A stretch of 64,000 nucleotides of DNA from a virus: IMG/VR virus record IMGVR_UViG_3300034096_000868, positions 1-64,000 of that record. One strand, given 5' to 3'. The translations under genes and the position numbers were made by a program. Positions within the stretch are counted from its first letter, which is position 1. The number at the start of each line of letters is the position of its first letter. Below the pieces are notes generated by a model. It did not search any database. It was not told where the DNA came from and saw only the letters and a program-made list of their open reading frames with translations. Positions 1-64,000 of the stretch are shown one piece after another.

Positions 1-62
1 GCTATTAATTGCTTGTAGGTTGCAATATCCTTTTCAATTTCTTTTTTAGTTCTTTTTTTCAT
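1..62 (-). CDS. Partial hypothetical protein, N-terminus only
   Basis: A leftward reading frame opens with ATG at 62-60 and runs off the window edge. About 20 residues are visible, starting MKKRTKKEIEKDIATYKQLI. They are strongly charged and probably helical. It lies 3 bases below the next leftward gene and looks like the third gene of a small leftward operon. No family is recognisable. Confidence 0.45.
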   Translation of the reverse strand, partial: MKKRTKKEIEKDIATYKQLI

Positions 63-65
63 ATT

Positions 66-248
66 TTACTTCATTCCAAACATATTCTTTAAATTCTCAA
101 GTACATCATCATCATTTATTCCCTCATCTATTTTTATAATGTTTATCTTGTTTTTCAATTTATTGATAGCATCATTTTTGCTTTCAGCTTCTACTTCGTA
201 CTTCATCTTTTTGCCAAATATTTCAAAGTAAATTTTATATATTTTCAT
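66..248 (-). CDS. Hypothetical 60-aa protein
   Basis: A small Lys/Glu/Asn-rich protein of 60 residues with an alternating beta-then-helix pattern (KIYKIYFEIFGKK, then an acidic C-terminal helix). It sits in the leftward cluster at the window edge, 10 bases downstream of the 89-aa gene and 3 bases upstream of the next leftward start, so the three are probably co-transcribed. I do not recognise a family. AT-rich composition matches its neighbours. Confidence 0.55.
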   Translation of the reverse strand: MKIYKIYFEIFGKKMKYEVEAESKNDAINKLKNKINIIKIDEGINDDDVLENLKNMFGMK

Positions 249-258
249 TTTATATAAT

Positions 259-528
259 TTAAGCGTAAATACTACCGATTACTTCTATTTTACTCATTAC
301 TTTGCTATCTTCTACTATTATTTTATTCATAACCTCATCTATCCCATATTCGCTCCATAAGTAGTGATACAAGTACTTTATAAATTCAATACTGCATTGA
401 CTATTATTCAATTTTAAATAAATTCTATCGTATGAGTTATAAATAGTACTTATCCCATTAAATAATTCAACTGAATCTACTTTGTTAAGAATCCCAGTTT
501 TGAAGTATTTTATTTTTATAATTTTCAC
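259..528 (-). CDS. Hypothetical 89-aa protein
   Basis: First gene of the short leftward operon. It has 89 residues, no transmembrane segment and no obvious motif. A Bacteroidota-type -7 box (TATATTTG on the minus strand at 540-533) lies just upstream of its ATG, which supports transcription and this start. Function unknown. Confidence 0.55.
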   Translation of the reverse strand: MKIIKIKYFKTGILNKVDSVELFNGISTIYNSYDRIYLKLNNSQCSIEFIKYLYHYLWSEYGIDEVMNKIIVEDSKVMSKIEVIGSIYA

Positions 529-532
529 AAAG

Positions 533-540
533 CAAATATA
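533..540 (-). promoter_or_regulatory. Leftward promoter -7 box
   Basis: TATATTTG on the minus strand fits the Bacteroidota TAnnTTTG -7 consensus and lies 4 bases upstream of the 89-aa gene's start. No good TTTG -33 element is seen at the usual spacing, so the call rests on one box. The leader would be almost leaderless. Confidence 0.4.
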
Positions 541-587
541 AATATTAATTATTATATTTACACGTTCATTTTTATTGTTTTGGTTTG

Positions 588-612
588 GGGAGTATTTATA
601 CTCCCTATTTTG
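588..612 (+). terminator. Hairpin terminator between divergent operons
   Basis: GGGAGTAT and ATACTCCC form an 8-bp perfect stem with a 2-nt loop, followed by TATTTTGTTTTT. It reads as a rightward intrinsic terminator although no rightward gene precedes it in the window. It overlaps the -33 element of the promoter for the phosphoesterase gene. Confidence 0.5.
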
Positions 613-638
613 TTTTTAATAAATAATGTTTATATTTG
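609..638 (+). promoter_or_regulatory. Rightward promoter, terminase-side operon
   Basis: TTTG at 609-612, 18 bases, then TATATTTG at 631-638: a full match to the Bacteroidota housekeeping-sigma promoter. Because the -7 box lies inside the first 5 codons of the longest reading frame (ATG 626), the real start of the phosphoesterase must be downstream, at ATG 659. Confidence 0.65.
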
Positions 639-658
639 CGAAACCAATAGTCAAAAAA

Positions 659-1633
659 ATGACAAAAACAGATATATGTAGAAGTTATTTAAAGAAGTTC
701 CCAAATTTCCCAAACGCTAAATTAGCAAGGATTATAGTCAAAGATAATCCGTTAATGTTTGATAGCATAGAAGCTACTAGAAGCATAATTAGAGGAATAA
801 CAGGTAATATGGGTAAGCGAGTTGTAAAAAAGGATGCTGAAAATAAAACTCCACCAAAACCAATGAATCCATACAATCTTCCTGCATCCGATGAAACAAG
901 TTTTACTCCATTTGTTATCAAAGCTAGTAAAGTATTAGTACTTTCAGATATTCACATACCATATCACTCTATTAGTGCATTAACTGCCGTATTTGACTAC
1001 ACAAAGAAAATGAAAATAGATGCTATTTTACTTAATGGTGATGTACTAGATTTCTTTGGGTTAAGTAGGTATTGCAAAGACCCTAAGAAAAGAAATTTTG
1101 CAGAGGAATTAAAAGCATTTGAAGAATTTATGGATATACTTAACAATATCTATAAATGCAAAATTTACTTAAAAATTGGGAACCATGAAGAAAGATATAA
1201 TCATTTCCTTTGGCAAAAAGCAGGAGAAATAGCTGATGTGGAGGAGTTTCAACTTGAAGAAATAATTAAAAAAAGAGCCAAAAATGTTACAATAATTGGT
1301 GAAAAAAGAATTATAAAATTAGGACATTTGAACGTATTGCATGGACATGAATTTGCAGGAGGTGTATTTAGTCCAGTAAACATTGCAAGGGGTTTGTTTT
1401 TAAAGGCTAAGGTTTCAGCTATGCAAGGACATAACCACCAAACAAGTGAACATTCGGAAAGTAATTTAGAAGGCAAATTGACAACAACATTTAGTTTAGG
1501 TTGTCTATGTGAATTGAATCCTGAATATATGCCTATAAACAAATGGAATCATGGTTTTGCAATAGTAGATATAGATGCTAAAGGCAATTTTGAAGTTCAA
1601 AACAAAAGAATATTAAAAGGTAAAGTACTATAA
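659..1633 (+). CDS. Calcineurin-like metallophosphoesterase
   Basis: A cytoplasmic metallophosphatase-family protein of 324 residues. The binuclear metal-site motifs are all present in order: SDIH, NGDVLD, GNHEER, then HGHEF and GHNHQ near the C-terminus. An N-terminal region of about 80 residues with helices precedes the catalytic fold and may be a small DNA-binding or adaptor segment. The start at 659 is chosen because a promoter -7 box (631-638) lies upstream of it and inside the alternative start at 626. Phages often carry such enzymes near the packaging genes; the substrate (nucleotide, nucleic acid end or phosphoprotein) cannot be read from sequence. The stop overlaps the next ATG (TAATG), indicating translational coupling. 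Confidence 0.85.
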   Translation: MTKTDICRSYLKKFPNFPNAKLARIIVKDNPLMFDSIEATRSIIRGITGNMGKRVVKKDAENKTPPKPMNPYNLPASDETSFTPFVIKASKVLVLSDIHIPYHSISALTAVFDYTKKMKIDAILLNGDVLDFFGLSRYCKDPKKRNFAEELKAFEEFMDILNNIYKCKIYLKIGNHEERYNHFLWQKAGEIADVEEFQLEEIIKKRAKNVTIIGEKRIIKLGHLNVLHGHEFAGGVFSPVNIARGLFLKAKVSAMQGHNHQTSEHSESNLEGKLTTTFSLGCLCELNPEYMPINKWNHGFAIVDIDAKGNFEVQNKRILKGKVL

Positions 1634-1965
1634 TGATACTATCATTAATAATATTATCTATTTGGGTTTTAGGGCTAACTTACTTTATATTTACTAAAAA
1701 ATATCAAGATGACGAGGTTATTGACGAAGAGTTGGAAGAAGATATAGATTTTGAATTTGAAGCTCCTACTCGAGCTGAAAATATGCAAGTAATATCACTT
1801 GCACATGAATTATTTGAGCAAAGCGACCCCATGATTAAAAGCCAACAAGCTACTAAGGAACGCACAATTAAGAAGTGTAAGAAAATTGCAAAAAGATACG
1901 TAGATGAAATTTATGATGAAACATTTTATGTAGAAAAAACAGAAGAAAATGGAACAGAAAGCTAA
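1633..1965 (+). CDS. Single-pass membrane protein with acidic domain
   Basis: Residues 1-22 form one hydrophobic segment (ILSLIILSIWVLGLTYFIF) followed by KK, so the topology is probably N-terminus out and C-terminus in the cytoplasm. Residues 28-50 are highly acidic (EELEEDIDFEFE), and the rest is helical and charged. It overlaps the genes before and after it by 1 and 17 bases, so it belongs to the same operon. Function unknown. Confidence 0.65.
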   Translation: MILSLIILSIWVLGLTYFIFTKKYQDDEVIDEELEEDIDFEFEAPTRAENMQVISLAHELFEQSDPMIKSQQATKERTIKKCKKIAKRYVDEIYDETFYVEKTEENGTES

Positions 1966-2311
1966 AACAAAAGAAAAAGAATTAATTGCTTTTAGGAAGC
2001 ATAAATTGTTCGCAGGTAGGTTAATTTCATTTTCAAAGAGTGGATATAGAAAAGCATACCCAAATAATGAAGTGATATTTAACTCATTTATTTACACTCC
2101 TAAAGGTAGAATAGTATGGTATGGTGATATAGACTTGACTAGGAGCTGGAAGCAAGTATGGAAAGCTATGCAAGATTTAGGACTTAAAGAATTGCACATA
2201 CAGTATGAAAATAGCGGATATCAAAAAGAAGCATCAATGTACATAATACGTGATAATAAATTATTTAGATACGTACGAGTAGCAAGTAATTTTACATATA
2301 GAATATTTTAA
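1949..2311 (+). CDS. Hypothetical 120-aa protein
   Basis: A basic, aromatic-rich protein of 120 residues (motifs IVWYGDIDLTRSWKQVWKAM and LHIQYENSG) with mixed alpha/beta character and no membrane segment. It overlaps the membrane-protein gene by 17 bases and is the last gene before a promoter and terminator unit at 2313-2400. Function is not recognised. Confidence 0.6.
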   Translation: MEQKAKTKEKELIAFRKHKLFAGRLISFSKSGYRKAYPNNEVIFNSFIYTPKGRIVWYGDIDLTRSWKQVWKAMQDLGLKELHIQYENSGYQKEASMYIIRDNKLFRYVRVASNFTYRIF

Positions 2312-2312
2312 T

Positions 2313-2341
2313 TTTGATTTAAGAATATTTTTGTATATTTG
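2313..2341 (+). promoter_or_regulatory. Promoter of short leader RNA before RepL-like gene
   Basis: TTTG at 2313-2316, 17 bases, TATATTTG at 2334-2341. Transcription would start near 2348 and meet a strong hairpin terminator about 50 bases later (2369-2400), before the next coding start. Confidence 0.6.
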
Positions 2342-2368
2342 CAGTTCCATATATTTATATTTTAGACT

Positions 2369-2400
2369 AAAGCACTGCAATTTATTGTGGTGCTTTTTTT
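2369..2400 (+). terminator. Intrinsic terminator / attenuator
   Basis: AAGCAC pairs with GTGCTT around an imperfect extended stem and is followed by a run of T. The RNA from the promoter at 2334 to here would be roughly 50 nt. The ATG at 2387 lies in the 3' arm of this hairpin, so it is unlikely to be the true start of the following gene. Confidence 0.6.
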
Positions 2401-2434
2401 ATTTTTTACTATATTCGCACTAAGTTATAGTATA

Positions 2435-2878
2435 GTGGGGTCAAAAAGAAATATTTTCATTCAGCATAGCGTGAACCAGGAAACTGGCGAAGTAACAGAC
2501 AAAATGTGGGTTACTAAACAAGCTATGAAGTATGCTAAGTTCATTAAGTACTATGCAGAGGGTAGTGAATATTTAGAACTTCTTACTCATGGACAATATA
2601 GAGTATTATTTGAATTAGCTCAATATACTGAATATAATACCAATGTAATATCCATAGACAAAAATAAAAAAGACATTATAGCAGCTAAATGTAATATGAA
2701 ATATATTAATCAAGTTATATCTATTTTATCAAGATCCAACATCCTTGTAAAGCTATCATCTAACTCCTTTATGATAAATCCTAGAATATTGTTTAATGGA
2801 GAAGAAACGGAAAGGTTTAAAATTTTACAAAATAAAGGTATTGTTTTAGGAATAAATAAATTAATTTTGCATAGTTAA
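2435..2878 (+). CDS. RepL-like replication protein
   Basis: A winged-helix protein resembling the RepL/replication-maintenance family of plasmids and phages. The family signatures visible are QETGEV near the N-terminus, LTHGQYRVLFELAQY in the first helix block, and the C-terminal FMINPRILFNGEETERF. About 147 residues from GTG 2435. An ATG at 2387 gives 16 more residues but sits inside the upstream terminator hairpin and encodes an implausible Phe/Leu-rich leader. In RepL plasmids the protein starts replication; here it could act in phage replication or regulation. Confidence in the family is moderate, based on motif pattern only. Confidence 0.6.
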   Translation: MGSKRNIFIQHSVNQETGEVTDKMWVTKQAMKYAKFIKYYAEGSEYLELLTHGQYRVLFELAQYTEYNTNVISIDKNKKDIIAAKCNMKYINQVISILSRSNILVKLSSNSFMINPRILFNGEETERFKILQNKGIVLGINKLILHS

Positions 2879-2893
2879 ATAAAATTAGTAGTT

Positions 2894-3160
2894 TTGCCAA
2901 CAAACGTAAGTGATAGTGAATTAAAGAAAAAAATTATAAAGTCTTCTATAAAGGCTAAAGTCAAAAGACATTTTAATCTTTATGAATACAAATATAATTT
3001 TATCTTATCTTGCATTGAATACGTTTTGTTCTACAGATTAGAGAGAATTAGAATTAATAATATATTTAAAAACAAAAATAAGTTAAAACATGGAAGAGTT
3101 AAAAAGTACAAAAGTAAAAGCAAAAGGAAAGGTAGTGGAAATGGGAAAAAGACAAAGTGA
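2894..3160 (+). CDS. Hypothetical basic 88-aa protein (uncertain)
   Basis: A very basic frame (C-terminal Lys-rich tail) that would start with TTG at 2894 and overlaps the next gene by 71 bases. Two -7-like boxes (TAATTTTG 2866, TAGTTTTG 2888) lie at its start, and the second covers the start codon itself. No ATG follows for most of the frame. It may be a real small DNA- or RNA-binding protein or just the leader of the 206-aa gene. Confidence 0.3.
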   Translation: MPTNVSDSELKKKIIKSSIKAKVKRHFNLYEYKYNFILSCIEYVLFYRLERIRINNIFKNKNKLKHGRVKKYKSKSKRKGSGNGKKTK

Positions 3161-3710
3161 ACCAACACAGGTTGATTTAATGGTCTTACCTAGAGATTTA
3201 CTAGGAAGTATTAGAGAGAACATAATAGATTTCTCAAATATGAACCGAAGTATGAAATCTAGTACTGCAAGAAAATTGCAGAAAAACATTCAAATTCTTG
3301 AATTAAATGCAAATGCATACATCAAGAAAGAAAGAGAACTAGTGGATGAATTTATCGTAGTAGAAGACGAAACGCCAGTTTGGTGGAATCAAGTTACTAC
3401 TGAAAAAGTATATGAGGGCGAGGGAGAAGAAAAAAGACTTGCAGGTGGTACATTTAGAGCAAAATCTACTCCACAAGGTATGATTTTAGTAAATGCTGAT
3501 AGTGAGCAATACTTTCCAAAAGAGGGCGAAGTAATGAAATACTTGCAAAAAGACATCACAAGAGAGGATGAGTATGTAGAAAAAATGAAGTCACTTCAAG
3601 GAACTCCGATTGAAATAAAAGTTATTCTTTTCACTGATGAAGAACTTAGCGACTTGAATGTGCCAACAGATTTATCATTCTTAAATATTTTTGTAGATGG
3701 AAAACAATAA
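3090..3710 (+). CDS. Hypothetical 206-aa protein
   Basis: A soluble acidic protein with a basic N-terminus. Its middle reads TPVWWNQVTTEKVYEGEGEE, and a proline-glycine turn region suggests a beta-rich central fold. It overlaps the next gene by 14 bases (3697), so it belongs to the terminase-side operon. No family recognised; the position upstream of the terminase genes is compatible with a packaging accessory or virion role. Confidence 0.65.
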   Translation: MEELKSTKVKAKGKVVEMGKRQSEPTQVDLMVLPRDLLGSIRENIIDFSNMNRSMKSSTARKLQKNIQILELNANAYIKKERELVDEFIVVEDETPVWWNQVTTEKVYEGEGEEKRLAGGTFRAKSTPQGMILVNADSEQYFPKEGEVMKYLQKDITREDEYVEKMKSLQGTPIEIKVILFTDEELSDLNVPTDLSFLNIFVDGKQ

Positions 3711-3948
3711 CGAATTTATAGAACTAAAGACTTTCCATAGGGATGCCAACAACATCTCTAAAGAAAAGCTATCAAATATTCCACTAGACCACGTTAGAGG
3801 TGGAACGTATCGTACCTATGAAGATTCAGGAAAGCAAGTAGAAAATAAGACTATGATAATATTTGGTACTCACAAATATTATATAGCTATGAGTATAAGT
3901 GATTTAAAAACTCACCTAAGCAATAAACTAGGGTTTAAATTTCATTAA
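3697..3948 (+). CDS. Hypothetical 83-aa protein
   Basis: A small soluble protein with a central Gly-Gly turn and a C-terminal segment (IIFGTHKYYIAMSISDLKTH) that looks like a strand-helix unit. Its start lies inside the end of the preceding gene, indicating coupled translation. Function unknown. Confidence 0.6.
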   Translation: MENNNEFIELKTFHRDANNISKEKLSNIPLDHVRGGTYRTYEDSGKQVENKTMIIFGTHKYYIAMSISDLKTHLSNKLGFKFH

Positions 3949-3949
3949 A

Positions 3950-4099
3950 ATGCCAACATACGAACATCCAAAAAAAAATCACAAAGCACCCGTTGTTAAA
4001 CTAAAAGACACTGGTAGTTCTTTAATGCCTAAAAAAGCAAAGATAAACTGCGCTTGTAGTGGCACAAAAGATGCTAGAGTTAATAGACCCGGTAGATAA
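3950..4099 (+). CDS. Small hypothetical protein, 49 aa
   Basis: A complete short frame from ATG 3950 to TAA 4099 that exactly fills the gap between two operon genes, starting 1 base after the upstream stop and ending 3 bases before the next ATG. The product is basic, begins MPTYEHPKKNHKAP and has a CAC cysteine pair near residue 35. The tight packing is the main support. Function unknown. Confidence 0.5.
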   Translation: MPTYEHPKKNHKAPVVKLKDTGSSLMPKKAKINCACSGTKDARVNRPGR

Positions 4100-4102
4100 A
4101 CT

Positions 4103-4624
4103 ATGGTAATATTTGCTAAATTCAACAAAAGTAAGAAAAAATGGGAGGTAGATGAAGATACCTGCAATTACTATGTTGAATTTAGGAATATACTAGAAAA
4201 ACATGGAGCAAATGCTATTGCATTTATAATTCTATATGCAGACCCTACAAGTCCATTTGCTTATGAGGAATCTGAATCTGTGCGTAGGGATGAAGTTTAC
4301 GCATCAGTATTTGGAAAGGAAAAATTTGATGTAGAAGTCCTTAAAAATGCAATAAAAAAGTATCAACAGATTTGCGATACACAAGAAAATAAACTCCGAA
4401 AATCATACCTTAAAGGCGGTAAATTGCTAAGTAGTTATATAGATGGAGAAGCGGTTGTAAGTAGTGACAATCTAAAGGATATTATTACAATAATGAAAGA
4501 ACTACCGACCGTTATCACAACTGTTGGTGAAATAAATAAAAGTGCCGATACGTCTGCTAAAGATGTTGTTGGGAAAGTCAAGTCGAATCGTAGCCTCTCA
4601 TTCATAGAGGAGAAAAATAGATAA
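4103..4624 (+). CDS. Candidate terminase small subunit
   Basis: A 173-residue helical, charged protein directly upstream (6 bases) of the large terminase gene, the usual place of the small terminase subunit that recognises packaging DNA. Sequence alone shows no clear HTH; the C-terminal part (LKDIITIMKELPTVITTVGEINKSA) could form an oligomerisation helix. The assignment is by position only. It could instead be a nuclease-associated or unrelated operon protein. Confidence 0.45.
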   Translation: MVIFAKFNKSKKKWEVDEDTCNYYVEFRNILEKHGANAIAFIILYADPTSPFAYEESESVRRDEVYASVFGKEKFDVEVLKNAIKKYQQICDTQENKLRKSYLKGGKLLSSYIDGEAVVSSDNLKDIITIMKELPTVITTVGEINKSADTSAKDVVGKVKSNRSLSFIEEKNR

Positions 4625-4630
4625 AAAGTT

Positions 4631-6457
4631 TTGAGTGTAAATTACACCGACTTTTCGCCCGTTATAAAATATGGAATCCCTGATTATAAAAGGGATAGTC
4701 CACAATGGTTCTCATGGCTCGAAGAACAATTACATTACATTCTTAACGGATATACGCATGGTGGCACTACTATCACTGGTAGGCTATATTTCAAACTAAA
4801 TTTTTTCAAGATACTTCACTTAGAAGATGGAGATAGTCGTGAAAAAATGATTAGTCCTTACTATGTAGATGCTCAAAAAGACTTATATGATTTACTTGAT
4901 TACTGCTATGAAAATGAAAGAGATTTGATAGTTGGTAAAGGTAGAGATAAAGGATTTAGTTACGATTTAGCAAATATTTCACTATACGAAACTCATTTTT
5001 TCAAGGATAATCATATCATAATGCTATTTCCTAGTGGAACTTCTCCTGCAAAGCAACAATTCAAGAATAAGTACAAATTAGGTTGGCAACATTTACTAGA
5101 TGATTTTAAGGTAGACCCTGGTCTTTCAAATAATGCTGATTTATTAAAATATGGTTGGGTTGAAACTGATGAAGAAACGGGTAGAAAAACAGAACGTGGC
5201 AATTTATCTTCACTCACTATGCTTGAAGTAGTAAATGCCGATGTAGGTAAATCTGGACGTTTTAAGGTTATGGGATTAGAGGAGTTTGGGGAGATTAAAG
5301 ACCCATTAAAACTTATTCAAACATCAAGAGCGAATTTACAAAAAGGTGCTAAAAAGTTTGGTACTATCATAGCTGGAGGTACGTCAAATGCATTCAATCA
5401 TGGATATAAAGATTTTAGAACTTTGTGGTTTAATCACAATGATTATGGATTTGAAAAACTATTTATCCCTGCAAATAAAGCTTTATGGGGATTTGTTAAA
5501 GAAAATGGAGATAGCGATATGGAGGGTGCTGAAAAGTGGGTACTTGATAGAAGAAAAGGACTAAAAGACGATATTCTCACCATTGAGATGCAAAATTACC
5601 CTTTAACTGAAAAGGAAATGTTTGTATCAATCAATCAAAGTCCATTTAATACAAACTACATATCATCGCAAATAGCCGATATTATGACTAACAAGGCTAT
5701 TGAAAGTCAAATTAAAACGGGAAATTTATATAAAGATAACAAGGATGGTAGTATAAAATTTGCAGAGTGCCTAGATGGTAGATGGAAAATTTACTTGCAT
5801 CCAAAGAAAGGACTTATTAATAAAGATGTGGGTGCGGTAGATCCATACAATAAAGGCGATGGAGGACAATTTGCTACATCAAAAGGTGCAATAGTAATTT
5901 ATAGACCATTTAATGGATTGAGCGAAATCGGGAATTTGCCGATTTGCATTTATCATAATAGGCCCAAAACTAAGGATATGTTTTTTGAGGATTGCTTACT
6001 TACTGCAATGTACTATGATTGCCAATTATTATTTGAACATCAATTTGACGATTGGGCTGATTATTTTATCAAACGTAATGCACAGAAGTATTTAAAAAAT
6101 AGACCAAACTTAGTAGATAATATTTATAGCAAAAATAACAATCAAAAATATGGAGTACCAGCAACGCATCAATCTAAAGGAACTGCAGTTGAGGTGGCTA
6201 TTAGGGATTTCGATGCAAACTGGGAAAATCATGTTTTTATTGAATTGTTAGATGAATTAAGTAACTTTGGAACGGAAAATGTGGATTTAGCTATGGCATA
6301 TATTTGGGCTGTATTACACGCAGAGGACAATATAAAAATGCTTCCAGAGTTTATGCCAAAGAAAAAAGCAAAGCCGTTTATTCCATATACAATACATAGT
6401 GGGAATAAGATGATAGTAATAAGTACAGTCGAGCAACAGAAAATGATGACACGATAA
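4631..6457 (+). CDS. terL: Terminase large subunit
   Basis: Packaging motor ATPase and headful nuclease, 608 residues. ATPase: an atypical Walker A around VGKGRDKGFSY, Walker B around VMGLEEFGE and a coupling motif with GGTSN. Nuclease (RNase H-like): GAVDPYNKGDGG with the first metal-binding Asp, LLFEHQFDDW with the second acidic group, and ENVDLAMAY with the third. It starts with TTG at 4631, since no ATG or GTG lies in frame nearby, and is followed after 1 base by the portal gene. The family is clear from motif order and neighbours; the packaging strategy cannot be read. Confidence 0.88.
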   Translation: MSVNYTDFSPVIKYGIPDYKRDSPQWFSWLEEQLHYILNGYTHGGTTITGRLYFKLNFFKILHLEDGDSREKMISPYYVDAQKDLYDLLDYCYENERDLIVGKGRDKGFSYDLANISLYETHFFKDNHIIMLFPSGTSPAKQQFKNKYKLGWQHLLDDFKVDPGLSNNADLLKYGWVETDEETGRKTERGNLSSLTMLEVVNADVGKSGRFKVMGLEEFGEIKDPLKLIQTSRANLQKGAKKFGTIIAGGTSNAFNHGYKDFRTLWFNHNDYGFEKLFIPANKALWGFVKENGDSDMEGAEKWVLDRRKGLKDDILTIEMQNYPLTEKEMFVSINQSPFNTNYISSQIADIMTNKAIESQIKTGNLYKDNKDGSIKFAECLDGRWKIYLHPKKGLINKDVGAVDPYNKGDGGQFATSKGAIVIYRPFNGLSEIGNLPICIYHNRPKTKDMFFEDCLLTAMYYDCQLLFEHQFDDWADYFIKRNAQKYLKNRPNLVDNIYSKNNNQKYGVPATHQSKGTAVEVAIRDFDANWENHVFIELLDELSNFGTENVDLAMAYIWAVLHAEDNIKMLPEFMPKKKAKPFIPYTIHSGNKMIVISTVEQQKMMTR

Positions 6458-6458
6458 T

Positions 6459-8672
6459 ATGAGAAATTTTAGTAACGTAGTTCCTGCGAAAAAGGACGAA
6501 CAATTACAATGGGCAAAACAAGCCATTGATGCAATAATTCTTAGTGGACAAAACTGCTATAATGAGCGAGATTTAGAAAATATCAATTACGCAAAAGGTA
6601 CAGTGCCTGAAAGCGACTTTGATTATGTTACTAAATTGTACGTAAATCCTAATACTCCAGATAGAGTTTTACCAGGAAGAATCCGACAAGTAAACACTAT
6701 TGCTCATTTATTGAATAAGGCTATTGGGAAATATACTAGTGAAGAACTAGACTATGTTGTTTCGGTTATCAATAAAGAGGGATATGAAGAAAAGATTGAA
6801 GAAGTTTCGAAGATTGGAGCAGAAAAACTTGCAAGATTTGTAAGACAACAAAGTGGTATTAATGAAATTTTAGGCGCGCCTATTGACGTGCTAGATGTAA
6901 TTCAGCCAGAGGATATTGAGAAAATAAAAGGTGTGGATTATTCTAAATACCAAACGGAAGCTGAAATAAATTTATCTAAAGCATTACGTTGGATATTGAC
7001 TGATACCATGAAAGGTATGCAGTATAAACTTACTAATCAATTACTTTGGAACTACTTTGTTACAGGAAAAATGGCAGTAGATATTTATAAGGGATTGGAA
7101 GACCCCGAACTAGATGTAATTCCTACTCAAAATTTAATTTATGATTTAGATAGCACAAGTCCATTTATCCATAAAGGTAGATATGCAGGATATTACTATT
7201 CAGCTACTCCACAAGAAATTATTGATAAGTGTCCAAATTTAAGCCAAGAAGATGTAGATTATCTTAATGGACTAATGGAGAACTTTGGTAATGTAGGAGC
7301 ATCTGCAATGGCTAAAACGTGGAAAGATGGATGTGATTGGTTTATTGAGCAAGATACTTTATACATTGATTGTTACAAGATTTATTTCAAAGCAATCAAA
7401 TGGGTAAAATGCAAAATAACTCCTAATAAATTAGACGAGGATAATCCTCACGTACATTTCGTTGGAGATGATGACAAGCTAAGCGCTAACGATAAGTATG
7501 AGCAAAGATGCACTAATACGGTTTGGGAGTGTACTAGAATTGCAAGTAAAATATACTACCAATGTAGAGAAATGCCTAATCAAATTGTTTCAGAAGATAC
7601 TCCAAGTGAAAGAGAGTTGCCAATAAAAGGGATTATAGATGGGCTTCATCCTTGCCTTGTAGATTTATTGAAACCTTTGGAATCAATGAAGATGAATGCT
7701 TTCTTCTCTATTGATAGGCTAGTAGGTCAAGCAAAAGGTAAAATATTAATTATTGATGAAGCTACAGAGGATAACCCTTTGGATAATCACTACAATATGA
7801 TGGCTTATGGAGTATACCGAGTAAATTCAGCAAAAGAGGGCGATATGCAACTTAATGGAGGGCAAATAATCCAGCCAAAAGAAATCGATATGGGATTAAG
7901 TCAGGCAGTGTCTGACTTAATGAGATTTATCCAATTCCTAGATACAAGTATGTTATTGGTAACGGGGTTAAATGAGGGATATATGGGTATTGTAAATTCA
8001 AACACTGGATTAGGCACACAACAAAATGCCATTCAACAAGCACAAATGAGTTTATATCCATACATTTCTACATGGTATAGTGTAATTCAATCATCACTGC
8101 AAGAAGTATGTAATTTATTTCCTATTTGTTGGAAAGATTCAGATAAGGTAAAATACTACATTGGTGAGCGTGGACAAAACTTTTTCAACCTTTCAAAAGA
8201 CACAAATTGGTATTTGAATAGATATGGATTAGTAGTTCAAAATAAGCTAAAACAACAACAACAAAAGAATGTTGCGGTTCAAACTGCTCAAATGTTATTG
8301 CCAACTGTGAATGATCCAAACTTTGCATTAGCGTTAATGAAGATGGTAAATAGCCAAAGTGCTGCGGAAGCGGAGGAAATTTTAGAGAAAGGAGTTGTGG
8401 CTATAAATAAATTGAAAGCTGAAAGTGAGAAAAACGCTATGGAGCAATCACGTATGCAACAACAAGCAAATGCTGAAAGACTGCAGATTGAATCTGAACT
8501 TGAACTCAAACGTATTAATATTCCATTAGAGGTTGAGAAATTAAAAGGAGAAAATGCTATGGCATTACAAGAGCAAAAATTACGTCATTCAGAGGATGCT
8601 CAAGATGTGAGATATAAGCAAAATATCAAGGAAAAGATTGTAGAAAAAGAATTAAATAATTCAAATATCTAA
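6459..8672 (+). CDS. Portal protein
   Basis: The 737-residue dodecameric head vertex protein through which DNA enters and leaves. Evidence: immediate downstream position to the large terminase, the typical length of crAss-like and podoviral portals, a mixed alpha/beta core with long helices (roughly 480-600, around QAVSDLMRFIQFLDT), and a long C-terminal Gln/Glu/Ala-rich coiled coil (about 640-730), which in portals forms the barrel inside the head. The ATG follows the terminase stop by 1 base. A terminator follows at 8700. Confidence 0.82.
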   Translation: MRNFSNVVPAKKDEQLQWAKQAIDAIILSGQNCYNERDLENINYAKGTVPESDFDYVTKLYVNPNTPDRVLPGRIRQVNTIAHLLNKAIGKYTSEELDYVVSVINKEGYEEKIEEVSKIGAEKLARFVRQQSGINEILGAPIDVLDVIQPEDIEKIKGVDYSKYQTEAEINLSKALRWILTDTMKGMQYKLTNQLLWNYFVTGKMAVDIYKGLEDPELDVIPTQNLIYDLDSTSPFIHKGRYAGYYYSATPQEIIDKCPNLSQEDVDYLNGLMENFGNVGASAMAKTWKDGCDWFIEQDTLYIDCYKIYFKAIKWVKCKITPNKLDEDNPHVHFVGDDDKLSANDKYEQRCTNTVWECTRIASKIYYQCREMPNQIVSEDTPSERELPIKGIIDGLHPCLVDLLKPLESMKMNAFFSIDRLVGQAKGKILIIDEATEDNPLDNHYNMMAYGVYRVNSAKEGDMQLNGGQIIQPKEIDMGLSQAVSDLMRFIQFLDTSMLLVTGLNEGYMGIVNSNTGLGTQQNAIQQAQMSLYPYISTWYSVIQSSLQEVCNLFPICWKDSDKVKYYIGERGQNFFNLSKDTNWYLNRYGLVVQNKLKQQQQKNVAVQTAQMLLPTVNDPNFALALMKMVNSQSAAEAEEILEKGVVAINKLKAESEKNAMEQSRMQQQANAERLQIESELELKRINIPLEVEKLKGENAMALQEQKLRHSEDAQDVRYKQNIKEKIVEKELNNSNI

Positions 8673-8699
8673 GTATTAAAATAGGTGTGTTTAGTAATT

Positions 8700-8723
8700 G
8701 GGAGCTATTAGCTCCCTTTTTTT
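8700..8723 (+). terminator. Terminator after portal
   Basis: GGGAGC and GCTCCC form a 6-bp stem around a TATTA loop, followed by seven T. It ends the rightward terminase-portal operon and separates it from the convergent tail-fibre operon that ends at 8769. Confidence 0.75.
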
Positions 8724-8768
8724 AGACTGCTCAATACAGAATAATTTAGCAGATGAAATACTTAGCTA

Positions 8769-9665
8769 TTAAACTGAATAATATTGAATAACTGCTCTAG
8801 CTGACCTATAACCTGCTGAACCTCTATAAATCTTAATTTCATAACCAGTACCTCCACTATTTATTTTTAATTCTGATATACCACCATTCACACTAGGCGA
8901 CATTCCATCACCTACTACTGCTGTTGCTAATGTACCACTTCCGTTATATAAAGCAGACCCATTTGCAGTTGAACCAGAAGGTATCTCTGGAACAGGACAA
9001 TCTGGTGGCAATCCACAAGTAACTGATGTTACAGATACTCCTGCATTTGCATAAATTAATGTAAGTCTTAAAGTAACTAATTTACCTACTTGCGACCATC
9101 TATAAGAATGATTAGTTGCACCAGATGGAGCTGTTGTTGCAGTCCATGTTATTGAACCACTATATACTTGTTCTGCAATATCTTTAAATGTATTATCTGT
9201 AGCGTTTGCAGTTGTATTTGTATTATTAGCTCTAAATGAGTAAGCAGATAATGATGTGCTTTGATATATCGTATCAAAATAAGTCTTTAGAAAAGCCTTA
9301 ATATTTGCCCATGTAGATTTTAATAAACTACTTCCATCTATAATAGGTACTAATTGAGTATCTGATAATGTTGCAGTTCCACTATCATTTACTTGTTCAG
9401 CAATACTTTTTAGATTATTTTGCGCAGCTATTTGAGCTTCACGAATAAATAATTGCAAGTCCTCAAACGTAGCAAACGCACCACTATTTATTTTTGATAA
9501 GTTAGCTACTGCTAGTTTTAAAGTCTTATTACAATCCGTAATAAGAAAAATGTCTTTAGTGTATTCTACCCTAATACTTAGTAAGTAGAAATCATTAAAA
9601 ACATTATTCGTATTATCAGTAACGTTTAAAAACCCATTACCAGCAGTTATAGTATAATCTATCAT
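8769..9665 (-). CDS. Tail fibre / tail-associated structural protein
   Basis: A 298-residue Asn/Thr/Ser/Gly-rich beta protein. Residues 1-80 resemble a virion-anchor domain of the type repeated in neighbouring fibre genes (a short strand, then DxxKTLKLAVANLSKI and a helix with FATFEDLQLFIREA). A central part with LSDTQLVPIIDGSS and KAFLKTYFDTIYQS is common in phage fibres, and the C-terminal domain of about 120 residues is probably a receptor-binding beta-sandwich. It is the last gene of the leftward fibre operon. The host receptor cannot be inferred. Confidence 0.65.
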   Translation of the reverse strand: MIDYTITAGNGFLNVTDNTNNVFNDFYLLSIRVEYTKDIFLITDCNKTLKLAVANLSKINSGAFATFEDLQLFIREAQIAAQNNLKSIAEQVNDSGTATLSDTQLVPIIDGSSLLKSTWANIKAFLKTYFDTIYQSTSLSAYSFRANNTNTTANATDNTFKDIAEQVYSGSITWTATTAPSGATNHSYRWSQVGKLVTLRLTLIYANAGVSVTSVTCGLPPDCPVPEIPSGSTANGSALYNGSGTLATAVVGDGMSPSVNGGISELKINSGGTGYEIKIYRGSAGYRSARAVIQYYSV

Positions 9666-9676
9666 TCTTTTTTAAC

Positions 9677-9853
9677 CTACTTACCAGAAACATTAAAATC
9701 TTTTGCAACTGCTCCTAATACAGCTATAGCTACAGCTATAATTAATTGACCTATCTGCTCTTTACTTCCTGTAAATCCTTCCGAAATAAATGTTTGAGCT
9801 ACTAATAAGCCTGACGCTATTGCTCCTATTAATGTCGTTCTCCAATTTTTCAT
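9677..9853 (-). CDS. Small holin-like membrane protein, 58 aa
   Basis: A complete 58-residue frame starting MKNWRTTLIGAIASGLLVAQ, with two hydrophobic segments (about 6-20 and 38-52) separated by a polar loop and ending AKDFNVSGK. This is the pattern of small phage membrane proteins annotated as holins or holin-like in Bacteroidota phages. It sits between a fibre gene and two further small membrane-linked genes, overlapping the upstream gene by 4 bases. A lysis role is inference. Confidence 0.6.
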   Translation of the reverse strand: MKNWRTTLIGAIASGLLVAQTFISEGFTGSKEQIGQLIIAVAIAVLGAVAKDFNVSGK

Positions 9854-10206
9854 GATAATTTTTTTTTGTTTTTATTAAATGATTTTAACCTTTTTTTATT
9901 TTCTTTTAAATTTTCAAATTCTCGATTGACAATATCTGTCAAATCCTCACCTATTGATAATTTATAATGTGCTATTATTTCATTTGGTTCATATCCATGC
10001 TTCAAATCTTTTCTAATTTCTCTAGATAATAACTCATACTTTTTTTCTTTTTTTCTTATTGTATCATTTTCAGCTTCTTGTTCTTGTACTGGAGTGCGAA
10101 TTTCTTGCTTTTTTTCTATAACTGGCACTAATTCCTTAGTCGTGTCTGAAACGCTAGAAATTGACTTAAAAAACTGAATTATTAATTCAATAATTGATTG
10201 CCACAT
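9850..10206 (-). CDS. Hypothetical 118-aa charged protein, possible lysis cluster
   Basis: The N-terminus MWQSIIELIIQFFKSI is amphipathic or weakly membrane-associating and is followed by a long, very charged helical region (EKKQEIRTPVQEQEAEND and later Lys-rich). It overlaps both neighbours by 4 and 25 bases. The arrangement of small overlapping membrane-linked genes suggests a lysis or membrane-anchored cassette, but no lysozyme or amidase motif is seen. Confidence 0.55.
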   Translation of the reverse strand: MWQSIIELIIQFFKSISSVSDTTKELVPVIEKKQEIRTPVQEQEAENDTIRKKEKKYELLSREIRKDLKHGYEPNEIIAHYKLSIGEDLTDIVNREFENLKENKKRLKSFNKNKKKLS

Positions 10207-10451
10207 TTTTTTTCTTCTTTTAATTCAGGTTCTTCACTTTTATTTATGAAAAGATAGCTAAAAAAATTAATTGGATTAATGTCATCTTTTGCAATGCCAA
10301 GTTTATTATTTATTACTGCAACTTGACTTTCTAGCTTATTTGTCTTTTCTACATATTTGTCAATTTTGAAATATGTTTGACTTGTAAAAAAGCAAACAAT
10401 AGTAAACATTATTCCTGTTATTGTCTTATAAAAAAAATCTTGGTTTTTCAT
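10182..10451 (-). CDS. Membrane-anchored coiled-coil protein, 89 aa
   Basis: One transmembrane helix at residues 9-28 (KTITGIMFTIVCFFTSQTYF), then a short coiled coil (KYVEKTNKLESQVAVINNKL) and a polar C-terminus. The topology is that of an inner-membrane component of two-gene lysis modules (spanin-like) or a small anchor. It overlaps the next gene by 25 bases. Function is uncertain. Confidence 0.5.
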   Translation of the reverse strand: MKNQDFFYKTITGIMFTIVCFFTSQTYFKIDKYVEKTNKLESQVAVINNKLGIAKDDINPINFFSYLFINKSEEPELKEEKKCGNQLLN

Positions 10452-10476
10452 ACAAAATTAAAAATATTTTATGGTT

Positions 10477-11463
10477 TTAAAGTTTATACCATTTAGCTCC
10501 GTCTGTTACAAATTCAAACGCTTTATCATTTCCTGTATAATCATAATGAGTAGCACCATCAATATTGCTCCCAGATTGTGGATTAATTGTAATATTATGA
10601 TTTGTTGATTTTCTTTTTATAATAATTCTTGCAGTCATGCCATTAAAAAACATTTCAGATGCAATTGGCAAAATTATAGTTTTGCTTGATGCAGAATTAT
10701 CAACTATTATAATTGATGCACATGTAGAAGCATCTAATGTAGTATTAGAGTTTATAACCTCAATAGATGTTGCATAGAATCCATTTACTTGTAATTTTGC
10801 TTCATTTGTAGTAGTTTCAAAGTTATCTATTCCAATGGCAGTTTTACCGTTTTTAAGGATTGTGAAAGCATCTGATGCAGCCCCATTACCATTACCTACA
10901 ACGATTAACCTATCTGTTGGCTCAAATGCTATGTCTGATATTGGAGTATAATCTGTATTTTGAAATCCTAAAGAAGTTTCTACATAAGATTTTGCAGTTG
11001 TTTCATATCCAGTTGCCATTGAAGATTTGCCACTTGCAATATTTCCACTACCTATTGATATTGACACTTCTCCACTTGCAGTATTACCACCACCAATAGT
11101 AGTAGAATAATCACCACTAGCAGTATTTGCCACTCCAATAGATTCAGCATTTAATCCTGTAACTGTGCTAGGATAAAAACTTCCTGCATCATAGTTTTCA
11201 CTATATAAATAGTAAGATGAACCACCACCACTAGTTCTACGTGCATATTGTTTTAAATCATCATATAGGTCTTGTGCAGTAGTAAATCCGTTTATAGGTA
11301 GGTATTTGGCATCAAATACTATATCGTTATTTTCACTGAATACATAAACTTTCGATAAGTCATTGCTTAATTTTACGTATTGCAAAGGTTTAGGCATTGT
11401 TTGAGTTACATCACCTAATTTAAACTCAATAGAATCAGTATTTACGGTATATTCAAATATCAT
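10477..11463 (-). CDS. Tail fibre with YadA-like head repeats
   Basis: The 328-residue receptor-binding fibre candidate. Residues 1-85 are an anchor domain (PLQYVKLSNDL and LPINGFTTAQDLYDDL), shared with the 73-aa gene next door. Residues 105-160 carry repeats of the S-x-G-x-x-N-x-A-S-G type (GGGNTASGEVS, GSGNIASGKSS, ATGYETTAKS) typical of trimeric autotransporter/YadA heads, which fold as a left-handed beta-roll. The C-terminal 120 residues form a beta domain ending in a Trp-Tyr-Lys-Leu tail. The protein is almost surely trimeric and exposed on the virion. Confidence 0.75.
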   Translation of the reverse strand: MIFEYTVNTDSIEFKLGDVTQTMPKPLQYVKLSNDLSKVYVFSENNDIVFDAKYLPINGFTTAQDLYDDLKQYARRTSGGGSSYYLYSENYDAGSFYPSTVTGLNAESIGVANTASGDYSTTIGGGNTASGEVSISIGSGNIASGKSSMATGYETTAKSYVETSLGFQNTDYTPISDIAFEPTDRLIVVGNGNGAASDAFTILKNGKTAIGIDNFETTTNEAKLQVNGFYATSIEVINSNTTLDASTCASIIIVDNSASSKTIILPIASEMFFNGMTARIIIKRKSTNHNITINPQSGSNIDGATHYDYTGNDKAFEFVTDGAKWYKL

Positions 11464-11464
11464 A

Positions 11465-11686
11465 TTACATTAGTGTTTTTAAGTTGTTATATAAGTCAGT
11501 CATTGTAGTAAATCCATTAATAGGCAAGTTTTTAGCTTCAAAAGTAATGTCCCCATTTTCTTTATTTACGTAAATTTTATTTGTAGTATTGTCAATTTTT
11601 ACATACTTCAAAGGTCTAGGTATTGTTTCAACTACACTACCTATTGTAAACTCTACTGAATCTGCTGTTGTTGTATATCCTATCAT
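11465..11686 (-). CDS. Stand-alone fibre anchor domain, 73 aa
   Basis: The whole protein aligns with the first 75 residues of the fibre encoded 1 base downstream: MIGYTTTADSVEFTIGSVVE against MIFEYTVNTDSIEFKLGDVT, PLKYVKIDN against PLQYVKLSN, and LPINGFTTMTDLYNNLK against LPINGFTTAQDLYDDLK. It is a tandem duplication in which this copy carries no receptor-binding part. It could be a structural adaptor or the remnant of a fibre whose tip was lost by exchange. Confidence 0.65.
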   Translation of the reverse strand: MIGYTTTADSVEFTIGSVVETIPRPLKYVKIDNTTNKIYVNKENGDITFEAKNLPINGFTTMTDLYNNLKTLM

Positions 11687-11691
11687 AGTTC

Positions 11692-12402
11692 TTAGTTTGT
11701 TGAGTAATTTGCATATCCACCTACTAATATTTCAGTAACCGGGAATAATGTAGGTAAGTATGATGACACTCCCATTAATCCATTATCTTGAATATATAAG
11801 CTACACGTTTTATAAACAGAAGCATCTATATACCTAACTGGTATTATTGTAGTGTAAACTGGTCTATAAGCAACTGGCAATACTACCAAAGGAATATCTA
11901 ATGCATTTTTAGTTAAATCTAATCCATTTAAGTTTATTTCCACATATCCGTCCCCTCTTTTTCTAATATAGAAATAAGACAGAGCTGATGCACCAGAACC
12001 TGCTATATAACCATTTATTATAGTTCCATCAATTAATGGGTCGCTTGGAGTTGTGCCTCTAATTGTTTTCCAAGTTTCATTCGCAGGAAACGTATACAAA
12101 TTTATCCATGATGGATGTCCTATTGGCCTCCATTGAATAGTATTTGTTATTGTATCAAAATTCATTTCAACTCCAACTCCATCAGTTCCGTTTGTTCCAT
12201 TTACCCCCGCAACTCCAGGCAATCCTTGTGGCCCTCTAAGTACTGGACTAGTTATTGAACTATTATCTGTTAGCGTTATAGTTACGGTATTATTTACGTT
12301 CCATGTGATAGTTTTTACACCTATACAAGCGCATTCATCTGTTGGTATTGGCACTTCTACAGAAGAAACTATCCCTTTATTACAATCTGTTGGCATTAGC
12401 AA
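11692..12402 (-). CDS. Tail fibre with collagen-like segment
   Basis: A 236-residue structural protein. Residues 25-60 form an N-terminal beta region, residues 63-80 a short collagen-like Gly-X-Y run (GPQGLPGVAGVNGTNGTDG), and the C-terminal 150 residues a beta-sandwich of the type found at fibre tips. It overlaps the Cys-rich gene upstream by 7 bases. Probably a trimeric fibre or head-fibre decoration. Confidence 0.65.
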   Translation of the reverse strand: MLMPTDCNKGIVSSVEVPIPTDECACIGVKTITWNVNNTVTITLTDNSSITSPVLRGPQGLPGVAGVNGTNGTDGVGVEMNFDTITNTIQWRPIGHPSWINLYTFPANETWKTIRGTTPSDPLIDGTIINGYIAGSGASALSYFYIRKRGDGYVEINLNGLDLTKNALDIPLVVLPVAYRPVYTTIIPVRYIDASVYKTCSLYIQDNGLMGVSSYLPTLFPVTEILVGGYANYSTN

Positions 12403-12593
12403 TTACAATTTTTGTTAATAAAACACTCTATATCACATTCTTGTGTACCACATCCTATAATCCAATCAGCTAACATAAGTTTCGCTAATTTTTCTTCAAG
12501 TTTTGCAGTAGGTTTACCTAGACATTTATTGTCTTGAATATTGCAATAAGTATTACTTATGCAAGTTCTAATTTTATTACTAGTTACAACCAT
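12396..12593 (-). CDS. Cys-rich small structural protein, 65 aa
   Basis: Ten cysteines in 65 residues (CISNTYCNIQDNKC, then CGTQECDIECFINKNCNC at the end). The middle is an amphipathic helix (LEEKLAKLMLADWIIG). It overlaps genes on both sides (7 and 14 bases). Disulfide bonding in the finished virion or metal binding are both possible. The neighbouring 430-aa protein ends in a similar Cys-rich tail. Confidence 0.55.
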   Translation of the reverse strand: MVVTSNKIRTCISNTYCNIQDNKCLGKPTAKLEEKLAKLMLADWIIGCGTQECDIECFINKNCNC

Positions 12594-13872
12594 TGCATCC
12601 TTTTAAGCAGTCAAACAATAAGTTTTCTATTACTTTTTTAAGACAAGATACATTATGTTGGCTAGTGATTAGTATTGCTTGGTAGTTCAATAGCATATTC
12701 AATACCTCTTGTGCATTATTTTTCTCACAACTTTCACAATCTTCTTTCAATACTTCTATTGCTCTATTTTGTATGCAATTTTTTAATTGGCAGTGAAATA
12801 ATACATCTTGCTCCATATAACCAATTCTACAAGCCAATGAAGTATATACAAAATATTCTATTTTTACTACTTGCGAAGTTATTACCTCTGGACTTGATGC
12901 AGTGCCATAGCCAATTTGATAACCATTGATTATTACGCTAGGTGTTAGTGCAGTAGGTATGAAATCTGTAATATCAAATACTAAGCCATCTGCTCTAGTA
13001 ACCCTAATCAAAGTAGAGGTTATATCTGAATAATCATAGTTTGGTGTGCCATATCCACCAGTGTTTGTTAAAGAATAAACTCCACTTGTATCAGTAAACT
13101 CTATTGACTTGCAACCTAATTTTTCTAATACTGAAAATTTTACTCGGTTGTTAGATAGGATAGATCCACCACAACAAGGTATTAATAATGGAGTAGATAT
13201 ACAAACTCCTTGATTACCTCTAATTGTGTTTATTCTATATTCTAGTGTATAAGTTTTATTTGGCTCAAATGTAACTAATCCAAAATTTATTGAATTTAAG
13301 TCTATATATGAAGTTCCTAATGCATTTGGTAAGTATGGGCTATTGAAAACTCCTACTAATGTAACGCCATCCCATAAAGCAAAGTCAATATTTTGAATAT
13401 TTGCTATGCTAGACGGAGCAGTAACACCATATCCATTTGGATTTGTAAGTGCATTATATTCTTTAGTCGTATCTTGGTATCTAAATATTTGAGTGTCGCA
13501 ATCAAAATCTATATCTGCGGTTACAATTAGACTTGGAGTACAAGCCACTCCTTTTGTACAAGCAGTTGATGTGAATACTTGTGTTGTAAGCACTCCTAAT
13601 CCACCACTATTTATCTCAATTTCATCTACTACTTCTTCTGTACAAACCGCCTTAATGTCAATAGTCCCTGGAGTTGGACTTGGTTCATTACCAAAAGTTA
13701 TTGTTGGGAAAGGTACACTATTTAAAACTACATTTAAGTCTGTAACTAGTGTTGGAGATGCTAAATCTATTGGTAGTGATGGTAAATTATACCATGTACC
13801 ATTTATCTTCAACCTAGTGATAATTGTATTTAAAGGACAAATGAAGTTTGTGCTATATTTATTATATGCCAA
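12580..13872 (-). CDS. Large beta-rich virion protein with Cys-rich tail
   Basis: First gene of the leftward fibre operon, 430 residues. It seems to be built from successive Ig-like or fibronectin-like beta domains (repeated VTFEPNKTYTLEYRI-type strands) and ends with a helical Cys-rich tail (CESCEKNNAQ to CLKGCNGCN). The stable extracellular-style composition (Thr, Ser, Gly, Asn, Pro) points to an appendage or fibre base. The start ATG 13872 is preceded by a good leftward promoter (13912-13940). Confidence 0.6.
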   Translation of the reverse strand: MAYNKYSTNFICPLNTIITRLKINGTWYNLPSLPIDLASPTLVTDLNVVLNSVPFPTITFGNEPSPTPGTIDIKAVCTEEVVDEIEINSGGLGVLTTQVFTSTACTKGVACTPSLIVTADIDFDCDTQIFRYQDTTKEYNALTNPNGYGVTAPSSIANIQNIDFALWDGVTLVGVFNSPYLPNALGTSYIDLNSINFGLVTFEPNKTYTLEYRINTIRGNQGVCISTPLLIPCCGGSILSNNRVKFSVLEKLGCKSIEFTDTSGVYSLTNTGGYGTPNYDYSDITSTLIRVTRADGLVFDITDFIPTALTPSVIINGYQIGYGTASSPEVITSQVVKIEYFVYTSLACRIGYMEQDVLFHCQLKNCIQNRAIEVLKEDCESCEKNNAQEVLNMLLNYQAILITSQHNVSCLKKVIENLLFDCLKGCNGCN

Positions 13873-13911
13873 TTTATGTAAATTTAATTACTCCACTTAA
13901 CTTCCGATTGG

Positions 13912-13940
13912 CAAATATAATATATTTTAAACAAAACAAA
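13912..13940 (-). promoter_or_regulatory. Leftward promoter of fibre operon
   Basis: On the minus strand, TTTG at 13940-13937, 17 bases, TATATTTG at 13919-13912. It drives the operon 13872 to 8769 and lies back to back with the rightward promoter at 13970-14000. Confidence 0.65.
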
Positions 13941-13969
13941 ATTTATTTTTATTTAATAGTAAAAAATAA

Positions 13970-14000
13970 TTTGCAATAATAAAAAATAATGTTAGATTTG
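13970..14000 (+). promoter_or_regulatory. Rightward promoter of ssDNA-binding gene
   Basis: TTTG at 13970-13973, 19 bases, TAGATTTG at 13993-14000. The leader to the ATG at 14081 is about 70 bases, A-rich, with no Shine-Dalgarno sequence. Confidence 0.6.
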
Positions 14001-14080
14001 CACGTCTAAAATAATAAATAATACTAGAAATAATACAGAAAAATTAACTCACTTTTTTAAATAAATAAATAAATCACAAA

Positions 14081-14443
14081 ATGGAAATCAAAGGTAAAAT
14101 AATACTAATCGGAGCAACTGAAACACTTGGAAAAGACTTTAAAAAAAGAGAAGTAGTTATCGAAACTACCGAAGAACAATATCCTCAAAAATTAAAAGTA
14201 GAATTTATTAAGGATAAATGTAGCGCACTTGATGGATATAAGGTAGGCGATAATGTAGTAATCGGAATCAACCTTAGAGGCAATGAATATAAAGGAAAGT
14301 TCTATGTGAGTATACAAGGTTGGAAAATAAATAGAGTTGGTGCAAATACAACCACTAGTCAAAGTACTGCTAAGGTACAACCTAGTGCTAGTGCAAACAC
14401 TACAAATGAGGACAATGACCCAAATAATGACTTGCCTTTTTAG
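14081..14443 (+). CDS. DUF3127 single-strand DNA-binding-like protein
   Basis: A 120-residue OB-fold protein of the DUF3127 family that serves as the SSB-like protein of many Bacteroidota phages. Visible signatures: MEIKGKIILIGATETLGKDF, VVIETTEEQYPQKLKVEF, YKVGDNVVIGINLRGNEYKG and FYVSIQGWKINRV. After the OB domain (about 1-88) comes a disordered Thr/Ser/Asn linker and the acidic tip NDLPF, as in bacterial SSB, where this tip recruits replication partners. It opens the replication cluster and is followed at once by another promoter. Confidence 0.82.
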   Translation: MEIKGKIILIGATETLGKDFKKREVVIETTEEQYPQKLKVEFIKDKCSALDGYKVGDNVVIGINLRGNEYKGKFYVSIQGWKINRVGANTTTSQSTAKVQPSASANTTNEDNDPNNDLPF

Positions 14444-14460
14444 TTTTTTTCAAAAAAAAC

Positions 14461-14490
14461 TTGCATTTTAAATATTTATTTTTAACTTTG
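14461..14490 (+). promoter_or_regulatory. Promoter of structured leader
   Basis: TTG at 14461-14463, 19 bases, TAACTTTG at 14483-14490. The transcript would start near 14497 and contains the alternative hairpins annotated next. Confidence 0.6.
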
Positions 14491-14501
14491 CAGTAAATCA
14501 T

Positions 14502-14586
14502 GTACGAGATGAGAAAGTTTAACAATTTAACGCCTTTGTGTTTGAACGTAGCTCGTACCTACTAGTAAAACCAGAGGCTTTTTTAT
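14502..14586 (+). promoter_or_regulatory. Attenuator-like leader before replication gene
   Basis: Two interleaved stems: GTACGAG (14502-14508) pairs with CTCGTAC (14552-14558), while GCCTTTG (14532-14538) pairs with CAGAGGC (14572-14578), which is followed by six T. The order a-b-a'-b' means the first stem competes with, or makes a pseudoknot with, the terminator stem. The coding start follows 4 bases after the T run. This could be a transcription attenuator or a small RNA of about 90 nt. Confidence 0.5.
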
Positions 14587-14589
14587 TTT

Positions 14590-15324
14590 ATGAAAGACCC
14601 AGCATTTTTATTTTATAGTTCAGACTTTTTAAGTGGAATTTCAGATTTAACTATGGAAGAGCGAGGTCAATTTATTACTTTGCTTTGCTTACAACATCAA
14701 AAAGGATTTTTAAATGAAAAAACCATTAGGTTATCTGTAGGTTCTGTTTCGGTTGATGTAATGAGTAAGTTTAAAAAAAATGATAACGGAGAATTTTATA
14801 ATGAAAGATTAAAAATTGAAATTGAAAAAAGAAATAATTTTACTGAAAGTCGTAGAAACAATGGGCTTCTAGGTGGTAGACCTAAAGAAAATAAAAAACC
14901 TAAAGGTAAACCTAATAGTAAACCTAAAAATAACCATATGGATAACCATATGGGAAATGAAAATGAAAATGAAAATATAGATATAATTATAGATAAAAAT
15001 AATAGTATTGCAAAAATTGAAAAAACTGAAATTGAATTACTTTTTGATGAATTTTTAAAAATGCGAGTTAAGATAAAAAAACCTGCTACTGAAAAAGCTA
15101 TTCAATTACTAAAAAAGAAACTCAATGAATTATCTGGTGGAAACGAATATAAAGCTATAAAAATAATTGAGCAGTCAATAGTTGGTGGATGGCAGGATTT
15201 TTATGAATTAAAGCCAATACAAGGAAAAGAAGATAGCAAAACTGCTAAATTAGGAAATACTTATTATACACTTTTAAATGAAATAAAAAATGAATCAGGA
15301 GAAACTACAAGAGAAATTCAGTAA
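14590..15324 (+). CDS. Replisome organiser-like protein (DUF1376-type)
   Basis: A 244-residue phage replication initiator. The N-terminus MKDPAFLFYSSDFLSGISDL with MEERGQFITLLCLQHQKGFL is the winged-helix signature of the DUF1376 / phage replisome-organiser group. A basic, Asn-rich linker (about 85-130) precedes a C-terminal helical domain (LLFDEFLKMRVKIKKPATEK to VGGWQDFYELKP) similar to DnaD-like C-terminal repeats. It probably binds the origin and loads a helicase. It overlaps the next gene by 35 bases. Confidence 0.72.
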   Translation: MKDPAFLFYSSDFLSGISDLTMEERGQFITLLCLQHQKGFLNEKTIRLSVGSVSVDVMSKFKKNDNGEFYNERLKIEIEKRNNFTESRRNNGLLGGRPKENKKPKGKPNSKPKNNHMDNHMGNENENENIDIIIDKNNSIAKIEKTEIELLFDEFLKMRVKIKKPATEKAIQLLKKKLNELSGGNEYKAIKIIEQSIVGGWQDFYELKPIQGKEDSKTAKLGNTYYTLLNEIKNESGETTREIQ

Positions 15325-16033
15325 AGAGCAAATACTTGAGGTAATAACAAATAGCTATGCTTTTGTTGGCTATAAACAAGATGTAGATGATATTAGATTG
15401 TTGCTAGAATTAATGTTTGTTCATGCTAACAAATCATGGAAACGATATAATTTATCAGAGATAATTTACTTTATAAATCTAGGATTAAAAGGGATATTTG
15501 GTAATTTTGCAGGATTATCAATGGCTACTTTTTGCCAATTTGAAACCAATTATCAAAAACATGAAAATAATTATTACCGAAAAGAATATTTAAGATTGAA
15601 TCCATTGCCAGAGCTAGTAGCAGTACAACAACATACAGAAAGTGGAAAAGATGAAATAGTTGCAGATTCTATTATAAGCCGATTAAGAAGTAAAAAAGCT
15701 ACAAACGGGGATTATGTTGTATGGTTCTCATATCTTCAAGAAAAAGGATTAGTAAATGATAAATCATGGATAAAATTTGTTATAGATGAAGTTAATAAAT
15801 CTGAACCAGCTAAAGAAAGATATAAATCTGAATTATTAAAACGAAAAACAATCTGTATGAGTTTAGTTCAAGAACATTTAGTTTTAGAAATAAACAAAGA
15901 ATTAGAAGCTATCGAAAAAGACAATCCAAAGTTTGCTGAAATAGAATATTGGGCTAAAGTATTGTTCTTTGAAAATACTTTTTGCACAGATGAAAATATT
16001 AATAAACTAGAAACTTTTTTAAAAAATAAATAA
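15290..16033 (+). CDS. Replication-associated hypothetical protein
   Basis: A 247-residue, entirely helical protein whose start lies inside the end of the replisome-organiser gene. The motif LSEIIYFINLGLKGIFGNFA followed by LSMATFCQFETNYQKH is shared by small proteins that sit beside replication initiators in Bacteroidota phages. A partner or helicase-loader role is plausible from position and is not shown by any catalytic motif. Confidence 0.55.
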   Translation: MNQEKLQEKFSKEQILEVITNSYAFVGYKQDVDDIRLLLELMFVHANKSWKRYNLSEIIYFINLGLKGIFGNFAGLSMATFCQFETNYQKHENNYYRKEYLRLNPLPELVAVQQHTESGKDEIVADSIISRLRSKKATNGDYVVWFSYLQEKGLVNDKSWIKFVIDEVNKSEPAKERYKSELLKRKTICMSLVQEHLVLEINKELEAIEKDNPKFAEIEYWAKVLFFENTFCTDENINKLETFLKNK

Positions 16034-16038
16034 ACTAA

Positions 16039-16215
16039 ATGGAAAAAGAACTTAAAGAACTTTTAAAACTCAAAGAAAACGTAGTGAGGTGGAATATGTG
16101 TGCTGAACTCGATGAAAGGCTAGGATTAGACCCAACAAAATCAAATGAAAGTGCATTGTTTTACGAAAATGAATTAAATAGTAAATTGAAAAAGATTGTT
16201 GAAGCTTATGGGTAA
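16039..16215 (+). CDS. Small hypothetical protein ending at first cassette site
   Basis: A complete 58-residue frame (MEKELKELLKLKENVV..., ending KIVEAYG) 5 bases after the replication gene. It is helical and charged. Its TAA stop is the TAA of the first attC-like site, and no matching left arm exists upstream, so it is the last resident phage gene before array 1. It may be an original gene truncated by the array insertion. Confidence 0.5.
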   Translation: MEKELKELLKLKENVVRWNMCAELDERLGLDPTKSNESALFYENELNSKLKKIVEAYG

Positions 16216-16291
16216 CGGTTTCGGGCTTGGCGAAGTTTGCGAAGCGTTGGCTTGTGCGGTCGGGCAAATTGCGCCAAACCCGTGTTATAAG
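16213..16291. other. attC-like recombination site 1
   Basis: Left box TAACGG, arms CGGGCTTGGCG with AAGTTTG against CAAATT with GCGCCAAACCCG, a 20-base loop, then the right box GTTATAAG at 16284-16291. The arms are imperfect complements with unpaired bases on one side, as in integron attC sites. The right box continues into GTTATAAGAAGTAGC, whose complement closes the cassette at 16595-16609. Confidence 0.75.
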
Positions 16292-16325
16292 AAGTAGCGG
16301 TTTATTAACGATAAATTTAATTAAA

Positions 16326-16595
16326 ATGGAAATAGAAAAACAAATTGATGATTTAACCTTTGAAAGATGGAGGTTTACATTTATGTATGGAACAATATTC
16401 TTAGATGGATATTGCTTACTGCAAAAAGAAAGCAAAAGGCACAAAAATTTTAAAGTGCTGAAACAATACGATAGAATAATAGGAAGGAGTAATACAATAG
16501 TGGAAAGTGAAGTGCCTTTTACTGATGAATTAAAAGCAGAAGCATTAAATCAATTTGTTTCTACGATAAAAGTTCTTAAATGGAGCGAAAGGTAG
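16326..16595 (+). CDS. Cassette protein, 89 aa, unknown
   Basis: Begins MEIEKQIDDLTFERWRFTFM; a compact alpha/beta protein with several aromatics and basic residues (KESKRHKNFKVLKQYDRI). The same frame stays open upstream to 16227, but that part is the attC-like hairpin, so ATG 16326 after the A-rich leader is the sensible start. It is the first payload gene of array 1. No family recognised. Confidence 0.65.
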   Translation: MEIEKQIDDLTFERWRFTFMYGTIFLDGYCLLQKESKRHKNFKVLKQYDRIIGRSNTIVESEVPFTDELKAEALNQFVSTIKVLKWSER

Positions 16596-16605
16596 CTATT
16601 TCTTA

Positions 16606-16633
16606 TAACGGTAAAATAATAAAAGCAGTAGCG
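16606..16633. other. Remnant cassette site 2
   Basis: Only TAACGG and a trace of a right arm (AAGCAGTAGCG) remain, joined by an A/T-rich spacer of about 12 bases. The central hairpin and the GTT box are missing. The right arm of the next site (GCTAAC with GACCGC) has no partner here, so this site is probably inactive and the two flanking cassettes would move only as one unit. Confidence 0.5.
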
Positions 16634-16635
16634 AT

Positions 16636-16887
16636 ATGAAAGAACAAATTGAAAATATATTGATAAAGGTTGATGAAGGCACGATGCCTGTTCAACAAGC
16701 ACTAAGCGAGCTATTGCTTTTATTTAGTGTTAGCGGTTCGTTGCCATCTATTGACCCATTAGATGACGAGAATAGCGAAATACATAAAATAGGTAGAGAA
16801 ATAGCTGAAATGTCCGATGAAGAGTTTGATAATAATTGTAAAGCAATAACAGATATGCTGTCAAGGTCGAAAGGCAATGACCGCTAA
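16636..16887 (+). CDS. Cassette protein, 83 aa, unknown
   Basis: An acidic helical protein (KVDEGTMPVQQALSELLLLF, then DEENSE-type acidic stretches and KIGREIAEMSDEEFDNNCKA). Its C-terminal part resembles short interaction domains rather than an enzyme. The stop TAA at 16885-16887 is the left box of site 3. Function unknown. Confidence 0.65.
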   Translation: MKEQIENILIKVDEGTMPVQQALSELLLLFSVSGSLPSIDPLDDENSEIHKIGREIAEMSDEEFDNNCKAITDMLSRSKGNDR

Positions 16888-17014
16888 CGGTCAAGTGTTG
16901 CCGAAGTGGGGGATTGTTAGTACAAAAGCCCATTAAAAGCACTACTGCCGAACACAGTACAAATGTTCATTAAATGCACGTTTGCCCCCCATTTTGGCAA
17001 CACTATGTTGGTGG
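16885..17014. other. attC-like recombination site 3
   Basis: TAACGGTCAAG, arm TGTTGCCGAAGTGGGGG pairing with CCCCCCATTTTGGCAACA, loop of about 80 bases, right box GTTGGTGG at 17007-17014. The arms are strongly complementary with single unpaired bases. The loop is much longer than in site 1. Confidence 0.75.
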
Positions 17015-17049
17015 TTAGTGCCTTTGTTAAACTGATTAAATAGAAAAAA

Positions 17050-17526
17050 ATGTCAAATAGAAATTTCAGAGGTCGGGTATTTCACTACTCAAATGATTGT
17101 GGCTGGGTTTATGGCGACTTTCATAAAATGTATGATGGTAGTTTATACCATTATATAACTACATTACCTGACTTAGACAAAGACTGGCAAACTTCATATT
17201 ATAATGTAGTTGCTGATACTATTACCCAAAGTACAGGATTAAAAGACAAAGATGGTAAAGAAATATTTGAAGGTGATATTGTTAAACATAAATTTCGTAG
17301 AATATGGCAAACTAAAGAACATATTTCAACAGTTGTTTGGTGTCAAGAATATTGCTGTTATTACTTGTTTGACGGTATTTGTAACCATAGAATGAGAGAT
17401 GATATGGTTTATGAAATAATTGGTAATTTCTTTGATAATAAGGATTTGGTAAAGGGCTATCCTCCTTGTCCAAAAGTAGAGCCATCAATAACAAATAAAA
17501 ACTCATCCGATGACTTGCCATTTTAG
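17050..17526 (+). CDS. YopX-family protein with SSB-like acidic tip
   Basis: A 158-residue member of the YopX family of small phage and mobile-element proteins, shown by STGLKDKDGKEIFEGDIVKH (about 58-77) with the following beta strands (STVVWCQEYCCYYLFDG) and VYEIIGNFFDNKDL. YopX proteins have no proven enzymatic function. The last five residues are DDLPF after a Ser/Asn-rich linker, the tip by which bacterial SSB binds partner proteins. It is the third gene of array 1, unrelated to its neighbours, which suggests acquisition as a cassette. Confidence 0.78.
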   Translation: MSNRNFRGRVFHYSNDCGWVYGDFHKMYDGSLYHYITTLPDLDKDWQTSYYNVVADTITQSTGLKDKDGKEIFEGDIVKHKFRRIWQTKEHISTVVWCQEYCCYYLFDGICNHRMRDDMVYEIIGNFFDNKDLVKGYPPCPKVEPSITNKNSSDDLPF

Positions 17527-17548
17527 GGTGTCTCGTGGCATTACCACC

Positions 17549-17679
17549 AACGTTAAACGGCTTTGTGACTGTGGTGGCAATAGAATTACTACTGTTCGTT
17601 ACAGCACAAATGCCAAATAGGATTACCAAAGCTGAATATCAGCACATCAGCCACCATAGCACAAAACCGATGTTGGTGG
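17549..17679. other. attC-like recombination site 4
   Basis: Left box CCAACG, arm CGGCTTTGTGACTGTGGTGGC pairs with GCCACCATAGCACAAAACCG, right box GTTGGTGG at 17672-17679. The long loop (about 75 bases) creates a spurious open frame across the site. The outer arms of the preceding cassette (GTTGGTGGTTAGTGCC and GGCATTACCACCAAC) are complementary. Confidence 0.75.
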
Positions 17680-17713
17680 CAGGTTTTTTTCTCGGTTTAC
17701 AAATTTTAAAATT

Positions 17714-18199
17714 ATGCAAGTAATAGAAGAAATAGTAAAGATTTATCAAGCCAAAGACGGCACAAAATTCAAAGACAAAGGCGAATGTCAAACCTACGAA
17801 AAAGGTATTCCGTATGGTAATTATTATGCTAAACTTTCAAACCTTAAAACTTTTGAAGTTACTGAAAACCATTTAAAACTAATAAAAAGAAATGTTATTG
17901 AATGGGTTTTTCATAGAGACGATTATAATGCTGGTCATTTTTACCAAGATACAAAACGACCTTATGGAAATTCTGATTGGGTTGGTGATATTGCTGAAAT
18001 TTTAGGAATTGAACCCGATTGCTCAAATCCAAATGACGAAGACGAAAAATGGTTTTCTGAAAGTTTAGAGTACTTTTTAGTTTGTCATCATATTGATATG
18101 AGAATTGTAATGGAAATACTTTGTCAAAATTTGTCAATTCACAAAGGTAAATATGAAAGAGAAAGCGTTTATTCTTCGGACTGGGTGGCGGTCGCTTAA
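17714..18199 (+). CDS. Cassette protein, 161 aa, unknown
   Basis: The N-terminus MQVIEEIVKIYQAKDGTKFK with DKGECQTYEK looks like the start of small phage proteins that open with a beta hairpin and a Cys/Tyr/Glu motif. The rest is mixed alpha/beta, acidic and aromatic (HRDDYNAGHFYQ, NPNDEDEKWFSESLEYF). No catalytic motif is recognised. Its stop lies 11 bases before site 5. Confidence 0.65.
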   Translation: MQVIEEIVKIYQAKDGTKFKDKGECQTYEKGIPYGNYYAKLSNLKTFEVTENHLKLIKRNVIEWVFHRDDYNAGHFYQDTKRPYGNSDWVGDIAEILGIEPDCSNPNDEDEKWFSESLEYFLVCHHIDMRIVMEILCQNLSIHKGKYERESVYSSDWVAVA

Positions 18200-18209
18200 A
18201 CTTGCCACC

Positions 18210-18337
18210 AACGGTTCGCAGCTATATTTAGTTGCGGATTTAGAATCACAAATTATCAAATTAGTAATAACTTAAATAGAAAGAAAAATGTCAAAGAAAC
18301 CACAGAAACCGCAATTGAATATAGCTGTTGTTAGCGG
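18210..18337. other. attC-like recombination site 5 (inside duplicated unit)
   Basis: Left box AACGG at 18210, arm CAGCTATATTTAGTTGCGG pairs with CCGCAATTGAATATAGCTG, right box GTTAGCGG at 18330-18337. The right arm and box lie inside the coding sequence of the 68-aa gene, so its first 14 or so codons are part of the recombination site. Identical to site F at 59807. Confidence 0.75.
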
Positions 18338-18494
18338 TAGTTTTTATTGGGTTCGTCCGTTCCATAAAGACGAGTTTGAACCTGCTAAATGTAAAGAACT
18401 ATACGGAACAGATAAGCTATATTTTTTTTTCACAAATGGAAGTCGAATGGAAGTTGAACGTGCTTGGGAAGTAGAGCCGTTAAATTACCGCTAA
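18288..18494 (+). CDS. Duplicated cassette protein, copy 1 (68 aa)
   Basis: A 68-residue protein starting MSKKPQKPQLNIAVV and containing SFYWVRPFHKDEFEPAK, possibly one small beta-rich domain. It is identical to the protein at 59885. The start codon is inside the attC-like hairpin, and the N-terminal basic/proline stretch is encoded by the right arm. The stop TAA is the left box of site 6. Function unknown; being kept twice in one genome suggests recent copying. Confidence 0.65.
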   Translation: MSKKPQKPQLNIAVVSGSFYWVRPFHKDEFEPAKCKELYGTDKLYFFFTNGSRMEVERAWEVEPLNYR

Positions 18495-18544
18495 CGTTTT
18501 GCGTATAAAAAATCGTTTTAATGTTTTTTATACGCTGTTAGCAG
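18492..18544. other. attC-like recombination site 6 (short)
   Basis: TAACGTTTT, arm GCGTATAAAAAA pairs with TTTTTTATACGC across a loop of about 10 bases, right box GTTAGCAG at 18537-18544. At 53 bp it is the shortest intact site. The sequence after TAACGTTTT is where this copy of the duplicated cassette stops matching copy 2. Confidence 0.7.
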
Positions 18545-18634
18545 TAGTACGGATTTAAACCGCAAATGCTCATTCGGAGAACTGAACCTTTTTATTTTCT
18601 TTTTTGAGCGAGGACAAAATATTAAAATAAAATT

Positions 18635-19618
18635 ATGACAATAGATTTAAGATACGGAGATACAATAGAACAAATGAAATTGATACCTGATAAAAGTATT
18701 GACTTTATTTGCTGTGATTTACCTTATGGGACAACCGCTTGTATTTGGGATATAATTATACCATTTGATAAACTTTGGAGGGAATATAAAAGGATAATCA
18801 AAGATAAAGGAGTAATTGTATTGTTTGGTAGCGAACCATTTTCATCATTATTAAGAACATCTAATTTAGAGTGGTATAAATATGATTGGATTTGGGAAAA
18901 GAATAACGCAGGGAATTTTCAATTAGTAAATTATCAACCATTAAAAATACACGAAACCATATCAGTTTTTTATAATGAAACACCTAATATGGAATTTGCT
19001 AATATTATGGTTGAAAATATGAAAAGACTAAACTTAAAGCAAATTGATATTTCAAAATTAGAACTTTCAAGAACAGGTGGAATGACAGGTTGGGTTACAA
19101 ATAAAATGAACGGTTCTCAATTACCAACAGAACAACAATGGAGTAAAATATGTGATTTGTTTGGTATTGAAAATAAATATGACGAAATACTTTTAACTGT
19201 AAAAAAGATTACATATAACCTTGAACTTGATGATACCAAATTAGTATTATCAAATAAAGGGAAAGCTGGAACATTAGGACATCTATCAAGTGAAAGTAAA
19301 AGAGAAACATACATACAAGATAAAACAGGTTATCCAAAAAGTATATTGAAATACAATAGAGAGAATGGATTACATCCAACTCAAAAACCTATACCATTGA
19401 TGGAATTTTTAATAAAGACATATTCCAATGAAGGTGAAACTGTATTAGATAATACGATGGGTAGTTGTTCAACAGGAATTGGATGTATAAATTTGAACCG
19501 AAACTTTATTGGGATAGATAATACAAAAAAGTATTTTAATATTTCTTTAAAGAGGGTGGAAGAAAAAAGAAAAGAAAAAGATTTTAACGTAGTAACTTCA
19601 TTCGGAGATGGAATGTAG
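18635..19618 (+). CDS. Orphan DNA methyltransferase (N6-A/N4-C type)
   Basis: A SAM-dependent amino-methyltransferase of 327 residues. Catalytic motif IV is DLPYGTTACIWD (about 28-39), followed by IVLFGSEPF, YDWIWEKN and, near the C-terminus, HPTQKPIPLMEFLIKTYS and LDNTMGSCSTGIG, the SAM-binding FxGxG-like motif. Motif IV before the SAM motif is the beta-type order. A central insert (about 140-200, TGGMTGWVTNKMNGSQLPTE with EQQWSKICDLFG) looks like an HTH target-recognition part. No restriction enzyme is nearby. As the last payload of array 1 it may protect phage DNA from host restriction. Confidence 0.8.
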   Translation: MTIDLRYGDTIEQMKLIPDKSIDFICCDLPYGTTACIWDIIIPFDKLWREYKRIIKDKGVIVLFGSEPFSSLLRTSNLEWYKYDWIWEKNNAGNFQLVNYQPLKIHETISVFYNETPNMEFANIMVENMKRLNLKQIDISKLELSRTGGMTGWVTNKMNGSQLPTEQQWSKICDLFGIENKYDEILLTVKKITYNLELDDTKLVLSNKGKAGTLGHLSSESKRETYIQDKTGYPKSILKYNRENGLHPTQKPIPLMEFLIKTYSNEGETVLDNTMGSCSTGIGCINLNRNFIGIDNTKKYFNISLKRVEEKRKEKDFNVVTSFGDGM

Positions 19619-19659
19619 TATTACTGCTAACTTCTTTATTTACGCAACAAAAACACAAG

Positions 19660-19902
19660 ATGCAATATTTACGTGACATACAAGATGAGGTTTTTATAAT
19701 TGTGGACTTTGGAGTTAAGTTTACAAATCTACTAATTACTGATATTGGATTACTAAATTCAGAAACTGGCAAAATTCAAAAGAGATGCTACAATGCGGGT
19801 AGTTATGGATATTATATTAACGGAAAATTCAAGTCAGAAAGTAAACTACCTAAATATCCATTTACTAAAATTATTCATATAAAAGATAAATTACCTTTTT
19901 AA
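19660..19902 (+). CDS. Hypothetical 80-aa protein with LPF tail
   Basis: A small beta-rich protein (VFIIVDFGVKFTNLLITDIG, YNAGSYGYYINGKFKSES) ending KDKLPF, again close to the SSB acidic-tip pattern. It starts 28 bases right of the array 1 end box, is not followed by a cassette site, and is probably a resident gene. Function unknown. Confidence 0.55.
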   Translation: MQYLRDIQDEVFIIVDFGVKFTNLLITDIGLLNSETGKIQKRCYNAGSYGYYINGKFKSESKLPKYPFTKIIHIKDKLPF

Positions 19903-19909
19903 AAATAAA

Positions 19910-19939
19910 TTTGCAATTCGCTATTTTTTTATATATTTG
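19910..19939 (+). promoter_or_regulatory. Promoter of short leader RNA before scaffold
   Basis: TTTG 19910-19913, 18 bases, TATATTTG 19932-19939. The transcript meets a perfect terminator at 19984-20010, giving an RNA of about 60 nt before the second promoter. Confidence 0.6.
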
Positions 19940-19983
19940 CATCTCTGTTTGTTATTTAGATCCATTATTATTATTATTTGAAG

Positions 19984-20010
19984 AACTCCTATTTTATAGG
20001 AGTTTTTTTA
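19984..20010 (+). terminator. Terminator of short leader RNA
   Basis: AACTCCTA and TAGGAGTT form an 8-bp stem with a TTTA loop, then seven T. It insulates the capsid operon from the upstream promoter or array. Confidence 0.75.
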
Positions 20011-20017
20011 TTTTTAA

Positions 20018-20047
20018 TTTGCTTTTTTAAAATATTCATTATATTTG
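20018..20047 (+). promoter_or_regulatory. Promoter of capsid operon
   Basis: TTTG 20018-20021, 18 bases, TATATTTG 20040-20047, 55 bases before the scaffold ATG. It directly follows the terminator at 19984, which makes it the likely start of the late structural transcript. Confidence 0.65.
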
Positions 20048-20102
20048 CAATAGTAAAAGTTAGAGTTAGAGTATAGTTAAGTGGAATTTACAACTATATT
20101 AA

Positions 20103-21107
20103 ATGTCAGAAATAGATAATGAAGTTAAAGTAGAAGAAGTTAAACCTACCTTTAATCCAGATGATTTTACAACATCTGCAAATAAAAAAGTAGAAGCCGA
20201 GCCAAGTAAAGAAGAACCTAAAGTAGTAGACACTACAAAGCAAGATGCGCCAACAGTAGAAACTGATGATGAAGATGATACTTTTGAAGTGTTATTTGAA
20301 GATTTAGACCTACAAGCACAAGCAAATCCAAACACAACAAAGAAAGATGTATTCGCATCTATTAAAGAACTTGACCCTGATATTGACGATGAAGATAAAG
20401 CCGTTGAAAGCTACAAGTCTTTAAAGGAAGCAAATAAAAAATTATCAATCATAGCTAAAGGTCGCTCATTAATAGACACAGACACTGATATTATCGAGTG
20501 GAACAAAATGTCTAAAATGTCTGACCAAGACAAAGCTAAAGCAAAACTATACTTCGAGTATAAAAACAAAGGATTTGACCACGAAAAAGCTATTCAAAGA
20601 GTTGAAAAAACTATTGAAGAACTTAATGAGGTAAGTCCTGAAACAATAGAAGATTACGCTATTGAGTACAACTCATTGCTAAAAAGAAATATTGAAGCAA
20701 AAACTAAACATATTGAAGATTCTATTCTAGCTAACAACATTGACCTAGATGTAGAAGACGAAGTATTAAAAAATACAGAAACAGCCATTCTTGATACTAA
20801 AGAATTTCTAGGTATGAATTTACCTAAAGATGAAACGAAAAGAGCAAAAATCCTCAAAGATGCAGGAAAGTTTGCCAATTCAACAGAGTTTAAGAAAGCA
20901 CTAAAAGACCCTCAAACACTTAGCAAAATCGCCCTATTCCTCAAATATGAGGATAATTGGAAGAATAACATTAAGCAAAAAGGAGTTTCTAAAGTTGCTA
21001 TGGTTGAAAAAATGGCTACTGCACCAGCAGTTACGCCGTCTGTTTCAAAACATATTACTGAAAAAGCAAAAGGGTTCAATCAATTTAACCCCGATGGATT
21101 CAAGTAG
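20103..21107 (+). CDS. Capsid scaffolding protein
   Basis: A 334-residue, very acidic and Lys/Glu-rich helical protein directly upstream of the major capsid gene. Residues 1-75 are acidic and disordered, 100-270 helical (repeated KxIEELNE-type heptads), and the C-terminus is basic with VSKHITEKAKGFNQFNPDG, which could be the capsid-binding tail. The composition and position are those of tailed-phage scaffolds, which direct procapsid assembly and are then lost or cleaved. No protease motif is visible. Confidence 0.7.
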   Translation: MSEIDNEVKVEEVKPTFNPDDFTTSANKKVEAEPSKEEPKVVDTTKQDAPTVETDDEDDTFEVLFEDLDLQAQANPNTTKKDVFASIKELDPDIDDEDKAVESYKSLKEANKKLSIIAKGRSLIDTDTDIIEWNKMSKMSDQDKAKAKLYFEYKNKGFDHEKAIQRVEKTIEELNEVSPETIEDYAIEYNSLLKRNIEAKTKHIEDSILANNIDLDVEDEVLKNTETAILDTKEFLGMNLPKDETKRAKILKDAGKFANSTEFKKALKDPQTLSKIALFLKYEDNWKNNIKQKGVSKVAMVEKMATAPAVTPSVSKHITEKAKGFNQFNPDGFK

Positions 21108-21158
21108 TATTGTTTTACATGAGTGAAGCAAGTGGAATATTAAAAAATTAAAAATTAA

Positions 21159-22631
21159 ATGAAAATTTATACTGGCGGATTGCCAAACAAAAATCCCGTA
21201 GACGGTCAATGGTTAGGTGACGTATTGTTACTTTACCCACAAATCAAGAAACAATTAGTAAAAAAATATTGCGATGATAAAACATTATGTTTTCTTCGTG
21301 ATTTAATTGGACTAGATGCATCAATAAATGAAACTGAATTCCAAAACAGACTAAAGTCTGGACAAATGGGTCTTTCAGGAGATAATATCTCTTGGGCAGT
21401 TCAAACGAAAGTTAGACCAGCTTTGACTATAACTACATTGCCTCCAATCGGTTCTTCAATAGCACTAAACAGTACATTCACTATTGCATTTGCAGAAGAT
21501 TGGTTATCTCCAGGAATGGTTGTGACTATCAATGATAGCGTGAATGGTGGACAAATCAACTTGTTGATTATGACTGCGGCTACTGGTGCGGGGCCTTATT
21601 CTTACACTGCAAAAGTTATTGCAACTGCTGCGGTAACAATCCCTGCTGGTATAGTAGGTATTGGAGATAGTTTACCATGGACTTGGGCTGCAACTAGTAC
21701 TTGTACTGAAAGTTGCGTAAAAGCATCTGTAGTAGCACCTGATTGGTATAAAAACTATACTACACATATCTGTATATCAAGACAAGTATGTAAAACTGGT
21801 GTAATGAATAGTACTTGGATAGAGGGAGCTAATGGCTCAATGTGTTTCCACTCAACAGAAGATTTACAAGTATTTGACTTGTTCTTAGGAACTATGGAAG
21901 CTGCCGTATACTATGGTAGAACTAATAAAAACTCTGCTGGTGCATCTGTGATTACTGGCCCTGATGGAACATTGACTACTGGTGATGGTATCGAAGCTCA
22001 AATAGAAGGTGGTAACGTAACTAACTTCTCTGTGGCTACATATACCAACCCTACGAACTACGCTGCATTCTTAGACTTGATAGAAGTAACTATCGAAGAA
22101 TGGGCAGCTGAAAGAAACATGGCTAGTACAGAATTATTCGCTAGATGCGGCCCTGCTGCATTCTCTTTACTTCAAAAAGTATTAGAGAAAAAAGCATTTA
22201 CTGCTGGTGGATGTTGTACTTTACATGACTTTAAGTCTGGAGAAGCGTATGACTATGCATTAGGTATGAATATCTTGCAATACCATTTTGCAGGTAATAT
22301 TCTTAACCTAGAAAAATGTATGCTTTTCGGAAATACATCATTCCAACACGTAAGAAGTGGTAGTGTAATACCTAATGAATCATACAAATTCTTGATACAT
22401 CCAAAAACAACTTGCGATGGGAAACCATTGTATGAAATTTATTTCAGAGAGGGTTGTGGTACATCAAGTGCATTTACTTACAAGTATGTTCCTGGAAAGA
22501 TGGATCCTAAAGACCCAACTTCTCCAAAAGCGGCTAACTTGTATGATGGCTACACTGCTGCATACGATACTGAATTTGTTGTGATAGTAAACGAGCCTAG
22601 CTCAATGTTACTATTTAGACCAATAGCTTAG
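21159..22631 (+). CDS. Major capsid protein
   Basis: The 490-residue HK97-fold capsid subunit candidate. Support: length, position after the scaffold, strong local composition change (more G/C, Ala/Thr/Gly-rich as in highly expressed proteins), an N-arm (1-60), a probable E-loop, an inserted beta domain (about 95-170), and a long alpha-rich P-domain stretch (EVTIEEWAAERNMASTELFA). Cysteines are frequent (CTESC, GGCCTLHDF). A strong terminator follows at 22648. The assignment rests on context and architecture. Confidence 0.78.
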   Translation: MKIYTGGLPNKNPVDGQWLGDVLLLYPQIKKQLVKKYCDDKTLCFLRDLIGLDASINETEFQNRLKSGQMGLSGDNISWAVQTKVRPALTITTLPPIGSSIALNSTFTIAFAEDWLSPGMVVTINDSVNGGQINLLIMTAATGAGPYSYTAKVIATAAVTIPAGIVGIGDSLPWTWAATSTCTESCVKASVVAPDWYKNYTTHICISRQVCKTGVMNSTWIEGANGSMCFHSTEDLQVFDLFLGTMEAAVYYGRTNKNSAGASVITGPDGTLTTGDGIEAQIEGGNVTNFSVATYTNPTNYAAFLDLIEVTIEEWAAERNMASTELFARCGPAAFSLLQKVLEKKAFTAGGCCTLHDFKSGEAYDYALGMNILQYHFAGNILNLEKCMLFGNTSFQHVRSGSVIPNESYKFLIHPKTTCDGKPLYEIYFREGCGTSSAFTYKYVPGKMDPKDPTSPKAANLYDGYTAAYDTEFVVIVNEPSSMLLFRPIA

Positions 22632-22647
22632 TAATAACACTAATAGT

Positions 22648-22671
22648 AAGGGAGTTCCGTAAAACTCCCTT
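22648..22671 (+). terminator. Terminator after major capsid gene
   Basis: AAGGGAGTT and AACTCCCTT form a 9-bp stem with a CCGTAA loop, followed by ATTTATATTTT. It probably sets the excess of capsid transcript over downstream structural genes. Confidence 0.75.
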
Positions 22672-22728
22672 ATTTATATTTTACATTAGAAATAAATTTT
22701 ATTAAATCAAAAAAAAGTAAACAAGTAA

Positions 22729-23463
22729 ATGAGTAAAATAGTAGAAATCCGTCCGAATCCAAATTTTAGCGGTAACATAGTAGGTTCTCTTAAGATTAGT
22801 GGAGATTTCAAAGACACTAAAGGGAAAGTAATTCTATCTACATTAGGTAGAGAATCTTTAAAGATAGATGGTAATGGGATGCTTTTACAACCCGACTTAT
22901 ATCCATTACACGCTGACATTATTAAGGCAGCAACAGAAAGTCCAACATTTAGTGCTATGTTATCTTATCCAAAAGAAGGACAAACGCTAAGTGCAAACCA
23001 AAGATTTTATTTGCATGACCAAGAACTACATGAGCAAAAAGAACATGACGTACTTGTAGAATCTCACAGATTATCCGATGAAATTCTAAACATGGATGAT
23101 GCAAGAGTTGTAAACTTTGCAAAGATATTCGGTATCTATGGTAGTGCTAAGAAATGTAAGAATGAACTAGTTAAGTTTAGTTCAGACAAAGTAAAAGCAA
23201 AAGAAATTGCAGACTACTTCAATAATCCTGATAGGCTTATTTTAGAGGTTATCCATGCATCACTTGAAAAAGGTAACGCTAGCGAGAAAAAAGGTTTGTA
23301 TGCTGAAAATGGGTACTATTCTTACATGGGTAATGCTATTGGATATGGAATAGACAAAGTTGTATTGTGGTGCAAAGAAGAAAAAGATATTTATATACAC
23401 TTGAAAGGAAACGTATATAAAGATGAGGTAATTTCAAGTAAAGTCGATAAGAAAAATAAATAA
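22729..23463 (+). CDS. Structural protein downstream of capsid (244 aa)
   Basis: The N-terminal 70 residues are beta-rich (VEIRPNPNFSGNIVGSLKIS), followed by a helical domain with HDQELHEQKEHDVLVESHRL and a C-terminal region with YMGNAIGYGIDKVVLWCKEE. Its place between capsid and connector genes suggests a capsid-decoration, head-completion or internal head role. The family is not recognised. Confidence 0.55.
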   Translation: MSKIVEIRPNPNFSGNIVGSLKISGDFKDTKGKVILSTLGRESLKIDGNGMLLQPDLYPLHADIIKAATESPTFSAMLSYPKEGQTLSANQRFYLHDQELHEQKEHDVLVESHRLSDEILNMDDARVVNFAKIFGIYGSAKKCKNELVKFSSDKVKAKEIADYFNNPDRLILEVIHASLEKGNASEKKGLYAENGYYSYMGNAIGYGIDKVVLWCKEEKDIYIHLKGNVYKDEVISSKVDKKNK

Positions 23464-23469
23464 TTCTTT

Positions 23470-24096
23470 ATGACATTTGAACAAATGTTTAATTTATCAA
23501 ACTCCCTTTTAGATAAAGTAGGTTCTCCTTACTTTACTGAATCGGAGTTTGATGATTTTTGTAATATAGCTTATAATGATTGGATTGAGCAAGAATATAA
23601 TAAATTTGAAATCAACCACGAGCATTCAGTTAAGCTAGATAGATTACTAGTGCCTTATACTAAGATTGGCACAGAGATATTTCTTACTACAGATATTACT
23701 AATTTTAGGTATCTAGCTAGGATAAATGGAGAGTTTAATGACACTTGTGATGGATTAGTCACTAGGAATATTAGACAAGCTAAAAACAACAATATTGATG
23801 TTTTGAAGCAAGACCCTTTTAATAGACCAACAACAAAAGAGCCGTTATTCTTTATTACAGCAGGGCCAAAAATAGAAGTTTTACCAACTGCTAATAGAGT
23901 AAATATTGTTTACGTACGTGATCCACAGAAAATTAATTCAGATACCAACCCAACGGGAGTATTTGAACTGCCCGATTATCTTGCAGAAGAAATAGTTGAA
24001 ATGGCAGTTAGGAAACAAGATGTAAACACAGAAAACTACAACCAAGCAAATGCAATTAACAACGAAATAGCACAAAGAAATGGAGTATTTGAGTAA
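23470..24096 (+). CDS. Head-tail connector / ring-type protein
   Basis: A 208-residue protein opening MTFEQMFNLSNSLLDKVGSP, with a beta-rich middle and the motif ELPDYLAEEIVEMAVRKQDV followed by a C-terminal helix. The FELPDYL..EIVEMAVRK pattern recalls connector or ring proteins of crAss-like podoviruses. It starts 6 bases after the upstream stop and overlaps the next gene by 17 bases. Confidence 0.6.
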   Translation: MTFEQMFNLSNSLLDKVGSPYFTESEFDDFCNIAYNDWIEQEYNKFEINHEHSVKLDRLLVPYTKIGTEIFLTTDITNFRYLARINGEFNDTCDGLVTRNIRQAKNNNIDVLKQDPFNRPTTKEPLFFITAGPKIEVLPTANRVNIVYVRDPQKINSDTNPTGVFELPDYLAEEIVEMAVRKQDVNTENYNQANAINNEIAQRNGVFE

Positions 24097-24343
24097 CCAA
24101 GAGGCATTTAATCAAATAAATGCAATGACGGATGAAGAATTGATTGAGTTTATAGTTCAATCTGAATTAGATATACCACATGACGTTGTTGGTGGTAAGC
24201 TAATAAATAGAGAAATGATTATTCATAATCTAACGGGGATTAATCCTAATCCTAATGTTAGAATAACTTATACATGGAAAGGTGAAAAAACCGAACAAAA
24301 AATCACAGGAACAACCAGTGGATGTAAAACCTGCGGTAGTTAA
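24080..24343 (+). CDS. Small structural-operon protein, 87 aa
   Basis: A small acidic protein with an N-terminal helix (NQINAMTDEELIEFIVQSEL) and a C-terminal beta part ending GCKTCGS, a CxxC pair. It overlaps the upstream connector gene. The function is unknown, but its place in the head-tail joining cluster suggests a virion or assembly role. Confidence 0.6.
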   Translation: MEYLSNQEAFNQINAMTDEELIEFIVQSELDIPHDVVGGKLINREMIIHNLTGINPNPNVRITYTWKGEKTEQKITGTTSGCKTCGS

Positions 24344-24414
24344 AAAAAAGTTAAAGGCAGTCAAAGTTTTAAATAACTTCACTAGAAGTTATGAAATTAA
24401 ATTTATAGAAGAAG

Positions 24415-25086
24415 ATGCCAACAGCTAATGAAATAGTTTATAACGTAAGAAACCTTTATTCAGAGGGTGTATCTAATAGAGATTATAGCTTCTCTGATAG
24501 ACAAATACTCTATTGGGCAAAATACGTTAGAAATGACCTATTGTATAAGGATTTAAAAAATTCAGATATAATCAACCCACAATACGAGCAAGATTTTGGT
24601 TGTATAAAATTGACTAAGGTAGACCAAGCGAATTGCACCGAAGTTAAATGGGGAGAAAATCTACTTATGGCAATAATCCCAAAAGTTTTAGACTTACCAG
24701 GCAATGCTGGACTTACATTTTTAGGACTAGTAGATAAAGTTAGCTCAATTCCAATAGGGATTACAGATGCAATTTTAGATAAATACGCACCTTACAAAAG
24801 AAAAAATGGAGTATCTGCTCAAATAATTGGCAATAAAGTTTACATATATGGGAACAATGACTTGTGTTATATTAATGTGAGAGGTGTTGCTGATGATCCA
24901 ACAACAATTCAAACTTGCGGTATAGACAATGTAGAAAAGTGTTTCGATTGGGATAAGGATTGTTACCCTATACCTAGTCATTTAGAAAAGGCAATGTATG
25001 ATATGATTTTTGCTCATACAATGCCAATTATATTAAGAAGTTTACCGGATAATAAAAACGATGGCAGCAACGAAAGTAAGGTATGA
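24415..25086 (+). CDS. Head-tail joining protein (ring-type)
   Basis: A 223-residue protein beginning MPTANEIVYNVRNLYSEGVS, a helical opening common to connector/ring proteins, with SFSDRQILYWAKYVRNDLLY next and a C-terminal DCYPIPSHLEKAMYDMIFAH. Length and pattern resemble the other connector genes of this cluster (23470, 25815), suggesting a set of related ring proteins. It overlaps the next gene by 26 bases. Confidence 0.6.
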   Translation: MPTANEIVYNVRNLYSEGVSNRDYSFSDRQILYWAKYVRNDLLYKDLKNSDIINPQYEQDFGCIKLTKVDQANCTEVKWGENLLMAIIPKVLDLPGNAGLTFLGLVDKVSSIPIGITDAILDKYAPYKRKNGVSAQIIGNKVYIYGNNDLCYINVRGVADDPTTIQTCGIDNVEKCFDWDKDCYPIPSHLEKAMYDMIFAHTMPIILRSLPDNKNDGSNESKV

Positions 25087-25549
25087 GAAAAAAGGTTATA
25101 ATAAAGTTATAACTAATGAAAATGAGCATAAGAAATGGAATTTCCTAATGCCATTGTCATTGCAGGAACTAGGTAAACTAACTTTAAAAAGGTATGTAGA
25201 TAGGAAACAAGATGACACTGGATTTGTTGTACCTAGAAGAAAGAAACCAAGTCCTATACTTTTAAAACAGATGATACTCAAATATCTTGAATTTGCTATT
25301 GAGGAACTTATAGAGAATGGAGAGGTTTATTTTTTAAAGAAAAGACTTTATATAAAAAAGATACCTAGCAGAAAAGGATATGAGCATGATAAGAAATGGA
25401 ATGGACACGAATATGTAGTGTTTATGGATTCTATAAAGAAACTAATAACAAAGGAAAAGGAAATACAAGTAGAGTTTACTTTGGGTAAAAAATACCGAGA
25501 GATGCTTTATGAAAAAGTAAAAAATAATTGGAACTACTATGAAAAATAA
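25061..25549 (+). CDS. Hypothetical basic structural-operon protein, 162 aa
   Basis: A very basic protein (many Lys/Arg) with WNFLMPLSLQELGKLTLKRY, RRKKPSPILLKQMILKYLEF and an amphipathic C-terminus ending KVKNNWNYYEK. It overlaps both flanking genes. It could be a DNA-contacting connector component. No known motif. Confidence 0.58.
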   Translation: MAATKVRYEKKGYNKVITNENEHKKWNFLMPLSLQELGKLTLKRYVDRKQDDTGFVVPRRKKPSPILLKQMILKYLEFAIEELIENGEVYFLKKRLYIKKIPSRKGYEHDKKWNGHEYVVFMDSIKKLITKEKEIQVEFTLGKKYREMLYEKVKNNWNYYEK

Positions 25550-25814
25550 TCATTTCTTATTAGAAACACTAAAACTTAGATTTGTAGGTAAACCAATTTC
25601 TACAGAAAGAAGAAGTATTTGCGAAACTTGTCCAATTAAAGATGGAGAGTTTTGTTCTAGTTCAACAAAAGGTACTGCAGTTAAGAATTTAGAGTATGAT
25701 GGAGAACAAAGAATATTAGGCAATCAATATCCAGGTTGTGGGTGCATTATAAAGTGGAAAACGTCATTGATTAACGAAAAATGCCCATTAGGTAAGTGGG
25801 ATAAAGCACAATAA
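25539..25814 (+). CDS. Cys-rich small protein, 91 aa
   Basis: Seven cysteines arranged as CETCPIKDGEFCSSS and GCGCIIKWKTS...CPLG, consistent with a zinc or disulfide-stabilised small domain. It overlaps the preceding gene by 11 bases and ends 1 base before the following ATG, so it is translated as part of the structural operon. Similar small Cys-rich proteins occur between connector genes of crAss-like phages; function unknown. Confidence 0.6.
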   Translation: MKNNHFLLETLKLRFVGKPISTERRSICETCPIKDGEFCSSSTKGTAVKNLEYDGEQRILGNQYPGCGCIIKWKTSLINEKCPLGKWDKAQ

Positions 25815-26444
25815 ATGGAAATAATAAAATACGTAAGCACATTTACTCCTATTAGAACTGCTTGTGGCGATTTAGGTATGAGTGGAGTTATGCAAACGCT
25901 TGAAGAAGATTTAGTTCGTTGGGCAGTTGAGGCACAAGACTTGATAGGAAAAGAAAATGCACTGCAAAATAAGTCGGGAGATTTCACAATAAAAAATAAC
26001 AAGATAAGGTATTGTGCTGATATGAAAATAATTGATTGTGTTTCAATCAATGGAGAATTATATGATTTTGAGCAAAGAAATGAGTGTAGCGATTTAGTTA
26101 CTAACACTTGTCCTTGTAGCAATGCAAATTCTAAAAAGATATTCACTGCTGATGGATGTTTTATTTCATTCAGTCCTGCGGTAGAGGATGGTACGATTGC
26201 CAAAATTAAATATATGGCTAGACCAATGGATGACAATGGTTATCCGAAAGTTGCAGATGTGTGTGTTATTGCAATACAAGAATACATTAAATGGAAACTA
26301 TGCTTTAGATATAGAGATAATAGAAGTGCAGAGTGTCAAAGAAGATGGTATGAATTGTGCCGACAAGCGCGCTCACAATATAACCAACTTACACAAAAAC
26401 AAATTGAATACTTAGGATACGTATTTAGAAACCCAAGAATATAG
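25815..26444 (+). CDS. Connector / tail-neck protein (209 aa)
   Basis: Begins MEIIKYVSTFTPIRTACGDL; a beta-rich N-terminal half with several Cys (CSDLVTNTCPCSNANS) and a helical C-terminus (VIAIQEYIKWKLCFRYRDNR, then CRQARSQYNQLTQKQIEYLG). The C-terminal helical pattern resembles the other ring-type genes upstream. It ends immediately before the giant tail protein gene. Confidence 0.58.
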   Translation: MEIIKYVSTFTPIRTACGDLGMSGVMQTLEEDLVRWAVEAQDLIGKENALQNKSGDFTIKNNKIRYCADMKIIDCVSINGELYDFEQRNECSDLVTNTCPCSNANSKKIFTADGCFISFSPAVEDGTIAKIKYMARPMDDNGYPKVADVCVIAIQEYIKWKLCFRYRDNRSAECQRRWYELCRQARSQYNQLTQKQIEYLGYVFRNPRI

Positions 26445-29400
26445 ATGAAGCACATAAATAGTTTTAATGGAGGTATGAAAAGAGATTATAATGAAAATTA
26501 TACTCAAGCAAATACCTATTTAGAAAGCCTTAACGGGAGATTAGTATTCAATGAAAATAACAATACTTTAGCATGGACTTTTGCCAATGGGACTACATTT
26601 GTATTTAATCTAAATGCAAATGAAGAAATAGTAGGTGGGTGCGAATCTAATAATAAGCTCATACTTTTAGTTACCAATGGAGTTACTAGTAGAATAGTAG
26701 GACTAAAAGAAGACCAATTTGGAGTATATGCAATTTATGAATTATTCAATGATGATTATGATCCATACAATGATAGATTAAATTTCAGAAACAGATGTAA
26801 AGTAAATTCTATTGTAGAAAATGATGGTATTGAGCGAATATATTGGAATGATGATAGAAACGACCCAAGAGTATTTAATCTTTTTGCATTAGGCGATTGG
26901 GGTGCAGCATACAACCCTCCATATCCAAACTACTATTCAGTGCATTCAATGGATAGAATGATAGACTTGCATTGGGGTAATATTAGATTTTATAGAAACA
27001 TTAGTGGTACATTAACCGTAGCTAAAAGACAATATTTTTATAGATATATTCATAAAAACGGATATACAAGTCCATGGTCGCCTATTTCAGAAGCTATATT
27101 TATAACTAGTGACGAGCCTAACTTAACAGATTGGAATGAGTATGAAATGGAAGTGAGTGGCACTTCAACAAAGAAAGGACACATGATTAGGCTTACTGAT
27201 TTAGATGTTCGATTTAATGAAGTAGAAGTAGGTTGTGTTGTTTGGGAAACGGATGAAGCACCAAAAAGAGCTTATGTGTTTCAAAAACTAGACATTACGG
27301 CATCAACTATTGACGTTTCGCACATTTCAGATGTTGGTAACGGCATACTTTTAGAAGAAATTAACCAAAGATACTTTGATGTTAGCCACGCTAAAACACA
27401 AAATATCAAAAATAACTTTTTACATGAGGGCAATATAGTATTAAGAGAACAACCATTAATTGCAGATGAAGTTCTAAATGCAATAACCATTACTCCTATA
27501 ATAAGAGAAATGCTTAGTGATGAAACAAACACTAAGTTTCAATTACCGCTCACAAATCAAGCACCTAAAACTACATTTGTAACAAAAGGAGTATTTGGAG
27601 CAGTAACAGAAACATTGCCTATTGTTCAAGATTACATAAACTACAAAGGTACACAATGGGAACATACGTTCAAAGGACACTTTAGAGGGGGACTATATCC
27701 TTATTCTATTGTGTTATTTGATAGAAAAGGGCAACCATGCTTTGCCCAATATATAGGAGATTTTCAGTTTCCAGAGCAGTATAATAACAGTTGGTCATTA
27801 AAAAGACCTAGTGGAACAACTGTTGGAACAACTGGTTCTATTGGAGATTACACATTGACAATTTACGACCCGGTAACTGGTGCAACAGACCCAATAACAG
27901 ACACAATATTTAGAGGTTCAAACCACGCTTTAAAAATATTAGGAGCAAAATTTAGTGGTATTGATTTAACAGATATAATTTATGATGCTGATGGTAAAAT
28001 TCAATTAAGTGGATTTTCTATTATTAGAAGTGATAGAGTTCCTGACATTATTTGTCAAGGACTATTATTGAATTGTACAGTTGAAGTAAATGAAGTAAAT
28101 AACGAAAGTCCGTTTCCTGATGCATTAGGATATGAAAGGAATATACCTAAAGTTCAACCATTACATAGTCATGGTTCTGTATATTTATACAAAAACACAT
28201 TACCAAACACTAGGCCATTCTATTCGCAAGGGATAACTCCTGCAAATCCGGTTGTAACGGCATCTGATGACGACCATGGTTCAAATAAAAGTGGTGGTAG
28301 ATACGTTGCACAACACACATTTACATTTGAAGCTCCTGATTTTCTTATTGATTCAAACGTGATAAATACACAGGGAACAAACAAATTTAAAATAGTAGGT
28401 AACTGCCAACTATCATTCAATAGTCCAAAATTTGATTTGCAACCAATAGTAAATACTAGAAGTTATGCAAGTTCATTTAATGGAAATAACAATCAATTTA
28501 ACACAAAGCACTATTCTACATTAATGGGTGGAGTTCAGTGGGTTAATGATTTAGATGGGGCAGGTTCAGTAGGTATAGGAAATGTTCAACCATTTGCCTT
28601 ATGGGGAACTGAAAAAAATGCAGATGAAATAAAAGCACCCGTATTCAAAGAAGAATTTTATACTATTGGAGATGGATATTACTTAATATCAAATTGGGAA
28701 ACATTCTTAAATGGTTATCAAAATCTACCGCCAACAGAAGATTGGCAGGCTAGAGGGCATCAAAATTCAATATACGTATCAGCTAAGTTCGGAAATCTAT
28801 TGAGTTTCTATGTGCCTTGGATAAATCCTACTGACATGACCTCAAATAGAAGTTGTTATTTCATAGCAAATTATAGAACTGGATTAGATGGATATGTGCT
28901 AGACGATAATATTGTAAAAAATAGAGTTTACAAAAATATAGGCCATTTTATTCCTATAAATCCAACTACAATATCACAAGCTACTTCGGGCGGTAGAATT
29001 GTATTTGACGATGTTGAAGTATGGGGTGGCGATTGTTTCGTAGATTTCTTTGATTATTGTAGATTAGTTCCTTTATATGAAGAAGACCCTGAAAATAGAC
29101 GAGATTATGGATTAGGATTAATATTCCCAACTGAAAGCAAATTTAACTTCACTATGAAAAAAGGAAGTAGATATGCTAGAGTAGGAAGTAGATCACAGGC
29201 AAACGATATTAGTGGTGTATTGGGTGGAGATATGAATGAGATGATGCAAGATGGAATATTTCAAAGCAGAGTTTCAGATTATTATAGATTAGAAGAATTT
29301 AACGTAAATAAAGTACTACAAACGCCTGATGAAAATTTGAGTGTAAATAAGTATTTTGTTAGAAACGATTGTGGCTTAGATAGAACTGATTTTCCATTGA

Positions 29401-30503
29401 TGTATATTCACTCTGAATTGAAATATCTTGGGGAATGCAATGATAGCTTTAGAAAGTTCAAAGTAAATAATTTTGCTTATGCAGATGGTAAGCATGGTTC
29501 TATAACCGAAATCGTAGATTTGTTTGATGCAAACTACATAATCCAGGAGGGTGCTTTATCTAAAATGAGGTTCAATGAAAGGACAATGCTACAAGCAGCG
29601 CAAAACCAATTAACGGTTGGAAGTGGCAAAGGATATGATGGACAAGAATATATCCATACCGATTACGGAAGTCAGCACCAATGGTCTGTTATAGCAAATG
29701 GTAGAAGTATCTATGGAGTTGATGCCAATAAAGGTAAGCAATGGAGATTTGGGCAAGATGGATTTAACATAATATCTGATACCTTTGGGATGCATAATTT
29801 CTTTACAGAGCAGTCTAAGTATTATTGGAAAAAGCCTTATGTTGGAGCGGATATTTATGAGAGTTTAGTCAATGAGGGTAACTTTGATGATGCTAGAATA
29901 TGGGGTGGCATCCACTCTATATTTGACTTTAAGAATAATAGTTTGATAACTACTTTCTCAAATAGAAACGGATTAGTAAAAACTACTAATGGAGATAATG
30001 CAACCGAATATACTATTGAGTATAATGAGGAAAGTAACAAATACACTTCATTTCATTCATTTAAGCCATTTATATATTGCAACTTAAAAAGGTCGTTTTA
30101 TAGCCAAAATAATCTGTCTTTATACAAGCATGATGAGGGAACTCCTTTGGTTATTTATGGAGTTGATGCTACTGCTGAATTAATATATAACACTACTCCA
30201 AATCCAAATACTCAAAAGATTTATGACAATATTAGAATGAGTATAAATCCAGAAGGCATGAATAATTTATTTTCATGGGAAGGTATCACAGAGGAGAATG
30301 ATAGCCATTTAATTTCATTAAATACAGATAGTAGAGTTAGGTATAGAGAGGGATTTTTAACATTTCCAACAAGAGAATTGAAAAAACCTACAAGATTAAG
30401 AGGAAAATTTGCAAAAAACAAATTTACTTTTATTAGATTTGCAAGTGATAGGGCAATTATACCTTTGAGTGAGTGTGAATTTAGAATATCAAATAAATAT
30501 TAA
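26445..30503 (+). CDS. Giant tail stabilisation / tail tube-hub protein
   Basis: A 1352-residue virion protein that begins MKHINSFNGGMKRDYNENYT. The N-terminal SFNGGMxxDxNE pattern, a beta-propeller-like start (repeated xVGGCESNNKLILLVTNG and RIYWNDDRNDPRVFNL strands) and the great size resemble the tail stabilisation proteins of crAss-like phages, which clamp the portal-tail joint and reach the tail hub. No enzyme motif is visible. It follows the connector set directly. Confidence 0.72.
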   Translation: MKHINSFNGGMKRDYNENYTQANTYLESLNGRLVFNENNNTLAWTFANGTTFVFNLNANEEIVGGCESNNKLILLVTNGVTSRIVGLKEDQFGVYAIYELFNDDYDPYNDRLNFRNRCKVNSIVENDGIERIYWNDDRNDPRVFNLFALGDWGAAYNPPYPNYYSVHSMDRMIDLHWGNIRFYRNISGTLTVAKRQYFYRYIHKNGYTSPWSPISEAIFITSDEPNLTDWNEYEMEVSGTSTKKGHMIRLTDLDVRFNEVEVGCVVWETDEAPKRAYVFQKLDITASTIDVSHISDVGNGILLEEINQRYFDVSHAKTQNIKNNFLHEGNIVLREQPLIADEVLNAITITPIIREMLSDETNTKFQLPLTNQAPKTTFVTKGVFGAVTETLPIVQDYINYKGTQWEHTFKGHFRGGLYPYSIVLFDRKGQPCFAQYIGDFQFPEQYNNSWSLKRPSGTTVGTTGSIGDYTLTIYDPVTGATDPITDTIFRGSNHALKILGAKFSGIDLTDIIYDADGKIQLSGFSIIRSDRVPDIICQGLLLNCTVEVNEVNNESPFPDALGYERNIPKVQPLHSHGSVYLYKNTLPNTRPFYSQGITPANPVVTASDDDHGSNKSGGRYVAQHTFTFEAPDFLIDSNVINTQGTNKFKIVGNCQLSFNSPKFDLQPIVNTRSYASSFNGNNNQFNTKHYSTLMGGVQWVNDLDGAGSVGIGNVQPFALWGTEKNADEIKAPVFKEEFYTIGDGYYLISNWETFLNGYQNLPPTEDWQARGHQNSIYVSAKFGNLLSFYVPWINPTDMTSNRSCYFIANYRTGLDGYVLDDNIVKNRVYKNIGHFIPINPTTISQATSGGRIVFDDVEVWGGDCFVDFFDYCRLVPLYEEDPENRRDYGLGLIFPTESKFNFTMKKGSRYARVGSRSQANDISGVLGGDMNEMMQDGIFQSRVSDYYRLEEFNVNKVLQTPDENLSVNKYFVRNDCGLDRTDFPLMYIHSELKYLGECNDSFRKFKVNNFAYADGKHGSITEIVDLFDANYIIQEGALSKMRFNERTMLQAAQNQLTVGSGKGYDGQEYIHTDYGSQHQWSVIANGRSIYGVDANKGKQWRFGQDGFNIISDTFGMHNFFTEQSKYYWKKPYVGADIYESLVNEGNFDDARIWGGIHSIFDFKNNSLITTFSNRNGLVKTTNGDNATEYTIEYNEESNKYTSFHSFKPFIYCNLKRSFYSQNNLSLYKHDEGTPLVIYGVDATAELIYNTTPNPNTQKIYDNIRMSINPEGMNNLFSWEGITEENDSHLISLNTDSRVRYREGFLTFPTRELKKPTRLRGKFAKNKFTFIRFASDRAIIPLSECEFRISNKY

Positions 30504-30506
30504 ATC

Positions 30507-32447
30507 ATGTTATACAGTAGCAATACACCTTACTCTTACACCGCACCGCCAACATACATTGATGCCTATGGTTATTCAGGAGGGTCTAGTGGATATAATA
30601 GAGCAGCTGCGAATAGTGTAGAGGGAGCAGTTAGTAGTACGGCAGGAGGCATATTAGGCAATATACCTATAATTAGCTCATTCTATAATATTGGTAGCAG
30701 TGCATACAAAGGACTAAAAAGTACCGATAGTGTAGCTGGTGATGTGACTGCAAACTTATTTGCACCACACAATCAATATTTTGCTAATCTTGACAATAGC
30801 ATAGACTTAAATAAAAGAAGGAAAAGACTGCAGTTTGTTAAGGGAGCAGACGGGAAAATGACTTATGCAGGTAATCAATCACAAATAAGAAATTACGATA
30901 AAGCTAAACGTAAACAAGATATAAAAGGCACTCTAAGTATTTTAGATTTCATATTACCCGGCATTGGGTCTTCAATATCGGCTGGTATTGAGGGTAAACA
31001 AGATAGACAAGCCGAGCAAGAAAGAATAGACTATAATAGAAAGTTACAAAATTACTACCAACAACAAACTGGTATGGCTATTCCTGCATATCAAACGCAA
31101 GATGCAACACCATATAATAGTGCTATTACGCAAGGATTTATGAGTGGAGCAATGGGATTGTTTGATGCTTATGGTGGTAAGAAAGATAAAAAAGAAGAAA
31201 CTGCACCACAAATGCAAGGTGGTAGTATGCCAATGGACACTACAAAAATGGTTTATGACCCTGAAATAAAAGTAAACACACAAGGAGATAATTATAATTG
31301 GAGTTCTGGAACTTATGGTTTTACAGATGGTGGTGTGGCGGTAGTTGGTGGTAAAGGAAACGATGATATAGCATTGGTAGATACTAATAGTGGAGAAGAT
31401 ACGGGAGTTCGTGTTGAAAAAGGCGAGATGTTGGTTATTTCAAAAGATAATGTAGAAGCTATTGAGGATGCATTAGAAAAAGGAGATAAGGAATCAATTT
31501 ATGATATTATTCGCAGACAATTCAAGGAAGAACCAACTGAAATGGAAGAAGGTAAGGAAGGATATAATGGTGGAGGATGGTTTGACTTAAACCAACAATT
31601 TGCACAAAGAAATTATCCTATGGATTTGGAAAACGGAAATCAAAATAGAGTTTTCAATCCCGAAATAGAATCTGCATTAGCTCAAAATTTCTTTGATGAA
31701 TCAACTAGTGGGAAAGCATCCGATTTGATATATGGAGAAGATGTAGAAGTGGAAACCGAATATCCATTACTTGCAGAAAGTGTATATACAAGCAATGTTC
31801 CTGCATCAAATGGGAAATTCTATGATAAATTAAAAGGTATTGACTTTGGAAATTTAGCAGGAAATGCCTATGATGGATATAGATTTGGACTAGGATTATC
31901 TAATTCTCAAAAAGAACTACCTAGATGGACATTACCTACTGAATATTTAGAGTATGGACAAAGATTAAGGTCAGAAGCTGATAGAGGTTTAACTCCAGAA
32001 GAATTGTCATTGCTCAATACAACTGCCGATGAAAATTCAAGATATGCAATGGCAAATGTATATAATTTGGCAGGTGGTAACGCAGGGTTAGCACTAGCAA
32101 ATATTCAAAACGTAGGTGGCAACAGAATGCAAGATGCAATTAAAATAAACGCATTGGATGCTGAAAGAGAAAGAGCAAATTTAGCTAACTATGGCTCATT
32201 TTTAGGTAAAATGAATGATTATGATAGACAACAATTTGAAGATAGATTGTTGCAAGATGAAAGGACTAAAATGGCCGCTGCTAAATTAACACAAGATGCT
32301 TATAAAAATATGACTAATAGAGCAGATTACAATAAGGCTTATGGAAACAATAGCTTGTATTCTCAATTAGAACAAGAGTATTTAAAACAAAGGGAGTTGG
32401 AAACACAACAAAAAGAGAATTATAAAAAATATTTATTATCATTATAA
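30507..32447 (+). CDS. Structural / internal virion protein (646 aa)
   Basis: N-terminal Gly/Ser/Tyr/Ala-rich, low-complexity part (1-60: YTAPPTYIDAYGYSGGSSG), then a region with GILGNIPIISSFYNIGSSAY, a Gln-rich linker near 200-240, a segment of VAVVGGKGNDDIALVDTNSG (about 275-300), and a helical C-terminus with many Gln/Glu. The Gly/Ala hydrophobic stretches are like those of ejection or internal core proteins. It lies 3 bases after the tail gene. Confidence 0.58.
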   Translation: MLYSSNTPYSYTAPPTYIDAYGYSGGSSGYNRAAANSVEGAVSSTAGGILGNIPIISSFYNIGSSAYKGLKSTDSVAGDVTANLFAPHNQYFANLDNSIDLNKRRKRLQFVKGADGKMTYAGNQSQIRNYDKAKRKQDIKGTLSILDFILPGIGSSISAGIEGKQDRQAEQERIDYNRKLQNYYQQQTGMAIPAYQTQDATPYNSAITQGFMSGAMGLFDAYGGKKDKKEETAPQMQGGSMPMDTTKMVYDPEIKVNTQGDNYNWSSGTYGFTDGGVAVVGGKGNDDIALVDTNSGEDTGVRVEKGEMLVISKDNVEAIEDALEKGDKESIYDIIRRQFKEEPTEMEEGKEGYNGGGWFDLNQQFAQRNYPMDLENGNQNRVFNPEIESALAQNFFDESTSGKASDLIYGEDVEVETEYPLLAESVYTSNVPASNGKFYDKLKGIDFGNLAGNAYDGYRFGLGLSNSQKELPRWTLPTEYLEYGQRLRSEADRGLTPEELSLLNTTADENSRYAMANVYNLAGGNAGLALANIQNVGGNRMQDAIKINALDAERERANLANYGSFLGKMNDYDRQQFEDRLLQDERTKMAAAKLTQDAYKNMTNRADYNKAYGNNSLYSQLEQEYLKQRELETQQKENYKKYLLSL

Positions 32448-32458
32448 AATAAAATACT

Positions 32459-33838
32459 ATGCCTATAACAGGAGGAGGTGGAAATGTTGTTGATTGGGGC
32501 TTGCTCACTGCCTTACAAGGGGTAGATGATTGGCAACAGAAACGCCTTGATAGAAATGCTGAACTTAATCAAGCAAAACAATTACGTGACTTAGCCGAGC
32601 AACAAAAACAACAGCAACAAGAAGCTGGCGATAAAGTATTCAATATTTATAATGAAGTAGCTAAATTAAAAGTATTGCCTCCCGATACTGAAAAAATTAG
32701 AGTAAAAAACGAGGAATTGATAAATCCTATAATAAATGGTATCAAAAAATATGGCGGCGATGTGAATTTATATTTACAAAGTGGTGGGTACAATGATTTA
32801 GTAAAATACAATCAAGATTTACAAGGTAGCAATGAAGTTGTTTCAGCATTGCGTAGGGCAAAAGATAGTGCAGATTTACAAAATGATGTGAAAGCAGGTA
32901 AAATTATTAGACCTGTATACCAAGATGTGAATGGTTCAAAACAAAAACTTAATCCACAAGACGAACTATCGGCTTTTTTAGATGGCAAGAAAGATGATTT
33001 TCAGTATAGAGGTGGGTTTGATCCATTTAAGTTTGATTTTAGAGATGCATTTTCAAAAACTTATGCTAACAAGGAAAGAAAGTATGCAGAAGCAACAAGA
33101 GAAGATGTTGTTAATATGGGACTTACTGCTGCTAAAGAAAAAGGTATGAATAAGGATGATGCTCTTTATTATGCAGAAGTTGTTGCAGACATATATAAGG
33201 AAGGTATAGACAATGGCAATTTAACACCTTATATATATAAGTTTGATAATCCATTGGATGACCAAGTTAAGCAAAGTATTCTTGATAAGAATAAAGCTAC
33301 AACAAACTATACTAATGCTAGAACAAATAAAATAAATAGTGGTGGTGGAGATGGTGGTGAAAATGACCCTTATTGGATAAGAAGCATAATGGGTGGTGGA
33401 GAAGTTGCAAAGTATGCAACTGGAGAATTAATGAATGTAGATTCTGGATATGGTAAAGTTGTCAATACTGAATATATAGAAGCAAAACAAGGACTTCCTT
33501 ATATAGAGGGAATTACTGGAACGCCTAAAAGAATTATAAAACTAACTTTTAATTCATCAGACAAAGGAGAAACTACTAAATCATTTGACCTTTCAGACCC
33601 AAAACAATTAGCTGAATTAAATTCACTACACGCTTTTGGTAGAGTTTCAAAAACATATCCAGATAGAGAGCAAGAATATTTAGATGCTAGTGGGAATACT
33701 TCCGTAAAAACGTATAGAAAAGAAACTCAAACTACTAAAGAGCAGACATATACAATAAAAGGTAAAACTTATACATTGAAAGAGCTTAATGAATTAGGTT
33801 ATAATGAAGAACAAGTAAAAAATTATCTAAACAAATAA
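32459..33838 (+). CDS. Structural / internal virion protein (459 aa)
   Basis: Starts MPITGGGGNVVDWGLLTALQ followed by a long Gln/Lys/Glu-rich helix (about 25-60). The central part is helical (EKGMNKDDALYYAEVVADIY) and the C-terminus is beta-like with TYTIKGKTYTLKELNELGYN. Its stop overlaps the start of the giant downstream gene (TAATG), and the set reads as one module of ejected internal proteins. Confidence 0.55.
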   Translation: MPITGGGGNVVDWGLLTALQGVDDWQQKRLDRNAELNQAKQLRDLAEQQKQQQQEAGDKVFNIYNEVAKLKVLPPDTEKIRVKNEELINPIINGIKKYGGDVNLYLQSGGYNDLVKYNQDLQGSNEVVSALRRAKDSADLQNDVKAGKIIRPVYQDVNGSKQKLNPQDELSAFLDGKKDDFQYRGGFDPFKFDFRDAFSKTYANKERKYAEATREDVVNMGLTAAKEKGMNKDDALYYAEVVADIYKEGIDNGNLTPYIYKFDNPLDDQVKQSILDKNKATTNYTNARTNKINSGGGDGGENDPYWIRSIMGGGEVAKYATGELMNVDSGYGKVVNTEYIEAKQGLPYIEGITGTPKRIIKLTFNSSDKGETTKSFDLSDPKQLAELNSLHAFGRVSKTYPDREQEYLDASGNTSVKTYRKETQTTKEQTYTIKGKTYTLKELNELGYNEEQVKNYLNK

Positions 33839-36800
33839 TGGCAAATAACAAAGGACAACAAGACCCTCTAGGAATTTTAGATAATAGATCAACTCAATCA
33901 GACCCATTGGGTATTTTAGGGGATAATTCTAACAAGCCAACTACAACCCAAACAAATACACCAAAAGTTGTTGAGCAAAAAGTTGTTGAAACTAAGCCTA
34001 CAAATACTCCAATAAAAAATCCTTTTGAGCCAACTAGGTCTGTAAACCAAGTAGGACAAAATGTTACAGAGGGAATGTCTGGAGAGCCAACCCAAGCACC
34101 TTATTTTAGTAAAACTAATCAAAAGCTAAAAGAAGTAGAAGCGAAAAAAGCTAATATTGACAATATAGCAAAAGAGGAACTACTTAAAAAAGAATATATC
34201 CAATTAGGTACCGGTAACGCAAGATTGCAAGGTAAAGAATTTGTATTTAATAATGATGAATTTAATCAGTTCAAACAAGAACAAAGCAAACCTAAAAGCA
34301 CAGTAGAAACAATTTTAGACCAAGCATTTACTGGAGTAGGTAATTTGGTAGAAAATACAGTTACTGGACTAGCAGGATTTGTTGGTGCAAAAAGAGATGT
34401 GCCAATACAAGTGCAAGAGCAAGAAACTATTATTGCTCCAATAATGAACGAAAAAAGCATGGTTGATAGCGAATACAATAAATTACAATCAACTTTAAAA
34501 GGTAATAATAAGGCACTAGAAGTTCAAAAAGCAACTGGAAAAAACATTGTAGATGTAACTCTTGATGAATTAATACCTAAAACAGAAAGTGATACTAAAT
34601 TTGAATCAACTAAACTAGCTGAATTTAAAAAGAGTAGTGCCGATGCATTAAATACTATCTATGGTAGAATGAATTATGTCTATAATGAGAATGAAGATAA
34701 ATTCAATGCATTAGATAATCTTGATGAAAAGATAAAAACTACACAAGATGAAACTGAAAGAAATACTTTAATAAATGAGTATAATACTATTGTAAATGAG
34801 CCAAGTATAAAAGAATACTTTGCACTACAAAGTAAATATAAAGGATTTCAAGATGAAATTGGGAATCGATTAAAAACAGACTTTGCTTCTGCAACAAAAG
34901 ATATTGAAGACAATAAATCAAATTTTTTATTTAATAAAATAGTTGAAAATACTGGTGGGAAATTAGCCGCAGGGATATTATCTGCTCCATATAGAACCAT
35001 AATGGCACTCGGAGGAGATGAAGAAGAAGCTAAGAAACAATTTAGAGGCAGTTTAGATGTGTCACAAGGTATTCAAGATTACCTAGAACAAAATTCTAAA
35101 TTCACTGACAAATACGATACTCCAAACTTCTACAATCAAACTGATTACAAAGGATATAAGTTATTAGTAGATGAAAATGGTAATGCCTACTCATTGAGAG
35201 ATGAAAATTTGAAAGAGGTAAATGACGAAAAAGGAATATTGTCTGAATGGAATAACCTGGAGAAAAAAACCAAAGTTGAAAATACATTCAATCCATATAG
35301 CACCTTGGCTACTACATCGCAAGTAGTTGCTGATATGGCCCCACTATTTGCAGGTGGTTATGTCACACAAGGTAGTAGAGCAGCTGCAACATTATTAGGT
35401 GGTGCAACTATTGTCGCACAAACTCAAAATGATATTTACGATAGTGTAAAAGATAGAACGGATCTAAATGAGCGTGAGAAAAACGCTTACGCTATGGCAG
35501 TTTCTACTGCATTGGCTGGACTAAATATGGCAGTAACACCTAAATTTGAGTTAAACTTATTAGGAGCTACATCAAATGCAGAAAAAAGTGCATTGAAAAA
35601 AATAATTACTGATAATGCAGTCAAGTATGCTAGTGGCGAGATAACTGCAATGCAAGTTGCTAAGGAATATGCTAAGTATTTTGTAAAAAATGCAAGTAAA
35701 GAAGCAGTACAAGAGGTTGCCGAGGAGTGGTTGTATGAGCCATTAGTTCAAAATACCGTAACCGATATTACCAATAAGGCAACAGGGAGTAATATTGAGA
35801 TGCAGAAAATTGATGCAAATAGTATGAAAGACGTGCTTATCCCAACTGTTTTAGCAACTGGACTAATGAGTGGGCTAAGTTCTTATAGAGGTAAGAATGA
35901 ACTGCAGTTAGAAGCGTTAAATGATGCAGTAAATAATGTAGATAGATTCAACTTAATAACTGACAATTTGGTTGCTAATGGTGGAATGGATGAAGTTAAG
36001 GCTACTGAAACCAAAAAGATTGTTTCTAAGATTGCAAATACTATTGAACAAGCTAATGTTACAGATGAAACTGATAAGCGAAATTTGACTAATTTATTGT
36101 TCCAAAATGAAACTATTAGAGTTAGGATGGATGGAAACATCAGTGATGAATTAAAGTCTGTTTATAAGAAGCAAATAGCCGATAATCAAGCATTAGTTGA
36201 TAAGATTATAAGTAACCAACCAATCCCTACTGAAACTTTACAAGAAGCTAAACTAGAAGTTGCACCAACTCCAACTACTACTGAAAATGCACAAGTTCAA
36301 GAACCTAATGTTGCAAGTCAAAAAGATATAACTATCCTAGAGAAGAAGATTGAATTAGCTAAGACTTTGGGAGAAGATACGAGTGATTTAGAAAAACAAC
36401 TAAAACAAAAACAAGATGCCGTTCAAGAGCAAATCTCAAATGAAATTGTGTTACCAACTCAACAACTCGAATTGGGATTGTCAGAAGTGGAGCAAGGAAA
36501 TGAAGAACCTAAAGTCGCTACCGAACAAAGTAGCCAAGCCGAAGAAGAAGTAAAGGTTGAAGAAGTAACTCAATCTGAAAGTAACCCTACATTAAGAGAT
36601 GTAGAGAGTACAGCTAAGACGTTGGAGGATATAAACAAAAAAGAGCAAGAAGAATTAGCTAAAGTAAAACCTATTTTAGTTCCTAAATTACCTGAATTTC
36701 CCACTCCAAAAGATATAGAAATTGTTGAAGAAAAACAAAAATTAGCTGATGAAATAAATGCTAAACGTGAGGCAATTAAACAAGATTTTGCAGACAAAAG

Positions 36801-39183
36801 GAAAGCAGCAGAATCCCTACTCTCTAAAGAACAAGTATCCACAATGGACACTAAGGTGGACACTAAGGTTGAAAAAGTAACACCTACTGAACCTACTACT
36901 CCAAAAGTAAAACTCAATCCTAAGCAATCATGGATGCGAAATGATAAAGTGATGAAAGTATTAAATACTTTTACAGAACCTATCAATTTAGAACATAGAA
37001 TTGCAAACTACTTCATCAGTGGAGGATTTGTCAATAAAGATAGTGTTATAAAAGAAGTTGGACTTAAAACTGCCGATATTAAAGGTATGCAAAGTGCATA
37101 TAGAAATGATAAAGGTGGAACTATTGAGGAATTAGCCGAAATGTTACACGAGGAAGATATGAGCGCATCTGGTGGCGAACAATCTAATTATGGAGATATG
37201 CAAGAATATCGTGATGCAATAATTGATTTTTTTAATACAAATACCTCATTGAAAGAAGCAGTAGCTAATTGGAGCGATAGAATTGATAAACTTACGCAAC
37301 AAGAAGAACCCCCTATTATTGAAGAAGAAGATGCAAATTATTTTGAAAATTTACAAAAAGAGGTGGATATTTACGAAAATTACTTATCTTCGCTTTCTAA
37401 AGAACAAATAGATGAAATCTACAAAGAATATGAAACTAGCGACAATACTAGCAACCAACAAGTTACAAGTGGACAAGATACTCCAACTTCCGCAGGAACA
37501 GAGAACGCAGGAACAGAACAAGACAGTGGAGGATTGGAACAATCTAAAGAGCAAACACAACCTACCTTAGAGCAAGTAAACTCCGAAATAGGAGTGCTTA
37601 ATTCTTTGATTAGCAAAGCTGAAAAAGAACTTTCTAAACTCAAAGATGCACTATCCAACAACTTAAAAGAAAATCAAATTGATGCATTTGCAGGGGCAAA
37701 GGCACAATCTATGTTCAACGATAAAGGCGAACAACAAGCCATTGTTGATAGCAAAGAAAATGAACTAAAAACACTCAAAGACCAACTAGCTTCACTCAAA
37801 GAAACAAAGCAGAGATTAGAGGATAGTGTTAATCAAAATCCATTATTCCAAACAAAGAAAAAAGGTAAGTTCGAAACTATATCCAAAGAGAACTTTCAAA
37901 AATTAATAGGTAAACTCAAAAAAGCATTCCCGAAAATTAATGTTAATTTGATTAGCAATGATAAAACTATCGAAGTGCTAAGTAAAGGTGGTGTAGATAT
38001 TTTAAAAACTAAAACAGGCACTATATATGGGTTTGTAAAAGATGGAGAAATCTACATAAATGAGGATGCTGGATTAAATGCCAATACTCCTATACACGAA
38101 TTTTCTCACGTTTGGGTGCAAACTATGAAAGCGCAATTCCCTAATACGTACAAGAATATAATTGAGAAAATAAAACAAGAGAAATCTTTAATAGAGCAAA
38201 AACGAAAAGATCCAAATTATAGTAAATTAAGCGATGATGCACTTGCTGATGAAGTCTTAGCCGAAATGGTAGGGAATAAAGGCGAAAAAGACTTTTTGGA
38301 TGGATTAAAAGGGGCAAAGAAAACTTTGATACAACAAGTATTGAAGTCAGTAAGCGATGTATGGAAAAGGATAAAAGATATTTTCACAAGCCAAAGTCCA
38401 AACATTAAAAAATGGACTAATGAGCAGTTCCAAAATGCTACTATTGAAGATATAGTAAATAATGTTACGGCTGATTTGTTGGGCGGTAGAGAGGTAGGTA
38501 GAGAAGAAAAATTAGCTAAAGGAGTAACGCTTATGACATTGCCTAATGGAGAAAAGGTAAAAGTGAAAAATGTGAACTCGGAAGTAGTAAATGGGTTCTA
38601 CTCAAATACTGAAAATGCACTTGCACAAGTTAAGCAAGATAAAATGAGTGGAAACCAATGGGTTACACAATTGCTTTCAAGAGGTGCGAATAAAGAAGAA
38701 ATGAAGTGGACTACACTATCCGATTTCTTAGAGCAAAATAAAGACAAATCTATTTCTAAAAAGGACATACAACAATATCTTAAAGATAATAGAATTGAAG
38801 TGGTGGAAGTTGTGAAGGGAGCAGAAGAAAAGCAAGTAAAGTATAAGCAATTATCAGATATGCCCAATGCAATATACGGTTTTGCTGAAAGGTTTATTGA
38901 AACGGGGGATAAAAAATTCTTAAAAGAAATAGAAAAAGAAGGTTACACTATTCATTATGATAATAATGGCGAAGTAGATTACTTTACAAAAGAAGGAAAA
39001 ACATTTGTAACAGACCCAACCAAATTCTCTCAATACCAATTAGAAGGAGAAAAAGAAAACTATGCCGAAAAATTAGTTATATTACCAAACAAAGAAGTAA
39101 ATATTTCAGAATTTGTTGATGCCAATGCGGATTATATTATTGAAACATACAAAAAAAGTGGTAAATTAGTAGTCGAATGTTAA
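33838..39183 (+). CDS. Giant internal virion protein with zincin-like motif
   Basis: 1781 residues. Order: a disordered Asn/Thr/Pro-rich N-terminus (1-110), long helical regions with two or three hydrophobic stretches (about 490-560: MAPLFAGGYVTQGSRAAATL, AMAVSTALAGLNMAV), a low-complexity Glu/Thr linker (about 800-1020), coiled coil (about 1240-1330), a metallopeptidase-like domain with HEFSH at 1420-1424 and DEVLAEMVG downstream, then the beginning of a large polyvalent-protein domain (KLVILPNKEV, near 1750). Such proteins are ejected with DNA into the host. The HExxH motif suggests a peptidase that could cut envelope or host proteins; activity is unproven. Its 3' end overlaps the homing endonuclease gene. 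Confidence 0.72.
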   Translation: MANNKGQQDPLGILDNRSTQSDPLGILGDNSNKPTTTQTNTPKVVEQKVVETKPTNTPIKNPFEPTRSVNQVGQNVTEGMSGEPTQAPYFSKTNQKLKEVEAKKANIDNIAKEELLKKEYIQLGTGNARLQGKEFVFNNDEFNQFKQEQSKPKSTVETILDQAFTGVGNLVENTVTGLAGFVGAKRDVPIQVQEQETIIAPIMNEKSMVDSEYNKLQSTLKGNNKALEVQKATGKNIVDVTLDELIPKTESDTKFESTKLAEFKKSSADALNTIYGRMNYVYNENEDKFNALDNLDEKIKTTQDETERNTLINEYNTIVNEPSIKEYFALQSKYKGFQDEIGNRLKTDFASATKDIEDNKSNFLFNKIVENTGGKLAAGILSAPYRTIMALGGDEEEAKKQFRGSLDVSQGIQDYLEQNSKFTDKYDTPNFYNQTDYKGYKLLVDENGNAYSLRDENLKEVNDEKGILSEWNNLEKKTKVENTFNPYSTLATTSQVVADMAPLFAGGYVTQGSRAAATLLGGATIVAQTQNDIYDSVKDRTDLNEREKNAYAMAVSTALAGLNMAVTPKFELNLLGATSNAEKSALKKIITDNAVKYASGEITAMQVAKEYAKYFVKNASKEAVQEVAEEWLYEPLVQNTVTDITNKATGSNIEMQKIDANSMKDVLIPTVLATGLMSGLSSYRGKNELQLEALNDAVNNVDRFNLITDNLVANGGMDEVKATETKKIVSKIANTIEQANVTDETDKRNLTNLLFQNETIRVRMDGNISDELKSVYKKQIADNQALVDKIISNQPIPTETLQEAKLEVAPTPTTTENAQVQEPNVASQKDITILEKKIELAKTLGEDTSDLEKQLKQKQDAVQEQISNEIVLPTQQLELGLSEVEQGNEEPKVATEQSSQAEEEVKVEEVTQSESNPTLRDVESTAKTLEDINKKEQEELAKVKPILVPKLPEFPTPKDIEIVEEKQKLADEINAKREAIKQDFADKRKAAESLLSKEQVSTMDTKVDTKVEKVTPTEPTTPKVKLNPKQSWMRNDKVMKVLNTFTEPINLEHRIANYFISGGFVNKDSVIKEVGLKTADIKGMQSAYRNDKGGTIEELAEMLHEEDMSASGGEQSNYGDMQEYRDAIIDFFNTNTSLKEAVANWSDRIDKLTQQEEPPIIEEEDANYFENLQKEVDIYENYLSSLSKEQIDEIYKEYETSDNTSNQQVTSGQDTPTSAGTENAGTEQDSGGLEQSKEQTQPTLEQVNSEIGVLNSLISKAEKELSKLKDALSNNLKENQIDAFAGAKAQSMFNDKGEQQAIVDSKENELKTLKDQLASLKETKQRLEDSVNQNPLFQTKKKGKFETISKENFQKLIGKLKKAFPKINVNLISNDKTIEVLSKGGVDILKTKTGTIYGFVKDGEIYINEDAGLNANTPIHEFSHVWVQTMKAQFPNTYKNIIEKIKQEKSLIEQKRKDPNYSKLSDDALADEVLAEMVGNKGEKDFLDGLKGAKKTLIQQVLKSVSDVWKRIKDIFTSQSPNIKKWTNEQFQNATIEDIVNNVTADLLGGREVGREEKLAKGVTLMTLPNGEKVKVKNVNSEVVNGFYSNTENALAQVKQDKMSGNQWVTQLLSRGANKEEMKWTTLSDFLEQNKDKSISKKDIQQYLKDNRIEVVEVVKGAEEKQVKYKQLSDMPNAIYGFAERFIETGDKKFLKEIEKEGYTIHYDNNGEVDYFTKEGKTFVTDPTKFSQYQLEGEKENYAEKLVILPNKEVNISEFVDANADYIIETYKKSGKLVVEC

Positions 39184-39947
39184 GTAATAATTTTTATATA
39201 TATCGCCACATACGACCTGATACCAATGAAGTTTTCTATATTGGTAAAGGGAATAATATGGATAAGAGAAGAAGCGAATATCGTAGAGCTTACCAATTAA
39301 GCGGAAGAACTGAATTTTGGAGAAATATAGTAGCTAAAAACAACGGTATTTTTAATGTAGAAATACTATGGAATTGTGAAACCGAACAAGAAGCCAATAC
39401 TAAGGAGATTGAATTTATTGAACTGTATGGCAGAAGGGATTTATGTAAAGGCACTCTTGTTAATTTAAGTAATGGCGGAGAGGGCGTAAAAGGAGTTATT
39501 TTTAGTAAGGATGTTATTACTAAAAGAAGTGGTAAAAATCATTACAATTACAAAGGTGGGTTAATGGATAAATACAAGCAAGAAAAAGAAATTAGAAAAA
39601 ATAAAATATCTGTTATAAATACTGAAACAAAAGAAATATTTAGAACTATTACTGATGCAGCAAAAAGTATTGGGATAAGGGTATCAAGCTTAGCAAGATA
39701 CTTAAATGGCACAAAAACAAATAAAACATCACTTTGCTATTATTCAGATTATTTAGCGAATGATTATAAGGTATTGCAACCCAAAAAAGAAAACAAAGGA
39801 GTTTGGAGAAAAGTAATAGATATTGAAACAGGAAATATTTATGATAGCATAAGAAAATCTTTATCGGCAACAACTTATAAAGAACAAACTATTAGGAAAA
39901 TGTTAGACGGGAGAATGGTTAATAAAACAAATTTAAGATACGCATAA
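39177..39947 (+). CDS. GIY-YIG homing endonuclease with NUMOD repeats
   Basis: A 256-residue homing endonuclease. The GIY-YIG nuclease is at the N-terminus: FYIYRHIRPDTNEVFYIGKG (1-25), GRTEFWRNIVAKN, then EIEFIELYGRRDLCKGTLVN with the catalytic Glu region and NLSNGGEGVKG. The C-terminal half holds two NUMOD1-like DNA-binding repeats (SVINTETKEIFRTITDAAKS with SIGIRVSSLARYLNG; VIDIETGNIYDSIRKSLSAT with IRKMLDGRMVNK). It overlaps both flanking virion genes (7 bases and TAATG) and separates two parts of what is normally one protein domain. Confidence 0.88.
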   Translation: MLSNNFYIYRHIRPDTNEVFYIGKGNNMDKRRSEYRRAYQLSGRTEFWRNIVAKNNGIFNVEILWNCETEQEANTKEIEFIELYGRRDLCKGTLVNLSNGGEGVKGVIFSKDVITKRSGKNHYNYKGGLMDKYKQEKEIRKNKISVINTETKEIFRTITDAAKSIGIRVSSLARYLNGTKTNKTSLCYYSDYLANDYKVLQPKKENKGVWRKVIDIETGNIYDSIRKSLSATTYKEQTIRKMLDGRMVNKTNLRYA

Positions 39948-42900
39948 TGGCAGCACCTTGTAAATACTATATCAACGGCAAAACGCTTTCAAAAGAGCAG
40001 TTTTTAGACTATGTAAAAACATTATCGCAAGATGAAATTGCTAATGTAACGCCTCTTATGAAAAAGAAAGTTGGTGAATTTCGCAGTAGTCATTTTGACG
40101 AGAAAAATATTTTAGTGCATATTAGGCACAATACCCGAACAGATGCAGAAGGTAACAAAGTATTGTTTTTGGAAGAAGTTCAAAGTGATTGGGGGCAAAC
40201 AGGTAAGAGAGAGGGGTTCAAACAAAACAACTTAGAACAATTAAAAAATCAACTTGTTGAAGCAGAAAATGAATATAATAAATTAGATTTCATTAATTTA
40301 AAACTTTCAGAAGTAATGAATACTCCTGAAGCAAAAAAAGTTGAAGAATTAAGAGAAAAAATAAATGCAGAAGAAAAAGTTATAGCTCCTGCTCCATTTG
40401 TAATGGACACAAATACTTGGACTAAATTAGGTTTAAAAGTAGCCCTTAAAGAAGCGGTTAAACAAGGTGCTGATAAGATTGCTTGGACAACAGGGGAACA
40501 ACAAAATGAAAGGTATGATTTAAGTAAGAGCGTAAAAAAAATTGAATGGAGAAGAGATGGGGATTCCTATACGTTAAGCATAACAGGGATTGACAATAAT
40601 ACGGGAAGACCAGAAAGCGTACTGAAAGCAAAAGACCTTAACGAATTAGAAGGTATAGTTGGAAAAGAAATTGCCCAAAAAATATTTGATGAGTCAGAAA
40701 AAAAGAATAAAAAAGTAAATTTAGCAAGCAAAATATTTCAAGAGGGATCTTGGAGAAAAGCATGGAGTTACGAAACACCAAGCGGGTATGTCAAAAAAGC
40801 AAAAGAGGATACAAAAGAAAGCGCATTAGAAGGCGCAAAAGAAGCGTGGGGAGCAACGTCTTCTAATGGTGTAGTAGAAGGGGAAAATCTTAAAGTAGGC
40901 GGCAAAGGCATGAAAGGCTTTTACGGTTCTCCAACAGAAAATAGTTTAGGAATTGTAGGTAATGTAGCTAAGAGTTTGTTTAAGCAAGAGCCGAAAACGG
41001 TTGAAATTAAAGGACAAGAAAAAGGTGTAAACAAAAAACAATTTGAGTTTTCGGAAAAAGATGGGATGGTTCACGTAAGAGATTCTGATGGTAATTATGT
41101 TGGAGATTATGCGACTAAAAAAGATGCAGATATAGCAATAAGTGAATATGTTAATACACAAAATACCTCCACTCAACACTCCATAGACATAACACCCGAA
41201 CTAAAAGCACAGGTAGAGGAAGGACAAGCGTTATTTCAAATAGATTCAAGCAATGCTTCTCAAAACGACAAAGAAACTGCTATCAAAAACTTAGTAGAAA
41301 AATGGAAAGCAGATGGACTATCTGATACTGAAATTAAAAATATCCTTTCTGAATCACAAACAGGCAAAACTTTCATAGATAAACTTTTTCCTAAAGAGCC
41401 AAAAGAACGCTCATTTAGTAGAACGCTAGAAGATATGCCTACACAAGTGCAAAATCTAGTAGAAAATAAGGATTATATACCTACAACCAATCCCGAGCAA
41501 GAAGCCGTTGCCGATAACTTCATTAAAGAAAATGGAATTGAAGAAGCTACTAAAATATTAATCGATAATAAGACAAGTGAATTATCAGATGCCGAAACTA
41601 ACATAGTAGCCATGAAGTTGATTAAAATTAACAACAAAAATGGTAATTATAAAGAAAGTGCTAGAATATTTGATGAAGTTGCTGAAAAACTTACCGAAGC
41701 TGGTAGATTAATTCAAACTGCTGCACTATGGAACTTAATGACAGAGCAAGGAGCAGTTGAATACGCTATGAGGTTAAAATCAAAAGGCAGAGTAGCACAA
41801 AAAGAAGTAGTAGAACAAGAAGTAAAAACTACCAAAGAAAAAATTATAGAAATCGCAAGAGAAATAAATGGATCAAAAGAAATTAAAGATGCCATTGCAA
41901 AAATCTACTCAAAAAGAGAGCGTATATCTAAGACTAAAAGCCAAAAAGCTATTGATTGGTTGGAAAGTATTAAGGTTAAAGATATGGCATTTACTGCTTT
42001 GCCTGGAGTAAACTTACTTCCTGCTACCTACAACACTGCAATTAACATTATCCAAACTGGTATCAAAGCAAATATTATGTTAAATACGGCGGTTGCACAA
42101 GCTGTAAAATATATTCGTGAAAATATCACTGCTGATGAAAGTTTTGATGAAAGCAAGTTCAAGAAATTCATACTAGATAATTTACCTAAGATTGAAGATG
42201 ATGCCATAAAGGTTGCTGAACAAGAACTAGGTAAGAAAATATCCGATGTGGTAAATGCTCACTATGATATTAAGGAAGAATATAAGAAATCATTACTTGA
42301 TAGCATATTGAGCAAAACTGACTTGACGGAATTAGAAGCAAAGGTTATTGCAGATATAGTTGAAACCAAGTTTGCACAAGAAGCCGATAAAAAGCTAGAT
42401 GCACTAGAAAAGAAACAAAAATCACAAGCTAAGAAAGTTGATGATAAAATTGCCAAGGTAGAATCTGAAATAAAAGCTATTGAGAATGGAACGTACAAGC
42501 AAGACAAAAAATATCCTACTACTAAGAGCGAGAAACAAAAAGAACTAGATGTTTTACGTAAGCAAAAGCGTGAATTACTAGGTACAGAGCAACCATACGT
42601 GAAAATTGTAGATAGAATCAATAAAGGGACAATTTCTAATACTGATATGAAAGAATTGCTTTATTCAGACATTGGATTATCTAATTTAGATGCAAATACC
42701 ATAGCTAAAATTGAGGAAATGCATAGAAAAGTTAAGGATGCTCCACAAGGCTCGGCAGAACAAAGAGATAGATTAGCTGATTTACTAGATTTTATTGACA
42801 AAGAAATAAACGGAACAGATAATTGGGCCATTGCTAAAAGTTTAATGTATGCAAGTTTACTTTCGGCATCAAGTACGCAAGTAAAAAACTTTGTATCTAA

Positions 42901-44623
42901 TACTATGCAAATGACTGCAGAAGCGTACGTAAATTCTATGCTTATGTTAGCAAAAGGCGATGCAAAAGGAATATCTGGATTAGCTAAAGGATTGCTAGTT
43001 GGACTTGAAAGAGGTGGATTAGAAGCAATAAAAGTGTTAAAGACTGGTTATGACCCAAATAAAAAGGTATTATTACTTGATAGCAACCCTAAAATATCTA
43101 GGAAAGATGTATTAGAATCATATACCGGTAATATTAAACCTATTTCGTGGGCAAAGTATGTTAGGAGATTAATGGTTGCAGCCGATACTTTATTCTACTA
43201 TGGAGTTAAAGAAATGGAAAGCTATGTTTTAGCTAGACAAATTGCATTAAAAAGTGGATTGAAAGGCAAAGCATTGACTGATAAGATTAACGAAACCTTA
43301 TTGAAAGGCGAATCGTACTACAATGAATTTAAAAAACAAGCAATCCAGGAGGGATATTTAGATACTAAAACTCAAAAACGTAGGATATTTGAATTAATAG
43401 AAATGAATCGTGATAGGGCTATCACTGATAAAGCCGATGTTTCAGCATTGAAAGCTACATATAACAATGACCCCGTTGGAGCATTAGGTACATTATCAAG
43501 AGGACTGCAGTCTTTGACTAATACCATAACTAAAGCAAATAAACCATTAGGATTAGCTATTACTTCAATCATACCATTCACAAGAGTAATTTCAAACGTA
43601 GTAAATGAGCAATTAAATTGGACACCACTAGGTTATGCAAGAGCATTGACTGAAAAAGGTAGTATATTTTCAAGTCCAGAGCAGATGAAGCTCACTGATG
43701 AAGAACGCTCTAAATTAGTTATCAAAGCAACTACCGGAATGTTACTTGCAATAGGATTTTTAGCTTATGCCTTAAAAGATGATGATGATGAAGATAAAAT
43801 CTTTGATGTAACTGCTAATGGATATGGTAATAGTTACAAAAATACTGCATTATATCCACTAGGTTGGAAGCCTTATACTATTGGTATTAAAATGCCTAAT
43901 GGTAAATGGATAAGATATAATTATCAAAATACTCCTTTTGGGCAATTACTTGGTATGATAGGAACTATTGCAGATAGCAAAAAGTACAATAAAGATGCCG
44001 ATATGACCGATAGAGTAGGGTTGTTTGCATCTACTACTGCAAATCAAATGTTTAGCGCTAGTGCATTGCAAGGTGCATCCACTTTATTTGATGCACTAGG
44101 TAGTAAAGATAGCGAAAATATGAATAAGATATTAGAATTAGCTATATCTAAGGCGAAAATGCCAATACCTAACATTGCCAAAGAAGCCTACAACATATTC
44201 GATAACCAACTTTATGATAAATCGGATATAAAAGGAATGGTAATTAATAATGTGCCGGTATTCCAACTATTAGGCAGACCTAAATTGAATGTATTTGGCG
44301 AACCTATTAAGAAGTCAAGATATGGTGCATTGCTATTGTTACCTGAAACTGACAACACATTGAAATCATTGTATGAAGTAGGAGTTGTGCCAACTATTCC
44401 ATTAAAAAACAAGAAAATCTATGGAGAGGAAATGACTAATGAGCAGTTCTATGATTATGTAGAAACTAGAGGTAAGTATTTAAGAAAAATCACAGAGGAA
44501 AATCTTGATTATATCACTAGTTTTACAGATAAGAGAGAGGCTAAATCAGCGTATAGTAATATTGAGCAACAAGCTACAAAAGAAGCAGAGGATATTATCT
44601 ACAGCAGGTATTTCAAGAAATAA
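39947..44623 (+). CDS. Large polyvalent protein, C-terminal part, membrane-active
   Basis: 1558 residues. The N-terminal 420 residues carry conserved blocks of phage large polyvalent proteins: SSHFDEKNILVHIRHN (52 on), VLFLEEVQSDWGQTGK, IAWTTGEQQNERYDLSKSVK, KGMKGFY, and HSIDITPELKAQVEEGQALF near 410. In relatives SSHFDE follows directly after a LxLPN strand, which here ends the upstream gene; the homing endonuclease lies between. The rest is helical, with coiled coils (about 800-890) and a C-terminal hydrophobic segment (GMLLAIGFLAYAL, about 1266-1278) before an acidic patch. Probably ejected into the host envelope with the other internal proteins. Confidence 0.75.
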   Translation: MAAPCKYYINGKTLSKEQFLDYVKTLSQDEIANVTPLMKKKVGEFRSSHFDEKNILVHIRHNTRTDAEGNKVLFLEEVQSDWGQTGKREGFKQNNLEQLKNQLVEAENEYNKLDFINLKLSEVMNTPEAKKVEELREKINAEEKVIAPAPFVMDTNTWTKLGLKVALKEAVKQGADKIAWTTGEQQNERYDLSKSVKKIEWRRDGDSYTLSITGIDNNTGRPESVLKAKDLNELEGIVGKEIAQKIFDESEKKNKKVNLASKIFQEGSWRKAWSYETPSGYVKKAKEDTKESALEGAKEAWGATSSNGVVEGENLKVGGKGMKGFYGSPTENSLGIVGNVAKSLFKQEPKTVEIKGQEKGVNKKQFEFSEKDGMVHVRDSDGNYVGDYATKKDADIAISEYVNTQNTSTQHSIDITPELKAQVEEGQALFQIDSSNASQNDKETAIKNLVEKWKADGLSDTEIKNILSESQTGKTFIDKLFPKEPKERSFSRTLEDMPTQVQNLVENKDYIPTTNPEQEAVADNFIKENGIEEATKILIDNKTSELSDAETNIVAMKLIKINNKNGNYKESARIFDEVAEKLTEAGRLIQTAALWNLMTEQGAVEYAMRLKSKGRVAQKEVVEQEVKTTKEKIIEIAREINGSKEIKDAIAKIYSKRERISKTKSQKAIDWLESIKVKDMAFTALPGVNLLPATYNTAINIIQTGIKANIMLNTAVAQAVKYIRENITADESFDESKFKKFILDNLPKIEDDAIKVAEQELGKKISDVVNAHYDIKEEYKKSLLDSILSKTDLTELEAKVIADIVETKFAQEADKKLDALEKKQKSQAKKVDDKIAKVESEIKAIENGTYKQDKKYPTTKSEKQKELDVLRKQKRELLGTEQPYVKIVDRINKGTISNTDMKELLYSDIGLSNLDANTIAKIEEMHRKVKDAPQGSAEQRDRLADLLDFIDKEINGTDNWAIAKSLMYASLLSASSTQVKNFVSNTMQMTAEAYVNSMLMLAKGDAKGISGLAKGLLVGLERGGLEAIKVLKTGYDPNKKVLLLDSNPKISRKDVLESYTGNIKPISWAKYVRRLMVAADTLFYYGVKEMESYVLARQIALKSGLKGKALTDKINETLLKGESYYNEFKKQAIQEGYLDTKTQKRRIFELIEMNRDRAITDKADVSALKATYNNDPVGALGTLSRGLQSLTNTITKANKPLGLAITSIIPFTRVISNVVNEQLNWTPLGYARALTEKGSIFSSPEQMKLTDEERSKLVIKATTGMLLAIGFLAYALKDDDDEDKIFDVTANGYGNSYKNTALYPLGWKPYTIGIKMPNGKWIRYNYQNTPFGQLLGMIGTIADSKKYNKDADMTDRVGLFASTTANQMFSASALQGASTLFDALGSKDSENMNKILELAISKAKMPIPNIAKEAYNIFDNQLYDKSDIKGMVINNVPVFQLLGRPKLNVFGEPIKKSRYGALLLLPETDNTLKSLYEVGVVPTIPLKNKKIYGEEMTNEQFYDYVETRGKYLRKITEENLDYITSFTDKREAKSAYSNIEQQATKEAEDIIYSRYFKK

Positions 44624-44624
44624 A

Positions 44625-44651
44625 AAAGCCACTCAATTAATGAGTGGCACA
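44625..44651. terminator. Bidirectional terminator between convergent operons
   Basis: GCCACTCA and TGAGTGGC form an 8-bp stem with a 5-base loop at about 44630-44650. A T tract follows on the minus strand and AT-rich sequence on the plus strand, so it can end the rightward structural transcript and a short leftward transcript that would start from a TATATTTG box at 44682-44675. Confidence 0.65.
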
Positions 44652-44693
44652 TGTAGAATTTTAAATTTAATACGCAAATATAATGTTTTTTTA

Positions 44694-44819
44694 TTAAAAC
44701 AAAATATTAAAATCGCCAATTATTAATTTTATTAGTATATATATCATACTTATTTTAATTACAATATCTAATATTGTAGAGTTCCATATTTTTTTTAATA
44801 CGTCTATAAGTTTTTTCAT
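44694..44819 (-). CDS. Small membrane protein, 41 aa
   Basis: A complete leftward frame, MKKLIDVLKKIWNSTILDIV onward, with one hydrophobic helix (about 17-36, DIVIKISMIYILIKLIIG) and a short charged N-terminus. It lies 36 bases downstream of the RuvC-like gene. Support is only length, strand and topology. Confidence 0.4.
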   Translation of the reverse strand: MKKLIDVLKKIWNSTILDIVIKISMIYILIKLIIGDFNILF

Positions 44820-44855
44820 TTTTTTTTATTTAAAGTTAAAAATTATTTTAGATAC

Positions 44856-45269
44856 TTAAATCCCAAAAATTAATCCTACTGCATCTCTAGAATGCTCACT
44901 AGTTCTTTTATCCCATTTAGTCATTTTTGCGAATTGATCCGCCGAAACTTTTGTCTTGTTGTTCTTCGGGGCAACCATTTCAAAGTTATATCCTAAATCT
45001 TTGAGGAAATCCTCCCAAATAGTTGCATCCCTTTTGATACTTCCTGCACCTTGTTGTTTTGCACTTGCATTACTCCCAAACCATTTACGTTGCCTTGCAT
45101 CCTCAACACGAATTAGCGCTTCATTTTTGTCAAATTCTCGCACTTTATCCATTGCTTGATGTATTAGTATAGTTTCAACGACTTCAAGCCTTTTTTCAGC
45201 CTTATTCCAAACTGCAAAGCCAGTGTTTTTCCCAGTGTCAATTCCAATGTAGTATTTATAGTGCTTCAT
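44856..45269 (-). CDS. RuvC-like Holliday junction resolvase
   Basis: A 137-residue RNase H-fold nuclease. Catalytic carboxylates: GIDTGKNTGFAVW (first Asp at about residue 10), IRVEDARQRKWFGSN (Glu/Asp), and SEHSRDAVGLIFG at the C-terminus with the His-x-x-x-Asp pair. In phages such enzymes cut branched recombination and packaging intermediates before terminase action. It fits with the Rad52-like annealing protein and exonuclease elsewhere in this genome. It is in the leftward operon after the C5 methyltransferase. Confidence 0.78.
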   Translation of the reverse strand: MKHYKYYIGIDTGKNTGFAVWNKAEKRLEVVETILIHQAMDKVREFDKNEALIRVEDARQRKWFGSNASAKQQGAGSIKRDATIWEDFLKDLGYNFEMVAPKNNKTKVSADQFAKMTKWDKRTSEHSRDAVGLIFGI

Positions 45270-45284
45270 TATTCTATTTTCATA

Positions 45285-45548
45285 TTAATGAGGGCAATGT
45301 TCTGTTACATCTAAATAAGTGTCTTTGTTTGCACTTTTAAATAAGTTTGGATTATTTGCCATTATACAAACTCCAATAAGTTCATTTATGCTATACATAA
45401 TTATATGTTCAACATAAAACTCTGTAACAACTATTTCGTTATATGTTTTACTACTTTCTATTAATCGTAACATATCTTCTGAATACTTGTTACTTATACC
45501 ACCATTGTACTTATCAAGTACTACCTGTATTTTGTCTTTTAGTGTCAT
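45285..45548 (-). CDS. Hypothetical 87-aa protein
   Basis: A helical soluble protein (TLKDKIQVVLDKYNGGISNK, FYVEHIIMYSINELIGVCIM) ending in a CPH motif. It sits between the terminator at 45584 and the RuvC-like gene (15 bases apart), so it is probably transcribed by read-through from the promoter at 45684. Function unknown. Confidence 0.55.
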   Translation of the reverse strand: MTLKDKIQVVLDKYNGGISNKYSEDMLRLIESSKTYNEIVVTEFYVEHIIMYSINELIGVCIMANNPNLFKSANKDTYLDVTEHCPH

Positions 45549-45583
45549 TAGTTTAGTTCTTTTAGTTTATTTTTAATAAAAAA

Positions 45584-45607
45584 CCCAAACAAGGGCGGCT
45601 GTTTGGG
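45584..45607 (-). terminator. Terminator with loop complementary to leader
   Basis: On the minus strand CCCAAACA and TGTTTGGG form an 8-bp stem followed by six T. The loop contains CCGCCC, which is complementary to GGGCGG in the transcript's own 5' leader (45671-45665). That pairing could compete with, or form a pseudoknot over, the hairpin. It ends the methyltransferase transcript and may attenuate the 87-aa and RuvC-like genes. Confidence 0.6.
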
Positions 45608-45683
45608 TCTTTAGTACTATATAGAAACCTCTTTTGAGGATTAATAGTTTATTTATGACTTATACCCGCCCGAGTAAGTGGAG

Positions 45684-45713
45684 CAAAGATAGTTATTTTT
45701 TTCATTAATCAAA
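45684..45713 (-). promoter_or_regulatory. Leftward promoter before the terminator-leader
   Basis: On the minus strand TTTG at 45713-45710, 18 bases, TATCTTTG at 45691-45684. It lies just downstream of the methyltransferase stop (45705) and drives a leader of about 70 nt into the terminator at 45584. Confidence 0.5.
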
Positions 45714-48578
45714 ATTTATTTTCAAATTTCTGATTATTTTTTCCAAACAAGCTACTACTATTGAGTTGCCACCTTGACGATACAACTGCGAATCAGATAA
45801 ACTATTCTTAGGATTGGCCTCATTGTATTTTTTCACATTATCCATAAAACTTTCCTCGAAGTCCATCAAACGGAATACTTCGGTTGGGGTTAATCGGCGT
45901 ATTCTTTTGTTCTGATTTGTAGCTAATCCACTTCTATCGCTTCTTAAAGCAGGAGAATATTTATCATAAACCCTTGTTTCTTCTCCAAAACTATTAGTTA
46001 AATCTAAAATAACAGGCTCTTGTGTTCCACCTTGAATAAAGTTTTGCTCAACTGCAATCTTAGGCTCTTGATTCCCACCACCCATAGTATGAATTGTTGG
46101 TGCAACACCATTTTTATCATAAACTCTACCACTTTGCTCATGTGTTTTATCCCACTTGCCACCCGTTAGTTGATATTCTACTATCGGATTAGGTTCAGAA
46201 CTAACCATAACTAAGTTATCTTTTTGAACAGTTGTAATTGCATTGCTAGTGCTACTCTCATTTGGTTCAATATTCTGCTCAATAACTCCATCCTCATTAT
46301 ATCTGCCTCGCATAGCAACTATTGTAGGTTCGTCAAGTAATATATTTTTACTTCTAGCATCCGTATCTAAAGTAGTCATTACTCCATTTACATCATAAAC
46401 CCTATTATGCTGAAATGGTTGTTTGCCTCCACTCTCTTTACTAGGATTTAATTGTCTTACTTCTGGAGTGTTATCTTCAATCACACCACTCTCCACATAT
46501 CCATTGGCATAACCATGTGTTCTTGCACACATATTTGGACTTACTCCATTATCTGAATAAACTTGACTTGCTTGTGTATCTTGATTGATAAATCCTACTT
46601 TGAGAATATTATCAGTAGGACATAAAGCTGCGTTAGCTCTTATTGTTACTGCTATTGAGTTTTCATCTTTATAATCTACTGCAAATCCTGTTCCTTTTTT
46701 ATTATGCCTATCAGCATGACTTGTTAGCATATTTAACATACTATCACTCAAAAAATACTTTTCATCTACAATAGGTTCTAAAACATCTTTTAATCTTAGT
46801 TTTAAAACTTCTTTTATAGGGAATCTGAAACTATTATCTGCATCATCACGAATACCAACAATAAATATCCTTTCTCTATTTTGTGGCACTCCATGTTCTT
46901 TTGCATTTAGCACCTGGAAATAGATATGATATGGCACACTATCCTCATAAGGAATAAAAGTTGCATTGCCATTAATTGATTTACCCCCTAGATAATTAAT
47001 CCATTCGGAAAAAGTCTTACCATACTTAGCTTTTTTATCCGTTTTGTCATGTGAAAGCAAACCTTTGACATTTTCAAAAATGAAGTATTTGGGTTTATTT
47101 TCACGTATGAAGTCTAGTGAACTGAAAAACAAGACACCTCGTTTGTCATCTTTACCCTTTCTTTTACCAGCCAAAGAAAATGATTGGCAGTTATGTACTA
47201 TTGCTTGATTAGCGGTATAAGAATGATCGTTTTCAACCGTTATATCATAAACTTCTTCAACTTCTTCGGTTTGTTTAATGTATTTTATTGGATACCATAT
47301 TTTATCGTCAATAACGACAGCGTTAGATTGCTTACGCATTTCTTTTCTAAATTCTAATACATAATAATCTCTTTGATTAACTACTCTGCCTTGTATTATT
47401 GTTGTGTTTGGAGTTTTAACTATTCTTAAATTAGAATTTACATTGTGTATTTTAGCAATACAAAGTTGCAAACCCATCAATAATTCTTTACTAATAGAAG
47501 TTGCTCTAAATGCATCCTTATGAATATGTCCATCTCCATCCATATATCCATTAACGAAATGTTTTAATATGTCAATAGGTAGGTTTATAATAGATTGAGG
47601 TATCCTTTTATTTATTGCTCCTTTACCTAAACCTATTTCTTTTATAAGATTTACTAATCCGTTTGAAAATATAAATAATTTGCGAACTCCATTTATTTCT
47701 TTACTAATATGATGTTTTACTTTTATTTTGGTAGATATTTCATCAACTTTATCTTTTCCTATTGCTAACATGACAGCGTCTCCTTTTGATTTGCCTTTAT
47801 ATTTCGACTCTCTTAACCATCCGTCAGCGACATATCTGCCTAATATGTAAGCTATTTCTTCTGTTATGCTATATTTATTTTCAATTAATTGAGGTATATT
47901 AATGCCAATAAAATGATTCTTAGTTAGATTTTTAGCTTCTATCCATTTAGGTTCACTAAATACTCTTATTTGTGTTCTATTTTTATATACATAAGACTTT
48001 TCTCTAACATAATATTTATGATTCTCTGTGGTTTTAGTTTCTAATATTCCTTGAGCTTTTACATTTAATATTTTAGAGTATTTACTTCCTTTCGCTATTA
48101 CCTTTTCGTACTTATTATTGTGAGTTAATACCATATCTCCAATATTAATATCTTTAATTTGAACAAATCCTTCGCTTGTGTTTATTAAAGTATCTCCAGA
48201 AAAGCAAGGTACAGAGGACATATACAAGTCGATTGGATCTACCGGAACTTCTCTTTCATACATATTAAAAGGAAAATAGAATGAGAAAGTTTTAGCAAAC
48301 TCATTGGCATCTACTAATATTTGCTTATCTTCATCACATACTTCAATACTAGCATCCATTAGTGCAATCCTTTTTACTTCATCACAAAAGAACTTATGTT
48401 TTTTAGATTGTGCAATCTGAACATCTTTATCTGTTCCATATTGAATACAATAGTTTAGCCTAGCATAGTAATCAAAATCACACGCAAAACTTTCCTCATA
48501 GTCAATACCTAATCTTTTAACTGCTTGAATTAGAGAACCTACTCCACAGCAGTCCGAACCAACTTTAATTTTAGCCAT
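45705..48578 (-). CDS. C5-cytosine DNA methyltransferase interrupted by an intein
   Basis: 957 residues before splicing. Methyltransferase motif I is VGSDCCGVGSLIQAVKRLG (6-24). Residues 125-463 are an intein inserted exactly before the catalytic cysteine of motif IV, so the spliced enzyme reads SSVPCQSFSLAGKRKG. Further motifs: FIFENVKGLLSHDK (motif VI, ENV), PQNRERIFIVGIRDDA (motif VIII) and, at the C-terminus, RRLTPTEVFRLMDFEESF and LYRQGGNSIVV (IX/X). The target-recognition region (about 670-880) has four degenerate repeats of the type RVYDxNGVxPT. Cytosine methylation of phage DNA against host restriction is the likely purpose. Confidence 0.88.
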   Translation of the reverse strand: MAKIKVGSDCCGVGSLIQAVKRLGIDYEESFACDFDYYARLNYCIQYGTDKDVQIAQSKKHKFFCDEVKRIALMDASIEVCDEDKQILVDANEFAKTFSFYFPFNMYEREVPVDPIDLYMSSVPCFSGDTLINTSEGFVQIKDINIGDMVLTHNNKYEKVIAKGSKYSKILNVKAQGILETKTTENHKYYVREKSYVYKNRTQIRVFSEPKWIEAKNLTKNHFIGINIPQLIENKYSITEEIAYILGRYVADGWLRESKYKGKSKGDAVMLAIGKDKVDEISTKIKVKHHISKEINGVRKLFIFSNGLVNLIKEIGLGKGAINKRIPQSIINLPIDILKHFVNGYMDGDGHIHKDAFRATSISKELLMGLQLCIAKIHNVNSNLRIVKTPNTTIIQGRVVNQRDYYVLEFRKEMRKQSNAVVIDDKIWYPIKYIKQTEEVEEVYDITVENDHSYTANQAIVHNCQSFSLAGKRKGKDDKRGVLFFSSLDFIRENKPKYFIFENVKGLLSHDKTDKKAKYGKTFSEWINYLGGKSINGNATFIPYEDSVPYHIYFQVLNAKEHGVPQNRERIFIVGIRDDADNSFRFPIKEVLKLRLKDVLEPIVDEKYFLSDSMLNMLTSHADRHNKKGTGFAVDYKDENSIAVTIRANAALCPTDNILKVGFINQDTQASQVYSDNGVSPNMCARTHGYANGYVESGVIEDNTPEVRQLNPSKESGGKQPFQHNRVYDVNGVMTTLDTDARSKNILLDEPTIVAMRGRYNEDGVIEQNIEPNESSTSNAITTVQKDNLVMVSSEPNPIVEYQLTGGKWDKTHEQSGRVYDKNGVAPTIHTMGGGNQEPKIAVEQNFIQGGTQEPVILDLTNSFGEETRVYDKYSPALRSDRSGLATNQNKRIRRLTPTEVFRLMDFEESFMDNVKKYNEANPKNSLSDSQLYRQGGNSIVVACLEKIIRNLKINFD
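47190..48206 (-). mobile_element. Intein with LAGLIDADG homing endonuclease
   Basis: Residues 125-463 of the methyltransferase, 339 aa. The splice start is Cys125 (CFSGDTLINTSEGF, block A), block B is around TTENHKYYVRE, the LAGLIDADG domain has two motifs (EIAYILGRYVADGWL about 241-255, LKHFVNGYMDGDGH about 338-351), block F is VYDITVENDHSYTANQAIVHN in two parts, ending His-Asn463, with Cys464 as the +1 residue. All residues needed for self-splicing and both endonuclease acidic centres are visible, so it should be active. Confidence 0.88.
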
Positions 48579-48587
48579 ATATGTATA

Positions 48588-48770
48588 TTATTTTAAGTAT
48601 CTAAATAAGAAAAAAGGATTGAATGCATTTTTTTCAGGTATAGTATCAATGCCATCATTTCTACTATTGCTTTCCTCACTGATATTGTGCAAGTAAATAG
48701 TGAAGTAATTGTAAATCACCAGGACACCATAAAAGAATAGTATGATTATTAGTAGTAGTTCCATGTTCAT
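48588..48770 (-). CDS. Small membrane protein, 60 aa
   Basis: One N-terminal transmembrane helix (about 4-26, LLLIIILFFYGVLVIYNYF) followed by a polar tail. It starts the leftward operon, 9 bases upstream of the methyltransferase gene, and has a good promoter at 48790-48818. Function unknown. Confidence 0.55.
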   Translation of the reverse strand: MNMELLLIIILFFYGVLVIYNYFTIYLHNISEESNSRNDGIDTIPEKNAFNPFFLFRYLK

Positions 48771-48789
48771 TATTTTAGTTTTAGAACTG

Positions 48790-48818
48790 CAAATATATAA
48801 AATTAAACCAATAACAAA
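48790..48818 (-). promoter_or_regulatory. Leftward promoter of methyltransferase operon
   Basis: On the minus strand TTTG at 48818-48815, 17 bases, TATATTTG at 48797-48790. It starts the transcript 48770 to 45705 and borders the origin-like region. Confidence 0.6.
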
Positions 48819-48845
48819 AAATATTTCGCAATATTAAATAATCAC

Positions 48846-48854
48846 TTATCCACA
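48846..48854 (+). promoter_or_regulatory. DnaA box 1
   Basis: TTATCCACA, a perfect match to the canonical bacterial DnaA box. It lies 26 bases before the iterons in a non-coding region. Confidence 0.65.
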
Positions 48855-48879
48855 TTTTCAACCATCCAAATATCCAAAA

Positions 48880-48942
48880 TCGTAGTCCTACAACTACAAA
48901 TCGTAGTCCTACGAATAACAATGTTATTCCTACAACTATCAT
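48880..48942 (+). repeat. Three tandem 21-bp iterons
   Basis: Repeat units start at 48880, 48901 and 48922: TCGTAGTCCTACAAC..., TCGTAGTCCTACGAA..., TGTTATTCCTACAAC.... The shared core is TCCTAC at constant 21-bp spacing (two helical turns), and GTAG-TCC-TAC is itself a small palindrome in the first two. Such phased repeats are typical binding arrays of plasmid and phage initiator proteins, for example RepL or the organiser protein. Confidence 0.65.
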
Positions 48943-49013
48943 TTTCCTCTGAAACCCACGCCAGACAAGGAAACCCCTATCTTATCTTATATACTCTAAA
49001 ATACAACCCAAGT

Positions 49014-49022
49014 TTATCCACA
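49014..49022 (+). promoter_or_regulatory. DnaA box 2
   Basis: TTATCCACA again, same orientation as box 1, 168 bases to the right and at the left edge of the G-poor stretch, which could be the unwinding region. Confidence 0.6.
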
Positions 49023-49494
49023 TTTTTAAACAAGAAAATAATCCAATAAAAATAAACCCAACCATAAAACCAAAAATCAACCACCAAATAATATTGTTTT
49101 TTTTATCAAAATTTCTACCACAATTTTTCAACCACCAAAAAACCAAATAACAAAAACCCCAAGACCAATCTAAATTTATTCTAACAATCAAACCAACAAA
49201 GCAATAATCAAAATTAATGATACACACTAACTTTTTAGGTATGTCCTTAACTACCCCTCCTACATATTTCAAAAACAAAACTACCCCCTATATGATTTGC
49301 AAAAAGTTTCAAAACAAATTCATTTTTATTTGGCTGGTTTAAATTGTGATATTATTGTATGGATTGTAATAGCTTAATCTTAATTACACAGATGCTCAAA
49401 TTAAAGACTTTATATACTTGCATGATAGTTTGTACATCTCTATCAAAGAAAGTTTAAATTTAGCACCTTAAAATCACAATACCAAAATAGCTTT

Positions 49495-49862
49495 ATTTAG
49501 AATTAATCTAAATAGTATCACTGACTTAGTGACATATTCTATTTAACATAATATAATATTATAAGACACTGTACTATTTACTATACAAAATAGCTATTGT
49601 ATAAAAAATGATCTATTTTATCAATTTGTTTGAAGCAAATATCTATAAAAATAAATTCAAAACCTCTGGAAGCCTTGTCTTTGTTACAAAATACCTCATC
49701 TAAAAAAAGTCTATTGTTTGAATTGGTATGATTGGAATAGTTTATTTAGACAGATTCTAAATAAGGAACTATTGATTTTATTGGTTTTGATTGAGATATG
49801 GTTTTGTTATTTAGAATGATTCTAAATAGTGGTATAATAATAAAATTTAGGTTAGCCTAAAT
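49495..49862. repeat. Four palindromes ATTTAGA-N5-TCTAAAT
   Basis: Three perfect 19-bp palindromes with 5-base centres at 49495-49513, 49744-49762 and 49809-49827, and one variant ATTTAGG-N4-CCTAAAT at 49845-49862. A related ATCTAAATAGAT lies near 50193. They look like operators of a dimeric DNA-binding protein (repressor or replication protein). The spacing is irregular, so they are not iterons. Confidence 0.6.
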
Positions 49863-50279
49863 ATTTGTTTTTAGGTTGTTTGTTTGGATCATTGCTTTAT
49901 ATTTTTTATTGAGTAAATTATATACTATTGTATTAAATAGGTATGTTTTTTTTATTTTTATATATTCGGATGATAAAAGAGTATATAAATAGGTTAAAGA
50001 GGTATTTTTTTTTATATATGGTGCTTCCTTTGGTCGCACTATGAGTGATTGTAATGTATAAATATGCTTTGTTGGTTGGTTGTATCCTGGTTAATGGTTT
50101 CAGATATTAGTGTAAAACTTGTATTTATTGCAACTTTTAATAATTAAAATATATATTTTTTAAGTACATTTTTTATGCTATTTTATCAAATATTATCTAA
50201 ATAGATGTTACAACATATAACTTTTTTAGTGCTTCAAAGCCTTATAAACATTGAAAAACTAAAAATAAATGCAAAATAT

Positions 50280-50312
50280 TTTGCATTAATAAAAAAAATA
50301 TATTTATATTTG
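50280..50312 (+). promoter_or_regulatory. Early promoter
   Basis: TTTG 50280-50283, 21 bases, TATATTTG 50305-50312. The -33 neighbourhood ATATTTTGCATT followed by AATAAAA is repeated at the promoter of the 112-aa gene (54725-54745), so both may be co-regulated. Confidence 0.65.
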
Positions 50313-50362
50313 CATCATCAAATTAAACAAATATTTATTAATCAAATCAAAAATTAAAAAAA

Positions 50363-51298
50363 ATGAACAATCTAAATTTAACAACAGAAGTAAAAAAATC
50401 TAATTCACTAGTACATAGAATTGATATTAATAATCAAAAAAATAATTGTATTATAAAAATTAAACTAAATGATGAATGTAAAAATGGACATCAAGACTTT
50501 TCAATTACTGCCACTTTTTGGGAAATTAATAAAGTGAGAAATGATAGAAATATGATTATGGGCGGTTGTTGTCATGATCAAATATTAAAAGTGCAACCAA
50601 ATTTAAAAATGTTTGTTAATTTGCATTTATGTGATTATAACGGCGCTCCAATGTATCCAGAGGCTAATGGCTTTTATCATTTAATTAACGGTTTCAATAA
50701 TACCAAACCACAAGACCCAAACTTTTTAACAGAATATTGCGACTATTATAGAATTTCAGCAGAACAATTTGCCGAACTTTCAAAAACTAAAGAACAGGAT
50801 TATTTTGGCTATTTATTACATAAATTAGGCATATTAGACCAATGGAAAGAAGAAGCAAAAAAAGCTCTTATAGAGTTAGAAAAACTAACAAATACGACAT
50901 TTGTAAACGATAGTACAAAGCAAAATTATAAATTCACTGCGGAACAAATAAAAGAAATTGCAGAAAAAGAAAAAAATGGCTTCTATTCAGTTGAAAATAT
51001 AGAGCAAAGAGAATCCAAAAAAATAGCAGATAAAAAAGCTAAATTATTACAAGACTTGAAAGATAATTTCGATAAAAAATATAATGAGGCTTTAATGGAT
51101 TACGAAATTGATAAGATATTAATTGAATTGTTTAATACAAAAGATAATGTAATATTCTACAATCATACTAATAAATGTGTGGTAAATTGGCAAAATAATT
51201 CATATACTAAAAAATATACTCTAACAGAATTTAAGCAATTTATTGACATAGCAAAAAAAAATACTTTGCTAAAACATATTGAATTTGAGTTAAAATAA
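50363..51298 (+). CDS. First early gene, hypothetical 311-aa protein
   Basis: A 311-residue protein starting MNNLNLTTEVKKSNSLVHRI. The first half is beta-rich with a Cys/Cys/His segment (MIMGGCCHDQILKV) and a conserved-looking HLCDYNGAPMYPEANGFYHL; the second half is helical, Lys/Glu-rich and coiled. Proteins with this layout are common but uncharacterised in Bacteroidota mobile elements. It is transcribed from the early promoter and its stop lies 2 bases before a hammerhead ribozyme. Confidence 0.68.
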   Translation: MNNLNLTTEVKKSNSLVHRIDINNQKNNCIIKIKLNDECKNGHQDFSITATFWEINKVRNDRNMIMGGCCHDQILKVQPNLKMFVNLHLCDYNGAPMYPEANGFYHLINGFNNTKPQDPNFLTEYCDYYRISAEQFAELSKTKEQDYFGYLLHKLGILDQWKEEAKKALIELEKLTNTTFVNDSTKQNYKFTAEQIKEIAEKEKNGFYSVENIEQRESKKIADKKAKLLQDLKDNFDKKYNEALMDYEIDKILIELFNTKDNVIFYNHTNKCVVNWQNNSYTKKYTLTEFKQFIDIAKKNTLLKHIEFELK

Positions 51299-51300
51299 AA

Positions 51301-51356
51301 GATTAACTGATGAGGATTAAATATCCGAAACGGCTTGAAATATAGCCGTATTAATC
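51301..51356 (+). ncRNA. Type I hammerhead ribozyme
   Basis: All catalytic core elements are in order. Stem I GATTAA (51301-51306) pairs with TTAATC (51351-51356). The core CTGATGA is at 51307-51313. Stem II is GGAT (51314-51317) with ATCC (51323-51326) around TAAAT. The core GAAA is at 51327-51330. Stem III is CGGCT (51331-51335) with AGCCG (51344-51348). The cleavage triplet is GTA (51348-51350), so self-cleavage is predicted after A51350. It lies between an early gene and the rest of the operon and would give the downstream mRNA a new 5' end. Hammerheads are known from phage genomes; activity here is not tested. Confidence 0.88.
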
Positions 51357-51395
51357 AAAAGTCAGTCGCAGACTATAACAGGCGAACAAAACAAT

Positions 51396-51914
51396 ATGAA
51401 AAATATAAGAATAAAAGTGTACAAGTTTAACGAACTATCACAAGACGCACAAGACAAAGCTATTGAAAAATTAAATAGTATTAATGTAGATTTTGACTGG
51501 TGGGTATATATTTATGAGGATGCCAAAGAGATCGGATTGAAAATTACTAGTTTTGACTTAGATAGGAACAGACACGCAAAAGGAGAATTTATTTTAAGTG
51601 CTGCAGAAGTCTCACAAAATATAATCAACAATCATGGAGAAAATTGCGAAACATACAAAACGGCTTCTAATTTTTTAGAGTATTGGCAACCTATATTTAA
51701 TGCTTACACGGATGAAGAAAATGAAAAATATGAAAGTAGAGAAGCAGAGGAAGAAATGCAAGAAATTGAAGAAGAATTTTTATATAGTTTATTAGAAGAT
51801 TATAGCATAATGTTACAAAATGGATATGAATATCTACAAAGTGACGAAGCAATTATTGAAACAATAGAGGCCAATGATTATCACTTTTTAGCAAACGGAG
51901 AGCTATTTAATTAA
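51396..51914 (+). CDS. Conserved phage hypothetical protein, 172 aa
   Basis: The opening IRIKVYKFNELSQDAQDKAI is the hallmark of a broad family of uncharacterised phage and plasmid proteins (KxYxFxELSxxAQxKAIE). The rest is helical and acidic (EEEMQEIEEEFLYSLLEDYS), ending in NDYHFLANGELFN, also family-typical. It is the first gene after the ribozyme. Function unknown. Confidence 0.68.
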   Translation: MKNIRIKVYKFNELSQDAQDKAIEKLNSINVDFDWWVYIYEDAKEIGLKITSFDLDRNRHAKGEFILSAAEVSQNIINNHGENCETYKTASNFLEYWQPIFNAYTDEENEKYESREAEEEMQEIEEEFLYSLLEDYSIMLQNGYEYLQSDEAIIETIEANDYHFLANGELFN

Positions 51915-51945
51915 CCAATTCAAAACACAATCTAAATTTATAAAT

Positions 51946-52182
51946 ATGAAAGACTTATTTGAAGATTACGAAAACCAACCACAAGAAATTGCCGATATAA
52001 TACAAAGGTATGCCGATGATTTTGGAGGGGACGGCAACGAAATGGACTATAAAGACACAGCCAATATGTGCGAAGAAATGGAAGCTATAGGCTATACATT
52101 CGATTTTGGGCTAGATAACGAGCCGTTCGGACTTAGACCAATAGGAACAAAATTAGAAGAATTAGAGGGCTTTGAAGATTAA
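51946..52182 (+). CDS. Conserved Bacteroidota mobile-element protein, 78 aa
   Basis: MKDLFEDYENQPQEIADIIQ with EAIGYTFDFGLDNEPFGLRP matches a small acidic protein frequently seen in Bacteroidota plasmids, conjugative elements and phages. No activity is known. An A/C-rich leader (AAAACACAA) precedes its start, as for most neighbours. Confidence 0.62.
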   Translation: MKDLFEDYENQPQEIADIIQRYADDFGGDGNEMDYKDTANMCEEMEAIGYTFDFGLDNEPFGLRPIGTKLEELEGFED

Positions 52183-52420
52183 TAAACACAAAACACATAT
52201 CATGCAAAATCATCCAATAGCAGAACAATACAGCATCCACCGAAAAATCAATATAAGGGCAAACGCTTTGTTTTATTTTGAGTATAAACAATATAAACAA
52301 ATGCAAGAAAATAAACTAATTTTAGCACCTTACTACAACGATAAGCTAATGAATCAAAGCAAATATGTAGCGTATATAAATTCAATACCTCAATACGTTA
52401 AAAATTTAGAAAAACATTAA
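52172..52420 (+). CDS. Hypothetical 82-aa protein
   Basis: A basic, Tyr/Lys/Gln-rich helical protein (NALFYFEYKQYKQMQENKLI). The ATG 52172 overlaps the upstream gene by 11 bases; an alternative in-frame ATG at 52202 after AAACACATATC gives 72 residues and fits the leader pattern of neighbours better. Function unknown. Confidence 0.55.
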   Translation: MKINKHKTHIMQNHPIAEQYSIHRKINIRANALFYFEYKQYKQMQENKLILAPYYNDKLMNQSKYVAYINSIPQYVKNLEKH

Positions 52421-52432
52421 AAATATAATACA

Positions 52433-52672
52433 ATGAAACAAACAGAGATAAAACCAACTAATTTAAATTTTTTATTTATAGACCAAATTGCAAACTTTGC
52501 ACATCTAGTCAAAACGGAAACACAAAGCAAAGATCAGTTTTTAGAAGCAATAAAAAATACTTATTGCTTATCTAATCCAAAAAATAACTTATTCTATATA
52601 GCCACAGAAAAAAGTATTTTTGATACCATAAGGCTAAACAATACAAGAAGCTCAATTTTATTTAACCAATAA
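52433..52672 (+). CDS. Hypothetical 79-aa protein
   Basis: A small helical protein (NLNFLFIDQIANFAHLVKTE, then KSIFDTIRLNNTRSS). It is in the run of short early genes, 12 bases after its neighbour. No recognised motif. Confidence 0.52.
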   Translation: MKQTEIKPTNLNFLFIDQIANFAHLVKTETQSKDQFLEAIKNTYCLSNPKNNLFYIATEKSIFDTIRLNNTRSSILFNQ

Positions 52673-52688
52673 CACAAAACACAGACTA

Positions 52689-52973
52689 ATGAACCATATA
52701 GTAATACAAGAAACTGGCAAACAAAATTTACGCCAACTAGTAATAAAACACGAGATATTTAAACACAGAGAATTTGTCGCACTCCATGACATGGAAAAGC
52801 TAATCATACGTAAACCTTATCAAATGGAGGATAAAAAAACTTATGTGTTTTCAAATAACAAAAGTTATTGTTACGGAACTATTCAAAGCAATGTAGAACC
52901 AGGCAAGTACCTCATAGACGAGGAAGAAAGCAACGAAGACCAATTAATCATCTATTACGAAGATAAAATTTAA
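52689..52973 (+). CDS. Hypothetical 94-aa protein
   Basis: A mixed alpha/beta protein with HEIFKHREFVALHDMEKLII and an acidic C-terminus (DEEESNEDQLIIYYEDKI). Preceded by AACACAAAACACAGACTA. Function unknown. Confidence 0.52.
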   Translation: MNHIVIQETGKQNLRQLVIKHEIFKHREFVALHDMEKLIIRKPYQMEDKKTYVFSNNKSYCYGTIQSNVEPGKYLIDEEESNEDQLIIYYEDKI

Positions 52974-52996
52974 TAATTAAAATCAAAACACAGACA

Positions 52997-53080
52997 ATGG
53001 AAAAGGATATATATAAAGCATTTATTTACGTTACGTTCTGCATAGGAGCAGTAGCAGTAATTTACAATCTATTCAATTAA
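52997..53080 (+). CDS. Tiny membrane protein, 27 aa
   Basis: MEKDIYKAFIYVTFCIGAVA and a further 7 residues: one transmembrane helix with a charged N-terminus. Both the preceding leader (AAAACACAGACA) and spacing (23 bases after the upstream stop, 11 before the next ATG) match the other early genes, which supports it being real. Confidence 0.42.
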   Translation: MEKDIYKAFIYVTFCIGAVAVIYNLFN

Positions 53081-53091
53081 AACACAAAACA

Positions 53092-53319
53092 ATGCACACA
53101 AAAATAAATCTAAAAGACTTAGGGCAAGATATGAAAGTACTTTTTATATCTTCTGATGGTGAAATTCTAAACACAGACCACAATGCTAAAGCCTTTATAG
53201 GCAAGTTTGTAGATACAAGTAAGCTAAATGTAGGAGATAGCATAAGAATAGGTGCAATAGGCACAAAATACACGAAATATGAGGGATTAATAATCGAAAA
53301 AATAACACGAAACGCATAA
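53092..53319 (+). CDS. Hypothetical 75-aa protein
   Basis: A beta-rich small protein (MKVLFISSDGEILNTDHNAK, LNVGDSIRIGAIGTKYTKYE), possibly one OB- or SH3-like barrel. One base separates its stop from the next start. Function unknown. Confidence 0.52.
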   Translation: MHTKINLKDLGQDMKVLFISSDGEILNTDHNAKAFIGKFVDTSKLNVGDSIRIGAIGTKYTKYEGLIIEKITRNA

Positions 53320-53320
53320 T

Positions 53321-53722
53321 ATGACAAACACAATACATAATAAGCTCAAAAAAATAGAATTGCTACAAATCGAATTGAATAGCATTCAAGAAAAAATTAT
53401 GCAAATAAATAGATTTATGGCAGATACTCACAATCTAAATATTCAAAACACAAATCTAACTTTGTCTTTCAAAAAAAAAGATGAAGAACATGGAGATAAA
53501 AACACAGAAACTTCATGGATAGATATTGAAAGACAAAAATTCTTAAAAAGTCATTTTTTGTTTATGTTTGATACTACTCCAGACAATACTTCAAAACACA
53601 CACACTCCATAGACATTGAAATAAACAACACGCTATTAGCAGTAATAATTGACACTATAAATGCCAATCTGCATGAACGTAAAAAATCTATATTATTTGA
53701 ACTTAAAAACTTACTTAAATGA
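53321..53722 (+). CDS. Hypothetical 133-aa protein
   Basis: A coiled-coil N-terminus (KLKKIELLQIELNSIQEKIM) followed by a beta/alpha part with THSIDIEINNTLLAVIIDTI and a C-terminal helix. The next gene overlaps by 4 bases. Function unknown. Confidence 0.52.
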   Translation: MTNTIHNKLKKIELLQIELNSIQEKIMQINRFMADTHNLNIQNTNLTLSFKKKDEEHGDKNTETSWIDIERQKFLKSHFLFMFDTTPDNTSKHTHSIDIEINNTLLAVIIDTINANLHERKKSILFELKNLLK

Positions 53723-53931
53723 TTTTCATGCCTAGAGTTATAGCAGAAAGTATTTGCGACACAAAAACAGAAGCAAATATCATAGAGCAACTAGATGCTA
53801 AAGCAGAAAGGATGCTACTAGATAAGAAAATATGGCAACAAATAATGGTGGATGATCCAACCGAAAACTTAAAAAAACTAATGCTACAATGGAAAATACA
53901 AATACAATTACGAAGCTCCCAGCCACAATAG
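53719..53931 (+). CDS. Hypothetical 70-aa protein
   Basis: Helical, charged; contains EANIIEQLDAKAERMLLDKK. It overlaps its neighbours by 4 and 43 bases. An internal ATG at 53728 is possible. No family recognised. Confidence 0.45.
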   Translation: MIFMPRVIAESICDTKTEANIIEQLDAKAERMLLDKKIWQQIMVDDPTENLKKLMLQWKIQIQLRSSQPQ

Positions 53932-54125
53932 GTAAACACAAAACACACACATTAAAGCTATATTTCAAACACATGGAGTTGAAAGCCAGTCTTAATGAAA
54001 CCTTTGAACTAGAAGCTCTATATAAGTACCTGAATGAACAAGAACAAGAGCAATCACTGAAATACCTCAATAAAAAAGGCTATAATTTAACTAATCAAAC
54101 AATTTTAATAAATAAATGCAAATGA
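53889..54125 (+). CDS. Hypothetical 78-aa protein
   Basis: A small protein with a basic centre (GKHKTHTLKLYFKHMELKAS) and a helical Gln/Glu-rich C-terminus (LYKYLNEQEQEQSLKYLNKK). It overlaps the upstream gene by 43 bases and the downstream one by 10. Function unknown. Confidence 0.45.
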   Translation: MENTNTITKLPATIGKHKTHTLKLYFKHMELKASLNETFELEALYKYLNEQEQEQSLKYLNKKGYNLTNQTILINKCK

Positions 54126-54385
54126 AAACAATTAAAATAGGCAGAATAGAAATTGAAGTAAAAGACGGTGATTATATAATGTTTAATGGTTCAGTTTATC
54201 AATTTGTTACTGGAGATATGAGAACATTAAAACACGAAGGATTTAATATTTACACTAGTTTACGTATGCCAAATACATTGGTTAAAAAAATAAATTTTAG
54301 TGAATTAAAACAAGTAGATTTAATTTCTAATGGAATGGTAATCAAAAAATGGTTTTTTAACAATCAAAATAAAACATCATGCTAA
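54116..54385 (+). CDS. Hypothetical 89-aa protein
   Basis: A beta-rich protein (TIKIGRIEIEVKDGDYIMFN, VYQFVTGDMRTL, VDLISNGMVIKKWFF). ATG 54122 is an alternative start two codons in. It overlaps the next gene by 7 bases. Function unknown. Confidence 0.52.
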   Translation: MQMKTIKIGRIEIEVKDGDYIMFNGSVYQFVTGDMRTLKHEGFNIYTSLRMPNTLVKKINFSELKQVDLISNGMVIKKWFFNNQNKTSC

Positions 54386-54711
54386 ACTATATATTATTTC
54401 AAAACCCAAAAGACACGTATTCTGGACTGCCCCATGCAAGTTGTATGATTTACAAACCAGGACAACAGCTAATCAATTACAACCTAAGTAATTCTGATGT
54501 AAAAGATAAGCCATTTCTCAATACAGAACTACTTGGTAGAATCATAAAAGCTAAAATTGATAAACTCAATTACTCTATTCAGTACGCATACTGGATGCAC
54601 TCTAAGATTTACGGAGTAAAAAGAAACTTTGAGGAATTTAGGATCAATAAAACTCACTATGAAAAAGTAATTCTAGCAAAGAAAATCAAAACACAAAATA
54701 AATTTTCTTAA
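54379..54711 (+). CDS. Hypothetical 110-aa protein
   Basis: MLNYILFQNPKDTYSGLPHA; mixed fold with a helical C-terminal half rich in Lys and Tyr (IIKAKIDKLNYSIQYAYWMH). Last gene before the promoter at 54730. Function unknown. Confidence 0.52.
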   Translation: MLNYILFQNPKDTYSGLPHASCMIYKPGQQLINYNLSNSDVKDKPFLNTELLGRIIKAKIDKLNYSIQYAYWMHSKIYGVKRNFEEFRINKTHYEKVILAKKIKTQNKFS

Positions 54712-54729
54712 ATTATTAATGAAAAATAT

Positions 54730-54759
54730 TTTGCATTTAATAAAATTTAATTATATTTG
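54730..54759 (+). promoter_or_regulatory. Promoter of recombination gene set
   Basis: TTTG 54730-54733, 18 bases, TATATTTG 54752-54759. The region around the -33 box (ATATTTTGCATTTAATAAAA) repeats that of the early promoter at 50280. It drives the 112-aa gene, the annealing protein and the exonuclease, and possibly array 2. Confidence 0.65.
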
Positions 54760-54779
54760 CACTGCTAAAAAATAATATT

Positions 54780-55118
54780 ATGGACAAAAATAAATACAAT
54801 CACTTAGACAACTTCATTAAACTAGAAGAAGAACTACAATCTATACTAGAACGCTATCCATACGTTGAAAAAATCAATTTAGTTTACGAACCTAATAGAT
54901 TATCACAAAACAATCTAAATGCCTTAGAATTAGCTTATAGCAACTCTGATGCACAGATAGTAAACAACGAACATTCAGGAGAATTTGAAAGCTATTTTAT
55001 GATGAAATCTAACAAGCTAGAAATGTGTACTTGGAATGGAATAGCTCCAATGAGTGATGCTGATAAAAAAGAGGAACTAGGGATTGAAAGACTAGAAGAA
55101 GAAAGACAATCAAATTAA
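54780..55118 (+). CDS. Hypothetical 112-aa protein
   Basis: An acidic, mostly helical protein (NHLDNFIKLEEELQSILERY) with a C-terminal ADKKEELGIERLEEERQSN coil. It is the first gene of the recombination transcript, 25 bases before the annealing protein. A small partner of that protein is plausible; no motif supports it. Confidence 0.55.
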   Translation: MDKNKYNHLDNFIKLEEELQSILERYPYVEKINLVYEPNRLSQNNLNALELAYSNSDAQIVNNEHSGEFESYFMMKSNKLEMCTWNGIAPMSDADKKEELGIERLEEERQSN

Positions 55119-55143
55119 TTAATCAAAACACAAATACTAAAAA

Positions 55144-55782
55144 ATGTCAGACAATAAACCACAAATATCACTTATTAAGAAAAGCGATTTAACTTTATGC
55201 GATTCTCAATTACTTTCTGAAAATCAACTGCAATTCATATTAAGACCTACTCCAGAGAAATTCAAACGTAAAAGACCTGCTAAAGGTGGTGGAACGTGGG
55301 ATTATGTTTCAGTAGGCTATATCCAAAAAGCACTTAACCTTATGTTTGGTTGGGATTGGGATTTTGAAGTTACAGAGCAAATTGTGAACATAGATGCTAA
55401 AGAGGTGATTTGCAAAGGTAGATTGACTGTAAGAATAGTTAAGGACGGTCAAACTAGAACGATAACTAAAACTCAATTTGGCAATAAAGATATAATGTTT
55501 AGAAAAGATGGCAATATCCCATTATCTCTAGGAAATGATCTAAAATCTGCTGCATCCGATGCACTTAAAAAATGTGCATCCATGCTAGGGATTGCTCAAG
55601 ATGTTTATAATGCTACTGAATTTAAAGAAGTAGTTATTGAAGAAACAATATTTAAAGACGTGGCACAAATGCTTACTAATTGCGAAAGTGCAGATGAAGT
55701 AGATGCTGTTTATTTCATGCTTAACGAGGAGGAGCAAGAGAAATATTTGCCACTTATAAATAGATTGAAAAATGGATTTTAA
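55144..55782 (+). CDS. Rad52-family single-strand annealing protein
   Basis: A 212-residue annealing recombinase of the Rad52/Rad22-like phage group. Evidence: KRKRPAKGGGTWDYVSVGYI with LNLMFGWDWDFEVTEQIVNI (about 45-85), the beta-hairpin EVICKGRLTVRIVKDGQTRT, and the signature LGNDLKSAASDALKKCASML (about 130-150) followed by GIAQDVYNA. It pairs complementary single strands made by the exonuclease encoded next (overlap 11 bases), a red-alpha/beta-like set. It could also help cassette and genome exchange between phages. Confidence 0.82.
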   Translation: MSDNKPQISLIKKSDLTLCDSQLLSENQLQFILRPTPEKFKRKRPAKGGGTWDYVSVGYIQKALNLMFGWDWDFEVTEQIVNIDAKEVICKGRLTVRIVKDGQTRTITKTQFGNKDIMFRKDGNIPLSLGNDLKSAASDALKKCASMLGIAQDVYNATEFKEVVIEETIFKDVAQMLTNCESADEVDAVYFMLNEEEQEKYLPLINRLKNGF

Positions 55783-56692
55783 CGATTACCTATTTAGAAG
55801 CCACATGGTTGGCAATATCATTTGTTCATCAAATCCTTTAACCGAAAACCAAAAGGCTAAATTTGAGGAACTACATCAAAGATTTATAGGTAATGGAAAG
55901 CCATTAACTCCTAACCAAGACGCAGAGTACATATCTTTACGACACAAAGACAATGAATCTAAGATTATCAAATTCACAGATACTGCAAAGAACGCTCTAG
56001 CTGATATAGTTTTTTACGAAACTACTGGCCGAAAAAACTTACTAGATATTAAGAATTTCAAAAAAGGTATTATACGCGAAAAAGAATCAAGAGATTTGCT
56101 TTCTGCAGTTGCCGGAATACTTTTTACAAAAGATGATGAAAGACGTTCTAATCAGTGGGTAACTGGGAAAAGAGATATTAAATTTGACATTATCCTAGAT
56201 ATTAAAAACTCATTTAGCCTAGAATCATTTAGAAAACATTTACTAGAAAGCACCAATGCAATATACTTAAGTCAAATGGATTGCTATATGGAGCTATGGG
56301 ATAGCAAAAATTCAATAATTTGCCATTGCTTGATAGATACTCCAATACAACTTGTAAACAACGAAATTAGAGCATTATCTTACAAAGTAGATTTATATAA
56401 TCCTGGTGGAGATATTTATGATGATAGAATACCCGAAGTGAAGTCTGTAATACAAAATCATATCTTTACTCGTAAAGGACTAGAAGAATATTGTCAGCAG
56501 TCTACAAATATTTTTATAGAATGGTTTGATGATTTCAAAGAGATACCAAAAGAGCAAAGGGTTCACATGATTGAGCATCCATTTAGCCAAGATAGAATTG
56601 AACAAAGAAATGAGTGTATCATTAAAGCTAGGGAGTACATGAATACAATTAAACCTACTAATAAAATTATAAATTTAAAAGATTATTTATGA
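55772..56692 (+). CDS. PD-(D/E)XK exonuclease
   Basis: A 306-residue nuclease partner of the annealing protein. Catalytic pattern: REKESRDLLSAVAG (Glu in the first helix, about 115), KRDIKFDIILDIKNSFSLES with D and DIK (about 142-160; motif D-x-n-DxK), and LSQMDCYMELWDSKNSIICH (Q and Y helix, typical of YqaJ/lambda-exonuclease-like folds). It would resect double-strand ends so that the Rad52-like protein can anneal them. It overlaps the upstream gene by 11 bases and the downstream gene by 4. Confidence 0.75.
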   Translation: MDFNDYLFRSHMVGNIICSSNPLTENQKAKFEELHQRFIGNGKPLTPNQDAEYISLRHKDNESKIIKFTDTAKNALADIVFYETTGRKNLLDIKNFKKGIIREKESRDLLSAVAGILFTKDDERRSNQWVTGKRDIKFDIILDIKNSFSLESFRKHLLESTNAIYLSQMDCYMELWDSKNSIICHCLIDTPIQLVNNEIRALSYKVDLYNPGGDIYDDRIPEVKSVIQNHIFTRKGLEEYCQQSTNIFIEWFDDFKEIPKEQRVHMIEHPFSQDRIEQRNECIIKAREYMNTIKPTNKIINLKDYL

Positions 56693-56991
56693 GAATAGAA
56701 TCGCAAGGCACAAAAAACTTTAAGAAATTCATGCTTAAAGCAAAAAAAATAAATTATAGCAAGAATTTGAAAAACTTAAAAAATGAATTTAAGCTAGATG
56801 ACAGGCAGTATGATTTGCTATATAGATACTTAATTATGGTATTTTGCAAGCCTACAATTCAAGTTTATATTGGTGGATCAGAAATACCTCATATAAAGAA
56901 GAATATTGAGAAAGCAAATCAGATATACTTGTACGCACAAGCATTTGTTAGTGAGAATAAAATATTGCTTAATCAAGAAATAATTGATTAA
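56689..56991 (+). CDS. Hypothetical 100-aa protein ending in array 2
   Basis: A very basic, helical protein (KNFKKFMLKAKKINYSKNLK, LDDRQYDLLYRYLIMVFCKP). Its stop TAA (56989-56991) is the first TAACGG box of array 2, so it is the last resident gene before the cassettes and may have lost its original 3' end. A nucleic-acid binding role is possible from charge only. Confidence 0.55.
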   Translation: MRIESQGTKNFKKFMLKAKKINYSKNLKNLKNEFKLDDRQYDLLYRYLIMVFCKPTIQVYIGGSEIPHIKKNIEKANQIYLYAQAFVSENKILLNQEIID

Positions 56992-57007
56992 CGGAGCAAT
57001 TTTGCTC

Positions 57008-57129
57008 AACGTCCGAGTGCTTGGCGAAGTTGCCGAACACAAAAGTTAAACTGAAAAACAAAAGTTGAAATTATGGATAAAGTTGAATTGAAAGACGAAA
57101 CGGCAATTTTGCCAAACCCGTGTTATGTG
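57008..57129. other. attC-like recombination site A
   Basis: Left box AACG, arm CTTGGCGAAGTTGCCG pairs with CGGCAATTTTGCCAAACCCG, right box GTTATGTG at 57122-57129. The loop and the right arm contain the ATG and first 16 codons of the methyltransferase gene. A small remnant, TAACGGAGCAATTTTGCT, precedes it and may be what remains of an older site. Confidence 0.75.
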
Positions 57130-57696
57130 CTGGGCGGTTTAAAGAAGTATTCTGTTATTTACGCTGACCCTGCTTGGAGTTACGATTTTAAAGAGCCTAC
57201 TGCATCCAAAGGTGGGGCGAAAGGAAGTGGTTATTCAGCAGGTGTTAATTACTACTATGGAACAATGACAACTAAACAGATACTTGAATTGCCTGTAAAA
57301 AACATTTGCGAAAAGGATTGTGTGCTTTTTCTATGGGCGACTAATCCGCTTTTACCCGAAGCCTTAGAAACGATGAAGGCTTGGGGGTTCAAATACAAAA
57401 CGATGATTACTTGGCACAAAGAACGATGCAAAGGAATGGGATATTGGTTTCGTGGGCATACCGAACATATTTTAGTAGGGGTAAAAGGGAATGTAAAAGC
57501 GTTTCGTTCTTTGGAACACAATATAAAAAAGTTGCCCGTAGAAAAGCATAGCAAAAAGCCTGATGAATTTAGGCAAATGATTGAAGCAGTTACAGGCAAT
57601 TTAGGAAATAGAATAGAATTGTTTGCAAGGAATAACCACGAGGGATGGGATGCTTGGGGAAATGAAGTAGGTTCGTCTGTCGAAGTAGGATGGTAG
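57073..57696 (+). CDS. MT-A70-family adenine methyltransferase (cassette)
   Basis: 207 residues. The MT-A70 catalytic motif appears as ADPAW (YSVIYADPAWSYDF, about 26-39; DPPW is commoner), followed by YYYGTMTTKQILELP, CVLFLWATNPLLPEALETMK, GYWFRGHTEHILVGVKG and KPDEFRQMIEAVTGN with ELFARNNHEGWDAWGNE at the end, all family-typical. It probably methylates adenine in DNA. ATG 57073 lies in the attC-like loop; GTG 57127 at the right box is an alternative, which would drop 18 non-conserved residues. First payload of array 2; no restriction enzyme nearby. Confidence 0.85.
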   Translation: MDKVELKDETAILPNPCYVLGGLKKYSVIYADPAWSYDFKEPTASKGGAKGSGYSAGVNYYYGTMTTKQILELPVKNICEKDCVLFLWATNPLLPEALETMKAWGFKYKTMITWHKERCKGMGYWFRGHTEHILVGVKGNVKAFRSLEHNIKKLPVEKHSKKPDEFRQMIEAVTGNLGNRIELFARNNHEGWDAWGNEVGSSVEVGW

Positions 57697-57705
57697 CCTT
57701 GCACA

Positions 57706-57834
57706 TAACGGTCTAGGGCTTGACGCAGGTAGGAATAGAAAGCATAATTGCTTGTTTACTTACCAATGCTGAAAAGAGTGCTAAAGCCGAATAAAGCACC
57801 AAAGCCCTACTTGCGTTCAAACCCTTGTTATATG
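57706..57834. other. attC-like recombination site B
   Basis: TAACGGTCTAGGGCTTGACGCAGGTAGG against CCCTACTTGCGTTCAAACCC (read in two arms of 10 or more pairs), loop of about 70 bases, right box GTTATATG at 57827-57834. The cassette before it closes with GCCTTGCACATAAC, complement of its own left end at 57122. Confidence 0.75.
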
Positions 57835-57878
57835 CCGTTTTTATCGGCTCAAATTTTTAACTTTTAAATAATAAATAT

Positions 57879-58214
57879 ATGTCTAAAATAACACAAGAAG
57901 ATTATACAAAAGCACTTGAAACTATTAAAAAATTTCAATGTCAATGCTCAAAATGCGGAACACAATTTGGTGATAGGTGGGAATGGAATGCAAATTCATT
58001 CAAACTACAATTAAATATAGATTGCCAAAGTACAGACGCTTTATTTGGCGAAAAAGCAAATGAAATAGGGTTTAATCATCCTGCAATAGAAAAAGGTGCA
58101 GGGTATCAAAGATTAACGATTTCAAGCGGTAGAGAATTGCCTTATAGACTTTGTCCATCTTGTCATAGAAAGTTTTTTCGTCTTATAGGGGACTTTCTGC
58201 AAAATGGCATATAA
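57879..58214 (+). CDS. Cassette protein with zinc-ribbon, 111 aa
   Basis: Two cysteine pairs, CQCSKC near residue 21-26 and CPSCH near residue 95-99, look like a zinc ribbon flanking a beta-rich middle (NSFKLQLNIDCQSTDALFGE). It may bind nucleic acid or protein. The stop TAA is the left box of site C. Family not recognised. Confidence 0.66.
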   Translation: MSKITQEDYTKALETIKKFQCQCSKCGTQFGDRWEWNANSFKLQLNIDCQSTDALFGEKANEIGFNHPAIEKGAGYQRLTISSGRELPYRLCPSCHRKFFRLIGDFLQNGI

Positions 58215-58308
58215 CGTGATGCGGCTTTGTGTCTGTTTGCCCCTTGCTCAAAGTTTCAAGTTATCACAAATGTTGATGGGGCAAATAGCACAAAACCGCT
58301 GTTATAGG
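58212..58308. other. attC-like recombination site C
   Basis: TAACGTGAT, arm GCGGCTTTGTGTCTGTTTGC pairs with GCAAATAGCACAAAACCGC, right box GTTATAGG at 58301-58308. The arms are among the best matched in the window, with unpaired bases on one side only. Confidence 0.78.
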
Positions 58309-58354
58309 CAGTAGGGATTTTTAGCAGAATGTTTAATTTAAAAACAAATAAAAA

Positions 58355-58792
58355 ATGAACAACTTAAAAACAAAAGAAGATAGACAAGAAGCTATCAAAC
58401 AAATTGAAAAAAGTTTTTTAACTACAATCAAAAGTAATGGGCTTGAACTTTCAGAAGAAGCTGTTTGCAGAATAAACCAAAATAGTATTGAACTTGGTAT
58501 TTGTGCAATAGGAAAGTATGCTGAAAAAGGTTATCAAATGGCTTTTGCATCGGCTATTGAATTGTATGCAAAAAGCTATGATGATGAACTTGGATTTGGA
58601 AGAAAAGAAAACGAAATAAACTTTGGTAGTTCTGGTTCTTTTAATCCATCTGAACGAGAAAGTTATTGGAGAACTATACACGCTGCATCTGTATTGAAAA
58701 ATTGGGATATTGTTTCAGAAATTGTAAATACCCATTGCAAAATGTATTGTGATTTGAGCAAGAAAATCTTTGAGGTAAATGTTCAATCGTAG
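58355..58792 (+). CDS. Cassette protein, 145 aa, unknown
   Basis: An all-helical protein (EDRQEAIKQIEKSFLTTIKS, KGYQMAFASAIELYAKSYDD), with a Gly/Asn/Ser turn region near 100 and a helical end with several Cys (NTHCKMYCDLSKK). No motif recognised. Its stop lies 19 bases before site D. Confidence 0.65.
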   Translation: MNNLKTKEDRQEAIKQIEKSFLTTIKSNGLELSEEAVCRINQNSIELGICAIGKYAEKGYQMAFASAIELYAKSYDDELGFGRKENEINFGSSGSFNPSERESYWRTIHAASVLKNWDIVSEIVNTHCKMYCDLSKKIFEVNVQS

Positions 58793-58809
58793 CACGTCTG
58801 CCCTATTGC

Positions 58810-58937
58810 CTACGTTGAGCATATACGAAGGCAGGGCTTTGAAACTCAAATGCTCGTTTACTTCCGAAAGTTTAATCAACATATAAAAGCTGAAAGTTTG
58901 CACTTCTGCCCTGCTTTTGTATATGTATTGTTGGCAG
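58810..58937. other. attC-like recombination site D
   Basis: Left box CTACG (one A shorter than the others), arm CATATACGAAGGCAGGGC pairs with GCCCTGCTTTTGTATATG, right box GTTGGCAG at 58930-58937. The box deletion may weaken recombination at this end. Confidence 0.72.
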
Positions 58938-58973
58938 TAGTGCTTTTTGTCAAACTAGAATAAATTTAAGAAT

Positions 58974-59264
58974 ATGGAATTATGTAATTTTTCAAAGGCT
59001 TGGGTTGGTAATTGTAAAAATGAAAAACCTTGCAAAGAACACGCTGAAATTAAATGCGGTTCTTGTGGTGAGCCTGCCACAAGAGAATGTGCTGAAACTG
59101 GTCAATTTGTTTGCGGTGTTCCTCTGTGTGATAATTGTGAGCATACTATCTACGAAGATGGTACAAATGGAGGTATTGGTTTTAATCAACAACGACCACA
59201 CGAAGGAATGAAGTCACATTGTAAAAAGTCAGAACAAAAATTTAAAAGCTGGTATGAGCGGTAG
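58974..59264 (+). CDS. Cassette Cys-rich zinc-binding protein, 96 aa
   Basis: Eleven cysteines, with CGSCGEPATREC, CGVPLCDNC and a His in between (KEHAE, CEHTIY, KSHCKK), arranged like a double zinc finger of B-box/treble-clef type. Probably a binding module rather than an enzyme. The stop is followed after 19 bases by site E. Confidence 0.66.
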   Translation: MELCNFSKAWVGNCKNEKPCKEHAEIKCGSCGEPATRECAETGQFVCGVPLCDNCEHTIYEDGTNGGIGFNQQRPHEGMKSHCKKSEQKFKSWYER

Positions 59265-59283
59265 TGTCGGTAGCATTACTGCC

Positions 59284-59369
59284 AACGTTTTGCAGATTGG
59301 CGAAGTTGCAAAATTGCGTTGGATTTGTGCGGTGGGATTTTGCAATTTTTGCCAATGTGCTGTTATCAG
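59284..59369. other. attC-like recombination site E
   Basis: AACGTTTTGCAG, arms TTGGCGAAGTTGCAAAAT and ATTTTGCAATTTTTGCCAA, right box GTTATCAG at 59362-59369. The loop GCGTTGGATTTGTGCGGTGG is nearly the same as in site 1 (GCGTTGGCTTGTGCGGTCGG), so some sites are related by descent. Confidence 0.77.
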
Positions 59370-59403
59370 CAGTTCTTTTTTCACACTTAAATAATTATCA
59401 AAA

Positions 59404-59805
59404 ATGAATACATTAAAATTAACACTAAAAAAACAATGGTTTGACCTTATCAAAGAAGGTATCAAAACCGAAGAGTACAGAGAAATAAAGCCTTATTGGT
59501 TTGAAAGATTAGTTTTTCAATATGAAAAGGCTTTTAAATATTGCACTGGATATGATTACAAGCAACAACTTTATGTAAACGAAGGAATACAACATACTCT
59601 TTCTGAAAGTAAAAAATCAATGGTTGCAATGAAACCTTTTGACTTTGTAGAATTTACAAATGGATATAATTCTACAAGCCCAAAAATCACTTTAGAGTGT
59701 CAAAATATTATAATTGGGCAAGGATTAGAAGAATGGGGAGCAGTCAAGGGCGAAAGATATTTTATAATCAAACTCGGTCGTGAGGTTGGTCGGCAGAATT
59801 GCTGA
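59404..59805 (+). CDS. ASCH-domain protein (cassette)
   Basis: A 133-residue PUA-like ASCH domain. LKLTLKKQWFDLIKEGIKTE with EYREIKPYWFERL (residues 4-36) is the conserved family opening (LxLKxxWFDxIxxGxKTEEYRE), followed by PFDFVEFTNGYNSTSPKITL and the closing beta strand WGAVKGERYFIIKLG. ASCH proteins bind RNA or modified nucleotides. A role in protecting or regulating phage RNA is inference. Confidence 0.82.
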   Translation: MNTLKLTLKKQWFDLIKEGIKTEEYREIKPYWFERLVFQYEKAFKYCTGYDYKQQLYVNEGIQHTLSESKKSMVAMKPFDFVEFTNGYNSTSPKITLECQNIIIGQGLEEWGAVKGERYFIIKLGREVGRQNC

Positions 59806-59806
59806 T

Positions 59807-59934
59807 AACGGTTCGCAGCTATATTTAGTTGCGGATTTAGAATCACAAATTATCAAATTAGTAATAACTTAAATAGAAAGAAAAATGTCAAAGAAACCAC
59901 AGAAACCGCAATTGAATATAGCTGTTGTTAGCGG
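59807..59934. other. attC-like recombination site F (duplicate of site 5)
   Basis: Identical to site 5: AACGG at 59807, arms CAGCTATATTTAGTTGCGG and CCGCAATTGAATATAGCTG, right box GTTAGCGG at 59927-59934. The base before AACGG differs from copy 1 (GAT here, ACC there), which marks the crossover point. Confidence 0.77.
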
Positions 59935-60091
59935 TAGTTTTTATTGGGTTCGTCCGTTCCATAAAGACGAGTTTGAACCTGCTAAATGTAAAGAACTATA
60001 CGGAACAGATAAGCTATATTTTTTTTTCACAAATGGAAGTCGAATGGAAGTTGAACGTGCTTGGGAAGTAGAGCCGTTAAATTACCGCTAA
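59885..60091 (+). CDS. Duplicated cassette protein, copy 2 (68 aa)
   Basis: Same 68 residues as the protein at 18288, including the N-terminal part encoded by the hairpin right arm. The identical DNA block is 291 bp (59807-60097 against 18210-18500) and ends in the left boxes at both sides. Neighbouring cassettes are different in the two arrays, so this cassette moved on its own. Confidence 0.68.
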   Translation: MSKKPQKPQLNIAVVSGSFYWVRPFHKDEFEPAKCKELYGTDKLYFFFTNGSRMEVERAWEVEPLNYR

Positions 60092-60216
60092 CGTTTTCGG
60101 GCTTTGCGTAGTAGGGGATTAAATGCACTACGCTTGGTCTTAGCACAAATGTTTATTAGAAGCAGATAGTTTGGTTTAGCACTATCGCCCCTATTACGCA
60201 AAGCCCGTGTTATATG
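60089..60216. other. attC-like recombination site G
   Basis: TAACGTTTT, arm CGGGCTTTGCGTAGTAGGGG pairs with CCCCTATTACGCAAAGCCCG (nearly perfect, 20 bases), loop of about 70 bases, right box GTTATATG at 60209-60216. Confidence 0.8.
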
Positions 60217-60307
60217 AAGGTGGGATTTTCACGCACTACACTTAAATAGAAGCACGTAAAAAGAAAAAGAAAAAATGAGCGTGGGAAACAATTTAATTTA
60301 AACAAAA

Positions 60308-60853
60308 ATGGGAACAAGAAATTTAACAATGGTTATTAACCAAGAAGGAGAAAAGAAAGTAGCACAATACGGACAATGGGATGGTTATCCATCTGGAGTT
60401 GGGGTAGGTGTTCTTAAATTCCTTAAAGACAAAGAGGTGTTTGAAAAATTCAAAGTCAACTTATCTAAAGTGAGATTTTTAGATGAAGAAGGTGTTGATA
60501 AGGAATTTATTGAAAGCTACAATAAAAATGCTCCACAATGGAGCAATGAACCAGACAACAGAACCGAAGAACAAAAACGTTGGTTTTCTACTTATTGCAA
60601 TCGTGATTTAGCAGAAGAAGTTTTAACCAATATCGCCAACTCTACTGACAAAGAAATTGTTTTAATGGATAGAGAAAACACCGCAAAAGGTGATGGATGG
60701 GTAGAATATTCGTATGTTATAAACTTGAAAGAAAATACGCTTGGCGTTTATGGACACATTGACCAAGAGCCAATGAAAGTTTACAAACTTGATGAACTAC
60801 CTGAAGAAGATGTTTTCGTTTCTGAATTGGAAGGAGTTGAAGAAGAAGATTAA
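60308..60853 (+). CDS. Conserved phage/cassette hypothetical protein, 181 aa
   Basis: MGTRNLTMVINQEGEKKVAQ with QYGQWDGYPSGVGVGVLKFL (1-45) is the signature of a widespread, uncharacterised protein family of phages, plasmids and gene cassettes (MGTRxLTxVxxxGExKVAQYGQWDGYPSGxG). The C-terminal part is acidic (DELPEEDVFVSELEGVEEED). The gene has an unusually long leader (92 bases from the right box) and its cassette ends are complementary over a longer stretch than others. Confidence 0.75.
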   Translation: MGTRNLTMVINQEGEKKVAQYGQWDGYPSGVGVGVLKFLKDKEVFEKFKVNLSKVRFLDEEGVDKEFIESYNKNAPQWSNEPDNRTEEQKRWFSTYCNRDLAEEVLTNIANSTDKEIVLMDRENTAKGDGWVEYSYVINLKENTLGVYGHIDQEPMKVYKLDELPEEDVFVSELEGVEEED

Positions 60854-60854
60854 A

Positions 60855-60922
60855 AAGAGCGTGGGCGGATTTTTTCTTTTTCTTTCTCACGAAAGTTCAA
60901 TCGAAGCACGTCTGCCCACTTT
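60855..60922. repeat. Additional inverted repeat at cassette end
   Basis: GTGGGCGGA and TCTGCCCAC form a stem around a pyrimidine-rich 45-base loop (TTTTTTCTTTTTCTTTCT), which itself complements AAAAAGAAAAAGAAAAAAT in the leader at about 60258-60276. TCAATCGAAGCACGTCTGCC is repeated with one change at 58783-58802. These are likely remains of earlier sites or a terminator. Confidence 0.45.
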
Positions 60923-60926
60923 CATA

Positions 60927-61056
60927 TAACGGCATTGGGCTAAACGCAGTAGGGGTTTCCTACCTGTAAAGATGGAATGGCAGACAATTCAAGTTTAACT
61001 TTGTTCTTGATTGTTTGGACGACATCCCCCTATTGCGTTTTAACCCATGTTATAAG
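60927..61056. other. attC-like recombination site H
   Basis: TAACGGCATTGGGCTAAACGC pairs over two arms with GCGTTTTAACCCATG and AGTAGGGG with CCCCCTA, right box GTTATAAG at 61049-61056. It separates the 181-aa gene from the ORF-less cassette. Confidence 0.75.
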
Positions 61057-61160
61057 TCTGGTGGCGGGGCGTAGTGATTAAGGTAACAATAAGGGCAGAG
61101 TAAACTGCACAAACCCTAAATTAAATCCACTACCATTAATGCCCGCCACTTGCTTATAAC
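61049..61160. mobile_element. ORF-less cassette
   Basis: Between the right box of site H and the left box of site I are only about 100 bases with no meaningful ORF. Its ends are the longest arm pair in the array: GTTATAAGTCTGGTGGCGGG and CCCGCCACTTGCTTATAAC. It could be a deleted cassette, a spacer, or a carrier of a promoter or small RNA, but no TAnnTTTG box is seen inside. Confidence 0.6.
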
Positions 61161-61248
61161 GGTTGGGTGTATGAGAAGGTTTGCTTGTAGAAACTTTCAA
61201 ATTACAACTGAACTTAATAGCAAACTTTCTTATACACTTTGTTATGTG
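61157..61248. other. attC-like recombination site I
   Basis: TAACGGTTGGGTGTATGAGAAG continues to GGTTTGC, pairing with GCAAACTTTCTTATACAC, right box GTTATGTG at 61241-61248. Loop about 35 bases. Confidence 0.75.
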
Positions 61249-61270
61249 TTGTTTTTAAATTAAATAAAAT

Positions 61271-61498
61271 ATGGAAACAGGAAATTTAATTAAATCAACC
61301 AATTTCAACACAACACCATATTGGGTTGTAAAATGTGATAATTCAAATTTAATTGGTAATAGAAATGGTGAATTACCAATAGACCCTTTGAGTTTTAATT
61401 TTCATCCTTGGTCTATCTTAGAAAACAGAACGGTTAAATTTGAATTGGTTGAAATTGGTAGTGATGATAGATTGAAATGGTATGCTCGTCTAAAATGA
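61271..61498 (+). CDS. Cassette protein, 75 aa, unknown
   Basis: A small beta-rich protein (PYWVVKCDNSNLIGNRNGEL, RTVKFELVEIGSDDRLKWYA) that looks like a single barrel domain. Its TGA stop (61496-61498) is 4 bases before site J. No family recognised. Confidence 0.62.
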   Translation: METGNLIKSTNFNTTPYWVVKCDNSNLIGNRNGELPIDPLSFNFHPWSILENRTVKFELVEIGSDDRLKWYARLK

Positions 61499-61502
61499 CA
61501 CA

Positions 61503-61584
61503 TAACGTTTTGCAGATAAGCGAAGGCACAAATAGCGTTGGCTTTAGCGAGGAATTTGGGCTTTTGCTTATGTGCTGTTAGCAG
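61503..61584. other. attC-like recombination site J
   Basis: TAACGTTTTGCAGATAAGCGAAG and the opposing CTTTTGCTTATGTGC form the arms, loop AGCGTTGGCTTTAGCG resembles those of sites 1 and E, right box GTTAGCAG at 61577-61584. It is the last complete site; only a TAACG box remains at 61868. Confidence 0.74.
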
Positions 61585-61624
61585 TAGGTTTTTTAACTAA
61601 TTATAAATTTAAAATAAATACAAA

Positions 61625-61858
61625 ATGGAAAATCAAGAAGTATTAAAATTCACTTGGAAAAAAGGAATTAAAGAAGTAAAACCTGCACACCCAATGGTTC
61701 AAAATTGGATGTTTACAGAAGAAACAGAAGAACAAGCAAGTTTAGCACATTATATGGCTGTTGTTGCTGAAAAGAATGGATTAACGGCAAATGATTTGCA
61801 ACACTTATTCCCTGCTGTCCTTCGGATGTTGAAAGATAGTTCAGCGTGGTCTAAGTAA
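61625..61858 (+). CDS. Last cassette protein, 77 aa, unknown
   Basis: A helical small protein (EETEEQASLAHYMAVVAEKN, DLQHLFPAVLRMLKDSSAWS) with an N-terminal beta hairpin. Its cassette ends are GTTAGCAGTAGGTTTT and AAACTTACTGCTAAC. It is the payload nearest to the recombinase gene. Function unknown. Confidence 0.62.
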   Translation: MENQEVLKFTWKKGIKEVKPAHPMVQNWMFTEETEEQASLAHYMAVVAEKNGLTANDLQHLFPAVLRMLKDSSAWSK

Positions 61859-61922
61859 ACTTACTGCTAACGTGTATATGTATTCAATACTCACAATTTA
61901 TTAATAATCAAAAATATATATT

Positions 61923-62756
61923 ATGGATTTTCTAAAGTATCAAAATAAATTTAGAATTGATTTAGATTTAAAATATTCTAATTCTTTGCAAACTAGAAAT
62001 AATTATTTTTCTTGTGTTGTTAATTTTTTACAACATTTTAAAAATGAAAAAGAGCCTAAATCAATAAGTACTGATTCTATTAAATTATATTTGCTTTCTT
62101 TTAAAACTATAAATACTCGTAGAGCAAACTTATGTGCAATAAAAGCATTTTACAAGCTAACTGTGAATATGCCTAATAAAATAGATAGAGTTCCTTTTCC
62201 TCAAAAAGAAAGAAGATTACCTATTATTATAGATCAAATTGATGTACAGAAAATGTTTGATGTGTGTTCCAACTTGAAACACAAGTGTGTAATGGCAGTT
62301 CTCTATGGTACTGGAGTGAGAATATCCGAATTAATAGGCATTAAATTAAGTGATATTAGAAGAAATGAAAAGACTATTAGAATAATAGGCAAGGGGAATA
62401 AAGAAAGATTTGTGCCACTAAATGATAGCCTACTTCAATTAATAACAAATTATTGGAGAGAATATAAAACTAAAATATGGTTGTTTGAAAATGATTTATC
62501 ACATACTCAATATAGCAAAAGAAGTGTTGGTTTGTTTTTAAAATCATTTAAAGAAAAAGCAAACATAAAAAGTCCAGTAAGTCCTCATAAATTCAGACAC
62601 TCACACGCTACTGCATTATTAGAGCAAGGAACAGATTTAAGAATCATACAAAAGGAACTTGGACATAACTCAATAAAAACAACCCAATTATATACTCATG
62701 TATCTACAAATATTATAAGTAAAATAAACTCACCATTAAACAATATAAACATATAA
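61923..62756 (+). CDS. XerC/D-type tyrosine recombinase, candidate cassette integrase
   Basis: 277 residues. N-terminal SAM-like core-binding domain (1-95). Catalytic domain with Arg in YGTGVRISELIGIKLSDI, the Lys hairpin IIGKGNKERFVPLN, HKFRHSHATALLEQGTDLRI (His-x-x-Arg-His), QKELGHNSIKTTQLYTHVS (second His and the nucleophile Tyr) and a SPLNNI tail. It lies 65 bases downstream of the last cassette gene and points away from the array, the topology of an integron integrase. The roughly 20-60 residue insertion that defines true integron integrases between the Lys hairpin and the HxxRH motif is missing (about 45 residues separate them). Alternatives: phage integration into the host chromosome, or genome dimer resolution. 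Confidence 0.85.
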   Translation: MDFLKYQNKFRIDLDLKYSNSLQTRNNYFSCVVNFLQHFKNEKEPKSISTDSIKLYLLSFKTINTRRANLCAIKAFYKLTVNMPNKIDRVPFPQKERRLPIIIDQIDVQKMFDVCSNLKHKCVMAVLYGTGVRISELIGIKLSDIRRNEKTIRIIGKGNKERFVPLNDSLLQLITNYWREYKTKIWLFENDLSHTQYSKRSVGLFLKSFKEKANIKSPVSPHKFRHSHATALLEQGTDLRIIQKELGHNSIKTTQLYTHVSTNIISKINSPLNNINI

Positions 62757-62758
62757 AA

Positions 62759-63055
62759 ATGAAACTAGCAAAACCAACAACTGCACTAACAGAGGTGCTT
62801 TATGAACTGCTCACAAAGAAAAGTATAAGCAATGCAGATTTGCCTTATATGTGGGGTTTCCGTTCAAGAATAAGCAATTTAACTACTAAGTATGGTATTC
62901 AGTTAAATTCTACTATGATAACTGCTAAAAATAAGCATGGTAGAGCTTATTCATACGTACAACATCAGTTAATGAAAAGAAAAGATGCTTTAAAAACCTA
63001 TAATAAACTTATAGGAAATGAAAAAAAAGAAATTATCAAATATTTTAAAAAATAA
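62759..63055 (+). CDS. Small putative HTH protein, 98 aa
   Basis: A basic protein whose first 60 residues (TEVLYELLTKKSISNADLPY, then FRSRISNLTTKYGIQL) look like a winged-helix or HTH domain, with a Lys-rich helical end. It starts 2 bases after the recombinase stop, so both are probably in one transcript. It could be a recombination directionality factor or a repressor; no closer family is seen. Confidence 0.55.
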   Translation: MKLAKPTTALTEVLYELLTKKSISNADLPYMWGFRSRISNLTTKYGIQLNSTMITAKNKHGRAYSYVQHQLMKRKDALKTYNKLIGNEKKEIIKYFKK

Positions 63056-63127
63056 CCGATAGGGTATAAAATCGTACTAAATCATATAATTAACACCCTT
63101 TAGGGTACAAACTAAAACAAACAAACT

Positions 63128-63796
63128 ATGCAATATCAAAGCAAAATAAACAATATCTTAGCTGATGTTATAAGAGGAACTAGAAACGAAATACAATACA
63201 CAATTACAGATGCTAATTATGATATTCACAATATATTTAATGGTAAAGTAACCCCAGAAATACTAGAAAAAACAAGCACTATTGATTATTTAATCAATGA
63301 ATCTTGTTCAGTATTTGGCATACAAGATAGAGAAGAAATATTTAGTCCATCTAGGAAAAGAGCTAGGGTATTAGCTAGACAAACTTGTATGTATTTGCTA
63401 GACAAATATAGAGCTGGAACTTTAGAGCAAATAGGTAGAATGTTTGGAGGTCGAGACCATTCAACAGTTATTCATAGCAAAAATGCAATTCAAAATATAA
63501 TTGATGTTGAAGATGCTTTTTATGATAAGGTTGCATTAGTAGAAGAGAGACTTGTTGAATACATGAACTCGTCTAATAAGGCAATAAATGTAACAGAATT
63601 AACGCCACCAAAACCACCTTTTAACATACATTTGCTTGTTGAAAAAATAAATCAAATTAGACATAAGCAATTATTTTCAGTAGACCCTGAATTAATAAAA
63701 TCTAGTAAAATTGAAAAAGGTACGTGTGATATAATTTTGTCTTTAATAAAAGAAATAAGTAATGAACAAGAGGCAACTATACTATCAAGCAAATAA
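63128..63796 (+). CDS. DnaA domain IV protein (stand-alone)
   Basis: 222 residues. Residues about 75-140 match the DNA-binding domain IV of DnaA: SPSRKRARVLARQTCMYLLD, TLEQIGRMFGGRDHSTVIHS, with the GGRDHSTV signature that reads the DnaA box. There is no AAA+ domain. The first 60 residues and the C-terminal 80 residues are helical and unrelated. It could bind the two DnaA boxes at 48846 and 49014, or compete with host DnaA. Upstream (63058-63110) is a short non-coding stretch with an ACCCTTTAGGGT palindrome. Confidence 0.8.
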   Translation: MQYQSKINNILADVIRGTRNEIQYTITDANYDIHNIFNGKVTPEILEKTSTIDYLINESCSVFGIQDREEIFSPSRKRARVLARQTCMYLLDKYRAGTLEQIGRMFGGRDHSTVIHSKNAIQNIIDVEDAFYDKVALVEERLVEYMNSSNKAINVTELTPPKPPFNIHLLVEKINQIRHKQLFSVDPELIKSSKIEKGTCDIILSLIKEISNEQEATILSSK

Positions 63797-64000
63797 AGAA
63801 CGAATAAAAGCAAAGCAAAGGGAATGGAGAGCTAAAAATCCAGACTTGGTATATGCAAGTAAAGTTCATTTTAGAGCAAAATATCAAAAAGAATTACATG
63901 ATGTTTACATTAAGGAAGTGCTAGTGAATAGAAAAGGATACAAACGCTCTGAAATAACTCCAGAACTTATCGAAATTCAAAGAAATATTATAAAACTAAG
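63762..64000 (+). CDS. Partial small basic protein, start only
   Basis: Starts MNKRQLYYQANKERIKAKQR, overlapping the previous gene by 35 bases, and runs off the window with about 79 residues visible. The YYQANKERIKAKQREW opening and SEITPELIEIQRNIIKL near the end are common in basic phage proteins of unknown function. C-terminus not available. Confidence 0.6.
   Translation, partial: MNKRQLYYQANKERIKAKQREWRAKNPDLVYASKVHFRAKYQKELHDVYIKEVLVNRKGYKRSEITPELIEIQRNIIKL

Follow-up and report, generated by a model that had tools for sequence, protein, structure and literature searches.

The stretch of DNA analysed here, referred to as the window, comprises 64,000 nucleotides of a 64,127-bp virus record in IMG/VR, in which genes for a terminase and a portal protein are present. 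With ~23% identity, the terminase is a distant relative of those of crAss-like and Flavobacterium phages, which makes a host from the Bacteroidota likely. The window belongs to a tailed phage of the Bacteroidota type and contains two arrays of cassettes. The following features are used throughout:

16212-19618, + strand: array 1, six cassettes, without an integrase beside it
16214, 16607, 16886, 17549, 18210 and 18493, + strand: boxes of array 1; end box at 19617
17050-17526, + strand: YopX-like cassette ORF
18207-18336, + strand: attC-like site of the repeated cassette, 5′ arm before the ORF, 3′ arm within the ORF
18212-18494, + strand: mobile cassette, array 1 copy, 283 bp, attC-like site followed by a 68-aa ORF
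18288-18494, + strand: ORF of this cassette, 68 aa, stop codon TAA within the next box
18495-19618, + strand: N6/N4 DNA methyltransferase cassette, replaced in the sister phage L013 by an MT-A70-like cassette with the same edges
57006-61871, + strand: array 2, ten cassettes
57008, 57707, 58213, 58797, 59284, 59807, 60090, 60928, 61158 and 61504, + strand: boxes of array 2; end box at 61869
57073-57696, + strand: MT-A70 methyltransferase cassette ORF; the start may be a later GTG outside the hairpin
59809-60091, + strand: mobile cassette, array 2 copy, 283 bp, flanks at chance identity
59885-60091, + strand: the same 68-aa ORF in the array 2 copy
61867-61922, + strand: attI-like site, a terminal TAACG box without hairpin, then TATATGTA, directly before the recombinase start
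61923-62756, + strand: Xer-like tyrosine recombinase, 277 aa, residues R133, K157, H222, R225, H248 and Y257, without the IntI-specific insertion

According to the original prediction, positions 18210-18500 and 59807-60097 carry the same DNA, and a repeat finder indeed returned 291 bp with 100% identity. The sequences beyond the repeat are unlike each other, as had been proposed: ungapped comparison of the 300-bp flanks gave 27.7% identity on the left and 26.3% on the right, which corresponds to chance. Both junctions had been placed exactly at the boxes. This holds for the AA^C ends, but the last shared bases (GTTTT after AAC) are coincidental, because the two different hairpins that follow both start with GTTTT; in the sister contig L005, GGTATC is found behind this cassette instead. 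Comparison with other contigs defines the mobile unit as 283 bp from AA^C to AA^C (18212-18494 and 59809-60091), and its right end coincides exactly with the TAA stop codon of its ORF. The hairpin assigned to the unit upstream of the ORF is present, but it is bigger than noticed at first, with the 3′ arm (18311-18335) lying inside the ORF. The encoded 68-aa protein, named D1, had no match in Pfam or NCBIfam and none in isolate phages. Its structure was predicted with low confidence (pLDDT 59), so that it is described here as mostly beta and nothing beyond.

Each cassette box opens a hairpin at its 5′ end. Between a short outer stem of the form nTAACG/TGTTAn and an inner stem of ~12-18 pairs, the 5′ side has a 3-5-base gap, and the loop may contain the gene start. 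Pairing of the box with its downstream arm was compared between 15 boxes of both arrays and 136 other AACG sites in the window, giving mean values of -22.0 and -10.3 kcal/mol, respectively (p = 1e-10). Folding with DNA parameters favoured the + strand over the - strand at 15 of the 16 sites, in line with the expectation for strand-specific folding. One imperfect palindrome able to fold as single-stranded DNA is thus present per cassette, as is typical of attC sites, and the site scanner used for the phage arrays also detects the sites of canonical integrons. Array 1, with two or more attC-like sites and no integrase nearby, has the composition by which a CALIN is defined. In D1, and in a fair number of the sampled cassettes, the gene ahead of a box terminates with the TAA of that box. 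A cut at the 3′ box of the hairpin, corresponding to the canonical phase of a gene followed by its site, was also considered and ruled out, with the comparative junctions lying at the 5′ box. Searching the window and two sister phages against Rfam returned nothing. As a separate observation, the longest MT-A70 ORF begins in a hairpin loop (57073-57126), its first codons encoding the hairpin arm, and the true start may be the GTG at about 57127.

The genes are oriented in a characteristic manner within the cassettes. With one criterion applied to phage arrays and canonical integrons alike, gene and cut box shared a strand in 134 of the 144 phage array intervals (134:10), compared with 2 of 34 canonical IntI intervals (2:32). 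The gene does not precede the attC-like site within the cassette, as it does in canonical integrons, and the phage cassettes are inverted in this sense.

The repeated cassette was also found in other contigs (L005, L006/L007, L008 and L011), with other flanks and with its boundaries at boxes. Its right neighbours vary, starting with GTTTTGCG, GTTTTCGG, GGTATCGG (L005), TGTACC after CCGCTAA (L006/L007) or GGCTACGC (L008). The left neighbours vary too, except that the sister phage L005 has the same left neighbour as the window; its cassette is 100% identical to the window copy over the 284 bases compared. The right junction CCGCTAA/TGTACC in L006/L007 puts the crossover at AA^C. Homologues of the cassette protein with 65-100% identity are encoded by eight viral contigs. 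In L009, L010 and L012, a common sequence surrounds the homologue of the cassette gene, and the left side is without a box. This homologue (70% identity, near position 5001) adjoins apparent tRNA genes, has its own promoter-like sequence and bears a box on the right only; it is perhaps a gene entering or leaving the cassette form.

Turnover of cassettes at the boxes is directly visible between sister phages. In L003, whose backbone is about 96% identical to the window and whose recombinase differs by one residue, the part of array 2 between 57011 and 61867 has given way to five cassettes that are all different, and both array edges are retained (left, ..GCTCAACG; right, TAACGTGTATATG). L013, which is 97.7-99.6% identical to the window, and L005 retain the repeated cassette in array 1, and the methyltransferase cassette next to it has been swapped between CCGCTAAC and TTCTTTATTTACGC. 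The junctions lie at the same base in array 1, array 2, L003, L013, L006 and L008; these comparative junctions place the exchange precisely at the core box, with the crossover at G^TT (AA^C).

Some further features were noted in the sister contigs. The first array 2 cassette of L003 (8150-8586), seen also at the end of L015, contains two T-arm-like motifs (GGAGGTTCGATTCCTC and GTGGGTTCGACTCCCAC) inside the hairpin, and no tRNA was called in the L003 cassette. The block 61867-63024, comprising the attI-like site and the recombinase, is 99.4% identical between the window and L003; since this exceeds the identity of the surrounding backbone (about 95-96%), it suggests a recent exchange of the block. 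Assembly forks were considered as additional support and then dropped: L015 and L004 end exactly at TAACG, but among 70 ends of other array contigs one lay at a box, with 1.05 expected, which is no excess.

The recombinase gene starts ~50 bases past the last box of array 2, and its product matches PF00589 (8.6e-41). Relatives are encoded on viral contigs of 63-170 kb, with identities of 71% (L004), 44% (G017), 41% (G015) and 35% (G016). G017 has terminase and portal genes of the window's type, G016 a phage-type DNA polymerase and a DNA transfer protein, and G015 a tail fibre and phage-type genes. The position of the recombinase is constant in all five lineages: in G017, G015 and G016, the gene lies directly 3′ of the terminal array box, and in L004 the box also adjoins the recombinase, the contig ending at this box so that the array itself is out of view. 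A non-palindromic site of the attI type was found at 61867-61922 and in the four other lineages. The catalytic residues R-K-H-R-H-Y are invariant in all six phage recombinases, and the IntI-specific insertion of ~45 residues is absent from all six, compared with its presence in 12 of 12 canonical IntI proteins.

Assignment of the recombinase to a known family gave scores below every curated cut-off. With TIGR02249 (integron integrase) it reached 157 bits at a cut-off of 265, while the IntI set scored 299-509 bits. The best family score was obtained with the NCBIfam equivalog of XerA, NF040815 (194.5 bits, cut-off 220), followed by those of XerD (182.7, cut-off 329.6) and XerC (177.6, cut-off 335). 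The nearest solved fold is XerA (5hxy), with IntI4 next among distinct proteins, and the C-terminal SPLxx motif is like that of IntI and unlike that of XerD. In a phylogenetic tree, the phage recombinases were separated from two Xer outgroup proteins with a support of 100/100 and, at the small sampling used, placed together with Bacteroidota plasmid recombinases outside the IntI clade. When the recombinase alignment was used to scan genome contigs, the sole hit was an ordinary XerD-like gene in a Nitrosomonadales MAG. A recombinase of the window's family was absent from seven of ten array-bearing viral contigs, and from others, most of these contigs being fragments.

The original prediction of site-specific copying or movement is well supported by the contigs with other neighbours, the swaps at boxes between sister phages and the tyrosine recombinase at the array edge. 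We consider it highly probable that the 283 bp form a gene cassette and belong to a phage-encoded, integron-like system with a recombinase lacking the IntI patch and with inverted cassettes. In this system, each cassette is made up of an attC-like site and a gene behind it in the same orientation. From the anatomy of the arrays and their comparison we infer the following course. When exposed as a single strand during replication of the phage DNA, the + strand of the site would fold into the hairpin, and the recombinase encoded at 61923-62756 would cut the folded site at AA^C, corresponding to G^TT on the opposite strand. The cut site would be joined to the attI-like site before the recombinase gene or to other attC-like boxes. 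In this way, cassettes could be inserted, excised or copied among array 2, array 1 and other phages, and an excised circle or an empty joint should have CCGCTAA joined directly to CGGTTCGCAGC.

Some observations speak against this explanation. The recombinase is without the additional domain of IntI around patch III, which PMC9668308, citing Messier and Roy (2001), describes as defining and necessary for integron recombination; it scores below the cut-off for integron integrases; and most of the array-bearing contigs checked are without a recombinase of this family. The missing insertion and the occurrence of array 1 and several other phage arrays without an adjoining integrase would also fit a host-encoded integron integrase that moves the cassettes in trans, with the phage recombinase being an ordinary enzyme of lysogeny or dimer resolution and a neighbour by chance. 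That a phage site can serve such an enzyme is documented for the Polaribacter phage P12002L, one site of which was recombined by IntI1 at G/TTRRRY in an assay published in PMC9892861. This alternative is nevertheless improbable in view of five recombinase lineages, down to 35% identity and in different phage types, that all follow a hairpin-less terminal box, and of the near-identity of the block 61867-63024 in the window and L003.

Hairpins of this kind could terminate transcription and phages are generally mosaic, so that modules might also be swapped between terminator-like hairpins by homologous or illegitimate recombination, with the boxes as shared short homologies. We regard this as very unlikely: the box offers only 4-5 shared bases, yet the junctions fall on the same base across arrays and contigs, and between sisters with 96-99% identity the exchanged tracts would cross the boxes. 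That the second cassette copy is a misjoined repeat in a single metagenome assembly is hardly credible, as array 1 with the cassette is also present in L005/L013, the cassette occurs elsewhere with other flanks, and the two arrays run on without a break and with regular structure to either side of each copy.

A survey of the cargo covered 56 cassette proteins, encoded by the window, by two of its sisters and by three further phages. Twelve N6_N4_Mtase, three MT-A70 and two Dam proteins were found, i.e. up to 17 (~30%) DNA methyltransferases; other cargo included YopX, RNA ligase and PAPS reductase. The methyltransferases may help the phages to escape host restriction. This cargo fits the orphan DNA methyltransferases that, according to PMC7468147 (Bellas et al. 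2020), are the commonest variable genes among near-identical environmental phages, and the methyltransferases in phage CALINs of PMC9892861 (Qi et al. 2023). With one degenerate pattern for one common site form, at least 120 stretches of IMG/VR contigs were detected, including at least 74 locus-strands with two or more sites (virus status as listed there). The array of G015 (L248-L249, IMGVR_UViG_3300043411_001575, 81-116 kb of a 170-kb contig) comprises at least 33 sites within 34 kb and many DNA methyltransferases. Outside the arrays, the - strand of the window encodes a C5-cytosine methyltransferase at 45705-48578 that is split by an intein with a Hint domain and a LAGLIDADG endonuclease. 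We think it probable, with less confidence than for the cassette itself, that these systems form a separate class of integrons in Bacteroidota phages, with a recombinase without the IntI domain acting on folded attC-like sites, inverted genes and an exchangeable wardrobe of anti-restriction methyltransferases shared across unrelated phages.

If this is true, phages own an integron-like machine for gene capture, and the need of the IntI-specific domain for attC recombination would be called into question. Standard integron searches would be expected to miss such arrays, or to list them as orphan attC clusters, because they require an IntI-type integrase. A mechanism would also be at hand for the long-noted rapid turnover of orphan methyltransferases in environmental phages. 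With the inverted orientation, the entry point of new cassettes would lie where transcription of the array arrives last, opposite to the situation in classical integrons.

In the literature covered, which was without preprints and with few subscription papers, we found no account of such arrays being served by a phage recombinase that lacks the IntI domain, and none of systematically inverted cassettes. Integrons and attC arrays as such are known in phages, including the Bacteroidota phage P12002L and with methyltransferase cargo, from PMC9892861, whose accessible text describes a search for IntI-type integrons by IntegronFinder and HattCI. Two P12002L sites share form and gene orientation with the window, whereas a dedicated patch-less phage recombinase with an attI-like site, a rule of inverted cassettes and swaps between sisters do not appear in that text. 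The flexible methyltransferase islands of PMC7468147 likewise have methyltransferases as chief variable genes; five of the variable genes there carried an integron gene cassette annotation, and the accessible text gives no general mechanism. From XerA, XerC and XerD, the window recombinase differs by scores below the cut-offs, the IntI-like SPLxx motif and the adjoining cassette array. Related tyrosine recombinases also adjoin small genes separated by hairpins on Bacteroidota plasmids (Chryseobacterium, Pontibacter and Rufibacter; L238, L239 and L285), the IntI insertion having been checked and found absent in Chryseobacterium and Pontibacter; however, the cassette genes of these plasmids are in canonical orientation, and recombinase and array point the same way. 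The hairpins of the Chryseobacterium plasmid are nearly identical 140-bp repeats.

With canonical integrons, the phage arrays share small genes separated by hairpins, crossover at AA^C (G^TT), cassette turnover, a hairpin-less insertion site beside the recombinase and, in attC orientation, a recombinase transcribed away from the array. The asymmetry of TAACG...TGTTA is that of the bottom strand of canonical attC sites, although the outer boxes depart from strict GTTRRRY (e.g. GTTAGCA, GTTATAG). The phage system differs in being phage-borne, in the recombinase without the ~45-aa IntI insertion and in the opposite cassette ORFs: viewed in attC orientation, the order of recombinase, attI and attC is the same, whereas the phage cassette genes are reversed and read towards the recombinase.
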